64,000 bases of DNA. Origin: an uncultured Clostridia bacterium. Its GTDB lineage: Bacteria > Bacillota > Clostridia > Oscillospirales > Oscillospiraceae. Below the pieces are notes generated by a model. That model worked only from the letters and a program-made list of their open reading frames with translations, was not told the DNA's origin and made no database searches. The DNA lies in contig CAMCNO010000006.1 in the NCBI GenBank assembly GCA_945876285.1, positions 1-64,000 on the forward strand. Direction: 5' to 3'. Position numbers and translations under genes: made by a program. Of this stretch, positions 1-64,000 are shown in pieces (within the stretch, counting starts at the first letter, position 1; each line of letters starts with the position of its first letter).

Positions 1-100
1 GTCAGGCGAGGGCCTGTTGGTAATGCCTGGGACCAGGGGTCCTGAATAGTTACAAAATTTAAAGATTTTGCGGGATGCGGCATAAGTGAAGAAAATCATT

Positions 101-132
101 GGAGCCAGCAGTCAATTGAGACCGCTGGCTCC
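101..132 (-). terminator. stem-loop downstream of the SNF2 gene
   Basis: A 9-bp perfect stem (GGAGCCAGC / GCTGGCTCC) with a 14-nt loop lies about 90 bases past the helicase stop. On the minus strand it is followed by AATGATTTTC, a weak T tract, so it may be a modest terminator. The rest of bases 1-218 shows no gene I can support. Confidence 0.5.
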
Positions 133-218
133 GATAATTTTTGTGTATGTGGAGAAAGAATGATTTTTACGCCTGCAGGCTACAGGGAAGCGTTCTTTGC
201 CGGAAATATATTCCCGGG

Positions 219-3200
219 TCACCGTGTTTCCAGCAGCGCCAGCAAGTCCTCCTTGGACATACTGAGAATGCCGCTTTCTTCTGCACCGGAGATGGTGTCC
301 ATCAGAGCGGCCTTTTTGTCCTGGAGCTCCAAAATTTTCTCTTCAATGGTGTCCTTGGTGATGAGCTTGTAGACCTGCACATGAGCCTGCTGACCAATTC
401 GGTGAGCACGGTCAGTAGCCTGATCCTGAGCAGCTTGGTTCCACCAGGGATCGTAGTGGATGACCACGTCCGCCGCTGTCAGATTTAACCCAGTTCCCCC
501 GGCCTTCAGAGAGATCAGGAAGACAGATGCTTCGCCGGCGTGAAAGGCTTTCACCAGCTTTGCCCGCGTCTCCTTGGGTGTTGAGCCTTGCAGGGTAAAG
601 CTGGAGATTTGCAGCTCGTCCAGCCGCGCCCGAATTCTGTCCAGCATGGAGGTGAACTGGGAAAACAGCAGGATCTGATGCCCGTTTTCCACCATAGCTT
701 CGCACAGCTCGATGCAGGCGTCCAGTTTGCTGGTGGAGCCTTCGTAGTTCTCGAAGCAGAGATTTGGGTCGCAGCAGATTTGCCGCAGCCGTGTCAGTGC
801 AGCAAGAATCTGCAGTTTGCCTTGATCCTCTCCGAGATTTTCTTTGATGGCATGTACACAGGAATAATACGTTTTTTGTTCCTCTTCGGAAAGAGCGATC
901 CGGCGGATATGTTCTTCCTTTGGCGGGAGTTCCTTCAACACGTCTTTCTTTAGCCGCCGCAGCATGAAGGGCTGCACCAGCCGCCGAAGCTGGGTGGAAG
1001 CCTCCGGATTTTTGCTTTTTACAATAGGCTTTTCCAACTTCTCCCGAAATGCGGTATTGGAGAACAGATAGCCGCTCATGAGAAAATCAAAGAGATTCCA
1101 CAGCTCACTGAGCCGGTTTTCGACCGGAGTACCTGTCAGAACAAACCTCTGACAGCAGGAAATCCGCTTGACTGCCTTGGATGCCAGCGTGGAACTGTTT
1201 TTAATGTGCTGGGCCTCATCCAAAATGCAGCAATAAAAGTCCAGCGCTTCGTATTCGGCAATGTCCTGCCGCAGCAGCTCATAAGAGGTGACCCATACAT
1301 CCGCATCGCCGCTGTCGGCGCGCAGAGCCTTTCGCTCTGCGGCGTTTCCTAAGATCAGACGGGCGGATAGCTGGGGAGCAAATTTTTGTAGTTCCTCACC
1401 CCAGTTGTAAATCAGGGAGGCAGGGCAGATCACCAGACTGGGATGTCCAACCGTTTCTTTCGGCACAGTGGACAGGAAGGCGATTACCTGCAACGTTTTT
1501 CCAAGGCCCATCTCATCTGCGAGAATGCCGCCAAAGCCATAGGATTCCAGCGTCTTCAGCCACTGAAAACCAACTTTCTGGTATGGTCGCAGCACAGATT
1601 CCAAATTGCCCGGCAGGGCATAGTCTCCTTCGGAGACGGCTTTGAAATTGCGAATCATGCTCCGGAACTGGCTGTCACGGCGGACCTGGATTCCTTCTTT
1701 ATCGGAGAGAAGTGCGTCTAGGTACAGGCCTCGATAGGCGGGCAGGGTGATGGTGTCATGGGAGAGATCCCGCTTGGAGAGCTGAAGCATCTGCGTCATC
1801 TCGGCAAGCTTTTCACATGAGGAACCGTTCAACTCCAGATAGCGCCCATCAGCGAGACGATGATATTTTTTGCGCAGCAACAGACTTTGGTACAGCGCCG
1901 AAAGTTCCTCCGGAGGGAAGCCGCCGGTGTCCAGATCCAGTGTCAGCAGGCCGTCAGACACCGATAATCCGACGCTGGCAGGGGATGGCTGAATACGCCG
2001 CCGGTTCAGACGGTCGCTGAAATATACTTCGCCCATGTTTCGGAAAGCATCCAGAGACTGGGTGAGAAAATCGTAGGAGGCATCTTCTCCCTCCAGTGTA
2101 AATTGACTGCCTTTCGGCTGGAAATACCGCTGCGCCAACGCTGTCGCACTGCTCTCCGTCTTGATATCCCGCCTGATCGAATCGGTGTGAGATGGCTTGT
2201 CCGACAGCGTGATCTCCCGGGTGCCATAGCGAAATGCCAGCTTCAGAGACAGCGTATCGCCGTCCATGTCAAAGTAGAAGCAAACCGTGCATTCCTCAGG
2301 CATGTAATCCTGAAGCAGATGACCGGGGTCGTCCACTTCAACATACTCCTCGATCTCGGGCAGAACACAGCTGCAGAAAGTGGGGAGATCCTGCAGTGAG
2401 AGCTGCAAGGTATTCTTTCTCTGAGCCAGCATCGGATATACCTTATCACGAAAGCTGCTGCTGCACTGCAGAAGGGTCTCTCCGCAAAAAGCATACAGAC
2501 TGCGGCAGCTGCCGAAAAACTGACAGGGGAAGGGTGTTTTAATCTCAAGAAGCGCATTTTTATCCTTTTTTTCCAAATGGATGCTAATCTTGGGATCTCC
2601 CTGAGCAAAAGTCACGGATTTGCCGCCGTTTGTTTCCACCAGCTGATCGGATAGGAATGCAAACCAACGATCAAAAGAATCGCCGGTGAAAGTAATTTCG
2701 TTTTTCAGGTAATTGGGTGGGGCGTAGCCGTAGGACAGGGAAGAGTATCGCATGGATCGAAATTCTCCGTACTCATTCATCATCAGGGTAATCATTTCCT
2801 GTGAGCGGGGATCAAAGTTCTCAATGCTGTGATCCAAGGTCAGACCTTTGCCGTAGGCCACTGTATTTCGGTGATCCACATTGCTCAAAAAATCCCTGAT
2901 GTTCTTTACAACGTAGAGTTTTTCCCGCCCAACCCGGAAGGAGAAAGCAGGGTAATCGTCCTGATATTGGTTTTTGATATCCATCACAGGCACCAGCCTT
3001 GCGGAGACCTCCGGCATATCGGACTTCTGCTTGCTTTTGTCCAGATAGCGTTTCAGCAGTGCTTGCGCATAGTAGTCGCTTTGTGACGAGACATCTTTGG
3101 GAGCATCCTGCACATAGGCGATCATAGCGGCGGCTACATGCTTGCACCTTCCCATATCATCGAAGCGGGGACAAGTACAGCTGATACGATAATAATTGTC

Positions 3201-3383
3201 GTCATAATCCTGAAAGTGCACCTGATAATCATCATTGCCCTCTACAGTGCATGTGACGAGCGTGTGGCCGTCAACGTTCGAACACTTCATATCCTGGACT
3301 CTGCCATGCCGAACGTAGTCTAACCCACGTGCATAGTCTTTGGGAGAAAACCACCGCTGTATGGTTTTTAAGTCTAGATCCAT
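219..3383 (-). CDS. SWIM zinc-finger SNF2-family helicase/ATPase
   Basis: ATP-dependent DNA translocase of the bacterial SNF2 (HepA/RapA-like) group. In the 1054-residue protein, a SWIM zinc finger (CxC-x8-CxH, C69/C71/C80/H82) is followed by a long SNF2-associated middle region. The C-terminal ~450 residues form the two-lobed helicase: Walker A DEMGLGKT, Walker B DEAQ, and the motif-VI stretch DRAHRIGQ. I chose the ATG at 3383 (MDLDLKTIQRW) because the 25 residues that the ORF track adds upstream are translated from an insertion-sequence end. No Shine-Dalgarno sequence lies directly before this ATG, so the insertion may have separated the gene from its native one. Its DNA substrate cannot be read from sequence. 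Function class is secure; biological role is not. Confidence 0.93.
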   Translation of the reverse strand: MDLDLKTIQRWFSPKDYARGLDYVRHGRVQDMKCSNVDGHTLVTCTVEGNDDYQVHFQDYDDNYYRISCTCPRFDDMGRCKHVAAAMIAYVQDAPKDVSSQSDYYAQALLKRYLDKSKQKSDMPEVSARLVPVMDIKNQYQDDYPAFSFRVGREKLYVVKNIRDFLSNVDHRNTVAYGKGLTLDHSIENFDPRSQEMITLMMNEYGEFRSMRYSSLSYGYAPPNYLKNEITFTGDSFDRWFAFLSDQLVETNGGKSVTFAQGDPKISIHLEKKDKNALLEIKTPFPCQFFGSCRSLYAFCGETLLQCSSSFRDKVYPMLAQRKNTLQLSLQDLPTFCSCVLPEIEEYVEVDDPGHLLQDYMPEECTVCFYFDMDGDTLSLKLAFRYGTREITLSDKPSHTDSIRRDIKTESSATALAQRYFQPKGSQFTLEGEDASYDFLTQSLDAFRNMGEVYFSDRLNRRRIQPSPASVGLSVSDGLLTLDLDTGGFPPEELSALYQSLLLRKKYHRLADGRYLELNGSSCEKLAEMTQMLQLSKRDLSHDTITLPAYRGLYLDALLSDKEGIQVRRDSQFRSMIRNFKAVSEGDYALPGNLESVLRPYQKVGFQWLKTLESYGFGGILADEMGLGKTLQVIAFLSTVPKETVGHPSLVICPASLIYNWGEELQKFAPQLSARLILGNAAERKALRADSGDADVWVTSYELLRQDIAEYEALDFYCCILDEAQHIKNSSTLASKAVKRISCCQRFVLTGTPVENRLSELWNLFDFLMSGYLFSNTAFREKLEKPIVKSKNPEASTQLRRLVQPFMLRRLKKDVLKELPPKEEHIRRIALSEEEQKTYYSCVHAIKENLGEDQGKLQILAALTRLRQICCDPNLCFENYEGSTSKLDACIELCEAMVENGHQILLFSQFTSMLDRIRARLDELQISSFTLQGSTPKETRAKLVKAFHAGEASVFLISLKAGGTGLNLTAADVVIHYDPWWNQAAQDQATDRAHRIGQQAHVQVYKLITKDTIEEKILELQDKKAALMDTISGAEESGILSMSKEDLLALLETR

Positions 3384-3448
3384 AATATCGGCACAGGTAC
3401 ACCGTCCAGATTCGAAACTGGGCGGTGAGGAATTGCCAGCCCTCCTTT
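3378..3448 (-). repeat. solo right end of an IS200/IS605-type element
   Basis: This stretch is nearly identical to the right end of the IscB element at 45338-45411. Shared blocks are AAAGGAGGG, GGCAATTCCTCACCGCCCA, CTGGACGGTGTACC and TGCCGATATTATGGAT. It folds into a hairpin with one bulged T (CCAGTTTCGAATCTGG), the hallmark of IS200/IS605 ends. In both copies the repeat stops at ATGGAT, and this ATG is the start codon of the next gene. Confidence 0.8.
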
Positions 3449-3615
3449 GATTTAGCAAACGCTCCGCCTGCTTTCTCGCTGTTCTTCCTGGTTTTTTCTG
3501 TTAGTATACCAAGTTTACGGGAAAACGGCAAGTCATTCCGCTCCGATGGCAAAGGTGATTTCTGCTCCTTGTTTGGAAGTATCTTGACCTTCGCAGTAGC
3601 GTTAAATTCATAATT
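3449..3615 (-). pseudogene. tnpB-like N-terminal remnant
   Basis: Directly upstream of the solo IS end, one minus-strand frame reads EFNATAKVKILPNKEQ, which resembles the opening beta-strand of TnpB proteins. It then runs without recognisable TnpB domains into the right end. This looks like an internally deleted element that kept the start of the gene and the terminal hairpin. The peptide resemblance is by eye and short, so the family call is tentative. Confidence 0.4.
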
Positions 3616-3827
3616 TCACCACCTTTCATACTAATCAGCCATTCGGTCACTTTGCGTCCGCACAAATAGGAATGAAAGAGCGCAGACAAACGGCTGCCTT
3701 TCTTGTAAAATCCCACTGGGATAGAGCTTCGTGAATAGCTTTGGTGGGGTAACACCCATCAGAAGCATTTCTCCCTGCGTCCAGAAGCCCCGTCTGAAAA
3801 GACGTCGCAGACGTATGTCAGGCGGGG

Positions 3828-4122
3828 TAATTCACGAGAACTTCTTTTCCACAGAGCCGAATTTTCTGGGGGCGCTCTTTGTAGAAAGTGTTCGTGGCGG
3901 AGAAAACTGTTCCTTTGAATATGATGCCGAATGGTTGAAAAGCAGCTCACATTATCTGCACCTTGACCCAGACCTTCAACTCTATGAAGGGCGACAGTCC
4001 CCTGCTGGCAAAAAAATGTGTTCGGACTGTTCGCCGACTCTTCTCCAGACCGTTGAGGCCGTCTGCTCATGACTCGCAGGGAGAGGATTCTGGCAGAGGA
4101 TGTCTGCCTGGTCTTTTGCGAA
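3828..4122 (+). pseudogene. hipA-like toxin kinase, N-terminal fragment (broken)
   Basis: The plus strand reads LGALFVESVRGGENCSFEYD followed by AEWLKS, LDPDLQLYEGRQ and, after a 2-nt frameshift at AAAAAAATGTG, FGLFADSSPDR-stop-GRLLMTRRE. This order matches the N-terminal domain of HipA-family serine kinases, toxins of type II toxin-antitoxin systems, where the interrupted position is usually Trp (TGG to TGA). After about 100 residues the similarity ends; no kinase catalytic loop and no HipB antitoxin remain. The frameshift, stop and truncation make this a dead fragment. Confidence 0.6.
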
Positions 4123-4130
4123 AATTTTCT

Positions 4131-4166
4131 TGTGAACTACTCGGCTGAATAACCGAGTAGTTCACA
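4131..4166. repeat. 14-bp perfect inverted repeat
   Basis: TGTGAACTACTCGG and its exact complement CCGAGTAGTTCACA flank an 8-nt loop. There is no T tract on either side. It sits between the broken hipA and the terminator of the operon to its right. It could be an operator, a small element end or a transcript-stabilising hairpin. Confidence 0.5.
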
Positions 4167-4216
4167 CGGGCAATCTCATCCGGGCGCTGAAAGATTTACA
4201 GGCGGCTCCTGCCAAC

Positions 4217-4268
4217 AAAACAAGCCGAGTGCCGGGCAGAAATCTGTCCGGCACTCGGCTTGTTTTTT
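4217..4268 (-). terminator. strong terminator of the 12055-4291 operon
   Basis: A long GC-rich stem (CAAGCCGAGTGCCGG pairing with CCGGCACTCGGCTTG) is flanked by A runs on one side and T runs on the other, so it can work in both directions. It lies 22 bases past the stop of the NHL/SLH gene. Confidence 0.85.
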
Positions 4269-4290
4269 GTATCCTCAAATATATACCGCA

Positions 4291-5805
4291 TCAAATGCCC
4301 AGGGCATCCATAAAGCTCACCAGCATTTTTGCCGCCTGGGCGCGGGTGGCAGTACCGCGCGGGGCAAGCGTACCATCGGCCTTGCCGCCGAGGACGCCTA
4401 CCGCCACCGCCCAGCGCATGGCGTCCGCGGCGTAAGCGGACACGCCGGATGCATCGGGAAAACGGCTCAAGTCCGCCCGGGCGGAGGTATCATACCCCAT
4501 GGACGAAGCATAGCGGTACAGCAGCGCCGCCAGCGCCTCCCGGGTGATACCGGCGGAAGGGCGGAAGCTGCCATTGTCCCCCAGAACGATCTGCTCGTCA
4601 GCCGCCCACCGGGCCGCCGCGGCGTACCACGCGTCAGCGGGGACATCGGCGAAAGAGGATGCTCCGTCTATCACAGCACTGCCGTCCGTGCCCTGATGGA
4701 GACGGGACAGCATCACTACGAACATAGCCCGGGTCACCGGGGCGTTGGGCGTGAAATTGCCGTTCCCGGTGCCGCCGGTCAGGCCCCGCTCGGTAGCCTG
4801 CCGCACCGCGTCCTCGCACCATGCGCCGGAGGGCACGTCCCGGTAGCTCGCCGGCGCGGTGCTGAGGGTCAGCAGATTCTGGGCGAACAGGTCCGTCACC
4901 ACCAGCGTGTCGCCCTGAACCAGCAAGCCTCTGGGCTGTACCGGCGCCTCGGGCGTCTGCTTGGCGGAGGCCATGGTGGTCACCCGGCCATTCGCCAGCC
5001 TGCGCACAGCGTGGTTGCCGGTGTCGGCAATATACACCGTACCGTCACTTCCCACGGCCACGCCCTGAGGATGGTCGAACCGGGCCTTTGCCGCGGGGCC
5101 GTCAACATAGCCGCCCTCGTATTCGCCGTCGCCCAGCGGCACGCCGTCGCCCGCCAGAACTTCCATTCTGCCGTTCTTGACCCGCAGGATGCGGCTGCGG
5201 CCGGTCTCCGCCACATACAGCGCTCCATCGGCCCAGCACAGGCCCGTGGGGTCCGCCAGTCCGGTGAGGACCGTAGTCACCTTGCCCTTGGCGTCCATTT
5301 TTCGGATGGCGCCGTTGCCAGTATCCGCGATATACAAAGCGCCGTCATCGTCCGCGGCCAGACCCGTGGGACGGTTAAAGGAGACCTGCTTCCCGGTGCC
5401 GTTGGCCTTTCCGGCCTTGCCGCTGCCGGCGGCAGTGCGGACACTGTCACCGTTGATGTAGCGGATGACGTTGGCCGATGCGTCGGAGACGGCCCAGCCG
5501 TCCAGGAAGGGCGCGATGGCCCAAGGCTCCATGAACAGTGCCGTGGAGCGGGTGCCGTCCTCGTATTTGCCTATCGGTTCGCCGTCCAGCCCCGGCACGC
5601 TGATTTGTCCGGCAAAGCGGGAGACTTCTCCGTTCTCCACCCGCCAGACCACCTTGTTAAAGGTGTCCGTGACCAGCAGGGCATCGCCGTCTTGAACAAT
5701 GCCGGAGAGGGCGCCGCCGGAAAAGTCCGCCGGGGTCAGGGCGCCGGCGGTGACGGTCAGCGCCATGACCGCCGTCAGCAGCAGGGAAATGATTTTCCGT
5801 TTCAT
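4291..5805 (-). CDS. secreted NHL beta-propeller protein with SLH domains
   Basis: A 504-residue surface protein. A signal peptide (MKRKIISLLLTAVMALTVTAG) is followed by about six NHL-type blades, recognised by repeats such as LYIADTGNGAIRK, LYVAETGRSRI and VYIADTGNHAVRR. From about residue 330 to the end are S-layer-homology domains (DVPSGAWCEDAVRQA, FADVPADAWYAAAARWA, FPDASGVSAYAADAM) that bind cell-wall polymer. NHL propellers bind ligands or proteins; here the domain would be displayed on the outer face of the wall. It is the last gene of the operon, 34 bases after the cyclase, so it may present or sense the signal read by the CHASE2 domain. That functional link is inference from gene order. 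Confidence 0.88.
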   Translation of the reverse strand: MKRKIISLLLTAVMALTVTAGALTPADFSGGALSGIVQDGDALLVTDTFNKVVWRVENGEVSRFAGQISVPGLDGEPIGKYEDGTRSTALFMEPWAIAPFLDGWAVSDASANVIRYINGDSVRTAAGSGKAGKANGTGKQVSFNRPTGLAADDDGALYIADTGNGAIRKMDAKGKVTTVLTGLADPTGLCWADGALYVAETGRSRILRVKNGRMEVLAGDGVPLGDGEYEGGYVDGPAAKARFDHPQGVAVGSDGTVYIADTGNHAVRRLANGRVTTMASAKQTPEAPVQPRGLLVQGDTLVVTDLFAQNLLTLSTAPASYRDVPSGAWCEDAVRQATERGLTGGTGNGNFTPNAPVTRAMFVVMLSRLHQGTDGSAVIDGASSFADVPADAWYAAAARWAADEQIVLGDNGSFRPSAGITREALAALLYRYASSMGYDTSARADLSRFPDASGVSAYAADAMRWAVAVGVLGGKADGTLAPRGTATRAQAAKMLVSFMDALGI

Positions 5806-5839
5806 TGTGTATCTCTCCTTTTCAGGATGAAATATGCCA

Positions 5840-7657
5840 TCAGCCGCCGCGGCGGCAGTTTCGTTTCAGGGAATCTAGGGTCAGGGTCTCAAAGCCCTCG
5901 GCCTTGCCCTTGAGCTTAATGGAGCCACCCAGAGACGTGGTCTCCGCCCGGTTGCCCAGGGCGTCCGCCACGGCCCGGGAGATGAGCACCTTGCCGCCGG
6001 GGGCGTTGGCCTCCAGCCGGGCGGAGGTGTTCACCGTGTCGCCGATGGCGGTGTAGTCCATCCGCTGGGGGGCGCCGATGTTACCCACAACGGCGGGGCC
6101 TGCATGGACGCCTACGCCAAAGCTGACAGTGCGGCCGTATTTGGCCTCCAGCTCCTCGCCCAGGGCCTTGGAGCCCTCCACCATGTCCATGGCGGCGCAG
6201 CAGGCCAGGTACACCGCGTCCTCCTGGGGCAGAGGCGCGTTCCAGAAGGCCATGGTGCAGTCGCCCACGAACTTGTCCAGCGTGCCGTGATAGCGCATGA
6301 TGCACTCGGTGGTCAGCGTCAGGTAGCGGTTCAGAATTTCCACGATGGTGGTGGGGGGCAGGGCCTCGCTCATGGTGGTGAAGCCCCGGATGTCCACGAA
6401 CAGCACCGCGATGTCAAACAGTTTGCCGCCCAGGTCCTCGGCACTGCCGCCCTGGACCAGCAGTTCTTTCAAAATCGCCGGGTCCACATAGCGGCCAAAG
6501 GTGTCCGTGACCCGGCGCTTTTCCTTTTGGGCCCGGATGTAGTTGGCCGCCACGGAGCCGATGAACAGCACCGTCACCGCCAGGGGCACCCACAGCACAT
6601 GGAGCACCCAGCCCGCCCGGTACATCGCCGCGCACAGGCCCGCCCATCCGGCGGACATCGCCAGCCAAACCAGCAGGGAGGAGCCTACCCGCCTGTCGTG
6701 GAACCAGATGAGGGCCAGGGCGCTGATGAGAAACAGCAGCGCCAACTGGAGCGCCCGGGAGACCTCCCGGGGCAGGAATCCAGCGCGGTAGGCGTCGATC
6801 TGATTGGCCTGAATTTCAATGCCGTACATGGGGGCGGCGTGGTCAATAGCCGTGCGGTACTCATCCTGGAGCCCGGCGGCGTAGGGGCCGATGAGCACGA
6901 TCTTTCCCGCGAAGTAAGACGGGTCCACCGCGCCGTCCAGCACGTCCAGGAAGGACACGCCGTCGTAATAGCCGCCGGGAGCGACGGAATAGGGCAGATA
7001 GAAGAAGCCGTCCGTTGTCTCCGGCAGAGGCGTCACGTCCAGGCCGTGACAGGCGGCGTAGCGCTCGTAGACCGTGCGGGCGAAGGAGTTCACCCGCTCC
7101 CCCGCCGGGGTGTCCACATAGAGCAGGGCGTGACGGATGATGCCGTCGCCGTCCGCCATGGTGTTGATATGACCGGTGCCCGTGAGGTTGGCCAGGGCGT
7201 CAAAGGGCTCGTCCCAGGCCAGCACGGCCCGGGTGTCCATGTAGAAGCCGTCGCCGCCCTCCACCAGGCCGCTGCCGAAGGTGGCAGCGGCGGCGGTGAC
7301 CACATTGCCGCCCAGCTCGGCGGCGTCAGCCAATGCCGCGTCGCCGTCGGGGTCGGCGCTCTCCCCCACATACAGCACGTCAATGCCGATGACGGCGGGA
7401 GCCTGCTCCGGGTCAGAGTTGAGATAGTTGATGGCGTCTGCCATGTAGGCGCGGGGCCAGGGCATGGGGCCCAGGGCGTCCAGCGCCCGCTGGTCCATAC
7501 CGATGACTACGATCTCGCCGTCAGCGGCGGCGGGGCGCTGGTACAGCGCGTCGCTCACCGCGCCGTCCGGGCTGTCCAGCAGCCCGAACCCGGCGACGGC
7601 GGTGAACAGGGCGGCCACAAGAAGGGACGCCGCCAGAGTGCGGATGGTTCGTTTCAT
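5840..7657 (-). CDS. CHASE2-domain class III adenylate cyclase
   Basis: A 605-residue membrane receptor that should make cAMP. TM1 (about residues 7-25) is followed by an extracellular CHASE2 sensor (to ~295), three closely spaced membrane helices (~302-375) and a cytoplasmic class III cyclase domain (~405-600). Both metal-binding aspartates are present (LFVDIRGFT and [10 protein letters not shown]). The base-selecting Lys (LDKFVGD) and Asp ([11 protein letters not shown]), and the transition-state Asn/Arg (NTSARLE), point to ATP rather than GTP. It starts 11 bases after the FecR gene. CHASE2 cyclases are often encoded next to FecR-domain proteins, as here. Ligand unknown. Confidence 0.92.
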
Positions 7658-7668
7658 GGGTGGATACC

Positions 7669-9804
7669 TCAGCCGCCAGGAGTGGGGCTGGTCACAGAAT
7701 AATAACCGTCGGAATCAGGGCCGGACCGAGTACCGCTGAACATTTTATAGAGAATACCGGAGTCTTTTGCCCTCAACACGACATTATTATCATTGCCGTC
7801 AGCGTTTCCAAATGTAGCATTACCGGAAACAGGAAGCGCCTGAATCTCATCCCCCGTCGCCGTAATGACGGCACTGCCGAAAATGTTGACCGTGGCTTGG
7901 CCGGTATTTTGGATACCATAGTCATAGCCATCCACGGCGCCGCCGGACACCGTGACACTGCCGGATTCAGCTTGGATGGCGGTTCCGATGCTGCTGGTGA
8001 CCGTACCGCCGGAGATGCTGACCGTGCCGCCGCTTACATGGATGGGGAAGCCCTTCGTACTGGTGACGGTGCCTCTGTTCAGCGTCAGGGAGCCGCTGGA
8101 AACCAGGATGGTGTCGAAACCCACGTCATATTCGTCGGCGGGCTGGGCGGAGGTCAGCTTGCCCTTCTGGTCATCAGAGGAGTCCTTGATGGTGAAGGTT
8201 GCATTGAGGCCTAATCCATCCACTCCGCCAACGTACAGAGCGGCATTCAGTTCAGCGGTGCGGCCGTTCAGGTCCAGCGTCACATTGGACACGTTGACGT
8301 TGCCTCCCGGTAGAGTGCCATCCACGCCTTGCGATTCTTTCTTGCCCAGCAGGGTCACAGTGGTATCCGCATACCAGCCGGGCATTTCCCCGGCAGGCGC
8401 CAGCCAGCACACAAAGCCGTCGTCATTTCCCACCATGGCGTAGAGCTGGTCCCTGCGATGTTCCGTGTAGGTGCCGCCCATGCAGATGAGCTGTCCCATC
8501 TCTGTTACGGCAAAATCGCCGCTGTTTTCAAAGCTGCCCATCAGCTGAATGCTGCCGAAGCGGGTGCCATCGTCCGTCGAATCAGTGGCTGCCATGAAGG
8601 TGACGGTGCCGGTGTTTGTCAGGGTGCCCGTTACCTCCAGACGGCCCGCCAGCTCCAGCGTGCCGCTGTTGTTCAGGGAGCCCTCCACGAAAAGGAACTG
8701 ATCCGCTCCCACTGTAAAGGTTCCGGACTGAATGACCAGCGTCTGACCGGACGGCACCGTGCAATCGCTGGTCAGGGTAATATCCGCAGTTATGTTAATG
8801 GGCGTTAGACCGGCCTCCAGAGCCGCCACCAGTTCCTCTTCCGATGTCACGGAAGGGGGATCCGGCTCCGTGGGAGGCGTTTCCGGTTCCGTGGGAGGCG
8901 TTTCCGGCTCCGTGGGAGGCGTTTCCGGCTCCGCGGGCGGCACATAGGGCTCGTCGTCATCGTCATCATCGTCCTCCACCGGGCTCTGGAATACCTGATC
9001 CACGTCATCGGCCGCGATCTTGTTCAGGTCTTGCTGGATCTTTTGATTCGCCGCGTTGGCGGACGCCTGCTCGTTTTCCAGGCGAGTCCAGGCGTCCCCG
9101 ATGATCGCCGGGACGGAAAGCTGAGACTTTGCTGCAATTTTCTGCTGCAAAGCAGGATTCTTTTCCACCTCAACGGCCACAAAGCCGGGAACCTGCTTCT
9201 CCTGCAAGTTCGTTACGGTCAGCGTCATCTGCCTGCCGGCCTGGTCGAGCCCCTTCAGGGTCGCCGTGGCGGTCTGGCCGCTAGTGATGGTCGCCTGCCG
9301 CATCTGGCCGGTGGCGGGCTCCGAGCTGGTGACCGTCAGCGTACCCTCCAGCAAATGGACGCGGGAGGTGAAGCGGTTTGTCACTTCAACCCAGCCGGAG
9401 GTACCCCGGACGCCGGTGACCATGGTGGAGGTGCGGATATTCAGGCTCTCGTCCTTATCCACCGGGGCCGAAACATTGAAGAACAGCTTTCCGGCGGTGG
9501 CCGTCAGCTCCAGCTTTTTGCCGGACTTCTGCACCTCGGCCTTGCTGGAGGCGTCCAGCTTCACGGCCTTGGTGCTGTCCAGGCTCACATAGGCGTAGCT
9601 GTCCTTCTCCGTGGAGATGGTATAGCCGCTGTACAGCCGCATCCCCTTGGTGACGGTCACGCTCTTGCCGGAGGCATTGCTCACCGACACGGTGCCCTCC
9701 GTCTTCTCCAGCCGCAGCGTGGCGGCGGTCTCCGCTGCCGCTGCCGGAAGCGCCAGGCTCCACAGCAGCAGGAGCGACATCAGAATGGACAGCATTTTTT
9801 TCAT
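7669..9804 (-). CDS. secreted FecR-domain protein with beta-helix C-terminus
   Basis: A 711-residue exported protein. The signal peptide is MKKMLSILMSLLLLWSLALP. A FecR domain spans about residues 30-150 (GTVSVSNASGKSVTVTKGM, then TSTMVTGVRGTSGWVEV). A helical stretch, an acidic run of seven Asp, and a Pro/Glu/Thr linker of 7-residue TEPETPP repeats follow. The second half is rich in short Gly/Ser/Thr/Val rungs (VSGGTVSISGGTVTSS) typical of a right-handed beta-helix. I chose the ATG at 9804, preceded by GGAGGAAGCAAT, over the ORF-track start at 9819. It overlaps the HD-GYP stop by ATGA. No SLH domain or sortase motif was seen, so wall attachment is unclear. Confidence 0.85.
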   Translation of the reverse strand: MKKMLSILMSLLLLWSLALPAAAAETAATLRLEKTEGTVSVSNASGKSVTVTKGMRLYSGYTISTEKDSYAYVSLDSTKAVKLDASSKAEVQKSGKKLELTATAGKLFFNVSAPVDKDESLNIRTSTMVTGVRGTSGWVEVTNRFTSRVHLLEGTLTVTSSEPATGQMRQATITSGQTATATLKGLDQAGRQMTLTVTNLQEKQVPGFVAVEVEKNPALQQKIAAKSQLSVPAIIGDAWTRLENEQASANAANQKIQQDLNKIAADDVDQVFQSPVEDDDDDDDEPYVPPAEPETPPTEPETPPTEPETPPTEPDPPSVTSEEELVAALEAGLTPINITADITLTSDCTVPSGQTLVIQSGTFTVGADQFLFVEGSLNNSGTLELAGRLEVTGTLTNTGTVTFMAATDSTDDGTRFGSIQLMGSFENSGDFAVTEMGQLICMGGTYTEHRRDQLYAMVGNDDGFVCWLAPAGEMPGWYADTTVTLLGKKESQGVDGTLPGGNVNVSNVTLDLNGRTAELNAALYVGGVDGLGLNATFTIKDSSDDQKGKLTSAQPADEYDVGFDTILVSSGSLTLNRGTVTSTKGFPIHVSGGTVSISGGTVTSSIGTAIQAESGSVTVSGGAVDGYDYGIQNTGQATVNIFGSAVITATGDEIQALPVSGNATFGNADGNDNNVVLRAKDSGILYKMFSGTRSGPDSDGYYSVTSPTPGG
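8860..8942 (-). repeat. 21-bp tandem repeat coding TEPETPP
   Basis: Between three and four copies of a 21-bp unit (GGCTCCGTGGGAGGCGTTTCC on the plus strand) encode the Pro/Glu/Thr linker of the FecR protein. Copies differ by one or two bases. Copy number could change by slippage and would alter linker length. Confidence 0.8.
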
Positions 9805-11252
9805 ATTGCTTCCTCCCACGCCCTGCTTTCCTCAAACAGGGCCAGTATTTCTTCGTCCAGGCTCCCCTCCCGCACCATGCTGTGCAGGATGGCGAGGGCC
9901 TTTTCCACCGGCATCGGTGGCTTGTAGGGACGGTCCCGGGCGGTCAGCGCGTCGAACACATCCAGGATGGTCAGCAGCCGCACCTCCCGGGGCAGGGACT
10001 CCGCCGTCCGGTGGTCGGGATAGCCCGTGCCGTTGAGCAGCTCATGGTGGGCGGCGGCCCACTCCGGCACCTGGGCATATTGCCTGGGAAACGCCACCTG
10101 CTCCAGAATGCGGGCGGTGGCGGTGACATGGCCCTCCATCACGGCCCGCTCGGCGGCGGTAAGGGTGCCCTTGCGGACGGTCAGGCAGACCCGTTCCTTC
10201 TCTGTCAGCCAGGGACGGGCTTCGCCATTTTCATCGGTATAGGTCCGCTTTGCCAGGTCCTCGATGGCGGCGATGCTCTCATCCGGCAGGAACCCGGCGG
10301 TGTTGGCCTTGCGGATCAAAGCCAGGGCCTCCTCCCGCTCCGCCGTTCTTGCGGAAAACGCGGCTTCATCCAGGCGGCCCTCCAGCAGGGCGATGCGATC
10401 CAGCAGGGCCATGATGGCAAACCGGCTTTCCACCCGCTCCAGGGCGGGACCCAGGCGGGTGGCCTTGTCCATGACCTCCAGCGGGACCACCAGTTTGCCG
10501 ACGTCATGGAGCCACACGCTCAGCAGGAAGGAGCGGCGGCGGTCGGTGTCAAAGCTCCAGTCGTTCCCGGTGCGCTCCAGCCAATCCAGGAACCGGGCGG
10601 CATATTTCACCATATTGCGGGTGTGGTTGGCATTGTACGGCGTGCGCTGGTCGATGGCGGTGGACAGTGCGCCTACCAGGGAGTCCATCAGTTCGGTGAT
10701 CTGCTCGGCGTACTGCATATTCGTCAGGCTGATAGCCGCCTGGGAGGCCAGCGCGGTGACCAGCGGTTCCATTTCAGGGATGAAGTCCGTGGGCTGCCCG
10801 GCCTCCGTCAGCGCGTTGATGAGCTGCAGCACACCGATGAGCCCGCCCCTGTCGTTGGTCAGGGGCACCACCAGCATGGAGCGGGTATGGTATCCGGTCA
10901 TGGCGTCGTACCGCCGGGCACCGGAGAAGTCAAATTCCCGGTCCTGATGGACGTCCGGCACATTGATGAGACGGTTTTCCAGCACCGCTCTGGCGCAGAC
11001 GTGGGACGGCTTCAGCGGCACCGGCGGCAGAGTGATGGGGGCGTCGTGTCCCCCCTGGCGCAGGCCGAAAGACCGGGTCACCATGCGGCAGAAGTGGAGG
11101 CCGTCTTCCTCCAGCAGGTACAGCGTGCCGCCGTCGCAGACGGTGAGATCCATGGCGGTGTCCAGGATACGGGATAGCAGCGCCTCCCGATCCCGCTCCG
11201 CCGACAGAGCGGCGCAGATATCCAACAGTGTCTGCATGTGCTGTGCGGTCAT
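9801..11252 (-). CDS. GAF and HD-GYP domain phosphodiesterase
   Basis: A 483-residue cytoplasmic protein. A GAF sensor (about residues 15-165) is followed by an HD-GYP hydrolase (about 195-475), a family that degrades cyclic di-GMP or related cyclic dinucleotides. The HD motif is WLHDVGKLVVP, the later His motif is HHELLNGTGYP, and the lid is DVFDALTARDRPYK. About 130 residues are inserted between the HD and GYP motifs, more than in a minimal HD-GYP domain. The start at 11252 follows GGAGGTCTTTTT; the longer ORF-track start lies inside the upstream gene. It overlaps the upstream gene by ATGA. Its place beside an adenylate cyclase suggests crosstalk between cAMP and a cyclic dinucleotide (inference). 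Confidence 0.88.
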   Translation of the reverse strand: MTAQHMQTLLDICAALSAERDREALLSRILDTAMDLTVCDGGTLYLLEEDGLHFCRMVTRSFGLRQGGHDAPITLPPVPLKPSHVCARAVLENRLINVPDVHQDREFDFSGARRYDAMTGYHTRSMLVVPLTNDRGGLIGVLQLINALTEAGQPTDFIPEMEPLVTALASQAAISLTNMQYAEQITELMDSLVGALSTAIDQRTPYNANHTRNMVKYAARFLDWLERTGNDWSFDTDRRRSFLLSVWLHDVGKLVVPLEVMDKATRLGPALERVESRFAIMALLDRIALLEGRLDEAAFSARTAEREEALALIRKANTAGFLPDESIAAIEDLAKRTYTDENGEARPWLTEKERVCLTVRKGTLTAAERAVMEGHVTATARILEQVAFPRQYAQVPEWAAAHHELLNGTGYPDHRTAESLPREVRLLTILDVFDALTARDRPYKPPMPVEKALAILHSMVREGSLDEEILALFEESRAWEEAI

Positions 11253-12055
11253 AAAAAGACCTCCTCTCCGGCACGGGCAAACGCGCAATTGGGGTGGATG
11301 CGGCGCAGCTCCTCCGCCGCGCCGTCCAGCAGGGCATCTGTATGGGAGGGGTCGTGGTGGATGACCCGGACCTGTTTGGCACCGCAGTCCCGGCCCAGCC
11401 GGGCCACGGCGGTCCAGGTGCTGTGGCCGTAGCCCGCGTGAGCGGGCCACTCAGCGTCGCTGTACTGCCCGTCGCACAAAAGCAGGTCGCAGTCCCGGGC
11501 AAACTCCGTCAGCGCGGGGAGCAGGCCGTCCGTCAGGGTGCAGTCCGTGGCAAATACCACGCGGTATCCTCCCCCGGTAAGCCGCATCAGGGTCACCCCG
11601 CCGGGATGGACGCCCCCCATCGTGTTCACGGCGATATCCCCCAGTTCCAGATGCGTGGGCAAATCGTAAAAAGCAGGTTGAGACAGCAATTTCTCCGGAC
11701 CGATGGGCCACAGGGGCGGAGACATCAGGGCACGGACCTGCGCCTCCGCGTCCTGGCCGTTCCGCTGGGCGGCATAGATTTCCATTTGAAGATCCGTCCG
11801 AGAGAGCAGAGGGCACATGGGCAGGCCCAGCAGGTGGTCTGCGTGGGGGTGGCTCAACAGCAGTGAGATACGGCGTTCTCCTTCCTGCAGAGGCGGAATA
11901 TCCAGCAGGCCGGTGCCCGCGTCCAAAACCACAGTCTGTCCCGCCAGCCGGACCAGAACGCAGGTGGTGGCGCCTCCGTAGCGCTGAAAATCCCTGCCGC
12001 TGACAGGAACGGAGCCTCTTGCTCCCAGGATGGCAACAGATGCACCTTGCCTCAT
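11249..12055 (-). CDS. metallo-beta-lactamase-fold phosphodiesterase-like hydrolase
   Basis: A 268-residue metallo-hydrolase. The N-terminus ILGARGSVPVSG and the ligand motif SHPHADHLLGLP resemble RNase Z / cyclic-nucleotide phosphodiesterase-like members of the fold. Further metal ligands are probably GGVHPGG, FATDCTL and the final IHHDPSHTD. It is the first gene of the operon, with its own promoter at 12087-12115. One possibility is that it hydrolyses the cAMP made by the cyclase encoded downstream, balancing synthesis and breakdown; this is inference, since the fold covers many substrates. Confidence 0.8.
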   Translation of the reverse strand: MRQGASVAILGARGSVPVSGRDFQRYGGATTCVLVRLAGQTVVLDAGTGLLDIPPLQEGERRISLLLSHPHADHLLGLPMCPLLSRTDLQMEIYAAQRNGQDAEAQVRALMSPPLWPIGPEKLLSQPAFYDLPTHLELGDIAVNTMGGVHPGGVTLMRLTGGGYRVVFATDCTLTDGLLPALTEFARDCDLLLCDGQYSDAEWPAHAGYGHSTWTAVARLGRDCGAKQVRVIHHDPSHTDALLDGAAEELRRIHPNCAFARAGEEVFL

Positions 12056-12086
12056 TCCAGCATCACACTCCCCTTATCTTTATCAC

Positions 12087-12115
12087 ATCATATCATAAGC
12101 AAAACGTCCTTGCAA
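12087..12115 (-). promoter_or_regulatory. SigA-type promoter of the signalling operon
   Basis: On the minus strand TTGCAA, a 17-base spacer and TATGAT lie about 30 bases upstream of the metallo-hydrolase start. The T/A-rich region from 12056 to 12316 separates this operon from the divergent LytTR gene. Confidence 0.65.
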
Positions 12116-12316
12116 TCAATCCCGGCAAATCATATTGTATTTTGACTGAATTCGCCATTTTTAACCAGCATTTTCAGGAATTCTCCCACCTATATGTGGT
12201 GAGATGAATTGCTTCTGTACAAGGTTGCTGAAGATAAGTCTATCACCCGACCGGATAATGGGAGATGGAGTTGTACTGCTTTTTCCTTTTGCGGGGCGTT
12301 TCAAAGGAGGGAGGGC

Positions 12317-13114
12317 TTGGAATTGCTGGAATCAAAACATCTTTCAATCATTTCAAATGGAAAGAACCTTGTGCTTGACAGCGACACGATCCTTTATGTG
12401 CTTATGAACAAAAAAATCGCTGAGATCCATGTGGCTGGCGGTAAAACCTACAATACGAGAATGACGCTGGGGGAACTGGAAGAAAAGCTGGGGGAGGGAT
12501 TCCTTAAAATCCATCGGGGATGTATCGTGTCTGTGATGGCGGTCCATGGTATTTCCGATAAGGTCGATCTCAGCAACGGGGAATCGCTGAGCTACACGAC
12601 GCGGAAGAGAAAGCAAATCATTGCCCGGTTTCTTTCCCAACAGGAGTCTATGATCCGAAGCTTCGATAGCTCTGACACTCCCGCCGCATCGGCGGAGTAC
12701 CACAGACATTACAGCGTATTCGACGCACTGCCCTTCGCGTTCACAGATATCGAGATGGTCTTTAATGAAGAAAAACGCGCGGTGGACTGGATCTTCCGGT
12801 ATGCCAATCCCGCCTTTGCAAAGCTGGAAAAACAGCCCCTGGAACAGCTGGTGGGCAGCTCCTTCGGCAGCCTGTTCAGCAACATGGATTCCAAATGGCT
12901 GCGCGCCTATGAGCGTGCAGCGCTCTATCATGAGGTGCTGGAGGTCATTGACTACAGTCCGGAGATCGATACCTATTTGAAGATCATCTGCTTTCCCACC
13001 TTCAAGGGTCATTGCGGATGTATTCTTTTTGAACTCTCAGAGATCACGTTGGTTCAAAACAGCAGCGATGCGCAAAAGGCATTGATGCTCTATCTGGAAA
13101 AAGCGGAAAAATGA
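12317..13114 (+). CDS. LytTR DNA-binding regulator with PAS domain
   Basis: A 265-residue transcription regulator. An N-terminal LytTR DNA-binding domain (about residues 5-105) shows GELEEKLGEGFLKIHRGCIV. A PAS-like sensor (about 130-250) shows WIFRYANPAFAKLEKQPLEQ and LVGSSFGSLF. The order is reversed from the usual response regulators: there is no receiver domain, so the signal probably enters through PAS. I chose a TTG start at 12317 because AAAGGAGG sits just upstream; the ORF-track start would be 36 residues longer with no ribosome site. It is transcribed away from the signalling operon and could control it. Start codon is uncertain. Confidence 0.78.
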   Translation: MELLESKHLSIISNGKNLVLDSDTILYVLMNKKIAEIHVAGGKTYNTRMTLGELEEKLGEGFLKIHRGCIVSVMAVHGISDKVDLSNGESLSYTTRKRKQIIARFLSQQESMIRSFDSSDTPAASAEYHRHYSVFDALPFAFTDIEMVFNEEKRAVDWIFRYANPAFAKLEKQPLEQLVGSSFGSLFSNMDSKWLRAYERAALYHEVLEVIDYSPEIDTYLKIICFPTFKGHCGCILFELSEITLVQNSSDAQKALMLYLEKAEK

Positions 13115-13334
13115 CGGTTTTAAGGAATGGAACCGTTTATCATACCGGGAATCGCCGCATACCTGCACCTGTGACCCTTTCTTAGATCCTAAGAGAGGAC
13201 ATGGTGGGGTGTGCGGCTGTTTTCATGTCGTTTCACGCCATAATGATGTTGTTTGGTTCCAATCTTATTGAAAATAACAGTACACGGTAAATAACCCGTA
13301 CCTGTAATGAGGATCCGAAAAGTAGGATAATGGA

Positions 13335-13374
13335 GTCGCCACACGTAAATAGAAGTCTGTCAACGTGTGGCGAC
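13335..13374. repeat. 12-bp perfect inverted repeat
   Basis: GTCGCCACACGT and ACGTGTGGCGAC flank a 16-nt loop, 25 bases upstream of a small ORF with a ribosome site. No T tract follows. It may be a regulatory hairpin or the end of a small element. Confidence 0.5.
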
Positions 13375-13399
13375 ACCAACTACATCGGAGGCGCAGAAA

Positions 13400-13519
13400 A
13401 TGACGGTACTCCAAGCCATCGGATCGGGAGTATTTCTCTCGATTGATGCAACTCTGCCCATCGAAAAAACAACGGCTGATGGACTGTACTTAAAACAGTC
13501 CATCAGCCGCATTTTTTGA
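13400..13519 (+). CDS. possible 39-residue small protein
   Basis: ATG at 13400 is preceded by GGAGG at a spacing of 8 and opens 39 codons (MTVLQAIGSGVFLSIDATLP...). The protein has a weakly hydrophobic first half and a polar tail. The last codons lie inside the terminator hairpin at 13474, and the stop falls in its T run. I do not recognise a family. The compact unit of hairpin, ribosome site, short ORF and terminator could be a real small gene or a degenerate remnant. Confidence 0.35.
   Translation: MTVLQAIGSGVFLSIDATLPIEKTTADGLYLKQSISRIF
13474..13517 (+). terminator. intrinsic terminator
   Basis: GGCTGATGGACTGT pairs perfectly with ACAGTCCATCAGCC (14 bp), followed by GCATTTTTT. It ends transcription from the LytTR gene or the small ORF. 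Confidence 0.85.
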
Positions 13520-13706
13520 CCCTTTTTATTATAGCCGATCCCGGTCCATGGTTTCGGAAATTGCGCTGTCAAGAGTTATGCGTAAATCCGTTTACAGATA
13601 TAAAACAGAAGTTATCCGCCTGCGCTGTGATTTGCAACGCCGTTTCTGCCCGCTGCTCCGGGAGCGCCCGCCGGCTCGTCCTGATATATGCTGCCGTGCC
13701 GCAGCG

Positions 13707-14747
13707 TCAGATGTCCGCCTGCTCCGGCGCACGTTGGGGGGCGGACTGACGGAATACGATCTCCGGCTGAACTGTCAGACTGCGGGGGTCGGTCAGATGC
13801 CCCGCGGCGTAGTCAATAGCCAGGGAGAGACAGTGCTCCATGATCTCCCTTGTGCGCAGGTCTACCACGGTCATGGGCGGGCAGCTGCGGGCAAAGAGCC
13901 GCTGCGGCCCCGTGCTGACCGCGAGCACCTGCACTTCCTCGCCCACGCGGATGCCCGCTTCATACAATGCACCGAGGATACCGAGACCCACCATGTCATA
14001 GGCACAGAGGATCACGTGGGTCAGACGGTCTGCCCGCACAAGCTCACAGCCCAGCTCGTAGCCGTCGTCCACACGGTTGGCACAATAGAGCGTATGACCG
14101 GACGGCTCCCAGTCATGGGCGCGCAGAATCTCCACCATGTGTTCGCTGCGGGAAGTAAGTCCATAGTAGTCCACGGTGTTCATCACAATGGTGATGTCCG
14201 TGCCGCCGCAGCGGGCGGCGTGTTCCGCGGCAAGGCGCGCGGCTTCCATGTGGTCCACCGAAACGGAGGCGTATCCAGGCAGACTGCGGTTGAACAGAAC
14301 AGACGGCACTACGGGGGGATGGCTCTCCAGCCACGTCAGGTCCTCCTTCTGGCCCGCCACAAAGAGCATGGCATCGCAGGGGGGCGCCTGCCCCTGGAGC
14401 TGGTCGCCCAGATGGCCCTGGTCGTAGGGACGGATGGAGATGTTCACCGGAACGGTGGCCTTGGATAAGGCGTTGTTCAGCCCCTGGGTGAGCGGCGGCA
14501 TACACATCTCAAAGTCCCGCCGGGGCCAGTAGACCGCCACCACCGGCGGCGCGGCGGTGGGTTGGGGCACGGCGGGGGCCGATTTGCGGCGCTTGCGGGG
14601 CACGTAGCCCAGCTCCGCTGCCGTCTTTTGCACAAGAGCCTGTGTATCCGCCGAGATGCGGCGTTTTTCCCCCTGTCCGCTGAGAACGTAGGAGACGGTG
14701 GAGACAGAAACGCCGCATTTTTCAGCAATGTCATAGATGGTGACCAT
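13707..14747 (-). CDS. LacI-family transcriptional regulator
   Basis: A 346-residue repressor-type protein. The N-terminal helix-turn-helix and hinge read TIYDIAEKCGVSVSTVSYVL, then LVQKTAAELGYVPRKR. The rest is a periplasmic-binding-protein-like effector domain (VVAVYWPRRDFEM, then GYASVSVDHMEAARLAAEHA). A short Ala/Pro-rich linker separates the two. It is divergent from the pyruvate:ferredoxin oxidoreductase gene, so it may regulate that gene; no sugar gene is adjacent to suggest the usual carbohydrate inducer. Confidence 0.9.
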   Translation of the reverse strand: MVTIYDIAEKCGVSVSTVSYVLSGQGEKRRISADTQALVQKTAAELGYVPRKRRKSAPAVPQPTAAPPVVAVYWPRRDFEMCMPPLTQGLNNALSKATVPVNISIRPYDQGHLGDQLQGQAPPCDAMLFVAGQKEDLTWLESHPPVVPSVLFNRSLPGYASVSVDHMEAARLAAEHAARCGGTDITIVMNTVDYYGLTSRSEHMVEILRAHDWEPSGHTLYCANRVDDGYELGCELVRADRLTHVILCAYDMVGLGILGALYEAGIRVGEEVQVLAVSTGPQRLFARSCPPMTVVDLRTREIMEHCLSLAIDYAAGHLTDPRSLTVQPEIVFRQSAPQRAPEQADI

Positions 14748-14769
14748 GGCGACCTCCGGTGGCTTTTAA

Positions 14770-14794
14770 TTTGTTGAGCAGCCTTTTGTTAAGC
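14770..14794 (-). promoter_or_regulatory. direct repeat upstream of the LacI gene
   Basis: TTTGTTGAGC and TTTGTTAAGC are spaced 15 bases apart in the region shared by lacI-type gene and nifJ. Such a pair could be a regulator site. LacI proteins usually bind palindromes, so the owner is uncertain. Confidence 0.3.
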
Positions 14795-14841
14795 ATACCG
14801 CCGATGGCGAAAAAAATCAAGGGGAACCTGCTTTTCTTCGC

Positions 14842-14870
14842 TTGACAACAGCCTTCCCACGTGCCATTAT
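14842..14870 (+). promoter_or_regulatory. promoter of the PFOR gene
   Basis: TTGACA, a 17-base spacer and CATTAT lie about 65 bases before the chosen start. The short palindromic motif AGCTAAAATATTGAGCT lies just downstream, between the promoter and the ribosome site, where a repressor could act. Confidence 0.65.
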
Positions 14871-14937
14871 AAGACTATAATGGCTTAATAAAGCTAAAAT
14901 ATTGAGCTAATTTGAGCAAATGAGGGGAATGACTGGT

Positions 14938-17900
14938 ATGGCAAAGATGAAAAAGAAAACGATGGACGGCAACGAAGCTGCCGCCTACGCAAGCTACGCA
15001 TTTACCGAAGTCGCAACGATCTATCCCATCACACCCTCCAGCCCCATGGCGGAACACGTGGACACCTGGGCCGCCAACGGACGCAAGAATATCTTCGGCC
15101 AGCCGGTGCGCCTGATGGAGATGCAGAGCGAGGCCGGCGCCTGCGGCGCCATGCACGGCTCCCTGGAGGCCGGCGCATTGACCACCAGCTACACCGCCTC
15201 CCAGGGCCTGATGCTGATGATCCCGCCCCTGTACCGTATCTCCGGCCAGCTGCTGCCGGGCGTGATCCATGTGGCGGCCCGGACCGTGGGCACCAGTGCC
15301 TTCTCCATTTTCGGAGACCACTCCGATGTGATGGCCTGCCGTCAGACAGGCTTCGCCCAGCTGGCATCTTCCTGTGTGCAGGAGTGCATGGACCTGGCCG
15401 CCGTGGCCCATCTCTCCGCCATCAAGGCCCGGGTGCCCTTCATGCATTTCTTCGACGGTTTCCGCACCAGCCATGAGATCCAGAAGATCGACGTGCTGGA
15501 CTACGGCGACCTGCGGGAAATGCTGGACATGGACGCGGTGGCCCGCTTCCGGGGGAACGCGCTGAACAGCGAGCATCCCCTGATGCGCTCCACGGTCATC
15601 AACCCGGACACGGCCTTCCAGCTGCGGGAGGCGGTGAACCCCTACTACGACGCGGTGCCCGGCATTGTGGAGGACTACATGGCCCGGATGAGCGCCCTGA
15701 CGGGCCGGGACTACAAGCTGTTCAACTACTACGGCGATCCTGAGGCCGAGGATGTTGTCATCGCCATGGGCAGTGTGTCCGGCTGCCTCCAGGAGGTCGT
15801 GAAGCACCTGAATGACCAGGGCCGGAAGGTAGGCTTCCTGCAGGTGCGGCTGTACCGTCCCTTCAGTGCGGAACATTTCCTGGCGGCTCTGCCGAGGAGC
15901 TGCAAGACGGTAACGGTGCTGGACCGTACCAAGGAGCCCGGCGCCAACGGCGAGCCGCTGTACGAGGACGTCTGCTCCGTGCTGCTCCACGGCGGCCGGC
16001 ACCTGACCGTGCTGGGCGGCCGCTACGGCCTGTCCAGCAAGGATACCACGCCCGCCCAGATGATCGCCGTGTACGACAACATGGCCGGGGAACAGAAGAA
16101 CCACTTCACCGTGGGTATCACCGACGATGTGACCTTCCATTCTCTGCCCATTGGCGAGAACGTGGTGACGGCAGATCCCCGTACCATCAGCTGCAAGTTC
16201 TGGGGCCTGGGCAGCGACGGCACCGTGGGCGCCAACAAGAACAGCATCAAGATCATCGGCGACAACACCGAGCAGTATGTGCAGGCCTATTTCGAGTATG
16301 ACACCAAGAAGTCCGGCGGCGTCACCAAGAGCCACCTGCGCTTCGGACATACGCCCATCCTGTCTACTTATTATGTGACCATGGCGGATTTCATTGCCTG
16401 CCACAACCAGAGCTACATGGCCAAGTACGACATCGTGACGGAGCTGAAGGAGGGCGGCACCTTCCTGCTGAACTGCGGCTGGTCGGACAGCGAGCTGGAG
16501 ACCCATCTGCCCAATAAGGTGAAGCGGCTGCTGGCTCAGCGCAAGGCCAAGTTCTACACCATTGACGCCACCCGCATCGCGGGAGGGATCGGCCTGGGCA
16601 ACCGCACCAACAGCGTGCTGCAGGCGGCTTTCTTCAAGCTCAGCGGCGTTCTGCCTGCTGACGAGGCCGTGACCTATATGAAGGAAGCCATCAAAAAGAC
16701 CTACGGCCGCAAGGGCGATAAGGTGGTTTCCATGAACTGCGCCGCTGTGGACGCAGGCATTACCGGCATCCACGAGGTCGCCATCCCCGACAACTGGGCC
16801 GGACTGACGGATGAGGTGGAGACCCAGGACACTACGCTACCTTACTACGTCCGTACCGTCATGAACGCCGTCAACGCCCAGAAGGGCGACAGCCTGCCGG
16901 TCAGCGTGTTCAAGGACGCGGCGGACGGCACGGTGCCCATGTCCACTTCCAAATACGAGAAGCGGGGCTTCGCTTCCCAGGTGGCCAGCTGGCTGCCGGA
17001 GAACTGCGTGGGCTGCAACATGTGCTCTCTGGTCTGCCCCCACGCCGCCATCCGTCCCTTCCTGCTGGATGAGGAAGAGGTGCGCAATGCTCCCGCGGGC
17101 TATGTGACCAAGGAAGGAAAGGGCAAGGGCTTTGAGGGCCTGCGCTACCGTCTGCAGGTAGACCCCCTGGACTGCACGGGCTGCGGCAGCTGCGCCGCCG
17201 CCTGTATCGCCAAGGAGAAGGCCATCGTGATGAAGCCGCTGGAGAGCCAGCTGCCGGAGCAGGCCAACTGGGATTACAGCATGTCTCTCCGGGCGAAGCC
17301 CAATCCCATGAGCAAGTTCACCGTCAAGGGCAGCCAGTACGAGCAGCCCTTGCTGGAATTCTCCGGCGCCTGCGCCGGCTGCGGCGAGACGCCCTACATG
17401 AAGCTGCTGACCCAGCTGTTCGGCGAGCGGATGGTGGTGGCAAACGCCACCGGCTGTACCCAGGCCTGGGGCTTCAGCGTGCCCAGCTATCCCTACACCA
17501 CCAAGCCCAACGGCCGTGGCCCGGCGCTGTCCAACTCCCTGTTTGAGAACAACGCCGAGTACTCTCTGGGCATGGTGCTGAGCATCCGGCAGCAGCGGCT
17601 GCGGCTGGCCCAGGAGGTGCAGGAGCTGCTGACCGAGACCCATGATGAGAAGCTGCGGACCGCGCTGCAGGCGTGGCTGGACGGCTTCGAGGATAAGGAA
17701 CACACCATCGAGCTGAGCGACGCCGTGATCGACGCGCTGAAGGCCTGTCCCGAGACCGGCGAGCGGATCGACAGGGTCCGTGCCGCCCAGGACCAGCTGG
17801 TGAAAAAGAGCATGTGGATGTACGGCGGCGATGGCTGGGCCTACGATATCGGCTACGGCGGCCTGGATCACGTTCTGGCCTCCGGTGAGGACGTGAATAT

Positions 17901-18522
17901 CCTGGTGGTGGATACGGAGGTCTATTCCAACACCGGCGGACAGTCCTCCAAGGCCACGCCTCTGGGCGCGGTGGCCCAGTTCGCGGCCTCCGGCAAGAAA
18001 ACCGCCAAGAAGGACCTGGGCATGCTGGCTACCCAGTATCAGAACGTGTATGTGGCGTCTGTCGCTCTGGGCGCGGACCCCGCGCAGTACATCAAGGCTT
18101 TGAAGGAAGCCGAGGCCCACGACGGCCCGTCCCTCATCGTGGCTTATGCGCCGTGTATCAACCACGGCATCGTCAAGGGCATGGCTTACGCCCAGGAGGA
18201 ATCCAAGCTGGCCGTCAAGAGCGGCTACTGGGTGCTTTACCGCTATGACCCGAAGCTGCGGCTGGAGGGCAAGAACCCCTTCATGCTGGACTTCAAGGAC
18301 CCGAAGTACGACCTGCGGGAGTTCCTCATGGGCGAGGTTCGGTTCAATTCGCTGCAGCGGACCTTCCCCGAAAAGGCGGAGGCGCTGCTGAGCGAGGCGC
18401 GGGCATATTGCCGCGACCGCTGGGCCCGCTATGCCCATCTGGCAAATCAGGATTACTCCAATATGCTGGATGTGCTGAAGGACTATCCGATCCTGCCCGC
18501 ACAGTCCGGTGAGGAAAAGTAA
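14938..18522 (+). CDS. nifJ: pyruvate:ferredoxin (flavodoxin) oxidoreductase
   Basis: Single-chain PFOR, 1194 residues, the usual length. It converts pyruvate and CoA to acetyl-CoA, CO2 and reduced ferredoxin, the central step of clostridial fermentation. Domain I carries TIYPITPSSPMAEH. Two ferredoxin-type 4Fe-4S motifs (CVGCNMCSLVCPHA near residue 690; CTGCGSCAAACIA near 746) precede the proximal cluster Cys pair (CAGCGE, ~813). The thiamine-diphosphate site reads GDGWAYDIG and DTEVYSNTGGQSSKATP (~987). The fourth proximal-cluster Cys is probably YAPCINHGI. I moved the start to 14938, where GAGGGG is 10 bases upstream. The gene is intact and shows strong high-expression codon bias, which creates long antisense shadow ORFs. 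Confidence 0.97.
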   Translation: MAKMKKKTMDGNEAAAYASYAFTEVATIYPITPSSPMAEHVDTWAANGRKNIFGQPVRLMEMQSEAGACGAMHGSLEAGALTTSYTASQGLMLMIPPLYRISGQLLPGVIHVAARTVGTSAFSIFGDHSDVMACRQTGFAQLASSCVQECMDLAAVAHLSAIKARVPFMHFFDGFRTSHEIQKIDVLDYGDLREMLDMDAVARFRGNALNSEHPLMRSTVINPDTAFQLREAVNPYYDAVPGIVEDYMARMSALTGRDYKLFNYYGDPEAEDVVIAMGSVSGCLQEVVKHLNDQGRKVGFLQVRLYRPFSAEHFLAALPRSCKTVTVLDRTKEPGANGEPLYEDVCSVLLHGGRHLTVLGGRYGLSSKDTTPAQMIAVYDNMAGEQKNHFTVGITDDVTFHSLPIGENVVTADPRTISCKFWGLGSDGTVGANKNSIKIIGDNTEQYVQAYFEYDTKKSGGVTKSHLRFGHTPILSTYYVTMADFIACHNQSYMAKYDIVTELKEGGTFLLNCGWSDSELETHLPNKVKRLLAQRKAKFYTIDATRIAGGIGLGNRTNSVLQAAFFKLSGVLPADEAVTYMKEAIKKTYGRKGDKVVSMNCAAVDAGITGIHEVAIPDNWAGLTDEVETQDTTLPYYVRTVMNAVNAQKGDSLPVSVFKDAADGTVPMSTSKYEKRGFASQVASWLPENCVGCNMCSLVCPHAAIRPFLLDEEEVRNAPAGYVTKEGKGKGFEGLRYRLQVDPLDCTGCGSCAAACIAKEKAIVMKPLESQLPEQANWDYSMSLRAKPNPMSKFTVKGSQYEQPLLEFSGACAGCGETPYMKLLTQLFGERMVVANATGCTQAWGFSVPSYPYTTKPNGRGPALSNSLFENNAEYSLGMVLSIRQQRLRLAQEVQELLTETHDEKLRTALQAWLDGFEDKEHTIELSDAVIDALKACPETGERIDRVRAAQDQLVKKSMWMYGGDGWAYDIGYGGLDHVLASGEDVNILVVDTEVYSNTGGQSSKATPLGAVAQFAASGKKTAKKDLGMLATQYQNVYVASVALGADPAQYIKALKEAEAHDGPSLIVAYAPCINHGIVKGMAYAQEESKLAVKSGYWVLYRYDPKLRLEGKNPFMLDFKDPKYDLREFLMGEVRFNSLQRTFPEKAEALLSEARAYCRDRWARYAHLANQDYSNMLDVLKDYPILPAQSGEEK

Positions 18523-18960
18523 CGGAAAGAGCAGCAGCTATCAAGGACAGTGCCCTCCGGAGCATAGGCGGGATATGTCCGCTCCGCTGACCGGAGGCCC
18601 GGCTGTACGCACTTTGAACGCCCTTGACTGAAATGGACGGGTGTGGAAACGAAAATTCGTGACGCTGAACGGGGCGGCCCAATAGGGCCGCCCCGTTGTG
18701 TGTGCCGGGCATAGCATAAACCTCACTGGTGATAGCCCAGTCACGGGCAGTTACCGCCAAGTGTAGGAACCACAAGCTGACACTGGAGTGGTGGAAGTAG
18801 TTGAAATTGACGTGTGCGGTACTTCAAAATGGTCATTCAGTGGGCGCTGTCTGTCGGCTCCAATAATCCTGATAATATCGTAAATTATGCATTTACAGTA
18901 GGTTCCGTATCTGATCAGACTTACACAACTGTACCAGTTTTTGACCCCGGCATCATAGCA
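18523..18960. other. intergenic stretch without a supported gene
   Basis: This 438-base stretch holds a 13-bp GC-rich hairpin (18668-18697) and a short hairpin near 18765 (CCAC...GTGG). The ORF track offers an open frame from 18814, but its protein has no family resemblance and reads through the antisense of a regulator fragment. Loss of coding here fits the decayed sequence that follows. Confidence 0.5.
18668..18697 (+). terminator. hairpin downstream of nifJ
   Basis: AACGGGGCGGCCC pairs perfectly with GGGCCGCCCCGTT around an AATA loop. The following GTGTGTG is not a T tract, so termination would be imperfect; it may instead protect the nifJ transcript. Confidence 0.5.
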
Positions 18961-19268
18961 TCAATCTTCCACGGTACGGAGGGGGGCGACGAAGTTTTCA
19001 ATCGCGCTCAGCAGTTTCGGATGACGGATCACAAAGTGGATCGCAGGGGCTTTATTCTTAGAGATGACCGCCCAATTGCCCTCATGAATGAATATCTGGA
19101 TATTTCGGAAAGTATGGGCGCTGCTGAGTTTGACAGTATAGTTGGGATGGGCGGCCGCATAGCCTTCTGTCTGCCTTTGGTGTTCCAGATAGTCCTCATA
19201 GGTACAGCGAACATCAGTCTCAAAGAAGATACCCGCCAGCGGCAGGAGCATGGGGTACTCCGCCACTG
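18961..19268 (-). pseudogene. C-terminal fragment of a helix-turn-helix type regulator
   Basis: About 100 codons read [20 protein letters not shown] and then YEDYLEHQRQTEGYAAAHPN through NWAVISKNKAPAIHFVIRHP to a normal stop at 18961. This resembles the C-terminal part of a common gut-Firmicutes DNA-binding protein (from memory, an XRE-like regulator). No start or DNA-binding domain remains: upstream the frame runs into the antisense of a histidine kinase. The join at about 19262-19268 is a rearrangement point. Confidence 0.5.
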
Positions 19269-20263
19269 TCAGTAAGATCCAGGGCACCGGTCTTGGTATG
19301 GCCATTTCCAAAAATATCATCGATATGATGGGCGGTACCATCGAGGTACACACCGAACAGGACAAGGGTACAGAATTTATCATCCGTCTGACCCTGCGCC
19401 TGCAGTCGGAGCATAGGAGCGTAGAAAAAATCAAGGAACTGGAGGGCCTGAAGGCCCTGGTGGTGGACGACGACTTCAACACCTGCGACAGCGTGACCAA
19501 AATGCTGGTGCAGGTGGGCATGCGCTCGGAATGGACGCTCTCCGGCAAAGAGGCCGTTCTCCGCGCCAGGCAGTCCGTGGAATTGGGCGATGCCTTCCAC
19601 GCCTACATCATCGACTGGTGCCTGCCGGATATGAACGGCATTGAAGTGACACGTCAGATCCGGGCGCTGGGAGACGACACACCCATCATCATCCTCACCG
19701 CCTACGACTGGACAGATATCGAGGAAGAGGCGAGAACTGCCGGCGTGACAGCGTTCTGCGCCAAGCCCGTGTTCATGTCTGATCTGCGTGAAACGCTGAT
19801 GACTGCCCTTGGACAGCTGGAAGCCAAGCGTGAGAGTATTCTCCCTTGTATCCAGGATACCGCCGACTTCAAGGGCAAGCGCCTGCTGCTGGCAGAGGAC
19901 AATGAGCTGAACCGGGAGATCGCCCTGGAGATCCTGGGCGAATACGGCTTCCAGATCGATACGGTGCAAAACGGCAAGGAAGCCGTGGAGAAAGTGATGG
20001 TTTCCGGGCCGGGCAAGTATGATTTGGTGCTGATGGACATTCAGATGCCGGTCATGGATGGCTACGAAGCTACCCGGGCGATCCGCGCATTGGAGGACCC
20101 TGCTCTGGCCGAAATCCCGATCCTGGCGATGACAGCGAACGCCTTCGAAGAAGACCGCAAGGCTGCTCTGGCGTGCGGCATGAACGGCTTCCTTTCCAAG
20201 CCCATCAACATTGAGGAAGTCATTCGGATGCTGCGGAGCGTGTTCGGGATTGTGCAAAAATAA
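19262..20263 (+). pseudogene. C-terminal part of a hybrid histidine kinase (two receivers)
   Basis: The frame opens inside the ATPase domain at the G2 box ([20 protein letters not shown]). It continues with a first receiver (phosphoacceptor Asp in [11 protein letters not shown], Lys in FCAKPV) and a second receiver ([33 protein letters not shown]). Sensor, phosphoacceptor His and the N box are missing. An ATG at 19250 exists, but AGGAG is only one base away, so translation is doubtful. The missing upstream part resembles the fragment at 38704-40623, which stops at the G1 box. It is followed by a good terminator. Either a truncated pseudogene or one half of a displaced gene. Confidence 0.8.
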
Positions 20264-20280
20264 GATTTTTCCAAAATGAT

Positions 20281-20329
20281 AAACAGCTATCACAGGTGAG
20301 GCACAAATCACCCGTGATAGCTGTTTTTT
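20281..20329 (+). terminator. intrinsic terminator after the kinase fragment
   Basis: AACAGCTATCAC pairs with GTGATAGCTGTT, extended by GGTGA/TCACC, followed by six T. It lies about 18 bases past the stop. Confidence 0.88.
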
Positions 20330-20406
20330 ATGCGGCATCCCTGGAAAAACGGAACGCTGATACCTGTCGGCGTGACCGGCGGTCAGGAGGCCTTCTCTTT
20401 ATTCCG

Positions 20407-20442
20407 TTTTTGTCGAAAAAATCCCCCTTTTTTCGACAAAAA
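20407..20442. repeat. 15-bp perfect inverted repeat (TTTTTGTCGAAAAAA)
   Basis: TTTTTGTCGAAAAAA and TTTTTTCGACAAAAA flank TCCCCC (the left-most T is shared with the preceding run). A third TGTCGAAAAA lies at 20481. The cluster sits in the leader of the large surface-protein gene and may be a regulator-binding array or a second terminator. Confidence 0.55.
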
Positions 20443-20500
20443 CCGATTGATTTTTACAAACAACGGGTATACAGTGGAATTGTCGAAAAAGGGAAAAAAC

Positions 20501-20548
20501 GGGACTGTCCGGGCAGTCCCATTCCCGAAGCCGAAAGCTTCGGGAATC
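20501..20548 (+). promoter_or_regulatory. two leader hairpins before the surface-protein gene
   Basis: GGGACTG/CAGTCCC and ATTCCCGAAG/CTTCGGGAAT form two adjacent hairpins ending 26 bases before the ribosome site AAGGAGG (20574-20580). They may stabilise the mRNA of an abundant surface protein. Confidence 0.5.
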
Positions 20549-20590
20549 AAGAATGTATCAATCAATATTTATTAAGGAGGATTGAAAGAC

Positions 20591-23500
20591 ATGAAGAAAA
20601 ACAAACTTTTGGCAGTGTTTTTGGCGTTGGCAATGACGCTGACGCTGTTGCCCACCGCGGCGCTAGCGGACACGACCGAAAACTGTTCGGTCGAAAACTG
20701 CGGCCATGTCGCGGCCATCACAAATGACGGAGTGACGACGCACTACGATACGCTGGCCGATGCGCTGAAGGATGCAGAGTCCGGCAATGTTATCGAGATT
20801 CTTGCCGGTATTTGGGGCGCTGCGAAGATTGGTGTGCTGGATGAGCCGGGAGTCTACACGAATGCGAATCTCGTTCGATACAAGTCTCTGACGATTCGGC
20901 CGGCTGAAGGCGCAGATGTAACATTTACCTCGAATGTTTCTCTTGGTTATGATGACAGCTCCACTGCAAACGCCACTATGACCGTGCAGAATCTCAAGTT
21001 CCAGAACGCAAGCTTGATGTTGAGTAACTATGTGCAGGCAACTGTTGAGGGCTGTCAATTTGTGGGCAGCGGCAGTGCCAACGGTGCGCTGATTATTTTG
21101 GATTCCTGCTGCACCAACCATAAGACCGGAGATACATATCCTAATTCTATGGTTACCATTAAGAACTGCGAGATTGACGGTACTATGTCCGGCGCCCCTG
21201 GTATCCGTATCCGCAACAGCGGCAATGTCACGTTGACCAACAACACGATCGAAAATGCAAACCACAACGGCATCCTCTTTGAGAGCAACAACAAAATTGA
21301 TGCCACGCCTTCCAAAACAATTACCGTGACAGGAAACACTATTACCGAGTGGAATGCCAACAACGCAGAAGGAGGCGGCCGTGCTATCCGTCTGGCAGCT
21401 GGCAATCTGGCTGAAGGTAGTAGCGTTACCATTACCGGCAATACCTTTACCAAGGAAACACTCGGCCGTGACACTCCGGACTTCGTGAAGATTACGGATG
21501 CGGGCAATGCAACAGTAAATCTTAATGATAATAAGTGGAACAACAAGCTGCTCACCGCCGTAAACGGCAAAGATACGATTTACACCGTAAACTCCGCAAC
21601 CCCGGCCATTAGCAGCGTTGTCTCCGATCAAGAGCCTGTTGCGAAGATCGGCACAGTCGGCTACGAAACCCTTGCCGAAGCCCTCGCCGCCGCCGAGAAC
21701 GGCCAGACTGTGACACTGCTGAAGAGTATTGCGGTGTCTGATGTAATTGCGATCAATAAAAATTTAACTTTGAATTTAAACGGAAATACCATAACCAACA
21801 ATGTAACTGGTGACTTCCCACTCCATGTTGATAGTGCTGTCACATTTGAGATTGATGGAAGCAAAGCAGGCAGCGCCATGGTAATTCCCGCCGAAAATGA
21901 AGAAGCGTATGGTTTCATAAAAATATCTGCGGCTGCAACTGTTACACTTAACAGTGGTTCCTACACCGGCAGCACCAATGGTGGTGCTTTCATTATTGCT
22001 GCTAACTCGGGAGGAAACACACTTGCTCCTGATGCAACCATAACCTTGAACGGTGTAACAGCGACTACCAACACCCGTGTATTTACTATGGACACGGGAG
22101 ACAAACTGATACTGAATGTTATCGGTGGAACTTTCACCGCCACGGGCAGAGTTACAAACAACGGTGAAATGTATTCCGTGTTCGGAATTGATTGTTACGA
22201 TTTGGAAACTCCGTTTACATTTACGAATGCAACAGTGACAACGGCGGGTGGTGCCTGTGTAGAAACTTCCGGCGGTACTGCTACCTATACTAACTGCTCA
22301 TTTAATGTTACGGAGGTTAGTGACCCCGCTTTTGTCGCATCTGCGGTTGCGGTAAGTTGGGTAGGAACGGCCAATATCAAGAGTGGCACTTATTCTTCTG
22401 CCGGCTATGGCGTATATGTTTATACTAGCGGCGGTACCATCACTGTTGAGGACGGAACAATCTCTGGTACAATGGCTGCAGTATGTTCTGGACTAGGTGG
22501 CTATAATGATGTTTACTCCAAAGTCATTATTCAAGGCGGTAGTTTTACCGGTGCACTCAAGACTTACGGCACAAACAATTATGGCCCCGCCACGATTTCT
22601 ATCACCGCCGGTACTTTCTCTGTTGACCCCGCCGCCAATGTGGCTAACGGCTATGCCTCTGCTCTGGTCAACAGCTCCTATGTTGTCGGTTCCGCTACCC
22701 ACAGCGTGACCTTTGATTCCAACGGTGGCTCCGCTGTGCCGGCGATTAATGATGTTGAACATGGTACGGCCGTTTCCACCCCCACTGCTCCCACCCGCAG
22801 CGGCTACACCTTCGGCGGCTGGTACACTGACAGCGGGCTGACCACCGCCTATAATTTCAGCACCGCTGTGACCGACAACGTCACCCTGTATGCCAAGTGG
22901 ACGCTCAACACCTACACCGTGACCTTCGACAGCAACGGCGGCTCCGCTGTGGCGGCGATTGAGAATGTCACGCATGGTACGGCCGTTTCCGCCCCCACTG
23001 CTCCCACCCGCTCCGGCTACACCTTTGCGGGTTGGAAGCTGAACAGCAGCAACTATGAGTTTAGCACGCCTGTTACTGGAGATATTACCCTGATTGCCCA
23101 GTGGACTGCGATTCCTTCCACTCCCAGCGACAGCGACTCCTCTGATGACGATAGAGATTTCACCACTCCCTCCCAGCCCACCACCTCCACGGAGACCAAG
23201 CCCGACGGCTCCACTACCACCACCGAGAGCAAGCCCGACGGCACCGTGACGGAGAGCAATACCTCCAAGCCCACCACCGATGCGGAGGGCAACACCTCTC
23301 AGACCACCACGGAAGTCTCCACCGGCAAGGACGGCGTGACCGAGAGCAAGACCGAGACCGTTACCAAGCCCGACGGCTCTGCTTCCTCCACCACGGAGAG
23401 CACCACCACCAAGCCCGACGGCACCACCACGGAGAGCAAGACGGAGACCTCCATCAACGCCGACGGCTCCACTGCATCCACCACTACGGAGACCACCACC

Positions 23501-24922
23501 AATAAGGACGGCACCGTGACCGAGAGCAAGACCGAGGCCACCACCTCCACCGTCACCAACAAGGACGGCTCCACCACGGAGACCAAGCAGGAGACCACCA
23601 CGACCTCCACCGGCTCCAAGACCGAGAGCACCACGGTGACGACCGTCAACAAGGACGGCTCCTCCACCGCCACCACTACCGCCACCACCACCGACAAGGC
23701 GGGCACCGTGACGGAGAGCAAGACCGAGAGCACCACCAACAAGAACGGTACCACCACCGAAAAGACCACCACCACGGAGACCAAGGCAAACGGTACCGTC
23801 ACGGAGAGCAAGACCGAAACCACCATCAACAAGGACGGCTCCTCCAAGGCGACCACCACGGAGACCGTCACCAAGGCTGACGGCACCAAGGTGGAGAGCA
23901 CGACCACGGCCATCACCAGCCTGTCTACCAACAAGGCTACCGGCACTGTGACCGAGACCAAGAAGGAGACCACCACCACCTCCGACGGCGTGAAGAGCGA
24001 GGGCACCACCGTCACTCAGATCCAGAAGGACGGCACCGTGACCTCCACGGAGACCGTGAAGGCTTCCGACAGCACCGGCACCACTGCCACCAAGACCACC
24101 ACTTTGGACGCCAAGGGCGAGGTTACCACCACCGCTGAGGTTTCCGTGTCCGGCAAGGCCGTCACCGAGGCCGCTAAGACCGGCGGGACCGTGACCCTGC
24201 CCGTGGAGGTCCCCACTGCCAAGACCACCGAGGCCGCCCCCTCTGTTCAGGTCACCATGCCCAAGAGCGATTCCTCCGTCAAAGTGGAAATTCCCGTGGA
24301 GAACGTGACCCCCGGCACCGTGGCTATCATCGTGAATGCCGACGGCACTGAGAAGATCGTGTCCACCTCTGTTGTCACCGAGAACGGCGTGACTCTGACC
24401 CTGGACGGCAGCGCTACCGTGAAGCTGGTGGACAACGCCAAGAGCTTCGTCGACGTGCCCGAGACCAACGTGTTCTATAACGAGATCAGCTCCCTGAGTG
24501 CACGGAATATCATGATCGGCGTCTCCAATGAGAAGTTCGACCTGATTAACGGCGTCACACTGAACCAGGTCGCCAACGTGGCCGGCCGTATTACCGGCGA
24601 AGTAGATGTCAACGACTTCAACGCCGGAATCGTCTGGGGCAACGAAAACGGCCTGAGGACCGGCAACAACGCTGCCACCCGCGGTGAAGTGCTGAAGGCT
24701 CTGTACATCGCGGCCGGTTCTCCCGCTGTGGAGGATACCAGCATCCTGTCCCGCTTCAAGGACGCTTCCAGCATCCCCGCCGACCTGGCGGCCATCGCGG
24801 CCTGGGCGGCCCAGAACGGCATCCTGAAGGGCAACATGGACGGCACTGCCGCCCTGGGCGCCAACGTCACCCGCGGCCAGGCCTGCGCCCTGGCTGGCCG
24901 GACGATGGGTGCCTTGGCGTAA
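20591..24922 (+). CDS. large secreted repeat surface protein with SLH-like C-terminus
   Basis: A 1443-residue exported protein. Signal peptide MKKNKLLAVFLALAMTLTLL ends at TAALA. Two right-handed beta-helix blocks (about 60-330 and 355-700) show VTITGNTFT, LNLNGNTITNN and similar rungs. Two InlB-type B repeats (~706-770 and ~775-838) read SVTFDSNGGSAV and SGYTFGGWYTD. Then come an acidic linker (SDSDSSDDDRD) and about 300 residues of Thr/Ser/Lys/Glu repeats. The C-terminus has SLH-like units (FVDVPETNVFYNEI, FKDASSIPADLAAIAAWA, ANVTRGQACALAGR) for wall attachment. I chose ATG 20591, ten bases after AAGGAGG; the ORF track used the TTG just upstream. Adhesin or matrix role is likely but unproven. 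Confidence 0.85.
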   Translation: MKKNKLLAVFLALAMTLTLLPTAALADTTENCSVENCGHVAAITNDGVTTHYDTLADALKDAESGNVIEILAGIWGAAKIGVLDEPGVYTNANLVRYKSLTIRPAEGADVTFTSNVSLGYDDSSTANATMTVQNLKFQNASLMLSNYVQATVEGCQFVGSGSANGALIILDSCCTNHKTGDTYPNSMVTIKNCEIDGTMSGAPGIRIRNSGNVTLTNNTIENANHNGILFESNNKIDATPSKTITVTGNTITEWNANNAEGGGRAIRLAAGNLAEGSSVTITGNTFTKETLGRDTPDFVKITDAGNATVNLNDNKWNNKLLTAVNGKDTIYTVNSATPAISSVVSDQEPVAKIGTVGYETLAEALAAAENGQTVTLLKSIAVSDVIAINKNLTLNLNGNTITNNVTGDFPLHVDSAVTFEIDGSKAGSAMVIPAENEEAYGFIKISAAATVTLNSGSYTGSTNGGAFIIAANSGGNTLAPDATITLNGVTATTNTRVFTMDTGDKLILNVIGGTFTATGRVTNNGEMYSVFGIDCYDLETPFTFTNATVTTAGGACVETSGGTATYTNCSFNVTEVSDPAFVASAVAVSWVGTANIKSGTYSSAGYGVYVYTSGGTITVEDGTISGTMAAVCSGLGGYNDVYSKVIIQGGSFTGALKTYGTNNYGPATISITAGTFSVDPAANVANGYASALVNSSYVVGSATHSVTFDSNGGSAVPAINDVEHGTAVSTPTAPTRSGYTFGGWYTDSGLTTAYNFSTAVTDNVTLYAKWTLNTYTVTFDSNGGSAVAAIENVTHGTAVSAPTAPTRSGYTFAGWKLNSSNYEFSTPVTGDITLIAQWTAIPSTPSDSDSSDDDRDFTTPSQPTTSTETKPDGSTTTTESKPDGTVTESNTSKPTTDAEGNTSQTTTEVSTGKDGVTESKTETVTKPDGSASSTTESTTTKPDGTTTESKTETSINADGSTASTTTETTTNKDGTVTESKTEATTSTVTNKDGSTTETKQETTTTSTGSKTESTTVTTVNKDGSSTATTTATTTDKAGTVTESKTESTTNKNGTTTEKTTTTETKANGTVTESKTETTINKDGSSKATTTETVTKADGTKVESTTTAITSLSTNKATGTVTETKKETTTTSDGVKSEGTTVTQIQKDGTVTSTETVKASDSTGTTATKTTTLDAKGEVTTTAEVSVSGKAVTEAAKTGGTVTLPVEVPTAKTTEAAPSVQVTMPKSDSSVKVEIPVENVTPGTVAIIVNADGTEKIVSTSVVTENGVTLTLDGSATVKLVDNAKSFVDVPETNVFYNEISSLSARNIMIGVSNEKFDLINGVTLNQVANVAGRITGEVDVNDFNAGIVWGNENGLRTGNNAATRGEVLKALYIAAGSPAVEDTSILSRFKDASSIPADLAAIAAWAAQNGILKGNMDGTAALGANVTRGQACALAGRTMGALA
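23190..24080 (+). repeat. tandem coding repeats KDGT-TESKTE
   Basis: Degenerate tandem units of about 13-20 codons, each with a turn (KPDGT, NKDGS, NADGS) followed by TTTESKTE-type strands, fill about 890 bases. The DNA is dominated by ACC, GAG and AAG triplets, unlike the flanking domains. It is likely a stalk built from beta-hairpins. Repeat number may vary between strains. Confidence 0.75.
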
Positions 24923-24976
24923 ACTCCGGCGTTCATATGGACGCTAAGAAGTCCAAGTAATCCAATTAAATACGAA

Positions 24977-25010
24977 AAGCTGCCGGTTGGAAGTTTCCAA
25001 CCGGCAGCTT
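24977..25010. terminator. bidirectional hairpin between surface protein and ZIP gene
   Basis: AAGCTGCCGGTTGGAA pairs perfectly with TTCCAACCGGCAGCTT (16 bp) around GT. On the minus strand it is followed by TTCGTATTTAATTGG and on the plus strand by GACGGTT, so it likely serves both convergent genes. Confidence 0.75.
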
Positions 25011-25045
25011 GACGGTTACCCTGAATTTCGGAATGGCAGCCTTTG

Positions 25046-25894
25046 TCACAAATAAATAATGACAAGTCCTGTCAGCATACCGATGATGGTGGCAGTGGCG
25101 GGCAGCTTGGAGCGCCACATGAGGATGGACTCCGGAAGCAGTTCGCCGAACACCACATACAGCATAGCGCCGGAGGCAAAGCTCAGGGACACCGCTAAAG
25201 CGGTGGATCCCATGGCCCCCACGGCAAAGCCTAAAAGAGCTCCTAAAATCGTGGGGAATCCGGTGAGAGCCGTGACGATGACGGAGCGCCATTTCGGCAT
25301 TCCGCCGGAGATCAGAGGTACGGCTACGGCCATGCCCTCTGGGATATTATGCAGACCGATCACAATGGCCATGGTCAGCCCACCCCGGTTCAAAAGCATC
25401 TCCTTCGCAGAGCGGGCGAATGACGCACCGATGACCATGCCTTCCGGCACATTGTGCAGTGCGATGGCCGCGGCCATGACCAACCCGGCTAAAAACAATC
25501 CGCTGCGAGGCTGGCGGCCCTCGCGGTGTTCCTGCAGATGGTTGGCGTGGGTCAGCTCCTCCAGGGAGTCCGCGGTGCGGGGGTGATTCTCATCGATATG
25601 AGCGACCTCGTGGTCCGTATTGCGGTCGATCCACGCGTTGAGAATGGCAATGACAATGTATCCTGCCAGTACGCCGGCTACGACCAGACCCACCCTTCTG
25701 CTCATGCCATCCGGATGCAGTGCCTCTGCCAGCAGGTCAAAACACACCACAGAAGTCATCACTCCTGCGGCAAACGACAGAAGTAAACTGACCGTTTTGC
25801 TTGAATCCTTACGGAACAGGCAGGAAACCAGTCCTCCCATCCCCGTTCCACCCATTCCGGCCAGAGCCGTAATGCCGATGATGCTCCATATCAT
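25046..25894 (-). CDS. ZIP-family divalent metal transporter
   Basis: A 282-residue inner-membrane protein of the ZIP (ZupT/GufA-like) family, importing zinc or related divalent metals. About eight membrane segments are visible. The two signature metal-site helices read ALHNVPEGMVIGASFA and IGLHNIPEGMAVAVPL. A His/Asp/Glu-rich loop (DHEVAHIDENH, THANHLQEH) lies on the cytoplasmic side before them, as in many ZIP proteins. The start ATG follows AGGAGGTCCTAAGGAA. It is a single gene, convergent with the surface-protein gene. Metal preference cannot be read from sequence. Confidence 0.92.
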   Translation of the reverse strand: MIWSIIGITALAGMGGTGMGGLVSCLFRKDSSKTVSLLLSFAAGVMTSVVCFDLLAEALHPDGMSRRVGLVVAGVLAGYIVIAILNAWIDRNTDHEVAHIDENHPRTADSLEELTHANHLQEHREGRQPRSGLFLAGLVMAAAIALHNVPEGMVIGASFARSAKEMLLNRGGLTMAIVIGLHNIPEGMAVAVPLISGGMPKWRSVIVTALTGFPTILGALLGFAVGAMGSTALAVSLSFASGAMLYVVFGELLPESILMWRSKLPATATIIGMLTGLVIIYL

Positions 25895-26031
25895 TTCCTT
25901 AGGACCTCCTGTTAGACGAAACTAACTTTTTACATATCCTATCACAACGGCATACGGCTGTCAATTTATGTTCTGCAGTTTTTTATATCAAGCGCGGCGC
26001 TTTATGGACGGCCATTCTGCGGCTGGAGCGG

Positions 26032-26892
26032 TCAGCAGTAGGTCTCCACATGGGCGCGGGTGACTTCGGCGGCCTTTTTGATGTTTTCCTCATTGGAGAG
26101 CTTGTAGTAGTCAGGGCGGAACACCTCAATGGTACAGACGCCGCCGTCGAAGCCAATTTTTTTCAGAGTGTCCGCATACCGCTTGTGGTCCAGGCAGTCG
26201 CCGGGCTCGCCGGGCCACAGGCGTTTTTCATCGTTGTTGTAGGCGGCGCCGCAGGGCATGTTCTCCATGCCGTTCAGGTGCCAGATAAAAATCTTCTTTC
26301 CGTCGGCCTTCTCCAGAGCGTCCCAGCCGGAGGCCATGGCGTGGAAGTGGTACTGATCCAGCGTCACGCCCACCAGGGGATGGCCGACCTCCTCCACGAT
26401 GGCGTAGGCGTCCTCAAAGCGGTTGATGGACATGGTTGGGCAGCCGCAGAACTCCAGAGACAGCTTAATGCCGTAGGGTTCCACCTTCTTTACCATCTCC
26501 CGCAGGACGGCCACGGCATCGGCCTTGATGTCGTCCAGGGTGGCGTGAACGGTCAGGTCCATGGTGGGCACTACCACGACCATTTTGCAGTCCAGGATCC
26601 GGCAGCGGCAAATGATCTCGTCCAGTTGGGCCATGACGGCATCCTTTTCTGCCTGGGTCTGCTTCATGTTGAAACCAACGAGGGCGTTGTAGGACAGCAT
26701 CTTGATTTTGTGGGTGCGGAAGAAATCGCCCAGTTCCTCCAGCGTGTACTTGCCTGCCGCCAGTTCGCGGTCCAGACACTCGGACTGCACGTCAATGTAG
26801 TCAAAGCCGTACTTTTCGCACAGGGCCAGGTCCTCCAGAACGGAGTGATTCTCGCAGAAACGGTTGCAGCCTTCATTAAATCCGATTTTCAT
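26032..26892 (-). CDS. sugar phosphate isomerase/epimerase-like TIM-barrel protein
   Basis: A 286-residue protein of the xylose-isomerase-like TIM-barrel superfamily (IolE/IolI/hydroxypyruvate-isomerase-like). The start MKIGFNEGCNRF and the likely metal ligands LSLEFCGCP (Glu), VGVTLDQYHFHAM (Asp/His), IWHLNGMEN (His) and CTIEVFRPDYY (Glu) fit that fold. It probably isomerises or epimerises a sugar or inositol derivative; the substrate is unknown. The TnpB element inserted about 100 bases upstream of its start, separating it from the ABC transporter genes. Confidence 0.85.
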   Translation of the reverse strand: MKIGFNEGCNRFCENHSVLEDLALCEKYGFDYIDVQSECLDRELAAGKYTLEELGDFFRTHKIKMLSYNALVGFNMKQTQAEKDAVMAQLDEIICRCRILDCKMVVVVPTMDLTVHATLDDIKADAVAVLREMVKKVEPYGIKLSLEFCGCPTMSINRFEDAYAIVEEVGHPLVGVTLDQYHFHAMASGWDALEKADGKKIFIWHLNGMENMPCGAAYNNDEKRLWPGEPGDCLDHKRYADTLKKIGFDGGVCTIEVFRPDYYKLSNEENIKKAAEVTRAHVETYC

Positions 26893-26992
26893 ACATTTTT
26901 CTCCTTACATATAATTGAATGGCTCTTGCGCAGAGCACATAGGAAAACCTACATCCATACGGAAATTCCTGCGCTTTTCATCGGTTTGGGGA

Positions 26993-27235
26993 TTGACGCT
27001 CCCCACGGCTAAAGCCGGGGGATTCATGGTTCGTCGACGACAACCTCAGAGACACGAAAGCCTCCGGGGGATTACATCATCTCCCCATGCGTTACGTTCG
27101 GGTCCGTCCGACCCTACGGTAGAAACTCAGCTTACGCTGAGAGAATCCTTAATCCTTCGTTTAAAATATTGATGGCGGCGTTGACATCCCGGTCATGGTA
27201 GGCGCCACAATGCGGGCACACCCACGAGCGCACGG
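26993..27235 (-). ncRNA. putative TnpB omega-RNA (reRNA) region
   Basis: In tnpB elements the guide RNA derives from the 3' end of the gene and the right end. Here the region from the last tnpB codons to the right-end hairpin holds several paired segments (CTCAGCGTAAGCTGAG; the final CCCCCGGCTTTAGCCGTGGGG). The guide would be the first ~16-20 bases of flanking DNA, starting TCCCCAAACCGATG on the minus strand. The 5' limit is a guess. Confidence 0.55.
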
Positions 27236-28250
27236 AAAGGTCCTTCACATCGGGATTCTTTTCTCCGCAGCAAGAGCAAATCTGGCTCGAAGGGAAGAAC
27301 TTCCCCACAGTGACGACCACCTTTCCGTGGCGCTCCGCCTTATAGGAGAGCTGCCGGAGGAATTCACCCCATGCGGCGTCCCCGATACTCTTCGCCAGCT
27401 TATGATTTTTCATCATATTCTTGGCGGAGAGGCTCTCCACGCAGATGATGTCATTCTCCCGCACAATTTGAGTAGAGAGCTTCTGCTGGTTGTCCCGTCT
27501 CATGTTGGCGATATGCTCCTGAAGACGGGCGACCCGCAGGCGAGCCTTCTCACGGTTTCTGCTTCCTTTTTGCTTTCGGGAAAGCTGCCGCTGAAAGCGA
27601 GCCAACTTCTTCTCACATTGAGCGAGGTACTTGGGGTTCGCATACTTATCTCCATTGCTGGTGATAACGAAATCCTTGATGCCGAGGTCCAAACCAACGG
27701 ATGCTCCTGTGGATTCCCAGAGTTCCTCCGGGACATCCTTGCAGTGGATAGATACAAAGTATTTGCCACTGGGTTCTCTGGTTACAGTAGCGGATGTAAT
27801 TCTCCCCTTGATTTTCTGGGAGACTTTGCATTTCACCACCCCGAGTTTAGGAAGTTTGACAGCGTTTTCAAGCACATCAATGGATTTATTTACACAAATA
27901 GAGCGATAGCTCTGCCGGTGGTCATGTTTCTTCTTAAACTGAGGGTATCCGGCTTTCGGTTCATGGTTTCTGACCCCGCGAAAGAAATTCTTATAGGCGG
28001 TTTCAAGATCCTTCAAAGAAGACTGCAATGCAGTGGAGTCGACTTCTTTTAACCACTCCAAATTTTTCTTCAGAGCAGGTAAATCTTTACTGCAAGCATT
28101 GTAGTTGAAATTCTTCTTTTCTTTTGCGTAAAACTCTTTCCGCAGGTTGAGGTAGTAATTCCAGACATAGCGACAGCACCCAAGAGTTTTCGCAATCAAA
28201 ATCTCTTGAGCAACAGTTGGATATATGCGGAATTTGTAGCCTTGTTCCAT
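27132..28250 (-). CDS. tnpB: TnpB RNA-guided endonuclease
   Basis: A 372-residue IS605-family TnpB, the ancestor-type nuclease of Cas12. The RuvC-like triad is intact: D188 (GLDLGIKD), E272 ([10 protein letters not shown]) and D355 ([11 protein letters not shown]). The target-nucleic-acid zinc ribbon is present (CSCC at 325-328, CPHC at 345-348). The N-terminus [12 protein letters not shown] is standard. It is full length with no frameshift, so it should be active with the RNA from its own 3' end. Known role: cut the empty donor site so that the element is copied back after excision. No tnpA partner is present. Confidence 0.95.
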
Positions 28251-28420
28251 GAATTATCACCAGTATTATGATACCATATTAAGAGTACAGAATCAAACAA
28301 AAGTTCTATTTTTAGGAGAAAACATTAACTGACGGCTTATATCCCCATGCCTAAAGGCAGGGGTCTTACGCCGCATCCGATAAATGCGGATGTTTCAATC
28401 AAAGCGCGGCATGGCTCTCC

Positions 28421-29191
28421 TCAGGAAGATTCGTGCCTTTGAAAGCGAGGAATGACCATGGGGATGCCGTCAAACTGCTCCACAGTGGCTTCCATGCCGT
28501 AGACGGCCCGGATGTTCTCAGACGACACCGCTTCCCGGCCACCGGATGCAAACACGGTGCCGTCCTTCAAAAGCAGGAAGCGGTCACAGAAGCGCAGGGC
28601 CAAGTTCAGGTCGTGGATGACCACCAGCACGGCGATGTTGTGGCCGTGGGCGCAGTGACGGATGAGCTCCATGGACTCGTATTGGTTGCGGGGGTCCAGG
28701 CTGCTTGTGGGCTCGTCCAGCAGCATCAGCTTCGGCTCCTGAGCGATGGCCCGGGCCAGCATGACCTTTTGCTGTTCGCCGCCGGAGAGCTGGTTCACAT
28801 ACCGCAGGCGGCAGTCCTCCATTCCTACGGCCCGCAGGGCATGCTCCGCTACATCGTAGTCAATGCCGGAGGGGCCCCATTTCATGTGGGGCTTGCGGCC
28901 CAGCAGTACCGCGTCGAACACCGTGGTATGGGACAGCTCATTTTTCTGGGCCACATAGGAGACCTGCTGCGCCAGCTGGCTTCGGGTCATTTGGGAGACA
29001 GGGGTGCCGTCGATCAGGACACTGCCTGACGAAGGACGACGGAGACGGCTGATGCAGGAGATCAGCGTGGACTTTCCCGCGCCGTTGTTGCCCAGCACTG
29101 CCACGCACTCGCCCTGCTCCAGAGAAAAACTCACGTCCTGCAAAATAGGACGGGAGCCATAGGAAAAGGAGAGGTTTTGAATTTCTATCAT
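28421..29191 (-). CDS. ABC transporter ATP-binding protein (FecE/BtuD type)
   Basis: A 256-residue ATPase of the iron-complex/cobalamin/heme importer class. Walker A GNNGAGKST, Q-loop YVAQKNELS, signature LSGGEQQKVMLARAI, Walker B LMLLDEPTSSLD and the H-loop His (VVIHDLN) are all present. The ATG at 29191 overlaps the permease stop as ATGA; the longer ORF-track start is a frame shadow of the permease. It is the last gene of the larE-to-ATPase operon. Confidence 0.93.
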   Translation of the reverse strand: MIEIQNLSFSYGSRPILQDVSFSLEQGECVAVLGNNGAGKSTLISCISRLRRPSSGSVLIDGTPVSQMTRSQLAQQVSYVAQKNELSHTTVFDAVLLGRKPHMKWGPSGIDYDVAEHALRAVGMEDCRLRYVNQLSGGEQQKVMLARAIAQEPKLMLLDEPTSSLDPRNQYESMELIRHCAHGHNIAVLVVIHDLNLALRFCDRFLLLKDGTVFASGGREAVSSENIRAVYGMEATVEQFDGIPMVIPRFQRHESS

Positions 29192-30273
29192 CGCAGTGCC
29201 TCCCCTCTGAAAATCAGCAGCAGGAACAGCGGTGCCCCGAGGAAAGAGGTGATGGCGCCGATGGGCAGAATAGCGGGCGGCAGGATGGCCTTCGCTGCCA
29301 GGTCGCCCAGGAGGAGCAGGATGCTGCCTGCCAGAGCGGAGCAGGGCAGGAGAAACCGGTAGTCGCTGCCCACGAAACGGCGGACAATGTGGGGTGCGAT
29401 GAGGCCCACAAAGCTGACGATGCCCACGAAGGCCACCGCTACCGAGGCGATCAGGGTACACAGGCCCATGCTGATATAGCTCAAAAGGTCCACGCTTACT
29501 CCCAGACTTTTGGCGGTCTGAACGCCGCTGCTCAGCGCGTTGTAGTTCCAACGGTTCCAAAGGAAATAGAGGAATGCCGCCAGTGTCACGGCGTACATCA
29601 GCCGGATCTCCGACCAGCCGGGACGGCCCAGGTCGCCGAAGGTCCAGTAGACCACCGCGGACAGCTGCACATCGTCGGCAAAGTATTGCAGCAGGGTGGT
29701 GGCCCCGGAAAAGAGGGAGCTGAGGGCCACGCCCGCCAGGATCATGGAAGAGGGTGACGCGGACCGCAGGCGGCACAGGCCCAGAATGACCGCCGTGGTG
29801 GCAAGTCCCCCCAGAAAGGCGCAGAGGGTCACGGTGCCGGGAGAGCTGATGGTGACGGCAGTGGCCGCGTTGGCGGCGTTTTGAGCGCCGGCGTCCAGGG
29901 CAATGATGGCCAATGCCGCGCCGAAGGCGGCACCCTGAGACACGCCCAGGGTGGAGGCGGAAGCCAGCGGATTGCGCAGGACGTTCTGCATCACGCAGCC
30001 GGACAGCGCCAGGGCGGCGCCCACCACGATGGCCACGGCGATGCGGGGCAGCCGGACATGGAACACGATGGCCCGGCTCTGGGCCGTGCCGCCGCCTGTC
30101 AGGGTGTCCGCCAGCTCCGCGAGGGAAAGCCCGGCGGAGCCGCTGGTCAGTGACAGCAGGGCCAGCGCGGCCAGAACCGCCAGCAGGACAAGGGTCACCA
30201 GCCGCTTCCGCCGGAGAAAGAGGCGGTAGCTGTCCGGCGTACAGGTATGGAGTTGTTCACTGTGCAGGTCCAA
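29188..30273 (-). CDS. FecCD-family ABC transporter permease
   Basis: A 361-residue membrane protein with about ten hydrophobic segments. Family marks include RLPRIAVAIVVGAALALSG, NPLASASTLGVSQGAAFG, FVGLIAPHIVRRFVGSDYR and LGAPLFLLLIF. It forms the homodimeric channel of a type II importer for metal complexes such as iron-siderophore, heme, cobalamin or similar. It overlaps the binding-protein gene by 17 bases and the ATPase gene by 4. Confidence 0.93.
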   Translation of the reverse strand: MDLHSEQLHTCTPDSYRLFLRRKRLVTLVLLAVLAALALLSLTSGSAGLSLAELADTLTGGGTAQSRAIVFHVRLPRIAVAIVVGAALALSGCVMQNVLRNPLASASTLGVSQGAAFGAALAIIALDAGAQNAANAATAVTISSPGTVTLCAFLGGLATTAVILGLCRLRSASPSSMILAGVALSSLFSGATTLLQYFADDVQLSAVVYWTFGDLGRPGWSEIRLMYAVTLAAFLYFLWNRWNYNALSSGVQTAKSLGVSVDLLSYISMGLCTLIASVAVAFVGIVSFVGLIAPHIVRRFVGSDYRFLLPCSALAGSILLLLGDLAAKAILPPAILPIGAITSFLGAPLFLLLIFRGEALR

Positions 30274-31384
30274 GTTCGATCACTCCAAAGGCAAGGCCGT
30301 CGGCCTCCATGTCGTTGTAATAGCGGCATCCCAGCAGGAATTCCAGGATATCGTCGGTCTTTTCGGCAATACCCACGTCATCAAAGCGCTCGGGGTAGAT
30401 GACGCTGCCGGCGTAGTAGGCGTTTGCCAGGGCGTAGCCCACGTTGGTGGAATAGTTGTTGAAGGAGACGCAGGCGTAGAGCTTGCCCTCCCGGACCGCG
30501 GTCAGGGAGTCAAAAAAGCTGGGGTTGGTCCGATACTCGTCCCGCACCAGAGGCATGTTGCCGGGATCCAGGAAAATCAGCTCCGGGTCCCAGGCCACCA
30601 CCCGCTCCGGGTCGGCGTCGAAGTAGCCGGTCTCACCTATTTCGTCAGCCACGTTGTTGGCGTGGATGGCCATAAAGGGACCGAAGTTGGAGTAGGTCCC
30701 GGTAAAGCCGTGGGCGCCGGAGAAGGTCACGGCGCCGGCATAGACGGCGGGCTTGTCTCCGTCGGGAATGTCCGCTGTCCGGGCATCCAGATCGGCCTTG
30801 CAGCCGTCGATGTACTGCAGGACTTCCTCGCACCGCTCCTGAACGGCCAGCACCTCGGCGGCTACCCGCATGGCGGTGTAAAAGCTGTCGTCGATGAAGT
30901 TGATGCTCTTGGCCCGGATGGATACGCAGGGGATGCCGGTGGACTGCGCCAGATCTTCCAGCGCCTCCTGGGTATAGCCGGACAGGATGACGTCCGGCTG
31001 CAGGCGGATCAGTTCCTCCACATAGGCGGTGTTGGCGGTGCCGCCGCCCTTGCCGATGGAGGGCAGGGCGTCAAAGGTATCGTGATAAGCGTAGGCGTAA
31101 TCCCGGAGGGTGGAGGTTGCATATTCCTTGTCGCAATCCTCCACGCCCACCAGGCGGTCGGTGCATTGCAGGTAGGTCACCATGCGCAGGGCGCCGGAGC
31201 CGGTGCAGACGATGGTTTTCACCTCGGCGGGAATGACGACCTCCCGGCCGAAGCTGTCGGTGACGGTGCGGGTAACAGGCGTTTCCGACGCGGTTTTTTC
31301 CGGGGCAGGCGTTTCTTTTTGGCCGCAGGCGGCCAGGGACAGCAGCAGGATACAGGATAACAGGATGGAAAACAGTTTTTTCAT
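30257..31384 (-). CDS. ABC transporter substrate-binding lipoprotein (FepB/BtuF type)
   Basis: A 375-residue lipoprotein: signal peptide with lipobox LSLAACGQ, a Pro/Glu/Thr spacer, then a periplasmic-binding fold of the TroA/FepB type (TVTDSFGREVVIPAEVKTIV, GSGALRMVTYL, LQPDVILSGYT). The start follows AAAGGAATTAAACTTT. The position directly behind larE, larB, larC and fmdE suggests that the ligand is a metal or metal complex used by those proteins, nickel being the obvious candidate. That substrate is inference; the family also takes iron complexes, corrinoids, molybdate and tungstate. Confidence 0.88.
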   Translation of the reverse strand: MKKLFSILLSCILLLSLAACGQKETPAPEKTASETPVTRTVTDSFGREVVIPAEVKTIVCTGSGALRMVTYLQCTDRLVGVEDCDKEYATSTLRDYAYAYHDTFDALPSIGKGGGTANTAYVEELIRLQPDVILSGYTQEALEDLAQSTGIPCVSIRAKSINFIDDSFYTAMRVAAEVLAVQERCEEVLQYIDGCKADLDARTADIPDGDKPAVYAGAVTFSGAHGFTGTYSNFGPFMAIHANNVADEIGETGYFDADPERVVAWDPELIFLDPGNMPLVRDEYRTNPSFFDSLTAVREGKLYACVSFNNYSTNVGYALANAYYAGSVIYPERFDDVGIAEKTDDILEFLLGCRYYNDMEADGLAFGVIELGPAQ

Positions 31385-31405
31385 AAAGTTTAATTCCTTT
31401 CTCGG

Positions 31406-31924
31406 TCAGCGGTCATAAGTGCGGAAGCAATGGAGACAGACCACCTTGCCGTCCTGCAGACGGGCCATGTGCTCCGCCACGCCCTCGCCGCAGCAGGCGC
31501 AGGTGAGGGTGGTGAAGATGCGGGCCTTTTCCGGCAGGGGCTCCCTGGGCTCAGTGACGGTGAACAGTTCCTCCAGCGGCGCGGTGAAAATTTGCTGCTT
31601 GCGCTCCTCCCGGCTGAGAGGAGACTGGTTCCGCCTGGCGACTACCCGGAAGCCCTCACCGGAGGCACGGTCATAAAAGGTGTAGGCGGTCTTGCCGGTG
31701 CAGTGGTAGATGAAATTCCCCTTGCCCAGGGTGCAGCCCAGCAGGGACTGGATGGCGTCGCCGGGGCAGGCGTCGGTCTCGGCGAGGCAGACAAGCTCCT
31801 CGTCAGGGGTGGACACATGGCCCAGCTTTGCCTGCACGAATTCGCACAGGCGCACGCCCAGGGCCAGGCCGGGGCACTCGTGGCCGTGGAAGGCCACCGC
31901 TTTTTCCCACATGGCCTTATCCAT
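31406..31924 (-). CDS. FmdE-family protein with C-terminal zinc-ribbon-like Cys motif
   Basis: A 172-residue FmdE-family protein, named after a gene of the archaeal formylmethanofuran dehydrogenase operon. The motif HGHECPGLALGVRL, a second site (ETDACPGDAIQSLLGC) and a C-terminal pair (CACCGE and CLHC) suggest metal binding. The ATG at 31924 overlaps the larC stop by 8 bases; the ORF-track extension is a shadow of larC. FmdE proteins recur next to metal ABC importers. Here it may accept or chaperone the imported metal for nickel-cofactor assembly (inference). Confidence 0.85.
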   Translation of the reverse strand: MDKAMWEKAVAFHGHECPGLALGVRLCEFVQAKLGHVSTPDEELVCLAETDACPGDAIQSLLGCTLGKGNFIYHCTGKTAYTFYDRASGEGFRVVARRNQSPLSREERKQQIFTAPLEELFTVTEPREPLPEKARIFTTLTCACCGEGVAEHMARLQDGKVVCLHCFRTYDR

Positions 31925-33242
31925 TCTTCTGCACCTCCCCATGAATGGAGGACAACACGTCCTCCCAGACCTTCTGGAAGGGCAGCCCGGCAGCTCTGGC
32001 GGCGGCGGCCACATCCTCATACTCCGGCTTTTCCCGGTGGATGCCCTCTCCGTCAGCGCACTTGATGCGGATGGGGCCATAGGCGGTCTCCACGGTCTTG
32101 ACAGAGGGCGTCAGAATGTACTTCCCGCAGCGGCGGGAGCGGACGCCGTTGGTGTTGGTCTCCCGCAGGATGGCGTGGGCGAGGCGCTCCTCGTCCCTGG
32201 GCTTGCAGAGTACGGTGAAGCTGACACCGGCCCGGCCCTTCTTCATGGTCAGCGGCGCGCAGGAGATGTCCAGAGCGCCCTGGGCCAGCAGCTGCTCTCC
32301 GGCAAAGGCCAGGGCCTCTGCAGTCATGTCGTCGATATGGCAGCACAGCTCCACGATCTCCGCTTGCTGGGGGTCGCCGCTCTCGCCCCAGAAGGCACGG
32401 ACGCAGTTGGCGGCAGGAAATTCCTTTTTGCCGATGCCGTAGCCGGTCTTCTTCAGGGACATGACCGGCATGGGGCCGAAGCTCTCAGCAAAGTGGGTCA
32501 GCAGGGCCGCGCCGGTGGGGGTGCACAGCTCACCACGGATGTCCCCGGTGTAGCAGGGGACGCCCTCCAGCAGGTGGGCGGTGGCGGGAGCGGGCACCGG
32601 CACGATGCCGTGGGCACAGCGGACCTGGCCGCTGCCCAGATGGACGGGGGATGCTGCGATACGGTCGGGGTGCAGCATGTGGACCGCCAGGCAGACGCCG
32701 GTGACATCCGCCACCGCGTCCAGAGTGCCTACCTCGTGGAAATGAATTTGCTCCACCGGCATCCCGTGGGCCTTGGATTCGGCATCCGCAATGCGGGTAT
32801 AGACGGCCTTGGCACCGTCCTTTACCTCCGCCGGAACATCCAGGGCATCCAGCAGGGCGTAAATGTCCGCCGGGGCGGTGTGATGGTGCGTGTGGCCGTG
32901 GTCATGGTCGTGGTCATGGTCGTGGTCGTGGTCATGATGATGGTCATGGTCGTGCTCGTGCTCATGCTCATGGTCATGATGGTGCTCATGGACATGGTCG
33001 TGCCCGCAGCCCAGGGCCACATCGTGGCTGTGCTCCTCCTCGCCGTGGACGGTGACATCCATGTGGGTGCCTGTGATGCCGCAGGTGGCAGTCTGACGGG
33101 GCTGAACTTCCACGCCGGGAAACAGACGGTTCATGGTCTCCAAAAAGCGGGTCTGTTCCTCCGGGGACATCAGCTCGTACAGCGCCGCCATCAGCATATC
33201 GCCGGCGGCGCCCATGTTGCATTCCAGATATAAGGTCTTCAT
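31917..33242 (-). CDS. larC: nickel-pincer cofactor biosynthesis protein LarC (nickel insertase)
   Basis: A 441-residue LarC, the CTP-dependent cyclometallase that inserts nickel into pyridinium-3,5-bisthiocarboxylate mononucleotide. The start MKTLYLECNMGAAGDMLMAA and the motifs HFHEVGTLDAVADVTGV, SCAPLTMKKGRAG and VLETNxDD-like LCCHIDDMTAEALA are family marks. It is one continuous frame, unlike the frameshifted larC1/larC2 arrangement known in Lactobacillus. Residues 71-121 form an extraordinary His/Asp/Glu tract, a likely nickel reservoir. It overlaps larB by 4 bases and fmdE by 8. Confidence 0.95.
   Translation of the reverse strand: MKTLYLECNMGAAGDMLMAALYELMSPEEQTRFLETMNRLFPGVEVQPRQTATCGITGTHMDVTVHGEEEHSHDVALGCGHDHVHEHHHDHEHEHEHDHDHHHDHDHDHDHDHDHGHTHHHTAPADIYALLDALDVPAEVKDGAKAVYTRIADAESKAHGMPVEQIHFHEVGTLDAVADVTGVCLAVHMLHPDRIAASPVHLGSGQVRCAHGIVPVPAPATAHLLEGVPCYTGDIRGELCTPTGAALLTHFAESFGPMPVMSLKKTGYGIGKKEFPAANCVRAFWGESGDPQQAEIVELCCHIDDMTAEALAFAGEQLLAQGALDISCAPLTMKKGRAGVSFTVLCKPRDEERLAHAILRETNTNGVRSRRCGKYILTPSVKTVETAYGPIRIKCADGEGIHREKPEYEDVAAAARAAGLPFQKVWEDVLSSIHGEVQKNG
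32880..33032 (-). repeat. CAT/CAC-GAC repeat coding the LarC His-rich tract
   Basis: About 50 codons, mainly CAT/CAC alternating with GAC/GAG (plus strand: repeated TGGTCATGGTCG). It encodes about 27 His in 51 residues. The DNA is a near-perfect short tandem repeat prone to slippage, so its length may differ between strains. Confidence 0.85.
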
Positions 33243-34000
33243 TCCTTTGCACTCTCCATCTGATTAATACGGCTGGCCAGGTATCCCGCGCCGAAGCCGT
33301 TGTCGATATTCACCACGCTGACGCCGCTGGCGCAGGAGTTCAGCATGGACAGCAGGGCGCTGACGCCGCCGAAGGAGGCACCGTAGCCAACGCTGGTGGG
33401 AACCGCGATGACGGGGCAGTCCACAAGACCGCCCACAACGCTGGCGAGAGCGCCCTCCATGCCCGCCACGGCAATGACCACCCGGGCGCTCATCAGCGGC
33501 TCCAGATTGCTCAGCAGGCGGTGCAGCCCCGCAATGCCCACATCGTACAGCCGGGTGACACGGTTGCCCAGGGCCTCGGCGGTGATGGCGGCTTCCTCCG
33601 CCACACCCATGTCGCTGGTGCCGCCGGTGGCTACCACGATGGAGCCCCGGCCGGGGACCTCCTGGGGCAGCACCACCGCCAGCTTTGCCAGCGGCTCATA
33701 CCGCAGAGGGAAGGTCTGCGCCAGATAGTCCGCCGTCTCCTGCTGGATGCGGGTCACCAGGATGTTGACGCAGCCCCGTTTCTCCATGGCGGCGAGGATG
33801 CCGTTGATCTGCTCCTTGGTCTTGGACTGGCCGTAGATCACCTCCGGCACGCCCTGGCGGACGGCCCGGTGGTAATCCACCTTGGCGTAGCCCAGGTCTT
33901 CAAAGGGGGCCAGCTTCAGGCGTAGAAGGGCGTCCTCCGGCGTCAGCGCACCGGACTGCACGTCCTGCAGCACAGAGAGAATGTCGTGTCTGGATGCCAT
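33239..34000 (-). CDS. larB: nickel-pincer cofactor biosynthesis protein LarB
   Basis: A 253-residue LarB, related to PurE. It carboxylates and hydrolyses nicotinic acid adenine dinucleotide to make pyridinium-3,5-biscarboxylic acid mononucleotide, the first step of the pathway. The N-terminal helical part holds FEDLGYAKVDYHRAVRQG and PEVIYGQSKT. The PurE-like C-terminus reads VATGGTSDMGVAEEAAITAE, VAGMEGALASVVGGLVDCPV and PTSVGYGASFGG. It lies 16 bases after larE and overlaps larC. Confidence 0.95.
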   Translation of the reverse strand: MASRHDILSVLQDVQSGALTPEDALLRLKLAPFEDLGYAKVDYHRAVRQGVPEVIYGQSKTKEQINGILAAMEKRGCVNILVTRIQQETADYLAQTFPLRYEPLAKLAVVLPQEVPGRGSIVVATGGTSDMGVAEEAAITAEALGNRVTRLYDVGIAGLHRLLSNLEPLMSARVVIAVAGMEGALASVVGGLVDCPVIAVPTSVGYGASFGGVSALLSMLNSCASGVSVVNIDNGFGAGYLASRINQMESAKE

Positions 34001-34016
34001 TGTCTATTCTCCTTTC

Positions 34017-34772
34017 TCAGCGTGAAGCGGCCCGGGGGGTCAGATCCAGGGTGACCTGCGCGAACATGGGGGACAATGCTGTGCGCAGCTTTTCTCGGCA
34101 TTCCCAGGCGTAAGGGAACTGATCCTCAGTGAACTGCAGCATCGCGGTATCGCCCCGGAGCCGGACACGGAAATCCTGAAAGCCCATGGAAGAGAGCAGA
34201 TTTTCACTCTGCTCCACCTTTTGCAGGGCTTCCGCCGTGATGGGGGTGCCGGCGGGGATGCGGGTGGCAAGGCAGGCGTAGGAGGGTTTGTTCCAGACGA
34301 ACAGGCCGGCTTCCCGGCACAGGATGCGGACGTCGCTCTTGGTCAGACCGCACTCCCGCAAGGGGGAGCGGACCTCCAACTCCCGCAGGGCCTTCATGCC
34401 GGGGCGGTCGCCTGCGTCATCGGAGGCGTTGGTGCCATCGATGACGAGAGAGTAGCCGTCCGCCGCGGCCTGATGGAGAATGGCGGAAAAGACCCGACGC
34501 TTGCAGTGATAGCAGCGGTCCGCGGGATTGGCGGTGACTTCCGGATGGCACAGAATGTCTGCTTCGATGATGGTCAGCGGAAGTCGGCACTGGTATGCGA
34601 TCTTCCGGGCGTCCGCCAGCTCAAAGGCGGGCTGAAAGGCGGAGTGGAGATAATAGGCGCGCCAACTTTTCCCGTATTTCGCGGCGGCCCAAACCAGCAG
34701 GGAGGAATCTGTTCCGCCGGAAAAGGCCAGCGCTCCGGATGGATTCTGTTCAAAAAAAGACTTCAGTTCCAT
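34017..34772 (-). CDS. larE: ATP-dependent sacrificial sulfur transferase LarE
   Basis: A 251-residue LarE that activates the two carboxylates of the LarB product and converts them to thiocarboxylates. The PP-loop is SGGTDSSLL. Three cysteines stand out: CYHCKRR after NPADR, and SYACLATRIP. Some LarE enzymes donate their own Cys sulfur, whereas others hold a 4Fe-4S cluster with three Cys; which type applies here would need alignment. First gene of the operon; ribosome site AAAGGAGCG. The usual customer enzyme LarA (lactate racemase) is absent from the window. Confidence 0.95.
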   Translation of the reverse strand: MELKSFFEQNPSGALAFSGGTDSSLLVWAAAKYGKSWRAYYLHSAFQPAFELADARKIAYQCRLPLTIIEADILCHPEVTANPADRCYHCKRRVFSAILHQAAADGYSLVIDGTNASDDAGDRPGMKALRELEVRSPLRECGLTKSDVRILCREAGLFVWNKPSYACLATRIPAGTPITAEALQKVEQSENLLSSMGFQDFRVRLRGDTAMLQFTEDQFPYAWECREKLRTALSPMFAQVTLDLTPRAASR

Positions 34773-34802
34773 GAACGCAGGACGCTCCTTTCAAGATGTG
34801 CG

Positions 34803-34839
34803 AAAAACAAAAAAGGCATACCGATTCCCGGTATGCCTT
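34803..34839 (-). terminator. terminator hairpin in the lar leader
   Basis: On the minus strand AAGGCATACC pairs with GGTATGCCTT and is followed by TTTTGTTTTT. It stands in front of larE, only ~30 bases before the ribosome site, so it is an attenuator and not the end of a gene. An upstream ATGCCAGAAGGCAT can pair with its left arm instead, giving two exclusive folds. Confidence 0.8.
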
Positions 34840-34937
34840 CTGGCATTTCACGCGGCTTGAGCCGCGGTTATGTATGGCGTGGAGGAGGATAGTGCGCGCC
34901 CTTCTGGACGATGTGCGGCCTCTTGACCGCTTACTTA
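34840..34937 (-). promoter_or_regulatory. structured leader of the lar operon (candidate riboswitch)
   Basis: About 100 transcribed bases between promoter and attenuator hold GCGG/CCGC near the start, a region rich in GGGCGCGC and CCTCCTCC, and the hairpin CGCGGCTCAAGCCGCG, then the candidate anti-terminator arm. Metal or cofactor sensing is likely from context. I could not match it confidently to the NiCo riboswitch or another known class. Confidence 0.5.
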
Positions 34938-34943
34938 ATAAAT

Positions 34944-34972
34944 AGTATAACAATGGAGAGGACAAGCGTCAA
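34944..34972 (-). promoter_or_regulatory. promoter of the lar operon
   Basis: TTGACG, a 17-base spacer and TATACT on the minus strand give a strong SigA-type promoter, about 170 bases before the larE start. Transcription would start near 34937. Confidence 0.75.
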
Positions 34973-35075
34973 GAGATGACTTCGTCAAAAAACACAGTTG
35001 CAAATTTCAAAAAACTGTTCAATAAAATTTCTATAGCATAGAGGGAGAGGGATGCCTGTGAAAAGGGAACACATC

Positions 35076-35492
35076 ATGGTCGCTGTAATCGACGGACAAG
35101 GCGGCGGCGTGGGACGTGCGCTGGTTGAACAAATCAAGCGGACATTTCCGTCACTCCACGTGCGGGCGCTGGGAACAAATGCTTTGGCCACGGCGGCTAT
35201 GCTGAAGGGTGGCGCGGACGACGGAGCCACAGGCGAGAATGCCATCGTCCATAACGCCGGACAGATGCAGGTGCTCCTGGGGCCGATGGCGATCCTGGTG
35301 GCCAACGGACTATTGGGTGAGATGACGTCGCAGATGGCTGCGGCTGTCGGCGGCAGCGGCGCCCTCAAAATTCTGGTGCCTTCTCAGCGGTGCAATATCC
35401 GATTAGCAGGCGTGGCAATGCAGCCGATGCAGGTGTACCTCGAGGATGCTGTCCGTATGCTGGGGGAAGAACTGGACCGATTGTCAGAGTAA
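35076..35492 (+). CDS. DUF3842 family protein
   Basis: A 138-residue protein of the conserved clostridial family DUF3842. It opens with a dinucleotide-binding-like motif (VAVIDGQGGGVGRALVEQI), followed by GTNALATAAMLKGGAD, NGLLGEMT and PSQRCNIRLAGV. I chose the ATG at 35076, eight bases after AAAGGGA, because it places the glycine motif at residue 6 as in the family. No function is established. It is a single gene with its own flanking hairpin. Confidence 0.85.
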   Translation: MVAVIDGQGGGVGRALVEQIKRTFPSLHVRALGTNALATAAMLKGGADDGATGENAIVHNAGQMQVLLGPMAILVANGLLGEMTSQMAAAVGGSGALKILVPSQRCNIRLAGVAMQPMQVYLEDAVRMLGEELDRLSE

Positions 35493-35555
35493 GGACTTCG
35501 TGGATACTCCAGCCTTGGGACTGCATCGGCAGATGATATGCTCTTTCAACAGAAT

Positions 35556-35599
35556 CACAAGCAACAGCCAGTGCCTTTCGGCACTGGCTGTTACTTGTG
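35556..35599. terminator. hairpin between DUF3842 and the GGDEF gene
   Basis: CACAAG-C-AACAGCCAGTGCC pairs with GGCACTGGCTGTT-A-CTTGTG, a long stem with one mismatch. There is no clear T tract. It probably separates the two convergent transcripts. Confidence 0.6.
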
Positions 35600-35649
35600 A
35601 GGTGCCCTGTGGGCAGCTCTTTTTTCTGGTATCAGGGGATGGCTCCAAT

Positions 35650-38640
35650 TCAGAGGATGGTCAGACGGCCCCGGCCGGTTTCTTTTGACCGGTACAGCGC
35701 CTTGTCCGACGCTTCATACAACTGATTGAAGGTCATCTCCGGCTTTGCGGCAGTCATACCCATGGAGATGCCCACGCCCTCGCCGGCGGCCTTGAGCCGC
35801 ATGTTCACCTGGTCAAAGATCTGCCGTGCCCGTTCCCGGATCTGCGCGTCCGTCGCATCCGGGTCAAATACAAGGAGTACCGCAAACTCGTCGCCGCCCA
35901 TGCGGCAGGCGCGGTCCTCCTCCCGCAGGGAGGCCAGCAGCGTATGCGCGATCAGGACCAGGAGCTCGTCGCCGTTATGATGGCCGAATGTGTCATTATA
36001 CTCCTTGAATTTGTCCACATCCATCATCAGCATCACGGCCTTCGACGTTCCTTCCAGGAGCTTCAGTTCCACATCGCTGCGGAAAGCGGCGTGATTCAAA
36101 AGCCCTGTCAGAGAATCTCTGCGATAGGTCAGCTCCCAGTACCGCAGCCGGCTTTCGGCCTTGTGCTGCTCCGCGTCCAGCAGCATCTTCATCGAATAGG
36201 TGTTGGTGACATCCGCGATGATGATCTCCGACCGTTCCTCGCGGGCCGCCGAATCATAATACACTCTGCCGTAACAGAACACATAGATATCGGTGCCGTC
36301 CTTGCGGCGCAGCTTGTGTTCCTGAAAGACCTGGGGACTTCTGGACAGGCTGGTAGTGGTTTGACACAGGTACTCCGTGCGATCCTCCTCCGGGATCAGG
36401 TCCATCTGGTACATGGGCCTCTGCTGGATGTCGTCCCGGGTGTACCCCGTCAGTTTCTCGAAATTCTCGTCCACGGACACGATCATCATGGCCTCATCTA
36501 CCAGATAACGGCTGTATGGGACCGGATGTACGACGGTATGGGTGTCTGCCGCCTGCTCACTGTTCGGGCTGCCACTGTGTTCCGCAGTTCCATCTTCCGG
36601 CTGCCCGGCTCTGCACGTTACCTCCTCCGGTGGAGATTCTTTCAGCATCCCGAGAAACTCTGATACGATAAAGGGGTCAAACTGGCTGCCTGCGCAGCGC
36701 TTTAATTCCGCGACTGCTTTGGAGACGGACATGGCGGGGCGGTAAGCACGGTCATTGGTCATGGCGTCATAGGCGTCCACCACAGCAATGACGCGGGAAA
36801 GGAGGGGGATGCTCTCCCGGCTCAGACCGTCGGGATAGCCGCTGCCGTCCCAGTGTTCGTGGTGGTGCAGGATGTCCTCTGCGATCCCTTTAAGCTCCTG
36901 ATTGCTGTTGGCGATCTCATATCCCTTTTTCGAATGGGTCTGCAGGATCTTCCACTCCTCATCGGAGAGCTTGCCCGGCTTATTCAGAATCTCCAGGGGA
37001 ATACCGATCTTGCCGATATCGTGGAGCAGACAGAGCAAAGACAGGTTGCTCTGCTGGATGTCCGTCAGCCCAATTCGCCGACCCAGCTCTGCTCCCATGT
37101 TCTGGGTGCGGCGTACATGGTGCTCAGTGTCGCTGTCGCACTCCTGGAGGGCCCGGATCAGGGAAGACAGCATTTCAGAGTGAACAGACCCTTTGTCCAA
37201 CAGCTTCTTCGCCCGCATTGCCTTCATCGCCGTCTGCATCGCCTGCAGGATATCCGGCGTTTCTTCTGCAGCCGTACTGACCGCATACTGCAATTGGCCG
37301 GGGAACTGCTCCTTCACCTGCGTCAGACAGTCCCGCATCTCGGCTTCGCTGCCGTGGCTGCGCAGGGCATAGAGACTGGCTTCCGGCCCCCGCACATAAT
37401 AGGTCTGTTTGGGGAAGCACTGCCGCATGGTATCCGCCAGCAGTTTGATCTGCTGGTCTCCCACGTGGTTTCCCATGGTGCTGTTGATCACTGACAGGCT
37501 GTTGATGTCACAGATCGCCACCGCCACAGGGCTGTGAAAGGCGTCCTGATCCTCCCGTACGAACAACTGGAAGCTCTCCCAGTCCTGGAAGCCTGTCAGA
37601 AGGTCGGTCTCCAGCGCCGCGTCCGAAAAGACAAAGAGAAGTCCCAGCTGCTGCTGCCGTTCGTTTTTCAGACCGCGGATATCGCACCGCAGCGGCCGTT
37701 CCTCTCCGTCGTGATTGATGTAGCACTGCTGGGAAAAGCTTTCGTTTTCCGCCTGGGAATTGAGGGCGAGATCATAGTCGTCCAGAAATTCCTGCAGGGT
37801 CCTGCACTGTTCCAGCCGGAGCTTCCCCAGGAAAGCGTCCGCTTTTTCGTTGTGCAGAATCAGGCTGTCGTTATAGTCGAACAGGACGATGCCCTGACCG
37901 ATGTTTTCAAAGATGCTGGTTTTCAGGGAGTTGAGCATACCGTGGGTGGAGTAGTTAAAACAGCTCCAGTACAGCAGAACGGCCGTCAGACTGTAACCAC
38001 AGATAGAGTAGTCCAGCAGGGTGTAAACGGCATCCCCCGGCCAGAACAAAAACACGGCGTTTATCGATACGATGACCAGAATGCCCAGAATCACATAGCC
38101 GTACTGCGCCCGGTACTCCCAGGGGATTTTGTACATTTTCCGAATCAGCAGGAACAGGACTGTAAGCACCAGCGTATAGGTAAACACCAGATGAAGCCAG
38201 TAGAGGGGCTTCATCTGATAGCTGTACCTGGCGACAATGGTCTCTCTCGGCACATAATGGATGGCGATTTCCCAAAAGGGATTCACTGCAAAGACGACAA
38301 CCTCAAAGGCCGCATACAGGATACCCAGTCCGATGGCTCTCTTTTCCGATTTTCTGAATTTACCTTTGGTAAAGTACACGGTGAAGATGAGCAGGCACAG
38401 CAGCATGAGATCGATGGTGATAAAATAGATGCTGGACATGACCGACATAAACAGATAATTGTCGACCAGAATGCTGCCCAGATAGCTGATATCCACCACG
38501 GCTGCTCCCACGCAGGCAAAGCCCAAATACCGTCCGGTGGGCTCGTTCTTCCGAAAGGACTGCAAGGCCAGAATCATATCGCCAACGGCGATCAAGATGG
38601 AGATCTTAATGTATATATCCAAGAATATCGTTTGCCCCAT
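35650..38640 (-). CDS. membrane cyclic-di-GMP enzyme: 7TM, PAS, GGDEF-like, HD-GYP, PAS, GGDEF
   Basis: A 996-residue protein. Seven hydrophobic segments (about 1-225) form an N-terminal 7TM sensor, followed by a PAS domain (~230-340). The first GGDEF-like domain (~345-470) has lost its motif (RGPEASL). A full HD-GYP phosphodiesterase (~500-650) shows LLHDIGKIGIP, HHHEHWDGSGYP and DAYDAMTNDRAYR. A second PAS (~690-810) precedes an intact diguanylate cyclase (~830-996) with RMGGDEFAVL and MDVDKFKEYNDTFGH. It can in principle both make and degrade cyclic di-GMP. It is a single gene; the sequence upstream is a truncated kinase. Confidence 0.93.
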   Translation of the reverse strand: MGQTIFLDIYIKISILIAVGDMILALQSFRKNEPTGRYLGFACVGAAVVDISYLGSILVDNYLFMSVMSSIYFITIDLMLLCLLIFTVYFTKGKFRKSEKRAIGLGILYAAFEVVVFAVNPFWEIAIHYVPRETIVARYSYQMKPLYWLHLVFTYTLVLTVLFLLIRKMYKIPWEYRAQYGYVILGILVIVSINAVFLFWPGDAVYTLLDYSICGYSLTAVLLYWSCFNYSTHGMLNSLKTSIFENIGQGIVLFDYNDSLILHNEKADAFLGKLRLEQCRTLQEFLDDYDLALNSQAENESFSQQCYINHDGEERPLRCDIRGLKNERQQQLGLLFVFSDAALETDLLTGFQDWESFQLFVREDQDAFHSPVAVAICDINSLSVINSTMGNHVGDQQIKLLADTMRQCFPKQTYYVRGPEASLYALRSHGSEAEMRDCLTQVKEQFPGQLQYAVSTAAEETPDILQAMQTAMKAMRAKKLLDKGSVHSEMLSSLIRALQECDSDTEHHVRRTQNMGAELGRRIGLTDIQQSNLSLLCLLHDIGKIGIPLEILNKPGKLSDEEWKILQTHSKKGYEIANSNQELKGIAEDILHHHEHWDGSGYPDGLSRESIPLLSRVIAVVDAYDAMTNDRAYRPAMSVSKAVAELKRCAGSQFDPFIVSEFLGMLKESPPEEVTCRAGQPEDGTAEHSGSPNSEQAADTHTVVHPVPYSRYLVDEAMMIVSVDENFEKLTGYTRDDIQQRPMYQMDLIPEEDRTEYLCQTTTSLSRSPQVFQEHKLRRKDGTDIYVFCYGRVYYDSAAREERSEIIIADVTNTYSMKMLLDAEQHKAESRLRYWELTYRRDSLTGLLNHAAFRSDVELKLLEGTSKAVMLMMDVDKFKEYNDTFGHHNGDELLVLIAHTLLASLREEDRACRMGGDEFAVLLVFDPDATDAQIRERARQIFDQVNMRLKAAGEGVGISMGMTAAKPEMTFNQLYEASDKALYRSKETGRGRLTIL

Positions 38641-38703
38641 CCTGAGACCCGCCTTTCGTTCATTTTTGCGCCAAATATATCACCATTATATATTATTATT
38701 TAA

Positions 38704-40623
38704 TGCATATCAATCACCGGTGGGCAGAAATTTGTTAGCGCCGGGAGAAAATCGCCATTTAACGGCGCGGACAAAACCCTGACTCAGATCACCAAGATCC
38801 TGTACAGCTTTAACCTGACAATTAATATGCATACCCACCGGTATACGCTCATCACTGGAACGGGGCTTGATCGTACCGTTGAGCTGTTCAAAAGCTCGGA
38901 TAACATTCTGGAGACGATGCCGGTCCTTGCGAAGTACATCCACCCCGCGTACCAGAAAAAGCCCATGGAGCTGGTTCGGAAGAAGCTGCTGGGCACAGAC
39001 CCTATCCAAAACGGCTTCGTGGGTTCCATCGAGTATCCGGTGCTCTACCCCGGCGACGAGAAGTATGAGTGGCAGGAGATCAATATTTTCGCCAGCACGG
39101 ACGATAACGGCAACCGCATCGCCAACCTGCTGGGGCGGGATGTGACGGAAGCCCATGAGACCCAGGAGCGCAACGAAAAGGAACTGAAGGCCGCCGCGGC
39201 CAAAAACCAGATCCTCCCTGAGCTGACCAAGATGCTGTATAGCTATAACCTGACGCTGAACCTGCACACCGGTAAGTACAGCATGATCGTCGGCACGGGC
39301 ATGACCAAATTCATGGAGATATTCAAGTCCACCGACGATTATGAGGTGGCCTATCAGGAGAAGATCAAGTATCTTGCGCCGGAGACCATCGACCAGTTCT
39401 CGAATCTTGCCAGCCTGGAGGCTCTCCGCGCCAGAAGAAACGCCAATGGCTTTATCGGCAGCGTGGAATATGGCGCCCTGACGGACAACGGAGAAGAATG
39501 GCATGAGGTCAATGCCTTCATCAGCACGGACGAATCCGGCGAACCCATTGCCAACCTGCTGGGCCGCGACATCACTGACGCCCACAAGCGGCAGGAGCAG
39601 AAGGAGAACGCCCAGAAGGCGGCCATGGCCCGGGACCAGCTCCTCTCCGGCGTCACCAAGATGCTGTACAGCTTTAACGCCACCATCAACCTGAACACTT
39701 GGAAGTACACCCTGATCACCGGCACCGGCATGAGTACGGCAGTCCCCATCATTCAGGCGTCGGATGACTATCTGGTCACCTATGACCGGCTGAAAACCAT
39801 GCTGCTTCCCGAATACCGGGAGATGGTGGAGAGCCTGGTCAGCGAGGAAGCCATCCTGTCGGTCGCGGATAAGAGCGGTTACATCGACACGATCACGACC
39901 GCGGCTCAGATCGGTGAGAATACGCTCTGGCAGGAATTCAACCTGTTCATGGGCACCGATGAAAACGGCAAGCCGGTGGCGAACCTGCTGGGCCGGGACA
40001 TTACGGAAGCCCATGAAAAGGCGGATACAAAAGCCCAGCTTGAGATCGCGCAGGCCGCCAATGAGGCAAAATCCCAATTCCTGTCCAATATGTCCCACGA
40101 TATCCGCACGCCCATCAACGGCATCATGGGCATGCTGACCATTGCCAAAACGCACCGGGACGACCAGGCCATGGTGGACGAGGCGCTGGATAAGATCGAG
40201 GTATCCTCCCACCATTTGCTGACGCTCATTAACGATATTCTGGATCTGAACAAGCTGGAAAGCGGCAAGATGGTATTCGCCAAGGAGCCTGTGGATATCT
40301 GCAAGCTGTCCAGAGAGGTCTTCACCATCGTGGAGCCCATGGCGAATGAGGTGGGTATCACCATGGAAATGGCGGAAGAAACCGCACATTCCAGAGTGAT
40401 CGGAAGTCCGCTCCATATCCGGGAAGTGCTGGTGAATATCCTCTCCAATGCGGTGAAATACAATAAAGCGAACGGGAGCATCCGCTTCGATGTGGAGGAG
40501 ACCGGCTATACGGGGGAAACGGTGACCTTCCGGTTCACCATAGCGGATACCGGCATCGGCATCCCCTGCTTCGTGCTGGAGGACGGCACCGTTACCCGCG
40601 ACCTGGAGGCTGCTCTGAAGTAA
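38704..40623 (+). pseudogene. middle part of a hybrid histidine kinase (sensor repeats plus HisKA)
   Basis: An open frame without a good start: it is open from 38704, and the first ATG (38827) has no ribosome site and lies inside a domain. Three ~130-residue PAS-like repeats begin LTQITKILYSFNLTIN, LPELTKMLYSYNLTLN and LSGVTKMLYSFNATIN, and end in NLLGRDITEAH-like tails. HisKA follows (NMSHDIRTPINGIMGM), then the ATPase N box (VNILSNAVKYN) and G1 box (IADTGIGI). The frame then leaves the family for 19 unrelated codons (PCFVLEDGTVTRD...) and stops. Both ends are truncated. The missing ATPase end and receivers match what remains at 19262-20263. Confidence 0.82.
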
Positions 40624-40660
40624 CTGCCTCAGAGACCATTTAGCGGTCAGAAATGTTTCA

Positions 40661-40704
40661 GGCGGACATCTTATCCGGTTCCAATGCCGGATAAGATGTC
40701 CGCC
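40661..40704. terminator. bidirectional terminator
   Basis: GGCGGACATCTTATCCGG pairs perfectly with its complement (18 bp) around an 8-nt loop, followed by TTGTTGTTATTTTTT on the plus strand. It ends the kinase fragment and probably the convergent hydrolase gene. Confidence 0.82.
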
Positions 40705-40710
40705 TTGTTG

Positions 40711-41898
40711 TTATTTTTTCAGCAGCGCTCTCATAACGCCCTGATAGCAGTCCGCGACTTTGAACAGTTCGTCAAGCTCGATGTACTCGTTGACCGTGTG
40801 GGCCAGGTTTTCCCGGGAGGGGCCGATGCCCAGGGTGGGGATGCCTGCCTCGCCGGCGTAGTGGCTGCCGTTGGTGCAGAAATTGTACTGCGTGACCTCC
40901 GGCGCATAGCCCATGCTATGGAGCTCCGCCAGGACATCCTGCACGAAGGACTCTGTCTGGTCATAGAGCCAGCCGGGGAAGAAGCGCTCGCCCTGGATGG
41001 TCTCGCCCGTCCAGCACAGCTCTTTTCCGACGGCGAAGGATACCTTTGCTTTCAGCGTGGGGATTTCAACCGTCAGCCGGTCCAGCAGCGCCTGAATGGG
41101 CGCCAGGACGCTCTCTTTGGTCTCACCCACCAGCAGCCGGCGGTCATAGGTGGCCCGGCAGTAGTCGGGGACCACAGAGGCGCCGGGGTAGGGGGAGGAC
41201 TTGATGTCCGTCAGTTCCAGGATGCCCTTGCCCATGACGGGATGGCTGGGGGGCGTCAGCTTCTGCATCTCCTGAATGATGCGGCACATGCCGTAGACGG
41301 CGTTGACGCCCTTTTCCGGGTTGGCGGAATGGGCGGGTACGCCGAAGGTCTCCACGACCACTTCGGCCCGGCCCCGCTGCCCGATCTTCACGTTGCACAT
41401 GGAGGCCTCGCCGATGACCACCACATCCGGCTTCACATAGTCGCTGATGGCACGGGAAGCCACGCCCTCGAAGCACTCCTCATGGACCACGCCCGCCACA
41501 TAGATGTCGCCTGCGAAATCGTACTGGCAGTCCTGGGCAAAGAAGGAGGCGGCGGCCAGCATGGCGGACAGGGCACCCTTCATATCCGAGGTGCCCCGGC
41601 CATACATCCGCCCATCCACCATTTCGGCGCCGAAGGGGTCATGCGCCCATGCGGAGGGGTCCGGCACCGGAACTGTGTCCATGTGCCCGTCAAACAGGAT
41701 GCGGGGGCCGGGACGGCTGCCCTTGATGTGGCAGATGCAGTTGCCGTAACAGTCCACATGGACGTCGTGGTACCCATTGGTATTGCAGAAGGCTTTGATC
41801 TCCTCCGCCACCCGGCCCTCCTGACCGCTGTAGCTTGGCGCCTGGACCAGTTTCCTGCAAAACGCCAGCAGTTGCTCTTTCCGGCTTCCATCCATCAT
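40711..41898 (-). CDS. M20-family metallohydrolase, YgeY type
   Basis: A 395-residue zinc hydrolase of the M20 (ArgE/DapE) family, closest by memory to YgeY, a hydrolase associated with selenium-dependent purine and amino-acid catabolism gene sets. Metal ligands are visible: FDGHMDTVPV (His, Asp), GRGTSDMKGA (Asp), GVVHEECFEG (Glu pair), IGEASM (Glu/Asp) and the final TNGSHYAGEAG His. The start at 41898 (MMDGSRKEQ) follows AAAGGGTGAG. It shares a promoter region with the divergent aminotransferase. No selenium genes are nearby, so pathway assignment is open. Confidence 0.85.
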   Translation of the reverse strand: MMDGSRKEQLLAFCRKLVQAPSYSGQEGRVAEEIKAFCNTNGYHDVHVDCYGNCICHIKGSRPGPRILFDGHMDTVPVPDPSAWAHDPFGAEMVDGRMYGRGTSDMKGALSAMLAAASFFAQDCQYDFAGDIYVAGVVHEECFEGVASRAISDYVKPDVVVIGEASMCNVKIGQRGRAEVVVETFGVPAHSANPEKGVNAVYGMCRIIQEMQKLTPPSHPVMGKGILELTDIKSSPYPGASVVPDYCRATYDRRLLVGETKESVLAPIQALLDRLTVEIPTLKAKVSFAVGKELCWTGETIQGERFFPGWLYDQTESFVQDVLAELHSMGYAPEVTQYNFCTNGSHYAGEAGIPTLGIGPSRENLAHTVNEYIELDELFKVADCYQGVMRALLKK

Positions 41899-41936
41899 AG
41901 AACTGCTCACCCTTTCTCTCTGTATATGTTGCTTGT

Positions 41937-41965
41937 ATTTTACTGCATCTTCCGGGGCCGTGCAA
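41937..41965 (-). promoter_or_regulatory. promoter of the M20 hydrolase gene
   Basis: TTGCAC, a 17-base spacer and TAAAAT on the minus strand, about 40 bases before the start. Confidence 0.6.
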
Positions 41966-41990
41966 GTGCTGCCGGGCATCTTTTCGGCGC

Positions 41991-42018
41991 TTGCAATACT
42001 GGGGAAAACAGATATAAT
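41991..42018 (+). promoter_or_regulatory. promoter of the aminotransferase gene
   Basis: TTGCAA, a 16-base spacer and a perfect TATAAT. It diverges from the hydrolase promoter only 26 bases away, so one regulator could control both. Confidence 0.7.
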
Positions 42019-42094
42019 GAGAAATCAGAGGAAAACCGCTGCTGGGGACCAGCCTCCGGGAGCAGAGAGCGACATACGAAAAGAGGATACTCGA

Positions 42095-43276
42095 ATGAGA
42101 TATTTGTTCAATCGAACCATCAGTTCCATCCCTGCCTCCGCGTCTCTGGCTATCAATGAAAAGGCAAAGGCCATGCGGGCCGCCGGAAAGGACGTCATTA
42201 CGCTGGCGGCGGGCGAGCCGGATTTTGACACGCCGGACCGCGCCCGCATCGCCGGTATCCGGGCCATCTCCGAGGGACACACCCACTATACGGAATCCCG
42301 GGGTATCCGTCCCCTGCGGGAGGGCATCGCCCGGACGCTGCGGGAGGACAGGGGCATCGTCTGTACGGCAGACAATATCCTCATGGCGCCCGGTGGTAAA
42401 TACGCCATCTATGAGACGGTCCGCACCCTCATCGACCCCGGCGAGGGGCAGGAGGTCATGATCCTCAACCCCGGTTGGGTCTCCTACGCGCCTATCGTGT
42501 CGGCGGCGGGGGGCGTTCCCGTGGGTGTGGAGCTGACCTTTGAGGAGAACTACCACATCACCCGACTGGCACTGGAAAAGGTGGTCTCACCCCGCACCCG
42601 GCTGCTCATCATGAATTACCCCAACAACCCCACCGGCTGCGTCCTCTCCCGGGAGGAGGCGGAGTGCATCGCAGACTTTGCCCTAGATCACGAGTTGCTC
42701 ATCCTGTCCGACGAGGTGTACAGCACCATCGTCTATGACGGCGCCGAGAGCGTCAGCCCGGCGTCCATCGCCCGGGTGGCGGACCATGTCATCACCGTCA
42801 ACGGCTTTTCCAAGTGCGCGGCGATGACCGGGTGGCGTTTGGGCTATATCTGCGCGCCCAGGGAGATCGTGGACATGGTCCAGATGCTGAACCAGCATAC
42901 CATGAGCTGCCTCAGCGAGTTTGCCATGGAGGCCGCGCTGGAGGCCCTCCAGTGTAAGGACGAGATGGCCGCCATGGTGGAGAGCTACCGCCGTCGCCGG
43001 GACTTTTTCGTCGCCGGGCTGAACGCCATCCCCGGCGTCACCTGCCATGTGCCCAAGGGGACGTTCTACGCCTGGGCAAAGATAGAACTGGACGGAAAGA
43101 ACAGCCAGGAGATCGCGGACTATCTGCTGGAGGAAGCCGGGGTGGCAACGGTGCCCGGCGACGCCTACGGCCTCGGCGGTACCTGCTGCATCCGGATGTC
43201 CTTCGCCACGGCGGAGAGCGACCTGCGGGAGGCTCTGCGGCGGATGGACGCAGCTATTCGGAAAATAAACCGGTAA
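42095..43276 (+). CDS. PLP-dependent aminotransferase class I/II (aspartate type)
   Basis: A 393-residue fold-type I aminotransferase, transferring amino groups between an amino acid and 2-oxoglutarate. Family marks: AAGEPDFDTP, the cofactor Asn in NYPNNPTG, the Asp in LSDEVYSTI, the PLP Lys in NGFSKCAAMTGWRLGY, and the carboxylate-binding Arg in CIRMSFA. I chose ATG 42095, after AAGAGGATA, over the longer ORF. Divergent from the YgeY-type hydrolase; the two may act in one amino-acid or peptide breakdown route (inference). Confidence 0.93.
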   Translation: MRYLFNRTISSIPASASLAINEKAKAMRAAGKDVITLAAGEPDFDTPDRARIAGIRAISEGHTHYTESRGIRPLREGIARTLREDRGIVCTADNILMAPGGKYAIYETVRTLIDPGEGQEVMILNPGWVSYAPIVSAAGGVPVGVELTFEENYHITRLALEKVVSPRTRLLIMNYPNNPTGCVLSREEAECIADFALDHELLILSDEVYSTIVYDGAESVSPASIARVADHVITVNGFSKCAAMTGWRLGYICAPREIVDMVQMLNQHTMSCLSEFAMEAALEALQCKDEMAAMVESYRRRRDFFVAGLNAIPGVTCHVPKGTFYAWAKIELDGKNSQEIADYLLEEAGVATVPGDAYGLGGTCCIRMSFATAESDLREALRRMDAAIRKINR

Positions 43277-43294
43277 ATAGTGATTTTTGACATC

Positions 43295-43322
43295 AAAACA
43301 GCCGCCCTCGGGCGGCTGTTTT
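43295..43322. terminator. bidirectional terminator between aminotransferase and tctA
   Basis: AAAACAGCCGCC pairs with GGCGGCTGTTTT around CTCG, with T runs on both outer sides. It lies between two convergent stops 54 bases apart. Confidence 0.88.
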
Positions 43323-43329
43323 GTTTACC

Positions 43330-44847
43330 TCACTTTTTGGCTCTCCAACGCTTATAGGGGCCGCTGGAGGTGATCGCCATGCATACCACGAACACCAGCA
43401 GCACCAGGGAGACAGGGTGGCTGACCAGGTCAACCAGCAGGGCCGGCAGGCTGTTGTTCGTCATGGTGGCGGCACGGCGAAAGTTCAGCTCCAGCAGGTC
43501 GGAGAGGATGATGCCCAGCACCGTGGGGCCGACAGGGAAATGATAGAGCTTCATCACATAGCCCAGGATGCCGAAGGCGATCATCCAGTAGACGTCCATG
43601 ATGGAGCTGTTGATGGAGAACGCGCCCACCACAGACAGCAGGATGATAATGGGCATTAAAATTTCCTTGGGGATCTCCACGATTTTGGAGAACACCTTGA
43701 TGCCGGTGAAGCCGAAGATCAGCAGAAAGATGTTGCCCACGAACATGGCGCCGATGATGTAGTAGAACACGTCGGGGCTGTTGGTCATCAGCAGAGGGCC
43801 GGGATTCAGGCCGTGGATATACATGGCGCCCAGCATGATGGCGGTGACGGCGTCGCCGGGGATGCCCAGGGACAGCATGGGGATGCAGGCGCCGCCCACG
43901 GCGGCGTTGTTGGCGCTCTCCGGCGCCACCAGGCCCTCCATGGCGCCCTCACCGAAGGGCGTCTCCGGGTTTTTCGTGGTGCGTTTGGCCTGGTCGTAGG
44001 CCAGCAGGGCGGCGATGTCGCCGCCGGTGCCGGGCAGCGCGCCTACTACCGCGCCGATGAGGGAGCTTTTCAGGGTCAGAGGAATGAAGCGAACGGTGTT
44101 TTTCCAGCTTGGGATGATTTTATCGACTTTCTGCTTGACCGGCGTTGTGGTCAGGTCCCGGATCTGGATGAGGGCCTCTGACATACCGAACAGGCCGATC
44201 ATCACCACCACATAGCTGACACCCAGCATCATGTAGGTGCGGAACATGGAGTCGCTGGCGCCCAGCACAAAGCGGTTGTGGCCGGTCTGGTTGTCCAGGC
44301 CGATGAAGCCGATGAACAGGCCAAGAGCCGCCGAGAGGATGCCCCGGGCGGGGCGGTCATTGCCCAGGCTGCTGACCAGGAACAATCCGATAATTGCCAG
44401 CAGGAAGTAGTCCCGGGGCGCGAAACGCATGGCGAACTTGGAGAGATAGGGCGCGCCGAGGCACAGGATCATGGTGCCGATGAAGCCGCCCAGCACGGAC
44501 TGGATGACCGTCACGCCGATGGCCTGTCCGGCCAGGCCCTTCCGGGCCAGGGGATAGCCCTCTAGCGCGGTAGCCACGGCAGCGGGAGCGCCGGGGATGT
44601 TCAGCAGGATGGCGGAGCGGGAGCCGCCGTACACGCCGCCGATATAGACGCCTATCATGGCCGCCAGAGCGGGGAGCGTGGCCCAGGAGTAGGTGAACGA
44701 GATGAGCAGAGAGGTGGCCATCGTCACCGAGAGGCCGGGGATGGCGCCCACGTAAATGCCGAGAAAAACACCTGCCGCCAGACAGAACAGCAGCATGGGG
44801 TCCGTCAGCGCCTGCAGGGCATATCCGAATGCTTGTGAAAAATCCAT
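43330..44847 (-). CDS. tripartite tricarboxylate transporter, large permease TctA
   Basis: A 505-residue TctA-family permease with about 11-12 membrane segments. Marks: GAIPGLSVTMATSLLI, GGVYGGSRSAILLNIPGAP, GALPGTGGDIAALLAYDQA, and ESANNAAVGGACIPMLSLG. It forms the channel of a secondary importer for citrate-like or other carboxylic acids, driven by an ion gradient. The start at 44847 follows AAAGGAGGG. It lies 19 bases after tctB in the same operon. Confidence 0.94.
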   Translation of the reverse strand: MDFSQAFGYALQALTDPMLLFCLAAGVFLGIYVGAIPGLSVTMATSLLISFTYSWATLPALAAMIGVYIGGVYGGSRSAILLNIPGAPAAVATALEGYPLARKGLAGQAIGVTVIQSVLGGFIGTMILCLGAPYLSKFAMRFAPRDYFLLAIIGLFLVSSLGNDRPARGILSAALGLFIGFIGLDNQTGHNRFVLGASDSMFRTYMMLGVSYVVVMIGLFGMSEALIQIRDLTTTPVKQKVDKIIPSWKNTVRFIPLTLKSSLIGAVVGALPGTGGDIAALLAYDQAKRTTKNPETPFGEGAMEGLVAPESANNAAVGGACIPMLSLGIPGDAVTAIMLGAMYIHGLNPGPLLMTNSPDVFYYIIGAMFVGNIFLLIFGFTGIKVFSKIVEIPKEILMPIIILLSVVGAFSINSSIMDVYWMIAFGILGYVMKLYHFPVGPTVLGIILSDLLELNFRRAATMTNNSLPALLVDLVSHPVSLVLLVFVVCMAITSSGPYKRWRAKK

Positions 44848-44866
44848 AGTTCTGAGGACCCTCCTT

Positions 44867-45343
44867 TCAGGGAAGCTGAACCTGGAAGATGTACTGGAAC
44901 ACCACCAGGACACAGGCCGTCGTGATGCCTGCAATCACCAGCATACGGAGCTTTTTTTCATGGTTGAGCGTCAGCATGGAGAGAGCGAGAAACAAAACGG
45001 TGGATACTGCGAAGCCGATGAGATTGAGCATCACGGCGTACAGGATGCAGTAGAGCACGATGATGCCCACCTTGCCGGGAAAGAGAAACGCGAACGTCTC
45101 CTTTGCCTTTTTAACGAGAGGGGGCTTGTCCTCAAAGGGCTGGGGACAGCCCCGCAGCTCCGCGAAGCTGAGAACCGTGGTGACCAGCATGACCAGAGAG
45201 CAGAGCGCGGGCACCGTGCCCTCGCCGGAGAGCTTGGGCGCGGCGAGAAACAGCTTCATGGATGCAATGAAACAGACCAGGGAGAACAGGCCGAGGATGG
45301 CGAGGAAGCCCTTTTCGCCCTTTTGCTGCGTGTGTTTATCCAT
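44867..45343 (-). CDS. tripartite tricarboxylate transporter, small subunit TctB
   Basis: A 158-residue protein with four hydrophobic segments, typical of TctB in size and topology (FLAILGLFSLVCFIASMKLF near the N-terminus; VGIIVLYCILYAVMLNLIGF in the middle). It partners TctA. Its ATG is the ATGGAT that abuts the right end of the IscB element, and no ribosome site lies in the 40 bases before it. A likely original ribosome site, GAAAGGAACACACG, is stranded on the other side of the element at about 47059-47072. Expression of tctB may therefore be reduced or depend on read-through from the element. Confidence 0.88.
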   Translation of the reverse strand: MDKHTQQKGEKGFLAILGLFSLVCFIASMKLFLAAPKLSGEGTVPALCSLVMLVTTVLSFAELRGCPQPFEDKPPLVKKAKETFAFLFPGKVGIIVLYCILYAVMLNLIGFAVSTVLFLALSMLTLNHEKKLRMLVIAGITTACVLVVFQYIFQVQLP

Positions 45344-45411
45344 AATATCGGCAAGGGTACACCGTCCAGATGCGAAGCATTGGGCGGTGAGGAATTGCCG
45401 TTCCCTCCTTT
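45338..45411 (-). repeat. right end of the IscB element
   Basis: Contains the bulged hairpin CCAATGCTTCGCATCTGG, followed by ACGGTGTACC and TGCCGATATT before ATGGAT. It is almost the same as the solo end at 3378-3448; they differ mainly in the hairpin loop and in two short patches. Confidence 0.85.
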
Positions 45412-45420
45412 AATGTAAAA

Positions 45421-46710
45421 TCAAGCAATCAGATAACCAGAAGACCTCTCAAGAAGTTTTAATCTTTTGTAGGAGATGCCGTCTTTAATCATCTGACCAC
45501 TGATAGTCTTGATGGTAAAGATTCCGGTTTTTCTCCGCCCCCAGATAAAGCACTCTTCTCCTTCAAAAAGGACCTTATCAAAGAGACGGAAACCCTTAAC
45601 GTACTTATCTGCCTGATTTGATTTGCGTACGCCTCCCTTGGAGATTGTGGCCTTATGCAACTGCCGATTATGGCGTCTCACAGGCTTTACGGTGTAAACC
45701 CGGTTAGCTCGTTCGATGGCGAACTCCCCGGCATCGTTGAACCCTGCGGGTCCGTGGCAAATCGCCAGAGCATCATTGATGTGGCTCTTCGGCAGGTGCA
45801 TTTTTTCTTCTCTGATGTACTTGGTAATGTAGCCATGGGTCTCCCACACGGGGATATCCAACTCTGAACGAAGTCTAAGGAACAGTTCCTTCCGCATGAT
45901 GCCCATGAATGCAGCGTCTCTCGTAGAGTGACGTTTGCGTTTCTTGAGGTCCTCTGCGGTGATGATGCCCTTATGGAGCTTCTTGTGGCAATCCTCACAG
46001 AGAGTGACCAGATTATCCGGGGCGTTGCCCCCGGTCTTCCGGCTCTCCCGGTGATGCACATGGAGCTTGACGTCGTTCTTCTTGGTAGAGTGGGCGCCGC
46101 AGCACTGACAGGTGTAACCATCTCGCCAAAGGACGTACTGCCGAACATTGTATTGCCCGAGCATTTCACCCTTCTGGTAGTCTTCACCCTGCGGGACAGG
46201 CTTGCCTTCCTCCACTGCCTTGATGAGCTGGAGGTCAAACTCAGCGGTCTCAACGACCACCTTAGTCACGGGAAGCAGATTGCAAATCCGCTTGATTGCT
46301 GTGACGTGCTCCTGAATCTTGACCTCCACAGAGGGTGCGAGCCATCCCTTGTGTTTGCTGTGTACCCTGTTGTTGAACCGAGGCTTGCGATACCTTGTTT
46401 TGCGGTTTCTCCTTGCTCTGCGGAACTCCCGGCGGGTAGAGAGGTTGTCCACCACATCGTTGCGAGGTTTGACCTCCTCAGCGAGCAGTTCCTTCCTCGT
46501 GCCCCCGCTGGTAATTCCGATGGCCTTGCTTCCGGCATCCACACAGAGAAGCACTTCCTGAGTGTAATGCGTGGTCGGCACAACCATCTGAATGGTGAAT
46601 GGTGTCCGATGTTTCACTTTGGCTCTCTTGGCATCCAACAGGTGCCGAGCCTTCGCTTCGGAGCAGGGCATCAGGGGACGCCCATCTTCCGCGATAACAT
46701 AGACCGACAT
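45421..46710 (-). CDS. iscB: IscB RNA-guided endonuclease
   Basis: A 429-residue IscB, the ancestor-type nuclease of Cas9. The N-terminal PLMP motif (GRPLMPCS), RuvC-I Asp D58 (CVDAGSKAIGIT), arginine-rich bridge helix (RREFRRARRNRKTRYR), RuvC-II Glu (VVVETAEFD), HNH domain (LHVHHRESRKTGG, CxxC at CEDCHK and CQCC) and RuvC-III (SHINDALAICHG) are all present and in frame. The start at 46710 follows GGGAGGAGGACATCAAGA. Both nuclease sites look intact, so it should cut both strands when loaded with its omega-RNA. Confidence 0.95.
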   Translation of the reverse strand: MSVYVIAEDGRPLMPCSEAKARHLLDAKRAKVKHRTPFTIQMVVPTTHYTQEVLLCVDAGSKAIGITSGGTRKELLAEEVKPRNDVVDNLSTRREFRRARRNRKTRYRKPRFNNRVHSKHKGWLAPSVEVKIQEHVTAIKRICNLLPVTKVVVETAEFDLQLIKAVEEGKPVPQGEDYQKGEMLGQYNVRQYVLWRDGYTCQCCGAHSTKKNDVKLHVHHRESRKTGGNAPDNLVTLCEDCHKKLHKGIITAEDLKKRKRHSTRDAAFMGIMRKELFLRLRSELDIPVWETHGYITKYIREEKMHLPKSHINDALAICHGPAGFNDAGEFAIERANRVYTVKPVRRHNRQLHKATISKGGVRKSNQADKYVKGFRLFDKVLFEGEECFIWGRRKTGIFTIKTISGQMIKDGISYKRLKLLERSSGYLIA

Positions 46711-46724
46711 TCTTGATGTCCTCC

Positions 46725-47035
46725 TCCCTTGAAAAAATTGGTTGGCGGCTAAAGGAAGTCGCCGCACCCATAAAAGGCCGAGCCTCTCATGGGCGTCAGG
46801 TGCCCGTCCCCCATGTTATCCCGTGGTTTCTTTAGATGTCACACTGTCCACAACCGATAAGACTGTTTAATGGCATCCCGCAGAGCAGTGGATTCGGGCG
46901 TACGTCCACTGGTGCCTATCCCGCATTCCTGCGATTCACGGGTAACGTAGTTCTTCCTTTTCGGAAGTCCTCGGGGTAGTCAACTCCAGCTTATGAGATA
47001 TTGCTCTCACAAGTCCCGTCCAAATCTTCAGATTT
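46725..47035 (-). ncRNA. IscB omega-RNA (HEARO-type) region
   Basis: About 300 non-coding bases directly upstream of iscB on the same strand are dense in paired segments, e.g. CTCATAAGCTGGAG, CCGAAAAGG and CTGACGCCCATGAGAGGCTC, and end near the iscB ribosome site. Position and length match the HEARO/omega-RNA that guides IscB. The guide would be the DNA just outside the left end (ending about ACACACGTGTCAATA on the minus strand). Exact ends not determined. Confidence 0.75.
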
Positions 47036-47084
47036 GGGCGGGGTTATTGACACGTGTGTTCCTTTCAGGTAAAATCAGTGGGAA

Positions 47085-47113
47085 GAAGCAGGCCGCGCGA
47101 TGCGGCCTGCTTC
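47085..47113 (-). terminator. hairpin after tctC
   Basis: GAAGCAGGCCGC pairs with GCGGCCTGCTTC (12 bp) around 5 nt. The run after it on the minus strand (TTCCCACTGATTTT) is a poor T tract. Such hairpins often follow binding-protein genes inside operons and lower the expression of downstream permease genes. Confidence 0.65.
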
Positions 47114-47136
47114 CTTATGAGCTGCTATTTTCCAAA

Positions 47137-48189
47137 TTACCGCTCGATACCCACGGAGGCGGGGTCGATGCTGGCGACGCCGGAGTCATAGAGCATATAG
47201 CTGGTGGTGGAGCGGTACTTCTTCAGGTATTCCACCGCCTCGTCGCCGGTCATGTTCATCACGAAGCAGCCCTTGGAGGCCACCAGCTCCTGGAAGTCGG
47301 GAGCTTCGCAGGCCTTGGAGAAGGCGGCGGTCAGGGTGTCGATAATGGCCTGATCCGTGCCCTGCTTCACGAAGACGCCGTAGAAGGGGCCCCAGGGGAG
47401 GACTTCGTTGTACTCGGGGTAAATTTCGGTGATGGCGGGCACGTCATCGAAGCCCTTCAGCCGCTCGTTGTGGAACATAGCCAGGATGCGGATGTCGCCG
47501 GACTGGTAGAAGCTGGCGATGGAGCCCAAGGTGGAGACAGCGAAATCGGCGTTGCCGCCCATGACGGCGATGGCGCACTCGTTCTCACCGTCGAAGGGGA
47601 CCATGTTGGGCTCCGTGCCGCTGATGCTGCGGATGATGGTGGCGGCAGTCTCAGGCAGGCCGCCCGCGCCGGTGGTGGCGGCAACGACCTTGCCGGGATT
47701 GGCCAGCATATCGTTGAACAGGTCCTCCACAGTCTGATACTTGGAGTCCTTGGCGACGAAGATGCCGCCGTAGCTGTTGCTCAGCAGGCAGATGGGATAG
47801 AAGTCGTCGTAGTCCAGTTCGCTGGTGCCCATGACCTTGGCAATCTGGGGATTCTCCGCGCCGAACAGCAGTTCGTAGCCGTCCGCGGCCTGGGCGTTGA
47901 CGTAGGCGGTGGAGACGCCGCCGCCGGAGCCGGCACGATTGGTGAAGACGATGGACTGGCCCAGTTCCTCCTGGGCCACCAGGCCGGCGGCACGGGAGAC
48001 GGTATCACAAATGCCGCCGGCGCTCCACATGATGGAGCCCTGGATGCTCTTGGTGGGATAAGCGGCGGTCTCGGCCGGCTTTGCCGGAGATGCGCCGGAA
48101 TTGGAGGTGGCACCGCCGGAAGAAGCGCCACAGGCTGCCAGCGAGCATACCATAACAGCGGTCAGAAGCATTGCGATGATCTTTTTCAT
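47137..48189 (-). CDS. tripartite tricarboxylate transporter substrate-binding lipoprotein TctC
   Basis: A 350-residue lipoprotein: signal peptide with lipobox VCSLAACG, a Ser/Gly/Ala linker, then the Bug/TctC-type binding fold (YPTKSIQGSIMWSAGGICD, SIVFTNRAGSGGGVSTAYVN). It captures the carboxylate substrate for TctA/TctB. First gene of the operon, with a promoter at 48270-48298. The IscB element separates it from tctB by about 1.8 kb. Confidence 0.92.
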   Translation of the reverse strand: MKKIIAMLLTAVMVCSLAACGASSGGATSNSGASPAKPAETAAYPTKSIQGSIMWSAGGICDTVSRAAGLVAQEELGQSIVFTNRAGSGGGVSTAYVNAQAADGYELLFGAENPQIAKVMGTSELDYDDFYPICLLSNSYGGIFVAKDSKYQTVEDLFNDMLANPGKVVAATTGAGGLPETAATIIRSISGTEPNMVPFDGENECAIAVMGGNADFAVSTLGSIASFYQSGDIRILAMFHNERLKGFDDVPAITEIYPEYNEVLPWGPFYGVFVKQGTDQAIIDTLTAAFSKACEAPDFQELVASKGCFVMNMTGDEAVEYLKKYRSTTSYMLYDSGVASIDPASVGIER

Positions 48190-48269
48190 GGGGGAATTCT
48201 CTCCTTTTTCTCAGTAAGGACTTCATAAACTTTGATAGTTTAATACTTAAAAGCGATGAAGTCTTAACT

Positions 48270-48298
48270 ATACTACTGCAAGAATCAAAAATAGTCAA
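48270..48298 (-). promoter_or_regulatory. promoter of the tctC operon
   Basis: TTGACT, a 17-base spacer and TAGTAT on the minus strand, in an A/T-rich stretch about 80 bases before tctC. Confidence 0.6.
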
Positions 48299-48439
48299 GA
48301 AAAAATTTTGCCCTTTAAAGTGTGAAGCGCAAAACGGCGGGACGATAAAAGCTGCTGGCGAGAGAGCTCTTGCCGCCAGGGCGGGAAGGTGGTACAATAC
48401 GGTCTCGACACCAAATACCTCCGCTGGAAAGGAATAACC

Positions 48440-49591
48440 ATGAATCAGAAAGAACTTAATGAGATCCGCAGGCGCTTCCGCCTGGATAAAAGCAGTATCA
48501 GCCGCATCTTCGGCTGCTATGTGAACAGCAACCGGGAGGTCATCTCCTGGATCGACGCATCCCTTGGACTGATGTCCCAGGAGGAATCGGAAATGTATCT
48601 GACGCTCCTGAAAAAATCACTTTCCGGGGCCTTAGGCAAGAATCTGGTGGACATCGTGTTCAGCACCCAGCAGGTGGCCGACAGCGATGAGCACCGACTG
48701 CTCCAGACGCTGCGGATGACCGCCCTCCAGGACCCCAACGCCCGGGAGACTCTATGCCGCAAAATCATCGATTCCATCAACATGGGGGAGAGCAATTACC
48801 TCATCCTCCTGGCGGCGGACGCCTACGACGTGCCCTACCGGGGGCGGGATGGAGAGCTGCAGGCCGACGCCTCGGACCAGGTGTTCAAATACTTCGTGTG
48901 CAGCATCTGCCCGGTGAAGGCCCCCGACCTGGAGCTGCGCTATGACCTGGAGAGCCATGAGTTCCACAGTTCCTCCACGGGCTATGTGGCATCTTCACCG
49001 GAGCTGGGCTTTTTGTATCCGGCCTTTGACAACCGGGCCGCCAACATTTACAATGCACTTTTTTACAGCCGGAACGCCGCTGAGCTCCACCAGGAGGTCA
49101 TCGACGCGGTGTTCTGCGTGGAGCCTCCTATGTCTGCCGCCGAGCAGAAGAACGTGTTTGACTCTGCACTGGCGGATACGCTGGATAAGGACTGCAGCTA
49201 TGATGTGGTCCAGTCTGTACATGAACAGATCCGGGCCAGGATCGACGAGCATACGGAGAGCAAGAGCCCGGAGCCGCTGGATATGACCATTGGTGAAGTG
49301 GGCGGTATTCTGAGCAGCAGCGGCGTTTCCGCGGAAAAGGTGGAGGCTTTCCAGAAAGAGTGCGAAAAGCAGTACGGTGACGGGGCGGTGCTGAACCCCA
49401 AGAATATCATCGAAAGCAAAAAGTATGAGGTCACGACGCCGGAAGTCAAGATCACGGTGGCACCGGAGAATAGCTACCTGCTGGAAACCAGAGTCATCAA
49501 TGGCCGCAAGTACATCCTGATCCCCGCGGACGGGGGTGTGGCGGTCAATGGTATCGGTGTGACCATTCCGAACGAAGCGCCTGCAGAGTAA
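48440..49591 (+). CDS. DUF4317 family protein
   Basis: A 383-residue cytoplasmic protein of the clostridial family DUF4317. The start MNQKELNEIRRRFRLDKSSI and the motifs IFGCYVNSNREVISWID and YLILLAADAYDVPYRGRDG are typical. I chose ATG 48440, after GGAAAGGAAT, over the ORF-track start. It has no signal peptide or membrane segment and no known activity. It is a single gene, divergent from tctC, with a strong terminator. Confidence 0.85.
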   Translation: MNQKELNEIRRRFRLDKSSISRIFGCYVNSNREVISWIDASLGLMSQEESEMYLTLLKKSLSGALGKNLVDIVFSTQQVADSDEHRLLQTLRMTALQDPNARETLCRKIIDSINMGESNYLILLAADAYDVPYRGRDGELQADASDQVFKYFVCSICPVKAPDLELRYDLESHEFHSSSTGYVASSPELGFLYPAFDNRAANIYNALFYSRNAAELHQEVIDAVFCVEPPMSAAEQKNVFDSALADTLDKDCSYDVVQSVHEQIRARIDEHTESKSPEPLDMTIGEVGGILSSSGVSAEKVEAFQKECEKQYGDGAVLNPKNIIESKKYEVTTPEVKITVAPENSYLLETRVINGRKYILIPADGGVAVNGIGVTIPNEAPAE

Positions 49592-49609
49592 TCATTTGAG
49601 CATCATGAA

Positions 49610-49649
49610 GCCGCCATGCCGGACATTGAACCGGCATGGCGGCATTTTT
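49610..49649 (+). terminator. intrinsic terminator after DUF4317
   Basis: GCCGCCATGCCGG pairs perfectly with CCGGCATGGCGGC around 8 nt, followed by ATTTTTG. Confidence 0.9.
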
Positions 49650-49668
49650 GCGTTTTTCTGTTCGGAGG

Positions 49669-51609
49669 TTACAGCACCTCGCTCAAGTCGTGGACAGGCG
49701 GCAGACAGCTATGCCCCCGGCACACGTAAAACGTGTTTTTTCCATCCTTGAGGGGAAACTCCGCTGACGGTTCCCACAGCAAAAGTACCGCGTCCGGGGA
49801 GACAACGAGGGGCAGCCGGGCGGCGTCCGACTGCTGCGCAAGAATAGCGGTCACCTTCGGCGGCGGGGACTCATGCTCCAGAAGCGCCAGCAGGAACATG
49901 GCGTACCCGGTGGGATACCGCTCCGCCTCCGGGGCGAGGAAGGCCAGCTGGTGCTCCGCCGTGGCTTCGTAACTGCTGTCGGAGGTGAGCTGGGACAAAC
50001 GCACCAGGTTCCACGCCATCAGGGAATTACCGCTGGGTATCGCCCCGTCGTAGGTCTCCTTCGGGCGCAGGATCAGTGTCTCACTGTCTCCGCCGTACAG
50101 ATAGAAGCCGCCGTTTTCCCGGTCCTAGAACAAGGAGAGCACCGTTTCGCACAGCCCCTCCGCCCGGTCCAGATGCTCCTGTTCCAGCGTTGCCCCGTAC
50201 AGGGAGAGCTGGGCGAAGATACAGGCAGCGTAGTCGTCCAGAAAGCCCCTGACGCCCCGCCGTCCATCACGGAAGCTGACGAACAGCGTGCCGTTTTCCA
50301 TCAGATGTTCCCGGATAAAACTGTCCGCCCGTTTCGCGGCGGTCAGGTAAGCGGTGTTCCCGCTGAGACGGTAGAGCTGGCACATGGCGGCGATCATCAG
50401 ACTGTTCCAGGAGGTCAGGATCTTGTCGTCCAGGTGGAGGGCGCAGCGTGTTTTGCGATACTGTTGAACCCGCTCCATGTCCACGTCGAAGCGCTTGTCC
50501 GCCGGATCGCTGTTCAGAAGATTTGGGATGCTCTTTTCCTCGAAGTTGCCGCCGGGGGTGATGTCAAAATGGCGGCAGAAGGCTTCGCCCTCCTCCAGCC
50601 CCAGAAGAGCGGTGACCTCTCCCGGCGTCAGGAGATAGAATTTGCCCTCCTCGCCGTCGCTGTCGGCGTCCTGGGCGCTGTAAAAGCCTCCCTCCGGGGA
50701 GGTCATCTCCCGCAGGATATAGGCGGCGGTCTTTTCTGCGATCTCCAGATACAGCGTCTTTTTCGTCACAGCGTAGGCCTTGCAGTACGCCAGGATGAGC
50801 AGAGCGTTGTCGTACAGCATTTTCTCGAAGTGGGGGACAAGAAACCGCGCATCCGTGGAGTAGCGGCAGAAGCCATAGCCGATGTGGTCAAACAGACCGC
50901 CCCGGTACATCTGTGTCAGGGTGTGCTCCGCCATTTCCAGGCAGGCAGCGTCCCCGTGCCGCTCATACCAGGCCAGCAGAAACAGGAGGTTGTGGGGCGT
51001 TGGAAATTTCGGCGCACCGCCGAAGCCGCTGTGCTTCCGGTCGTAGGTCTGCCGGTAGAGCGACACGGCGTCCTCCAGAATCACTGTATCCGGCGAACCG
51101 CCGCTCTTTTCGCTGTGATCCAGCTCCGAGACAATTTCCTCCGCCTGGCGCAGCAGCAGCGTCCGGTCCCTCTCCCACTTCTGATGGATGGCTGTCAGCA
51201 GCTCCCGCAGCCCGATCATACCGCCCCGGCTGCTTTTGGGGAAATAGGTCCCGGCGAAAAACGGCTTTTGCTCCGCCGTCATAAAGATGCTGGTGGGCCA
51301 GCCGCCACTTCCGGTAAAGGCCTGACAGACCGCCATATAGATGCTGTCGATGTCCGGACGTTCCTCCTTGTCCACCTTGATGGAGATGAACCAGATGTTC
51401 AAAAGTTCGGCGATCTCCGGGTCCTCAAAGCTCTCATGGGCCATCACATGGCACCAGTGGCAGGTGCTGTACCCGATGCTTAAGAATACGGGCTTGTCCT
51501 CCTCCTTTGCCCGCCGGAACGCCTCAGCGCACCAGGGATACCAATCCACAGGATTTTCCGCGTGCTGGAGCAGGTAGGGACTTGATTCATGCTGCAAATG
51601 GTTGGACAA
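49669..51609 (-). pseudogene. YyaL/DUF255 thioredoxin-domain protein with in-frame amber codon
   Basis: A single frame of 646 codons, interrupted once by TAG at 50127-50125. The N-terminal thioredoxin-like domain has [14 protein letters not shown]. The rest is the (alpha/alpha)6-barrel part ([49 protein letters not shown]), as in bacterial YyaL and eukaryotic SPATA20. At the stop the protein reads LSLF-stop-DRENGGFYLYGG. The family usually has Trp at that site, so TGG to TAG is a one-base change; reading continues intact to the normal end. It is either a recent pseudogene, a sequencing error, or amber read-through. Function of the family is poorly known. Confidence 0.85.
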
Positions 51610-51688
51610 AAAACCACCCCTGTCGTTGTGTTTAAGGAATAAAATGGACGGAAATCATAAAAGTATGCGCTATTTACGTTGAATAAAA

Positions 51689-51723
51689 GCGGGGCGGATG
51701 ATTTTTGCAGTCATCCGCCCCGC
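51689..51723 (-). terminator. terminator of the sulfite/nitrite reductase gene
   Basis: GCGGGGCGGATGA pairs with TCATCCGCCCCGC (13 bp); on the minus strand it is followed by TTTTATTC. It lies 12 bases past the stop. Confidence 0.85.
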
Positions 51724-51735
51724 CATGGGTCCGTA

Positions 51736-53283
51736 TTACGCGAGGTAAGGCGCGGCGACGCGCTCCACGCCATCCGGGTCTGTCTGGCGCCAATCGTCGA
51801 AGCCCTTGCCGCTGGCCGCTACAGTCTGGCCCAGCTCCACCAGGAACGCGGGGATGCGCTCCTCCAGCATCACGCCCAGCTCCCGGCCCATGGTCTCGTG
51901 GCCCTGGCGGTCATCGCCGCCCAGGAAGAAGGTAAAGGCCGCCTGGGGCTTGCCGTCCACCAGCTTGGAAGCGCCCCGGAAGCCCATGGCCCCGGTCTGA
52001 TGGGTGCCGCAGGAGGAGGGGCAGCCGGAGATGTGGATGCAGGGCAGGGCGCCGGCAGGCAGCTTGGCCTCCCGCACCGCCGCCACACACTCTGCCAGCA
52101 GACCCTGGGAGTCCCGGGTACCCACCTGGCAGGTCTGGCCGCCGATGCAGCTGACGGAGGCCTCGAAGGCGGTCTCCGCGCCGCCGGCCGTCAGGGCCAG
52201 CACCTTTTCGGCCTCAACTCCGGTGAGGTTGATGATAAAGGCAGTCTCGTTGGGGCTGAGACGCATTTCGGCCTCGGGAATATTCTCTAAGGCGTCGCTG
52301 AGGGCGCAGAGCATCTTCAGGTTCGGCTGGCCGCCGATGGGATGCCACGCCACGGTGTACAGGCCCTCCTGCTTCTGGGAGATGATGCGGGGGCCGCCCA
52401 CCACCACGCCGTCGCCGGTCTTGGTGACGGGGCGGGGCTCCACGGTCAGGTCCAGGTCCTCGCCGGAGGCCAGCACCTCCGCCAGCTTTTCGTTGTAAGC
52501 TTTGGCATAGCCCTCGGGACCGCCGCAGACGTCCTGCATGTAGCGGGTGCGGGCCTTGCCCCGGTTCTCATAGTTGCCGTAGGCGCGGAAGGTCAGCCAC
52601 ATGGCCTTAATATAGTAGAGAATTTTGCCGGGCTCCACAGCCTCGGCCACCTTCACGCCGAAGCGGGGGTTGTTGCCCAGGCCTCCGGCGCTGTACACGT
52701 CGAATTTCCCGTCAGGCCGGGCGGCGAAGCCCAGGTCCCGGTAGGTGGCGTGGGTCGCGTTGGCGGGAGAGTTGGAGAAGCCTACCTTCAGCTTTCGGGG
52801 CATCTTCTCCGCCTTGATGAAGTGCATCAGGTAGTCCGCCGCGGCCTCCGCCCAGGGCAGCACGTCAAAATACTCGCCCTGCTCCACGCCGGAGAGGGGA
52901 GAGCACATCACGTTCCGGGGAAAGTCTCCGCCGCCGCCCATGGTGACGATGCCCGCGTCCAGGGCCTTCTCCATAATGGCACAGACGGCGCCCTGCTGCA
53001 GGTCGTGGAGCTGGATGGTCTGGCAGGTGGTGAAGTGGGCCCGGGGCACATCGTACTCCCGGATGGCCCTGGCGGTGAACGCCAGCTTCTCCTTCGTCAC
53101 CCGGCCGGCGGTCATCCGCAGACGCAGCATACTGGCCTTTCCGCCCTTCTGGGCGTAGCTGCCGTACAGGCCGGAAAAGCCCTTATAGGCGGCCTTGTCC
53201 AGCTCTCCGGCGTAAAACGCGGCGGTCCGGGCCTGAAATTCCGGCAGGTCCTGCTTCCAGCTCTGAGGGTCGATCTTATGCAT
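51736..53283 (-). CDS. siroheme-containing sulfite/nitrite reductase family protein
   Basis: A 515-residue reductase with the duplicated ferredoxin-like halves of the family. The 4Fe-4S/siroheme ligands are present: CIGGQTC (C-x5-C, near residue 378) and GCPSSCG (C-x3-C, near 418). Substrate-side Arg/Lys residues lie in LRLRMTAGRVTKEKLAF and NVMCSPLSGV. It reduces sulfite to sulfide or nitrite to ammonia; sequence alone does not tell which. I chose ATG 53283, after GGGAGGAAT. It is a single gene. Partner electron carriers or siroheme-synthesis genes are not nearby. Confidence 0.9.
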   Translation of the reverse strand: MHKIDPQSWKQDLPEFQARTAAFYAGELDKAAYKGFSGLYGSYAQKGGKASMLRLRMTAGRVTKEKLAFTARAIREYDVPRAHFTTCQTIQLHDLQQGAVCAIMEKALDAGIVTMGGGGDFPRNVMCSPLSGVEQGEYFDVLPWAEAAADYLMHFIKAEKMPRKLKVGFSNSPANATHATYRDLGFAARPDGKFDVYSAGGLGNNPRFGVKVAEAVEPGKILYYIKAMWLTFRAYGNYENRGKARTRYMQDVCGGPEGYAKAYNEKLAEVLASGEDLDLTVEPRPVTKTGDGVVVGGPRIISQKQEGLYTVAWHPIGGQPNLKMLCALSDALENIPEAEMRLSPNETAFIINLTGVEAEKVLALTAGGAETAFEASVSCIGGQTCQVGTRDSQGLLAECVAAVREAKLPAGALPCIHISGCPSSCGTHQTGAMGFRGASKLVDGKPQAAFTFFLGGDDRQGHETMGRELGVMLEERIPAFLVELGQTVAASGKGFDDWRQTDPDGVERVAAPYLA

Positions 53284-53530
53284 AGTGGATTCCTCCCTGT
53301 TTTCCAACAGTCGATTTTATTCGACGGAATTTTACCACATCTTCACGCCTTTGCGCAACCCGTGCCTGCCAAAATGTGCGGTTTACTTTCGCGTTTCGGC
53401 TTCCAATAAATTTGAAACGCGCCAAAAATCAACCGTTTTCTCACGCTTCGGCCGATATACTTCTGACGTGAACGGCGGGGGGATGCCCCTCCGCCGGGAT
53501 ATCATTCCATGTAAAGGAGAGGCTGAGAAG
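53284..53530. promoter_or_regulatory. divergent regulatory region with three inverted repeats
   Basis: Between the reductase gene and the CotH/SLH gene are GTCGATTTTATTCGAC (53308-53323 area), CGCGTTTC...GAAACGCG (53390-53421, 8-bp arms, 16-base spacer) and a hairpin CGGCGGGGGG/CCCCTCCGCCG (53473-53496) in the leader of the CotH/SLH gene. The second is a plausible operator. No clear -35/-10 pair was identified. Confidence 0.45.
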
Positions 53531-56500
53531 ATGGTTAGGAAAAAGCTGCGAGGGATGCTGGCACTGCTGTTGTCGCTCAGTATGGCCGTGGGCCTGATGG
53601 GCGGCACGGCGCTGGCGGCGGAGGACGAAGAAGATGGAGGGCAACCGGAAACGGCACTTCCCCAGGTCGTGACCTTTGACATCTCCCAGGGTCCCGTGAC
53701 CGCCGGAGCCGACGGTGTGACGGGCGTGCAGACCGGAGCGACGGAGTCGACCACCGTGTCCTGGGAGGACGCGGCGGACCGGGAGCTGGTGGTGACGGGT
53801 ACATCCGATATTACTACCAACGTCATCACTATGGCGGCGGACTGCCCCCAGGACCTGGCGCTGACGCTGGACAATGTGGACATTACATCCGAGGACAAGG
53901 TGGAAAATCCCCGCACCCGGGCGGCCATCAGCATCCAGACCATGGAGGCCAGAACGCTGACCCTGACGCTGGAGGGAGAAAACCGGCTCCATGCCACGGC
54001 GGGCCGCCTGCTGTGGACACAGAACGGCTCCATGATGAAGTTCGTGGGCCAGGATACGGACGGGAGCAAGGCAGCGCTGGAGCTGTCCGATGAGGATACT
54101 CCCATCTCCCTGCTCTTCAGTGGGACAAATGGGTCCGGTATGTTTGAATTCGAGAACTGCGCGGTGACGATGGCGGGCCGTGACCTGGACAACGGGAAAC
54201 AGGTCCTCTCCAAAGGGACGAAGCTCTATTTGGGGGAGAACGCCTCCATCACCGACGGCACGGGCGAGACTGTGGACAGCAACTCTATCAGGGAGGTCGT
54301 CCATGACATCAGCACCGGCGATGTGACCATCGGTAAAGAGGACACCTCTGTCTGCGGCGATGGCTGGCTCATCTTCCTCAATGGCGCGGCTGTCCGGCAT
54401 ATCGTCACCGGGACTTCCACCAGCGGCCGCGTGACGGTCACGTATCCCGAGGCAATGGTGGTGCTGAAGAACCTCACCATCACCACCACGAACCGCAGCG
54501 CGTTTCTGGTGAAATACGCGGACGCCGCCGACATCGGCGAGACGCTGACGGTGCAGGTGGCGGGTAAAGTTAATCTGCAGACCGACGCCGCCTCCACCTT
54601 TAACACCAACGAATCGGAAAAAGGCGCGGCCCTGGTGCCGGTAACGGTGGAGGGCATCGCGGAGGACGCCGAGCTGACCATTACCCGAACCGCGGAGGGC
54701 GACACCGCCGGAAACGCCGCCGTGGGCGTGGACCTGACGGTGAAGGACCTGAAATGCACTATCAGTCGGAACTGCATGGGCGACGTGACGGCTGACGCCG
54801 GCTCCGTGGTGTTCGTGGCCGGAGACATCGGCGGCAACGCCGAGGAGAAAGAGGATGGCCGCCTGATCCGGGGCACCTTCGGATACCGCTTCGTGGTGGA
54901 CGGCCGGGTGTTCAAGACCGTGGCGGACAAATCCAACGGCAATATGCCCACCCTGCTGCTGCCGGGAGACGCGGACCTGAGCCGCGTCACCATGGAAGGC
55001 ACGCCGGACTGGACCGTCACATACGGCGATACGTCGGACAGCAGCGGGAAGGTGGCTCTGGATTTTGCATCCGCAGAAAACAACACCCTCACGCTGACGG
55101 TCACGCCGCCGGAGCAGGCCGTGGCGCTGGGCGCTGTGGAACAGGAGCTGACCCTGCGGGCCATGAAGTCCAGCGAGGATATCCCCTCTCTGTATCTGAG
55201 CATTTCCCCGGACTCCGAAAAGACCATGGCCCAGGTGGAGGCCGATTCCAAACACGACACCAAGGCCACCGGAACGGCGGTGCTGCTGGGGGATAATTCC
55301 CTGCCTGAGATGGAGATGGAGGTCAAGGGCCGGGGCAACGCCAGTTGGGGGCGGGAGAAGAAGGGCTTCCAGGTGAAGCTGGACAAAAAGACCGACGTGA
55401 TGGGCATGGGCAAGGCGAAAAAGTGGGTGCTGCTGCCCAGCGCCGCCGACCTGTCCCTGATCCGCAACTCCGTGGCCCTGGACCTGGCCCAGAAGCTGGA
55501 GCTGGACTACACCAGTGAGTGGCGGTTCGTGGATTTCTATGTGGACGGTGCGTACTACGGCCTCTACATCCTCTGCGAAAAGCCGGAGATCGGCGGCAAC
55601 CGCGTGGAGATCACCAACATGGATGACGCCATCGAGGACGCCATCGGCAAAGAAAACGATGACGGCAGCGACAAGCTGCTGAATGAGGAACCCGGCGTTA
55701 CTTATAACGAGGACCACAGTGCGGCCACCCTGGCGGACGGCACGGTCATCGACCTGACCGGCGGCTATCATCTGGAATTTGACAACTATGACGATGTCCT
55801 CCAGTTCGGTGCCGGGGCCATCAAGCACATCACCGTGAAGGAGCCGGAACGGCTGGGCAGTGATGCGAAAACGGATGAGAGCTTTACCTATATCCGTAAT
55901 TTCATGGCACAGGCGGACGCCGCCGTCACCGATTACAGCAATGACGAGGAACTGCTGAAGTATATCGACCTGGAGTCCTTTGCCAAGATGTGGCTGATTC
56001 AGGAGTATACCTACGGACATGACGCCACGGACAATCTGCACATCTGGAAGGATTCCAACGAGAACGGAGACGGCCTCATCCACGCCGGTCCCGCCTGGGA
56101 CTTCGACAATATCATGGCCCGTGACGAGAACTTTGCAAACGTGGCCACGGTGGCACAGAAGGAGCGCATCACGGACGCCCACGCTGATAAAGAACCGCAG
56201 GACAATCCGTCGGCGGCGGACTACAACGCCAGATGGCTCGCCCAGCTCATGCGCCACAAGGTGTTCCAGGAGGAAGTCACCCGGCAGTATGAGAAGTACA
56301 AGGACCTGTTCACCTGCTGCGAGGGATGCAACTGCGCCTCAGCCAAGAGCTTTGATGACCTGAAGTCCTGCGACAGCTGCGGCGGCTGCTATGTCCACAA
56401 CACGGCGGCCAGCCAGTGGGAGTTTGTCCGGGAGTCCATCGCCATGGACACGGTGCGTTGGTACGATGTCGTATTCAGGGGCCTGAATAGACCTGTTCAG

Positions 56501-58168
56501 CCCCAATACCGGGAACAGTCCGCCCGCAACATTATGCTGTTTGCCTGTGTCCGTAACGGTTATCTGGCGGAGCGCATCGCCAAGTGGGGTGCGGAGCTGT
56601 ATGACGTGACCTTTGTCAGCAACGGCAAGACCGTGAAGACCCTGCGGGCGGGCAGCACCGGGCTTCAGACCCTGCCTGCGGTCACCAGAAGCGGCTATAC
56701 CTTTGACGGCTGGTTCTATACCGTGGACGGTGTGGAAACAGCATTTACTGCCGGAACTTCGGTCACTGAGAACCTGACCGTCACCGCGAAATGGACCCTG
56801 CGCGATGACCTGACCGTCACTGAAAAGCAGAACACGGTGGATAAGGTCTATGACGGCCAGACCGCCGCGCTCTCCGTCACCGCCTCCATCAGCGCTGAGG
56901 GCGCCACCTTTGCTTACCAGTGGTATCGGATGGATGGGGAAACTCCTGTAAAGGTGGAGGGCGCCGACGGCACCTCCCTGGCAGTCGCCAACGCGGCGGA
57001 CAGCGGCACCTACTTCTGCCGGGTGACCGCCGCCGTGGATGGGGTGACCCTCTCCTGTGACAGCGGAGAAATGACTGTCAGCATCCGGCCCAAAACCCTG
57101 GGCGCGGACGCCGTGGCGGACATTCCCGACCAGACCTATACCAGCTCCGCCATCACCCCGGCCCTGACCGTCACCGACGGCGATACCGTCCTGACGGAAG
57201 GCACCGATTATACGGCGGCTTATGCGGATAACGTCAAAACGGGCACCGCCCAAGTGACAGTTACCTTCCAAGGCAACTATACTGGTACTGCTGTCAAGAT
57301 GTTCAATATCGTGAAAAAGAACGGTTCCTCCGGCGGCGGAGGCGGCAGCGGCAATGCCGGGTATTTCATCAAGGACGGAACCGCAAAGGATGCCCATGGC
57401 ACCATCACCATTGCCCCCAGGCAGGCGAAGCAGGGCAAGACCGTCCATATCATTCCCAAGCCCGACAAGGGATATGAGGTGGACACCATCACTGTGCTGG
57501 ACACCAATGGGAAGACACTGGCGGTCACGGAGAAGAACGGACATTTCTCTTTCGTCATGCCCGCCTGCACCGTCACGGTAAAGGCCACCTTCCGGGAGAC
57601 TGGCAAAAAATTCCCCTTCCAGGATGTGAAGCCGGGAGACTGGTTCTACGAGGTGGTGCGCTATGTTTACGAACACGGCCTGATGCAGGGGATCGGTGAC
57701 GCCGCCTTCTGCCCTGGCGGCTTTACCACCCGGGGGATGATCGTCACCATCCTGTGGAACCTGGAGGGCCGTCCCACCGTCGCCGGAAGCATTCCCTTTA
57801 CCGACGTGCCGGAGGATGCGTACTGCGCCCAGGCGGTGAAGTGGGCCGCTGAGAACGGCATCGTGACCGGCTATGAAAACGGAGAATTCCGACCCGGCGA
57901 TCCTGTGAAGCGGGAGCAGATAGCCGCCATCCTGTTCAACTACGCCAAATTCAAGGGCTATGATGTATCGGAACATGAAAACGTCGATTTTTCCAAATTC
58001 AAAGACATTTCTGAGATGAGCGCATACGCGTTTCCCGCCATGCGGTGGTGCGCGGACAACGGCGTCATCAGCGGCAAGGGCGGCGGCATCCTGGATCCCA
58101 GAGGAAAGGCGACCCGGGGCCAGACCGCGAAGATGCTCTACTATTTCTGTGAAAATATCGCCGGCTGA
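53531..58168 (+). CDS. secreted CotH-kinase surface protein with SLH domains
   Basis: A 1545-residue exported protein. Signal peptide MVRKKLRGMLALLLSLSMAV ends near ALAA. A beta-rich carbohydrate-binding-like N-terminal half (to ~540) precedes a CotH kinase domain (~550-1010): VKGRGNASWGREKKGFQVKL, KKWVLLPSAADLSLIRNSVA, RFVDFYVDGAYYGLYILCEK and GPAWDFDNIM. A Cys-rich loop of eight Cys in about 25 residues sits inside it. Then follow an InlB-like repeat (SGYTFDGWFYTVDG), an Ig-like domain, an MBG-like domain, a GSSGGGGGSG linker, a bacterial repeat, and three SLH domains (~1357-1545). The start is 53531, after AAAGGAGAGG. CotH domains phosphorylate proteins; here the kinase would act at the cell surface. 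Confidence 0.9.
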   Translation: MVRKKLRGMLALLLSLSMAVGLMGGTALAAEDEEDGGQPETALPQVVTFDISQGPVTAGADGVTGVQTGATESTTVSWEDAADRELVVTGTSDITTNVITMAADCPQDLALTLDNVDITSEDKVENPRTRAAISIQTMEARTLTLTLEGENRLHATAGRLLWTQNGSMMKFVGQDTDGSKAALELSDEDTPISLLFSGTNGSGMFEFENCAVTMAGRDLDNGKQVLSKGTKLYLGENASITDGTGETVDSNSIREVVHDISTGDVTIGKEDTSVCGDGWLIFLNGAAVRHIVTGTSTSGRVTVTYPEAMVVLKNLTITTTNRSAFLVKYADAADIGETLTVQVAGKVNLQTDAASTFNTNESEKGAALVPVTVEGIAEDAELTITRTAEGDTAGNAAVGVDLTVKDLKCTISRNCMGDVTADAGSVVFVAGDIGGNAEEKEDGRLIRGTFGYRFVVDGRVFKTVADKSNGNMPTLLLPGDADLSRVTMEGTPDWTVTYGDTSDSSGKVALDFASAENNTLTLTVTPPEQAVALGAVEQELTLRAMKSSEDIPSLYLSISPDSEKTMAQVEADSKHDTKATGTAVLLGDNSLPEMEMEVKGRGNASWGREKKGFQVKLDKKTDVMGMGKAKKWVLLPSAADLSLIRNSVALDLAQKLELDYTSEWRFVDFYVDGAYYGLYILCEKPEIGGNRVEITNMDDAIEDAIGKENDDGSDKLLNEEPGVTYNEDHSAATLADGTVIDLTGGYHLEFDNYDDVLQFGAGAIKHITVKEPERLGSDAKTDESFTYIRNFMAQADAAVTDYSNDEELLKYIDLESFAKMWLIQEYTYGHDATDNLHIWKDSNENGDGLIHAGPAWDFDNIMARDENFANVATVAQKERITDAHADKEPQDNPSAADYNARWLAQLMRHKVFQEEVTRQYEKYKDLFTCCEGCNCASAKSFDDLKSCDSCGGCYVHNTAASQWEFVRESIAMDTVRWYDVVFRGLNRPVQPQYREQSARNIMLFACVRNGYLAERIAKWGAELYDVTFVSNGKTVKTLRAGSTGLQTLPAVTRSGYTFDGWFYTVDGVETAFTAGTSVTENLTVTAKWTLRDDLTVTEKQNTVDKVYDGQTAALSVTASISAEGATFAYQWYRMDGETPVKVEGADGTSLAVANAADSGTYFCRVTAAVDGVTLSCDSGEMTVSIRPKTLGADAVADIPDQTYTSSAITPALTVTDGDTVLTEGTDYTAAYADNVKTGTAQVTVTFQGNYTGTAVKMFNIVKKNGSSGGGGGSGNAGYFIKDGTAKDAHGTITIAPRQAKQGKTVHIIPKPDKGYEVDTITVLDTNGKTLAVTEKNGHFSFVMPACTVTVKATFRETGKKFPFQDVKPGDWFYEVVRYVYEHGLMQGIGDAAFCPGGFTTRGMIVTILWNLEGRPTVAGSIPFTDVPEDAYCAQAVKWAAENGIVTGYENGEFRPGDPVKREQIAAILFNYAKFKGYDVSEHENVDFSKFKDISEMSAYAFPAMRWCADNGVISGKGGGILDPRGKATRGQTAKMLYYFCENIAG

Positions 58169-58180
58169 CATGGCTCGACA

Positions 58181-58219
58181 AAGCCCAGGCGGACCACAAA
58201 GGTCCGCCCGGGCTTTTCC
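58181..58219. terminator. bidirectional terminator
   Basis: AAGCCC-A-GGCGGACC pairs with GGTCCGCC-C-GGGCTT around ACAAA, followed by TTTTCC on the plus strand. It lies between the CotH/SLH gene and the convergent DUF4832 gene. Confidence 0.82.
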
Positions 58220-58285
58220 TTGATCTGGAAATGCCAATTACCATACCCGGCCGCAAAATGGAAGCGGGAAAACGTTTCAGCACGC

Positions 58286-59668
58286 TTATTTTTGCGAATA
58301 GGAGTAGATGATCTGGCTGTCATCCACGATCTCCCTGTTTATATCCATTGCCAGCATGACGCTGTCCTTTCCGTCGTAGCTCCTGATGGAGATACCCACC
58401 GACAGACCATCCCGGATCTCATCCAGATACGGGACCTTGGTCACGGTCGTGATGGTTTTGCCGGGGGCGAGCTGGGATAGCTTCAGGTCCAGGGTCTCCC
58501 AGTAGACCAGGGTGCCGCTGTGGTCAAAAATCTTGATCATGACGGGCCAGTCCCAGTACAGCGGCGCGCTGCCGTCATTTTCCCAGTCCAGCCGGATGTC
58601 GATGGAATCGTCGGCAAAGGAAAACGTCGTTGAGAGCCTGGACACATAGTACTTGTATCCCACCCGCCGCAGGATGGAGTCGTAGGCGTTCGTATCCACG
58701 TCAGGGATGTGGGGCCCGACAAAGGTCAGGTGACAGTCCTCCAGCTGCCGGAGCAGGGAGGAGAGGTCTTCGTTATACAGACGGCTCTCGTCGATGCCGC
58801 TGGTGATCTCGCCGCCCGCCGGCGCGGTTTCCCAGAAGTTCGGATATGGCTGAATTTCAATTTCATCCACGGAGGTGGCCTGGCTGCCGCCGGATCTTGT
58901 CCACTCCAGCCATCTGTCCGTCTGCGCCTGGTCGCCCAGCACATCGTTGTAGATGCCCAGCCTGGCGTCCACCGCGTAGATGTAGCTTCTGCGCATCAGG
59001 AACCGCACGTTTTGGAAGTGCTCCGTGTAGGCGAGGATGTAGTCCCAGCAGGTCTCGGACGAGGGCATCAGGGAATTGCCGTCGTTGTCCCGGGCGTGCC
59101 ACTCGCCCCAGTGGCCCAGACTTCCCAGCTCCACATAGGCCGCAAAGTCATCCTGATTGAAGTAATCGGCTAGTGCGGTGACAGCCATGGTATGACGGGA
59201 ACGGAAAAACTCGTTTTCGTAGTTCGGGGAATACCCACTTCCGCTGCTCCCGGAATAGTAGGTGCCGTCTCCGGTGGACTCCAGCAGCCATCCGGGGATG
59301 TCCGCGCCGCCGTCCGTGTCCGGGTCGTCGCAGACGAAGCGGATGACGGCGTGTTTTCCCTGGGCCTTCCACTGGGGGATGTGGAATTTGGATTCCAGGA
59401 AGGCGGTGTCATACTGCCCCATCTCCGGCTCCCAGTCCGACCATTTCAGCTTGATAAAAACCAGGTCGGTGTCCTGGCATTTGTCCACATTTTCCGCGTA
59501 GGGCGCGTAGCCCATCAGCGGATTTGCCACAATGCCCTTGTCCGGCTCGAAGGTCACCTCGTCGTTCAGGTGGTAGCGGCCCAGCATATAGGCGAGGAGG
59601 CCGACGATGGCGGTGGTCAGCAGGAACAGGAGGATGTAGTCAGCCACCCGGCTTTTCTTCTCAGCCAT
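58286..59668 (-). CDS. DUF4832 (DUF4874-like) membrane-anchored protein
   Basis: A 460-residue protein. One N-terminal membrane helix (YILLFLLTTAIVGLLAYMLG) is followed by an extracellular TIM-barrel-like region that resembles glycoside hydrolases (GIVANPLMGYAPYAENVD, KLKWSDWEPEMGQYD, VELGSLGHWGEWHARD). A C-terminal beta-sandwich (FADDSIDIRLDWENDGSAPL) matches the DUF4832 domain. It may bind or process a cell-surface glycan. Last gene of the CotH operon, overlapping DUF4956 by 8 bases. No substrate is known. Confidence 0.82.
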   Translation of the reverse strand: MAEKKSRVADYILLFLLTTAIVGLLAYMLGRYHLNDEVTFEPDKGIVANPLMGYAPYAENVDKCQDTDLVFIKLKWSDWEPEMGQYDTAFLESKFHIPQWKAQGKHAVIRFVCDDPDTDGGADIPGWLLESTGDGTYYSGSSGSGYSPNYENEFFRSRHTMAVTALADYFNQDDFAAYVELGSLGHWGEWHARDNDGNSLMPSSETCWDYILAYTEHFQNVRFLMRRSYIYAVDARLGIYNDVLGDQAQTDRWLEWTRSGGSQATSVDEIEIQPYPNFWETAPAGGEITSGIDESRLYNEDLSSLLRQLEDCHLTFVGPHIPDVDTNAYDSILRRVGYKYYVSRLSTTFSFADDSIDIRLDWENDGSAPLYWDWPVMIKIFDHSGTLVYWETLDLKLSQLAPGKTITTVTKVPYLDEIRDGLSVGISIRSYDGKDSVMLAMDINREIVDDSQIIYSYSQK

Positions 59669-60344
59669 TGTATTCTCCGTTGTATTGGATGAGGTTGATG
59701 TCCTTGACGCCCTCGATCTCCCTGATCTTATCCATGAAGGTGGTGCCGTTCTTGTCGCAGATCAGCTCCAGCGTCAGCTCGCAGGCGGAGCCGCGCATGG
59801 TCTTGCTCTTGACCTGATAGCGGTAGCGGCTCAGACAGCGGAGGATCTCGTCATCCGCCGTGTCGCCCTCATAGTGAACGACCAGGATGTAGATGACCCC
59901 GCTCTTCCGCTTGTGGTAGAAGAGGTAGACGATGAAAATCATCACGATCATGGTCAGGGCGGCCAGGACATAAAGCCCCGCGGCCAGCGTGATGCCCACG
60001 GAGATGGACCAGAACAGATACAGAAGGTCCATGGGGTCCTTGATGGCTGTGCGGTAGCGGACGATGGAGAGAGCGCCCACCATGCCCAGGGAGATCACAA
60101 TGTTGCTGCTGATGGCAAGGGTCAGCATACAGGTCAGCACGGTCATGCCGATCAGCGTGACACCGAAGGAAGCGGAGTACACAACGCCGCCGTAGTAGTG
60201 GCCGTATACCTTATAGATCACAATGCCCAGCAGCACGGCGGCGGTCATGGCGACGATGGCTGTGATGACGAAATCCAGGGTGATGCCGCCGCTGGCGGCA
60301 AAGGAATCCCATACTGTTTTCTTAAAATAATCCCGAATAGACAT
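59661..60344 (-). CDS. DUF4956 membrane protein
   Basis: A 227-residue protein with three to four membrane helices (DFVITAIVAMTAAVLLGIVI; LIGMTVLTCMLTLAI; GITLAAGLYVLAALTMIVMI) and a cytoplasmic C-terminal ferredoxin-like domain (CELTLELICDKNGTTFMDKI). The motif LGMVGALSIVRYRTAIKDP is the family signature. DUF4956 is repeatedly found next to VTC polyphosphate polymerase genes; an export or anchoring role for the polymer is a reasonable guess, not shown here. It overlaps the VTC gene by 23 bases. Confidence 0.87.
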   Translation of the reverse strand: MSIRDYFKKTVWDSFAASGGITLDFVITAIVAMTAAVLLGIVIYKVYGHYYGGVVYSASFGVTLIGMTVLTCMLTLAISSNIVISLGMVGALSIVRYRTAIKDPMDLLYLFWSISVGITLAAGLYVLAALTMIVMIFIVYLFYHKRKSGVIYILVVHYEGDTADDEILRCLSRYRYQVKSKTMRGSACELTLELICDKNGTTFMDKIREIEGVKDINLIQYNGEYNG

Positions 60345-61095
60345 TTCTTGATCTCCTCCCGCTCATGAATGTTTTGGATACTCCGGCCGTAAGATCGGTC
60401 AGATGGTGGGCTGCCTCATAACACATGGCATACTTGGAAAACGCGGAAAATTCCTGGCCGTCCAGCGGCAGGAGCGTTTTGACCACCTGGGGCAGAAAGG
60501 CGGTGTACTTGACCTCCAGGACCAGCTTGCCCGGCTCAATGGCCGGGAGCGTGGGAAGCTCCGCGTCGAAGATGTCGAAGGAGCCGATAGCGGCCCGGAC
60601 GCTTTTGTCAAAAGTGATGCGGACGGTGCCCGCGTCCATGATCATCGGTGTTCTTTCGTAGTCCACCACTACCTTCGGGCGGAGGAGCTTCACCATGCAC
60701 TCGTAGTAGAACTCTTTGCAGAGGTTTTCCTCCCTGGTCAGAAGGAACGGATAGTCCCCGTCCAGGATTCTCTGAAACTCCTCTCTGGTGAGTGCGGCGG
60801 ATTCCTTGTAGATGTAGCTGCCGCGTTTGGTTTTCCGCTCCAGACTGATGCGCTGGTCGCTGCAATTATAGATCCTGATGCGCCACTTCTGACGGAAATC
60901 CACGCCCATGATCTTTTCCCGGTAAGCGGAGTCGTGCATATCGTCGAAGTAGAGGCTTCGGATCATGTACGCTCCGTCCGCCGCGTTCCGGTCAAGGGAC
61001 AAAAACGGGCTCAGGCGCCGCTGAAGCAGCTCTGCTTCCGGGTAGGAGATGAGATATTTCCACTCATGGCGGAAGACTTTCTTTTTTTCACACAT
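60322..61095 (-). CDS. VTC-domain polyphosphate polymerase
   Basis: A 257-residue protein of the VTC fold (triphosphate-tunnel family), which makes polyphosphate from ATP in eukaryotic vacuoles. Basic and acidic tunnel residues are visible: FRHEWKYLIS, MIRSLYFDD, KWRIRIYN, SLERKTKRG, VVVDYERTPM, RITFDKSVRA and LVLEVKYTAFLP. The start at 61095 follows GAAGGTGA. The CotH gene stops 2 bases before. With DUF4956 it may form a membrane-associated polymerase. Whether the bacterial enzyme makes polyphosphate here is inference from the family. Confidence 0.87.
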   Translation of the reverse strand: MCEKKKVFRHEWKYLISYPEAELLQRRLSPFLSLDRNAADGAYMIRSLYFDDMHDSAYREKIMGVDFRQKWRIRIYNCSDQRISLERKTKRGSYIYKESAALTREEFQRILDGDYPFLLTREENLCKEFYYECMVKLLRPKVVVDYERTPMIMDAGTVRITFDKSVRAAIGSFDIFDAELPTLPAIEPGKLVLEVKYTAFLPQVVKTLLPLDGQEFSAFSKYAMCYEAAHHLTDLTAGVSKTFMSGRRSRNVYSGLF

Positions 61096-61096
61096 C

Positions 61097-62860
61097 TCAT
61101 TCACCTTCGTTGAAGTAGGAGGCATGGACACTGCCGTCAGGCATCACGTAAAAGCAGAGCGTGCCGTAAACGGTTGTCTTGACCTCGGTGGGATAGGTCT
61201 CATAGGCGATCTGGCTCTTTCCGTCGTCGGTCTGTGCCGTGACGGAGAGGAAATACTGCCCGACAGGGAGCCGGTCGATGATCCATTCCGTGGATTTGCA
61301 GCCGGAATCGCTGAACAGGGGCGTCTCAAAATCCCAGGAGTCATCCAGAATGATGCTATAGGTGACGGCTTTATCCCGGGCAGCGTCCTCCCAGGAGAGA
61401 CGGAGAGTGCCGTCCGCCTGTGTTTCCGGCTCGCGGATATGGAAGGGAGCGGGAAGCTCCAGACTCTCATAATAGGCGTAATAGTTCCTCACGATCTGCT
61501 CATGGATGCCTGCCGCAAGGGCGTCGTACTGGGCCGGGGTCACCCGGGCAAAGGTCTTATCCGGCAGGCTGAATACGTATTCTTCCGCCAGCCCGGTAAG
61601 CCTGGATACGGCGGAGGAAACAACAGGCTCGGTCAGATATGTCTCATACAGAGTATCTACCGCCGTGCTGAGGCCGGAGATGCAGGCATCGTCCTCCAGG
61701 ATTCTGGCGAACAGGACGTTATCGTAAAAACTGAAGATGCCGGTGTCCCAGGCAGCCGACTGGCCCGGGCCCCGCAGTTCCTCATAATCCGCGCGGAAGG
61801 CGCCGTCGTTGTCCCAGGAGATGAAGTAAAACTTCTCGGAGCCGGTGGGGCTGTACAGATAATAGTTCTCTGTGGAGGTGCCCTTGTTGCCGGTCAGGAT
61901 ATTGAAGGCAAGCCAGTGATAGAGGTTGTCTCTGTCAAAATAGGTGTCGAGGACCTCCTGAATGGAGAGGTTGGGATCGTTGACGGCCTTGAGCATTGCC
62001 AGCAGCTTGGCATGGTCGTCGCTGCCTTTGCTCTCCAGCAGCGCTTCGAATGCGTCCTTCTGGAATTGGGAGGAGGTGGACAGGGTGATGACATCCTCGT
62101 GGCGGGCAAAATCGAAAGCATTAGCTTTGTAGAGCGCGCCGTCATCGTCCAGATGGCGGCTTTTCAAATAGGACTTGTTGATGGGCTCCACCATGGTGTA
62201 CAGGCCGTAATCCTGGTAAAGCGTATCCGCACCGGAGGTAGTGTCTTTCACATAGAGGTGGACCAGCCGCGTCCGTGTGCTCAGAAGAGATGGGATATCC
62301 TCCATCAGCTCATAGCACAGCTTGTTCGTGATGCGGAGCGGGTCGGCAAAGCTCTTTGACAGGACCACGGTCTTCATTCCGTCCAGGGAGCCCTTGCCGT
62401 CCTTGATGGAAATGCGATAGCTCTTTTGCTGCCGCTTGGAGGCGTTTGCTCCCTGTAGCCGGACGACAGCGTTGGCGGTCAGCGCTCTGTATCCGAAAGC
62501 GCCCTCGGTGGGCGCGTTTTCATCGCCCATCTGGAACACGGCCTCGCATTGATACGGAATCGTTCCCTGTTCCTCCAGGGGAATGGAGTTGATCTCCGTC
62601 CAGGTGTGGTCGGTGCCGTCGGCCTCGTTGCCCAGGCCCACCGCCAGATAAACGACGGCAATGCCGTCTTCTGTTTCCGCATACAGGTCGTTGGCGTCGG
62701 AGACAAGAATGGCGGCAGCATCGGTTTTCTCATAGGTCTCCTCCGGCGTCAGGATGCTGTTGAGGACGTTCTCTCCCTGAAAGCCGCACCCGGCCAGCAG
62801 CAGGCAGAGCAGCACCGGCAGCATGCACCGGTACCTGGCAAAATGGGTTTTCGTTCTCAT
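61097..62860 (-). CDS. CotH-kinase family lipoprotein
   Basis: A 587-residue lipoprotein: lipobox LLLAGCGF, then a CotH kinase domain (RLQGANASKRQQKSYRISI, TRTRLVHLYVKD, DYGLYTMVEPINKSYLKSRH, FYFISWDNDGAFRADYEELR). A C-terminal fibronectin-like or beta-sandwich region (SVTAQTDDGKSQIAYETYP) follows. CotH proteins are atypical protein kinases; the Asp in SWDNDGAF is the likely metal ligand. It begins one codon boundary after the stop of the upstream CotH gene and is co-transcribed with VTC, DUF4956 and DUF4832. Confidence 0.9.
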   Translation of the reverse strand: MRTKTHFARYRCMLPVLLCLLLAGCGFQGENVLNSILTPEETYEKTDAAAILVSDANDLYAETEDGIAVVYLAVGLGNEADGTDHTWTEINSIPLEEQGTIPYQCEAVFQMGDENAPTEGAFGYRALTANAVVRLQGANASKRQQKSYRISIKDGKGSLDGMKTVVLSKSFADPLRITNKLCYELMEDIPSLLSTRTRLVHLYVKDTTSGADTLYQDYGLYTMVEPINKSYLKSRHLDDDGALYKANAFDFARHEDVITLSTSSQFQKDAFEALLESKGSDDHAKLLAMLKAVNDPNLSIQEVLDTYFDRDNLYHWLAFNILTGNKGTSTENYYLYSPTGSEKFYFISWDNDGAFRADYEELRGPGQSAAWDTGIFSFYDNVLFARILEDDACISGLSTAVDTLYETYLTEPVVSSAVSRLTGLAEEYVFSLPDKTFARVTPAQYDALAAGIHEQIVRNYYAYYESLELPAPFHIREPETQADGTLRLSWEDAARDKAVTYSIILDDSWDFETPLFSDSGCKSTEWIIDRLPVGQYFLSVTAQTDDGKSQIAYETYPTEVKTTVYGTLCFYVMPDGSVHASYFNEGE

Positions 62861-64000
62861 TTACACATCCTCCCCTGCATAGACGGAAATGGTCCCATCC
62901 AGTGCTACCGTAAAGACGTAGCAGCCATAGATCTTTCCAACGTTTGCAATGCTGTAATAGTCAAAGCAGTCAGTGGTGTGGCCGGACTCATTGGTGGCCG
63001 TGACCTTCAGATAATAGGTGCCCGGCTCCAGAAGTCCCACCCTGGCATAAGGGATCGTCAGATCGGAACCAGTAGACAGGATATGCCGGAACTGGTAGTC
63101 AGTGGCCAACTGATAATCGTAGGTCACGGATTCGCCCCGGAGATCATAAGCGGTGCCCCAGGAGAAAAAGATGCTGTCCTCGTGGGATTCCGGGGTGTTG
63201 ACAAAGAACGGCCACGGGCATGCCAGACTGTCCAGATAATATTCATAGTTGATCTGTATCTCGGATGAGAGCATATCGACGTATCTGTCGTACTCCTTTG
63301 GTGTCAGCTGGCTGTTGTAATTGCTGAACGCATTGTTGAAAATGTCATATTTGACCACCTTGCTGTATGCGGCGGCGCGTTCCGAAATTTTATCGGGGCT
63401 CAGCGCGTGCTCCATCAGGTCGTGAATGGCATCCTCCAACTGCTTGCGGTAACATTCTTCCTTCATCATCCGCTGGAAAAGTACCAGAGAGACATATTGG
63501 GTCAGACCGTGTTCCCAGGAAAGACCTTCCAGGTATCCGATTTTCTGAAAGTAATTTCTTCGGAAGGAGGCGTCCATGTCCCAGGAGATGAAGTACCACT
63601 TCTGAGAGTTCAGCGGACTGTAAATGTATGCGTTTCTGGGACCGGAGTCGTAGTTGCCGATAAGAATTTGAAAGGCCATCCAGTAGCACAGGTTCTCCGC
63701 GTCAAAATCGTTTTCGATGATCTCTGTGATGGGGATGCTGTAATTCTGCAGTCTGGTCAGTGTGTCCCGCAGATTGGCGTGGTCATCGCTGCCCTTGATC
63801 TCCAGATAAGATTCAAACGCGTCCTCGTCGTAGTCGTCTCCGATTGCCATGATCTCGTCGTAGTCATACCATTCAAACATATTGACCTTATACAGCTCAC
63901 CGCGTTCATCCAGGCCGTGGTTCTTCAGGTAGGTCCGGTTGATCTGCTCCACCATGGTGTAAAGACCGTAGTCCACATAGTTCCCGGAACCGCCCGCTGT
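62861..64000 (-). CDS. CotH-kinase family protein (partial, 5' end beyond window)
   Basis: The C-terminal 380 codons of a second CotH kinase in the operon: YVDYGLYTMVEQINRTYLKN, GSDDHANLRDTLTRLQNYS, AFQILIGNYDSGPRNAYIYS and SWDMDASFRRNYFQKIG. The stop TAA directly precedes the ATG of the next gene. The two CotH proteins are clearly paralogous across their whole shared length, so the pair is a tandem duplication that has diverged. The true start lies past base 64000; the ORF-track start at 63976 is an internal GTG. Confidence 0.9.
   Translation of the reverse strand, partial: TAGGSGNYVDYGLYTMVEQINRTYLKNHGLDERGELYKVNMFEWYDYDEIMAIGDDYDEDAFESYLEIKGSDDHANLRDTLTRLQNYSIPITEIIENDFDAENLCYWMAFQILIGNYDSGPRNAYIYSPLNSQKWYFISWDMDASFRRNYFQKIGYLEGLSWEHGLTQYVSLVLFQRMMKEECYRKQLEDAIHDLMEHALSPDKISERAAAYSKVVKYDIFNNAFSNYNSQLTPKEYDRYVDMLSSEIQINYEYYLDSLACPWPFFVNTPESHEDSIFFSWGTAYDLRGESVTYDYQLATDYQFRHILSTGSDLTIPYARVGLLEPGTYYLKVTATNESGHTTDCFDYYSIANVGKIYGCYVFTVALDGTISVYAGEDV

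Follow-up and report, generated by a model that had tools for sequence, protein, structure and literature searches.

The cluster of CotH, VTC, DUF4956 and DUF4832 genes at the end of the analysed window (64,000 nucleotides of contig CAMCNO010000006.1 from an uncultured Clostridia bacterium) belongs to a Gram-positive operon for the exopolysaccharide Pel, of which it forms the accessory tail, and VTC, DUF4956 and CotH together are a self-contained unit that also occurs without Pel. No description of this free-standing, partner-swapping unit was found in the searchable papers.

The operon crosses the window edge into a Pel locus

A Pfam search of the window recovered every gene named in a previous sequence-only reading of this DNA:

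53537-58168, plus strand: SLH-anchored CotH giant (Pfam CotH 1e-29, three SLH repeats)
58180-58217, no strand: hairpin with T/A tails, probable bidirectional terminator (fold z = -3.45; 0 of 200 shuffles equally stable)
58286-59668, minus strand: DUF4832 protein, predicted surface Pel hydrolase (Pfam DUF4832 8e-13; homologue SIR_1591 of Streptococcus intermedius)
59661-60344, minus strand: DUF4956 membrane protein (Pfam 6e-11; AF2 model; Foldseek)
60322-61095, minus strand: VTC-domain protein, predicted polyphosphate polymerase (Pfam VTC 1e-37; 3g3q profile match; tunnel residues)
61097-62860, minus strand: CotH2, lipoprotein CotH-family protein (Pfam CotH 8e-55; lipobox)
62861-64000, minus strand: CotH1, lipoprotein CotH kinase, cut by the window end (Pfam CotH 2e-57 when complete)

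The five minus-strand genes are tightly spaced. The DUF4832 and DUF4956 genes overlap by 8 bp and the DUF4956 and VTC genes by 23 bp, while CotH1 and CotH2 abut (...GTG TAA ATG...), in agreement with the tight, overlapping operon that had been read from the letters. The operon extends at least 10 kb upstream past the window edge. Past that edge the contig, 83 kb long, continues with a stretch (L001) that completes CotH1 (contig 62861-64624, L001:4862-6625) and carries further tightly spaced genes on the same strand, so that the whole order is HD-GYP, pelD, pelE, pelADA, pelF, pelG, cotH1, cotH2, VTC, DUF4956, DUF4832. Pfam matches on the upstream genes are strong for PelG (PF16933, 2e-120), DUF3492/PelF (4e-80) and DUF2194/PelADA (5e-146), and the pelG, pelF and pelADA homologues lie contiguously on one strand, the arrangement by which we recognized a Pel cluster. 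For PelADA there is in addition a match (7e-69) to a solved structure, 9zau, presumably that of B. cereus PelADA described in PMC13254593. The PelD-like gene has the expected place and size, an SDR/epimerase-like N-terminus and a transmembrane part; its Pfam matches are weak, its C-terminal half gave no PDB relative in a sequence search, and the PelD RxxD motif is kept as RNND, as seen by eye only. The PelE-like gene, likewise of expected place and size, had no Pfam match. Because HD-GYP, pelD-like, pelE-like, pelADA, pelF and pelG genes stand directly upstream, the cluster is assigned to a Gram-positive Pel locus. The polymer that this operon exports is Pel, a known polysaccharide. The sequence-only reading had overlooked this, as well as the earlier publication of the gene set as a Pel accessory group.

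Whitfield et al. 2020 (PMC7112168) described cotH, poly-phosphate polymerase, DUF4956 and DUF4832 genes contiguous with pelDEADAFG in streptococci and clostridia, and linked this accessory set to PelD proteins that carry an additional epimerase domain. The window locus shares the gene set, strand and contiguity of that cluster and, in its PelD-like protein, an SDR/epimerase-like N-terminus. It differs in its two tandem lipoprotein CotHs, the second of them degenerate, in the HD-GYP gene upstream of pelD and in a PelD-like protein that keeps RNND. It is a further member of the published architecture, with a doubled CotH.

The SLH-anchored CotH gene had been counted as part of the cluster. While the fusion of SLH repeats to a CotH domain is confirmed by Pfam, the gene runs convergent with the operon, from which the strong hairpin followed by T's separates it. 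In the relative G029 its homologue lies on another contig than the Pel operon, with different downstream DNA, and in the relative G007 it is absent from the equivalent place beside the Pel operon. In view of the convergent orientation, the terminator and the lost synteny with Pel, we regard the giant as a neighbour and rule it out as a member of the system. A Cthe_2159-like N-terminus of the giant would be no more than a possibility (sub-threshold match, E 9e-4; no Pfam match; poor AF2 model, pLDDT 44).

One of the two tandem CotH proteins keeps the kinase aspartates

The CotH1 profile matches 5jd9 (8e-96), the spore kinase CotH of B. subtilis/B. cereus, with which it shares the kinase fold and the catalytic aspartates. 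In B. subtilis these aspartates are D228 and D251, the loss of which kills the enzyme (PMC7821199). CotH1 has equivalents of both, within NYD and WDMD, and CotH1-type proteins nearly always keep the two. At the D228-equivalent site CotH2 reads NKG in the window, NKN in G007 and NKD in G029. Of the two tandem kinases read from the DNA only CotH1 therefore retains both residues; we file CotH2 as CotH-like rather than as a kinase because it has lost this aspartate, and consider it probably inactive or impaired. As the site is lost in the window and in G007 and kept in G029, the decay would be recent or still under way.

Both tandem proteins carry a signal peptide with a lipobox, where at least one had been expected to be a lipoprotein. 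Using a simple N-terminal hydrophobicity rule rather than SignalP, we found a signal or anchor in 46 of 47 VTC-linked CotHs, nine of these with a lipobox, compared with none of four spore-type CotHs (about 370 aa, away from VTC) and one of 57 control VTC proteins. While spore-type CotH is a coat protein unlinked to VTC, CotH1 is a secreted lipoprotein linked to VTC-DUF4956. The purified spore enzyme uses ATP, and where CotH obtains this ATP is described as unsettled, for spores as well (PMC7821199).

The VTC, DUF4956 and DUF4832 proteins

The VTC protein matches its Pfam family over its full length (positions 1-234 of 235; 130 bits against a cut-off of 23) and Vtc4 3g3q by profile (E = 4e-17). 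Its start was set at ATG 61095; a GTG at 61131 is also possible. In a comparison of 22 diverse bacterial VTCs, in which the N-terminal three quarters or so aligns automatically and a C-terminal Glu/Lys falls outside the automatic Vtc4 alignment, invariant residues align with Vtc4 K200, R264, R266, K281, K294, R361 and R373, most of which we take to line the Vtc4 tunnel. Over that N-terminal alignment these lysines and arginines, part of the tunnel Lys/Arg/Glu residues that the sequence-only reading had singled out for inspection, are kept, and the window protein is a predicted polyphosphate polymerase. The VTC fold is part of the triphosphate tunnel superfamily.

An AF2 model of DUF4956 (pLDDT 88) consists of transmembrane helices followed by a cytoplasmic ACT-like domain. 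Foldseek places ACT domains at the top of its matches, among them 2lqj, the C-terminal domain of MgtC, at a weak E of about 5e-3, and a sequence search of the PDB gave no match. The modelled layout would be MgtC-like, in line with the published description of DUF4956 (PMC12345266). As to the pair, a catalytic VTC-domain protein with conserved tunnel residues beside a membrane protein recalls the yeast VTC complex. In contrast to the latter the bacterial proteins are small and separate, the membrane partner is DUF4956 with its ACT domain rather than the eukaryotic VTC membrane domain, and no SPX domain was found.

The pair could also be read as a cytoplasmic sensor or regulator that makes no polyphosphate, in which VTC would bind or hydrolyse triphosphate while DUF4956 controls ATP synthase or ion flux. 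This draws on the MgtC-like layout, on the superfamily to which the VTC fold belongs and on the response regulator/histidine kinase pairs that often flank the VTC-DUF4956-CotH triads described below. Conservation of the Vtc4 tunnel residues speaks against it, and a purely cytoplasmic role leaves the near-perfect genomic coupling to secreted proteins unexplained; we judge it rather unlikely.

The DUF4832 protein has an N-terminal membrane anchor and the DUF4832 domain, with a putative TIM-barrel-like domain between them, and gave no PDB relative by sequence search. Glycoside hydrolase activity has been shown for its characterised homologue SIR_1591 (PMC12345266), also a DUF4832 protein, and by analogy the window protein is predicted to be a surface Pel hydrolase.

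VTC, DUF4956 and CotH form a unit outside Pel loci

VTC genes were searched for in 99 relatives and in 250 genomes spread over the phylum; 80 VTC genomes were then searched for DUF4956, CotH and PelG, and the positions were tabulated for 98 VTC loci. DUF4956 is present in all 80 genomes. Counting only genes on the strand of VTC, DUF4956 is no more than 2.5 kb away at 95 of the 98 loci and CotH no more than 4 kb away at 53, counts that exclude chance adjacency. Some 60 loci viewed at the DNA level are tight operons, mostly VTC-DUF4956-CotH, and the boundary between triad genes has a median of 4 bp (80 triads). The order varies (VTC-DUF-CotH, CotH-VTC-DUF, DUF-CotH-VTC, CotH-DUF-VTC) while adjacency is kept. 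No single frame in the loci searched matched both VTC and DUF4956 or both VTC and CotH. A Na/Pi cotransporter-PhoU gene follows one triad.

Co-occurrence beyond close strains, a check set by the sequence-only reading, is borne out by the phylum sample, where the gene set is found in 19 families. VTC is present in 32 of 36 CotH genomes against 39 of 250 overall (Fisher, 3e-29 for CotH and 4e-38 for CotH or the second partner described below; these P-values ignore relatedness). In G166, a genome 93% complete, a secreted CotH occurs without VTC. We also considered VTC as a replacement for PPK1 and rejected this, as 11 of the 39 VTC genomes have PPK1 as well.

Pel and EPS loci are often mobile, and two annotated plasmids carry the unit in other polysaccharide settings, P. 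xylanivorans pNP95 in an EPS cluster and a Planococcus plasmid in a GT-HEAT cluster. One might therefore regard the genes as accidental or hitchhiking neighbours in a polysaccharide island. With adjacency and co-occurrence far above chance across 19 families, and adjacency preserved despite the shuffled order, this is extremely improbable. Three of the surveyed loci contain a six-gene cluster with the same genes, one by one, as the Planococcus cluster, the layout of which resembles C. perfringens NELoc-2 (PMC2879425), which contains VTC, CotH, HEAT-repeat and glycosyltransferase genes and no Pel. NELoc-2 thus differs from the window in its polysaccharide synthase context; no assay of its genes was found in the literature.

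The published authors view the set as Pel-specific, with CotH regulating Pel through protein phosphorylation and VTC/DUF4956 tuning phosphate metabolism; in their searches the CotH/PPP/DUF4956 arrangement did not turn up outside Pel (PMC12345266). Contiguity with pelDEADAFG in both streptococci and clostridia supports them, as do mutants of S. intermedius, whose SIR_1591-1594 resemble the window in placing DUF4832, DUF4956, a polyphosphate polymerase and CotH beside Pel, with a single CotH where the window has two. The four extra genes are dispensable for Pel there (mBio 2025, PMC12345266). Deletion of the DUF4956 gene raises Pel, deletion of cotH lowers it, and in one medium either deletion more than halves aggregation; for deletion of the VTC homologue SIR_1593 no effect on aggregation was reported (PMC12345266).

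In our survey, in contrast, the trio is common outside Pel: PelG is missing from the surrounding 12 kb at 49 of the 53 CotH-linked VTC loci, and from the whole genome for 44 of them. Of 80 VTC loci in named genomes, a set biased to one VTC clade by the narrower VTC alignment used as query, 79 have DUF4956, 37 have CotH and none has Pel nearby. The complete chromosome of Clostridium cadaveris has the triad and no PelG, as have C. senegalense, R. papyrosolvens and others. Judging by control searches, C. glutamicum also appears to possess the three families. With these loci in view, a Pel-specific role appears quite unlikely.

Cthe_2159 as a second partner

Among the named loci without CotH (n = 42), DUF4956 is immediately followed by a homologous gene at 32, and all seven of these that were scanned encode Cthe_2159 (PF14262), a secreted beta-helix protein that binds cellulose and polygalacturonate (PMC6712302). 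Over the 98 VTC loci, Cthe_2159 is adjacent at 26, CotH at 53 and both at one. In the 250-genome sample CotH or Cthe_2159 is present in all 39 genomes with VTC compared to 8 of the 211 without. On well-supported branches of the VTC tree there are at least seven partner changes for CotH and at least five for Cthe_2159. The Pel-linked VTCs sit inside a large clade dominated by CotH-linked ones; the simplest reading, with branch support around Pel that is not strong, is that Pel operons recruited a pre-existing unit.

Since 26 of 98 VTC loci pair with Cthe_2159, which is no kinase, the common role may be other than phosphorylation. Exported polyphosphate might instead have a structural role as a polyanion, cross-linking Pel, which is cationic and partly deacetylated, and other surface polymers, with CotH and Cthe_2159 binding or capping it and no donor role needed. 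A third slot filled either by CotH or by a polygalacturonate-binding beta-helix fits this, as does the presence of the unit in several polysaccharide loci (Pel, the pNP95 EPS cluster, the Planococcus GT-HEAT cluster). The catalytic aspartates of CotH1-type proteins would however be unneeded for binding alone, and the S. intermedius VTC deletion left aggregation as before. We consider a purely structural role unlikely.

Discussion

The reading that we favour, which we regard as possible rather than probable, is that the Pel accessory tail contains a free-standing unit in which VTC makes polyphosphate, DUF4956 exports it and CotH uses it. The cytoplasmic VTC enzyme would synthesize polyphosphate from ATP, and DUF4956 would pass it outward, like the transmembrane domains of the yeast VTC complex. 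Lipid-anchored, secreted CotH could then draw on it, directly or via ADP, when phosphorylating proteins or polymer at the surface. In the Pel setting this phosphorylation may tune Pel retention and aggregation, with Pel trimmed by the predicted DUF4832 hydrolase; CotH2, being degenerate, is a possible non-catalytic partner of CotH1. More generally, the secreted partner, whether CotH or Cthe_2159, would use or bind the exported polyphosphate. We propose this mechanism because VTC is hardly ever found without DUF4956 and every genome with the pair also has a known secreted partner family, usually adjacent. Polyphosphate synthesis with CotH acting outside the membrane had already been suggested by the sequence-only reading and withstands the two refutations set there, since the gene set is conserved and the tunnel residues were found, whereas the SLH-anchored CotH has dropped out and Pel had been missed.

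The mechanism is favoured by the lack of a PPK1 match in the MAG's own genome, by the Na/Pi cotransporter-PhoU gene after one triad and by the changes in Pel amount and aggregation on DUF4956 or CotH deletion in S. intermedius. Against it count the silent SIR_1593 deletion and the opposite shifts in Pel caused by the DUF4956 and CotH deletions, the secreted CotH without VTC in G166 and the use of ATP by spore CotH, as well as the loci pairing with Cthe_2159 and the VTC genomes that also have PPK1. In the literature searched we found neither a structure nor an assay of a VTC-DUF4956 pair from bacteria, and no report in which polyphosphate or phosphoproteins had been measured for the proteins of this unit. 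The wider proposal, that VTC-DUF4956 is a polyphosphate synthase-translocase feeding secreted CotH, with a second class partnering Cthe_2159, and was borrowed by Pel operons, is doubtful as a whole.

A secreted kinase works where there is little ATP and still requires a donor of phosphate. If the proposal holds, polyphosphate from VTC-DUF4956 would be a general answer to the donor question raised for CotH (PMC7821199), and the pair would correspond in bacteria to the VTC complex of eukaryotes, giving DUF4956 a function. It would also correct the published view of the trio as bound to Pel, and the question could then be put to the test in laboratory organisms that lack Pel.

Partners and neighbours of VTC and DUF4956

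The slot taken by CotH after the genes for VTC, a predicted polyphosphate polymerase, and the membrane protein DUF4956 is occupied at other loci, immediately 3' of DUF4956, by Cthe_2159 beta-helix proteins (L099, L102, L108, L111, L168 and others), and as neighbours of this pair CotH and Cthe_2159 are nearly mutually exclusive. Among the fungi compared, both families are found in anaerobic rumen fungi only (PMC6712302). The SLH-CotH giant has a Cthe_2159 match towards its N terminus (window 54389-54613), but this lies below threshold (E 9e-4), and the structure model is too poor to support or reject it. Judged by sequence alone, the genes preceding the giant look like:

window 50125-51609, minus strand, putative YyaL/DUF255 thioredoxin-domain protein
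window 51736-53307, minus strand, putative ferredoxin-type nitrite/sulfite reductase

At L070, L073, L045 and L175, as well as on a Planococcus plasmid, the VTC-DUF4956-CotH triad opens a six-gene cluster continuing with an unknown protein of 700 aa, a HEAT protein and a glycosyltransferase; NELoc-2 of C. perfringens has a similar layout. Triads are also often flanked by a histidine kinase paired with an OmpR-type response regulator (L065, L052, L080 and others), and one is immediately followed by:

L033:4958-6826, Na+/phosphate cotransporter with PhoU domain

Other CotH genes and the CotH2 active site

Further CotH domains lie elsewhere:

C23:6526-7647, fourth CotH domain of the source genome, within a 2877-residue open frame
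L176:3195-4592, secreted lipoprotein CotH of genome G166

No VTC was found in G166, whose secreted CotH is an exception to the rule pairing the two.

Active-site comparison shows that the D228-equivalent catalytic aspartate is gone from CotH2 (window 61097-62860), which has NKG there. The orthologue in one relative keeps it (G029, NKD); that in another has NKN (G007). CotH2 is possibly a pseudokinase, a decaying copy beside a kinase.

A possible c-di-GMP link at the Pel operon

Past the window edge, the upstream part of the Pel operon includes:

L001:14801-16153, HD-GYP gene, immediately 5' of pelD
L001:12452-14788, pelD-like gene, with an RNND (RxxD) motif close to the PelD end

This adjacency together with the motif suggests that, in contrast to streptococci, c-di-GMP control may persist at this operon.
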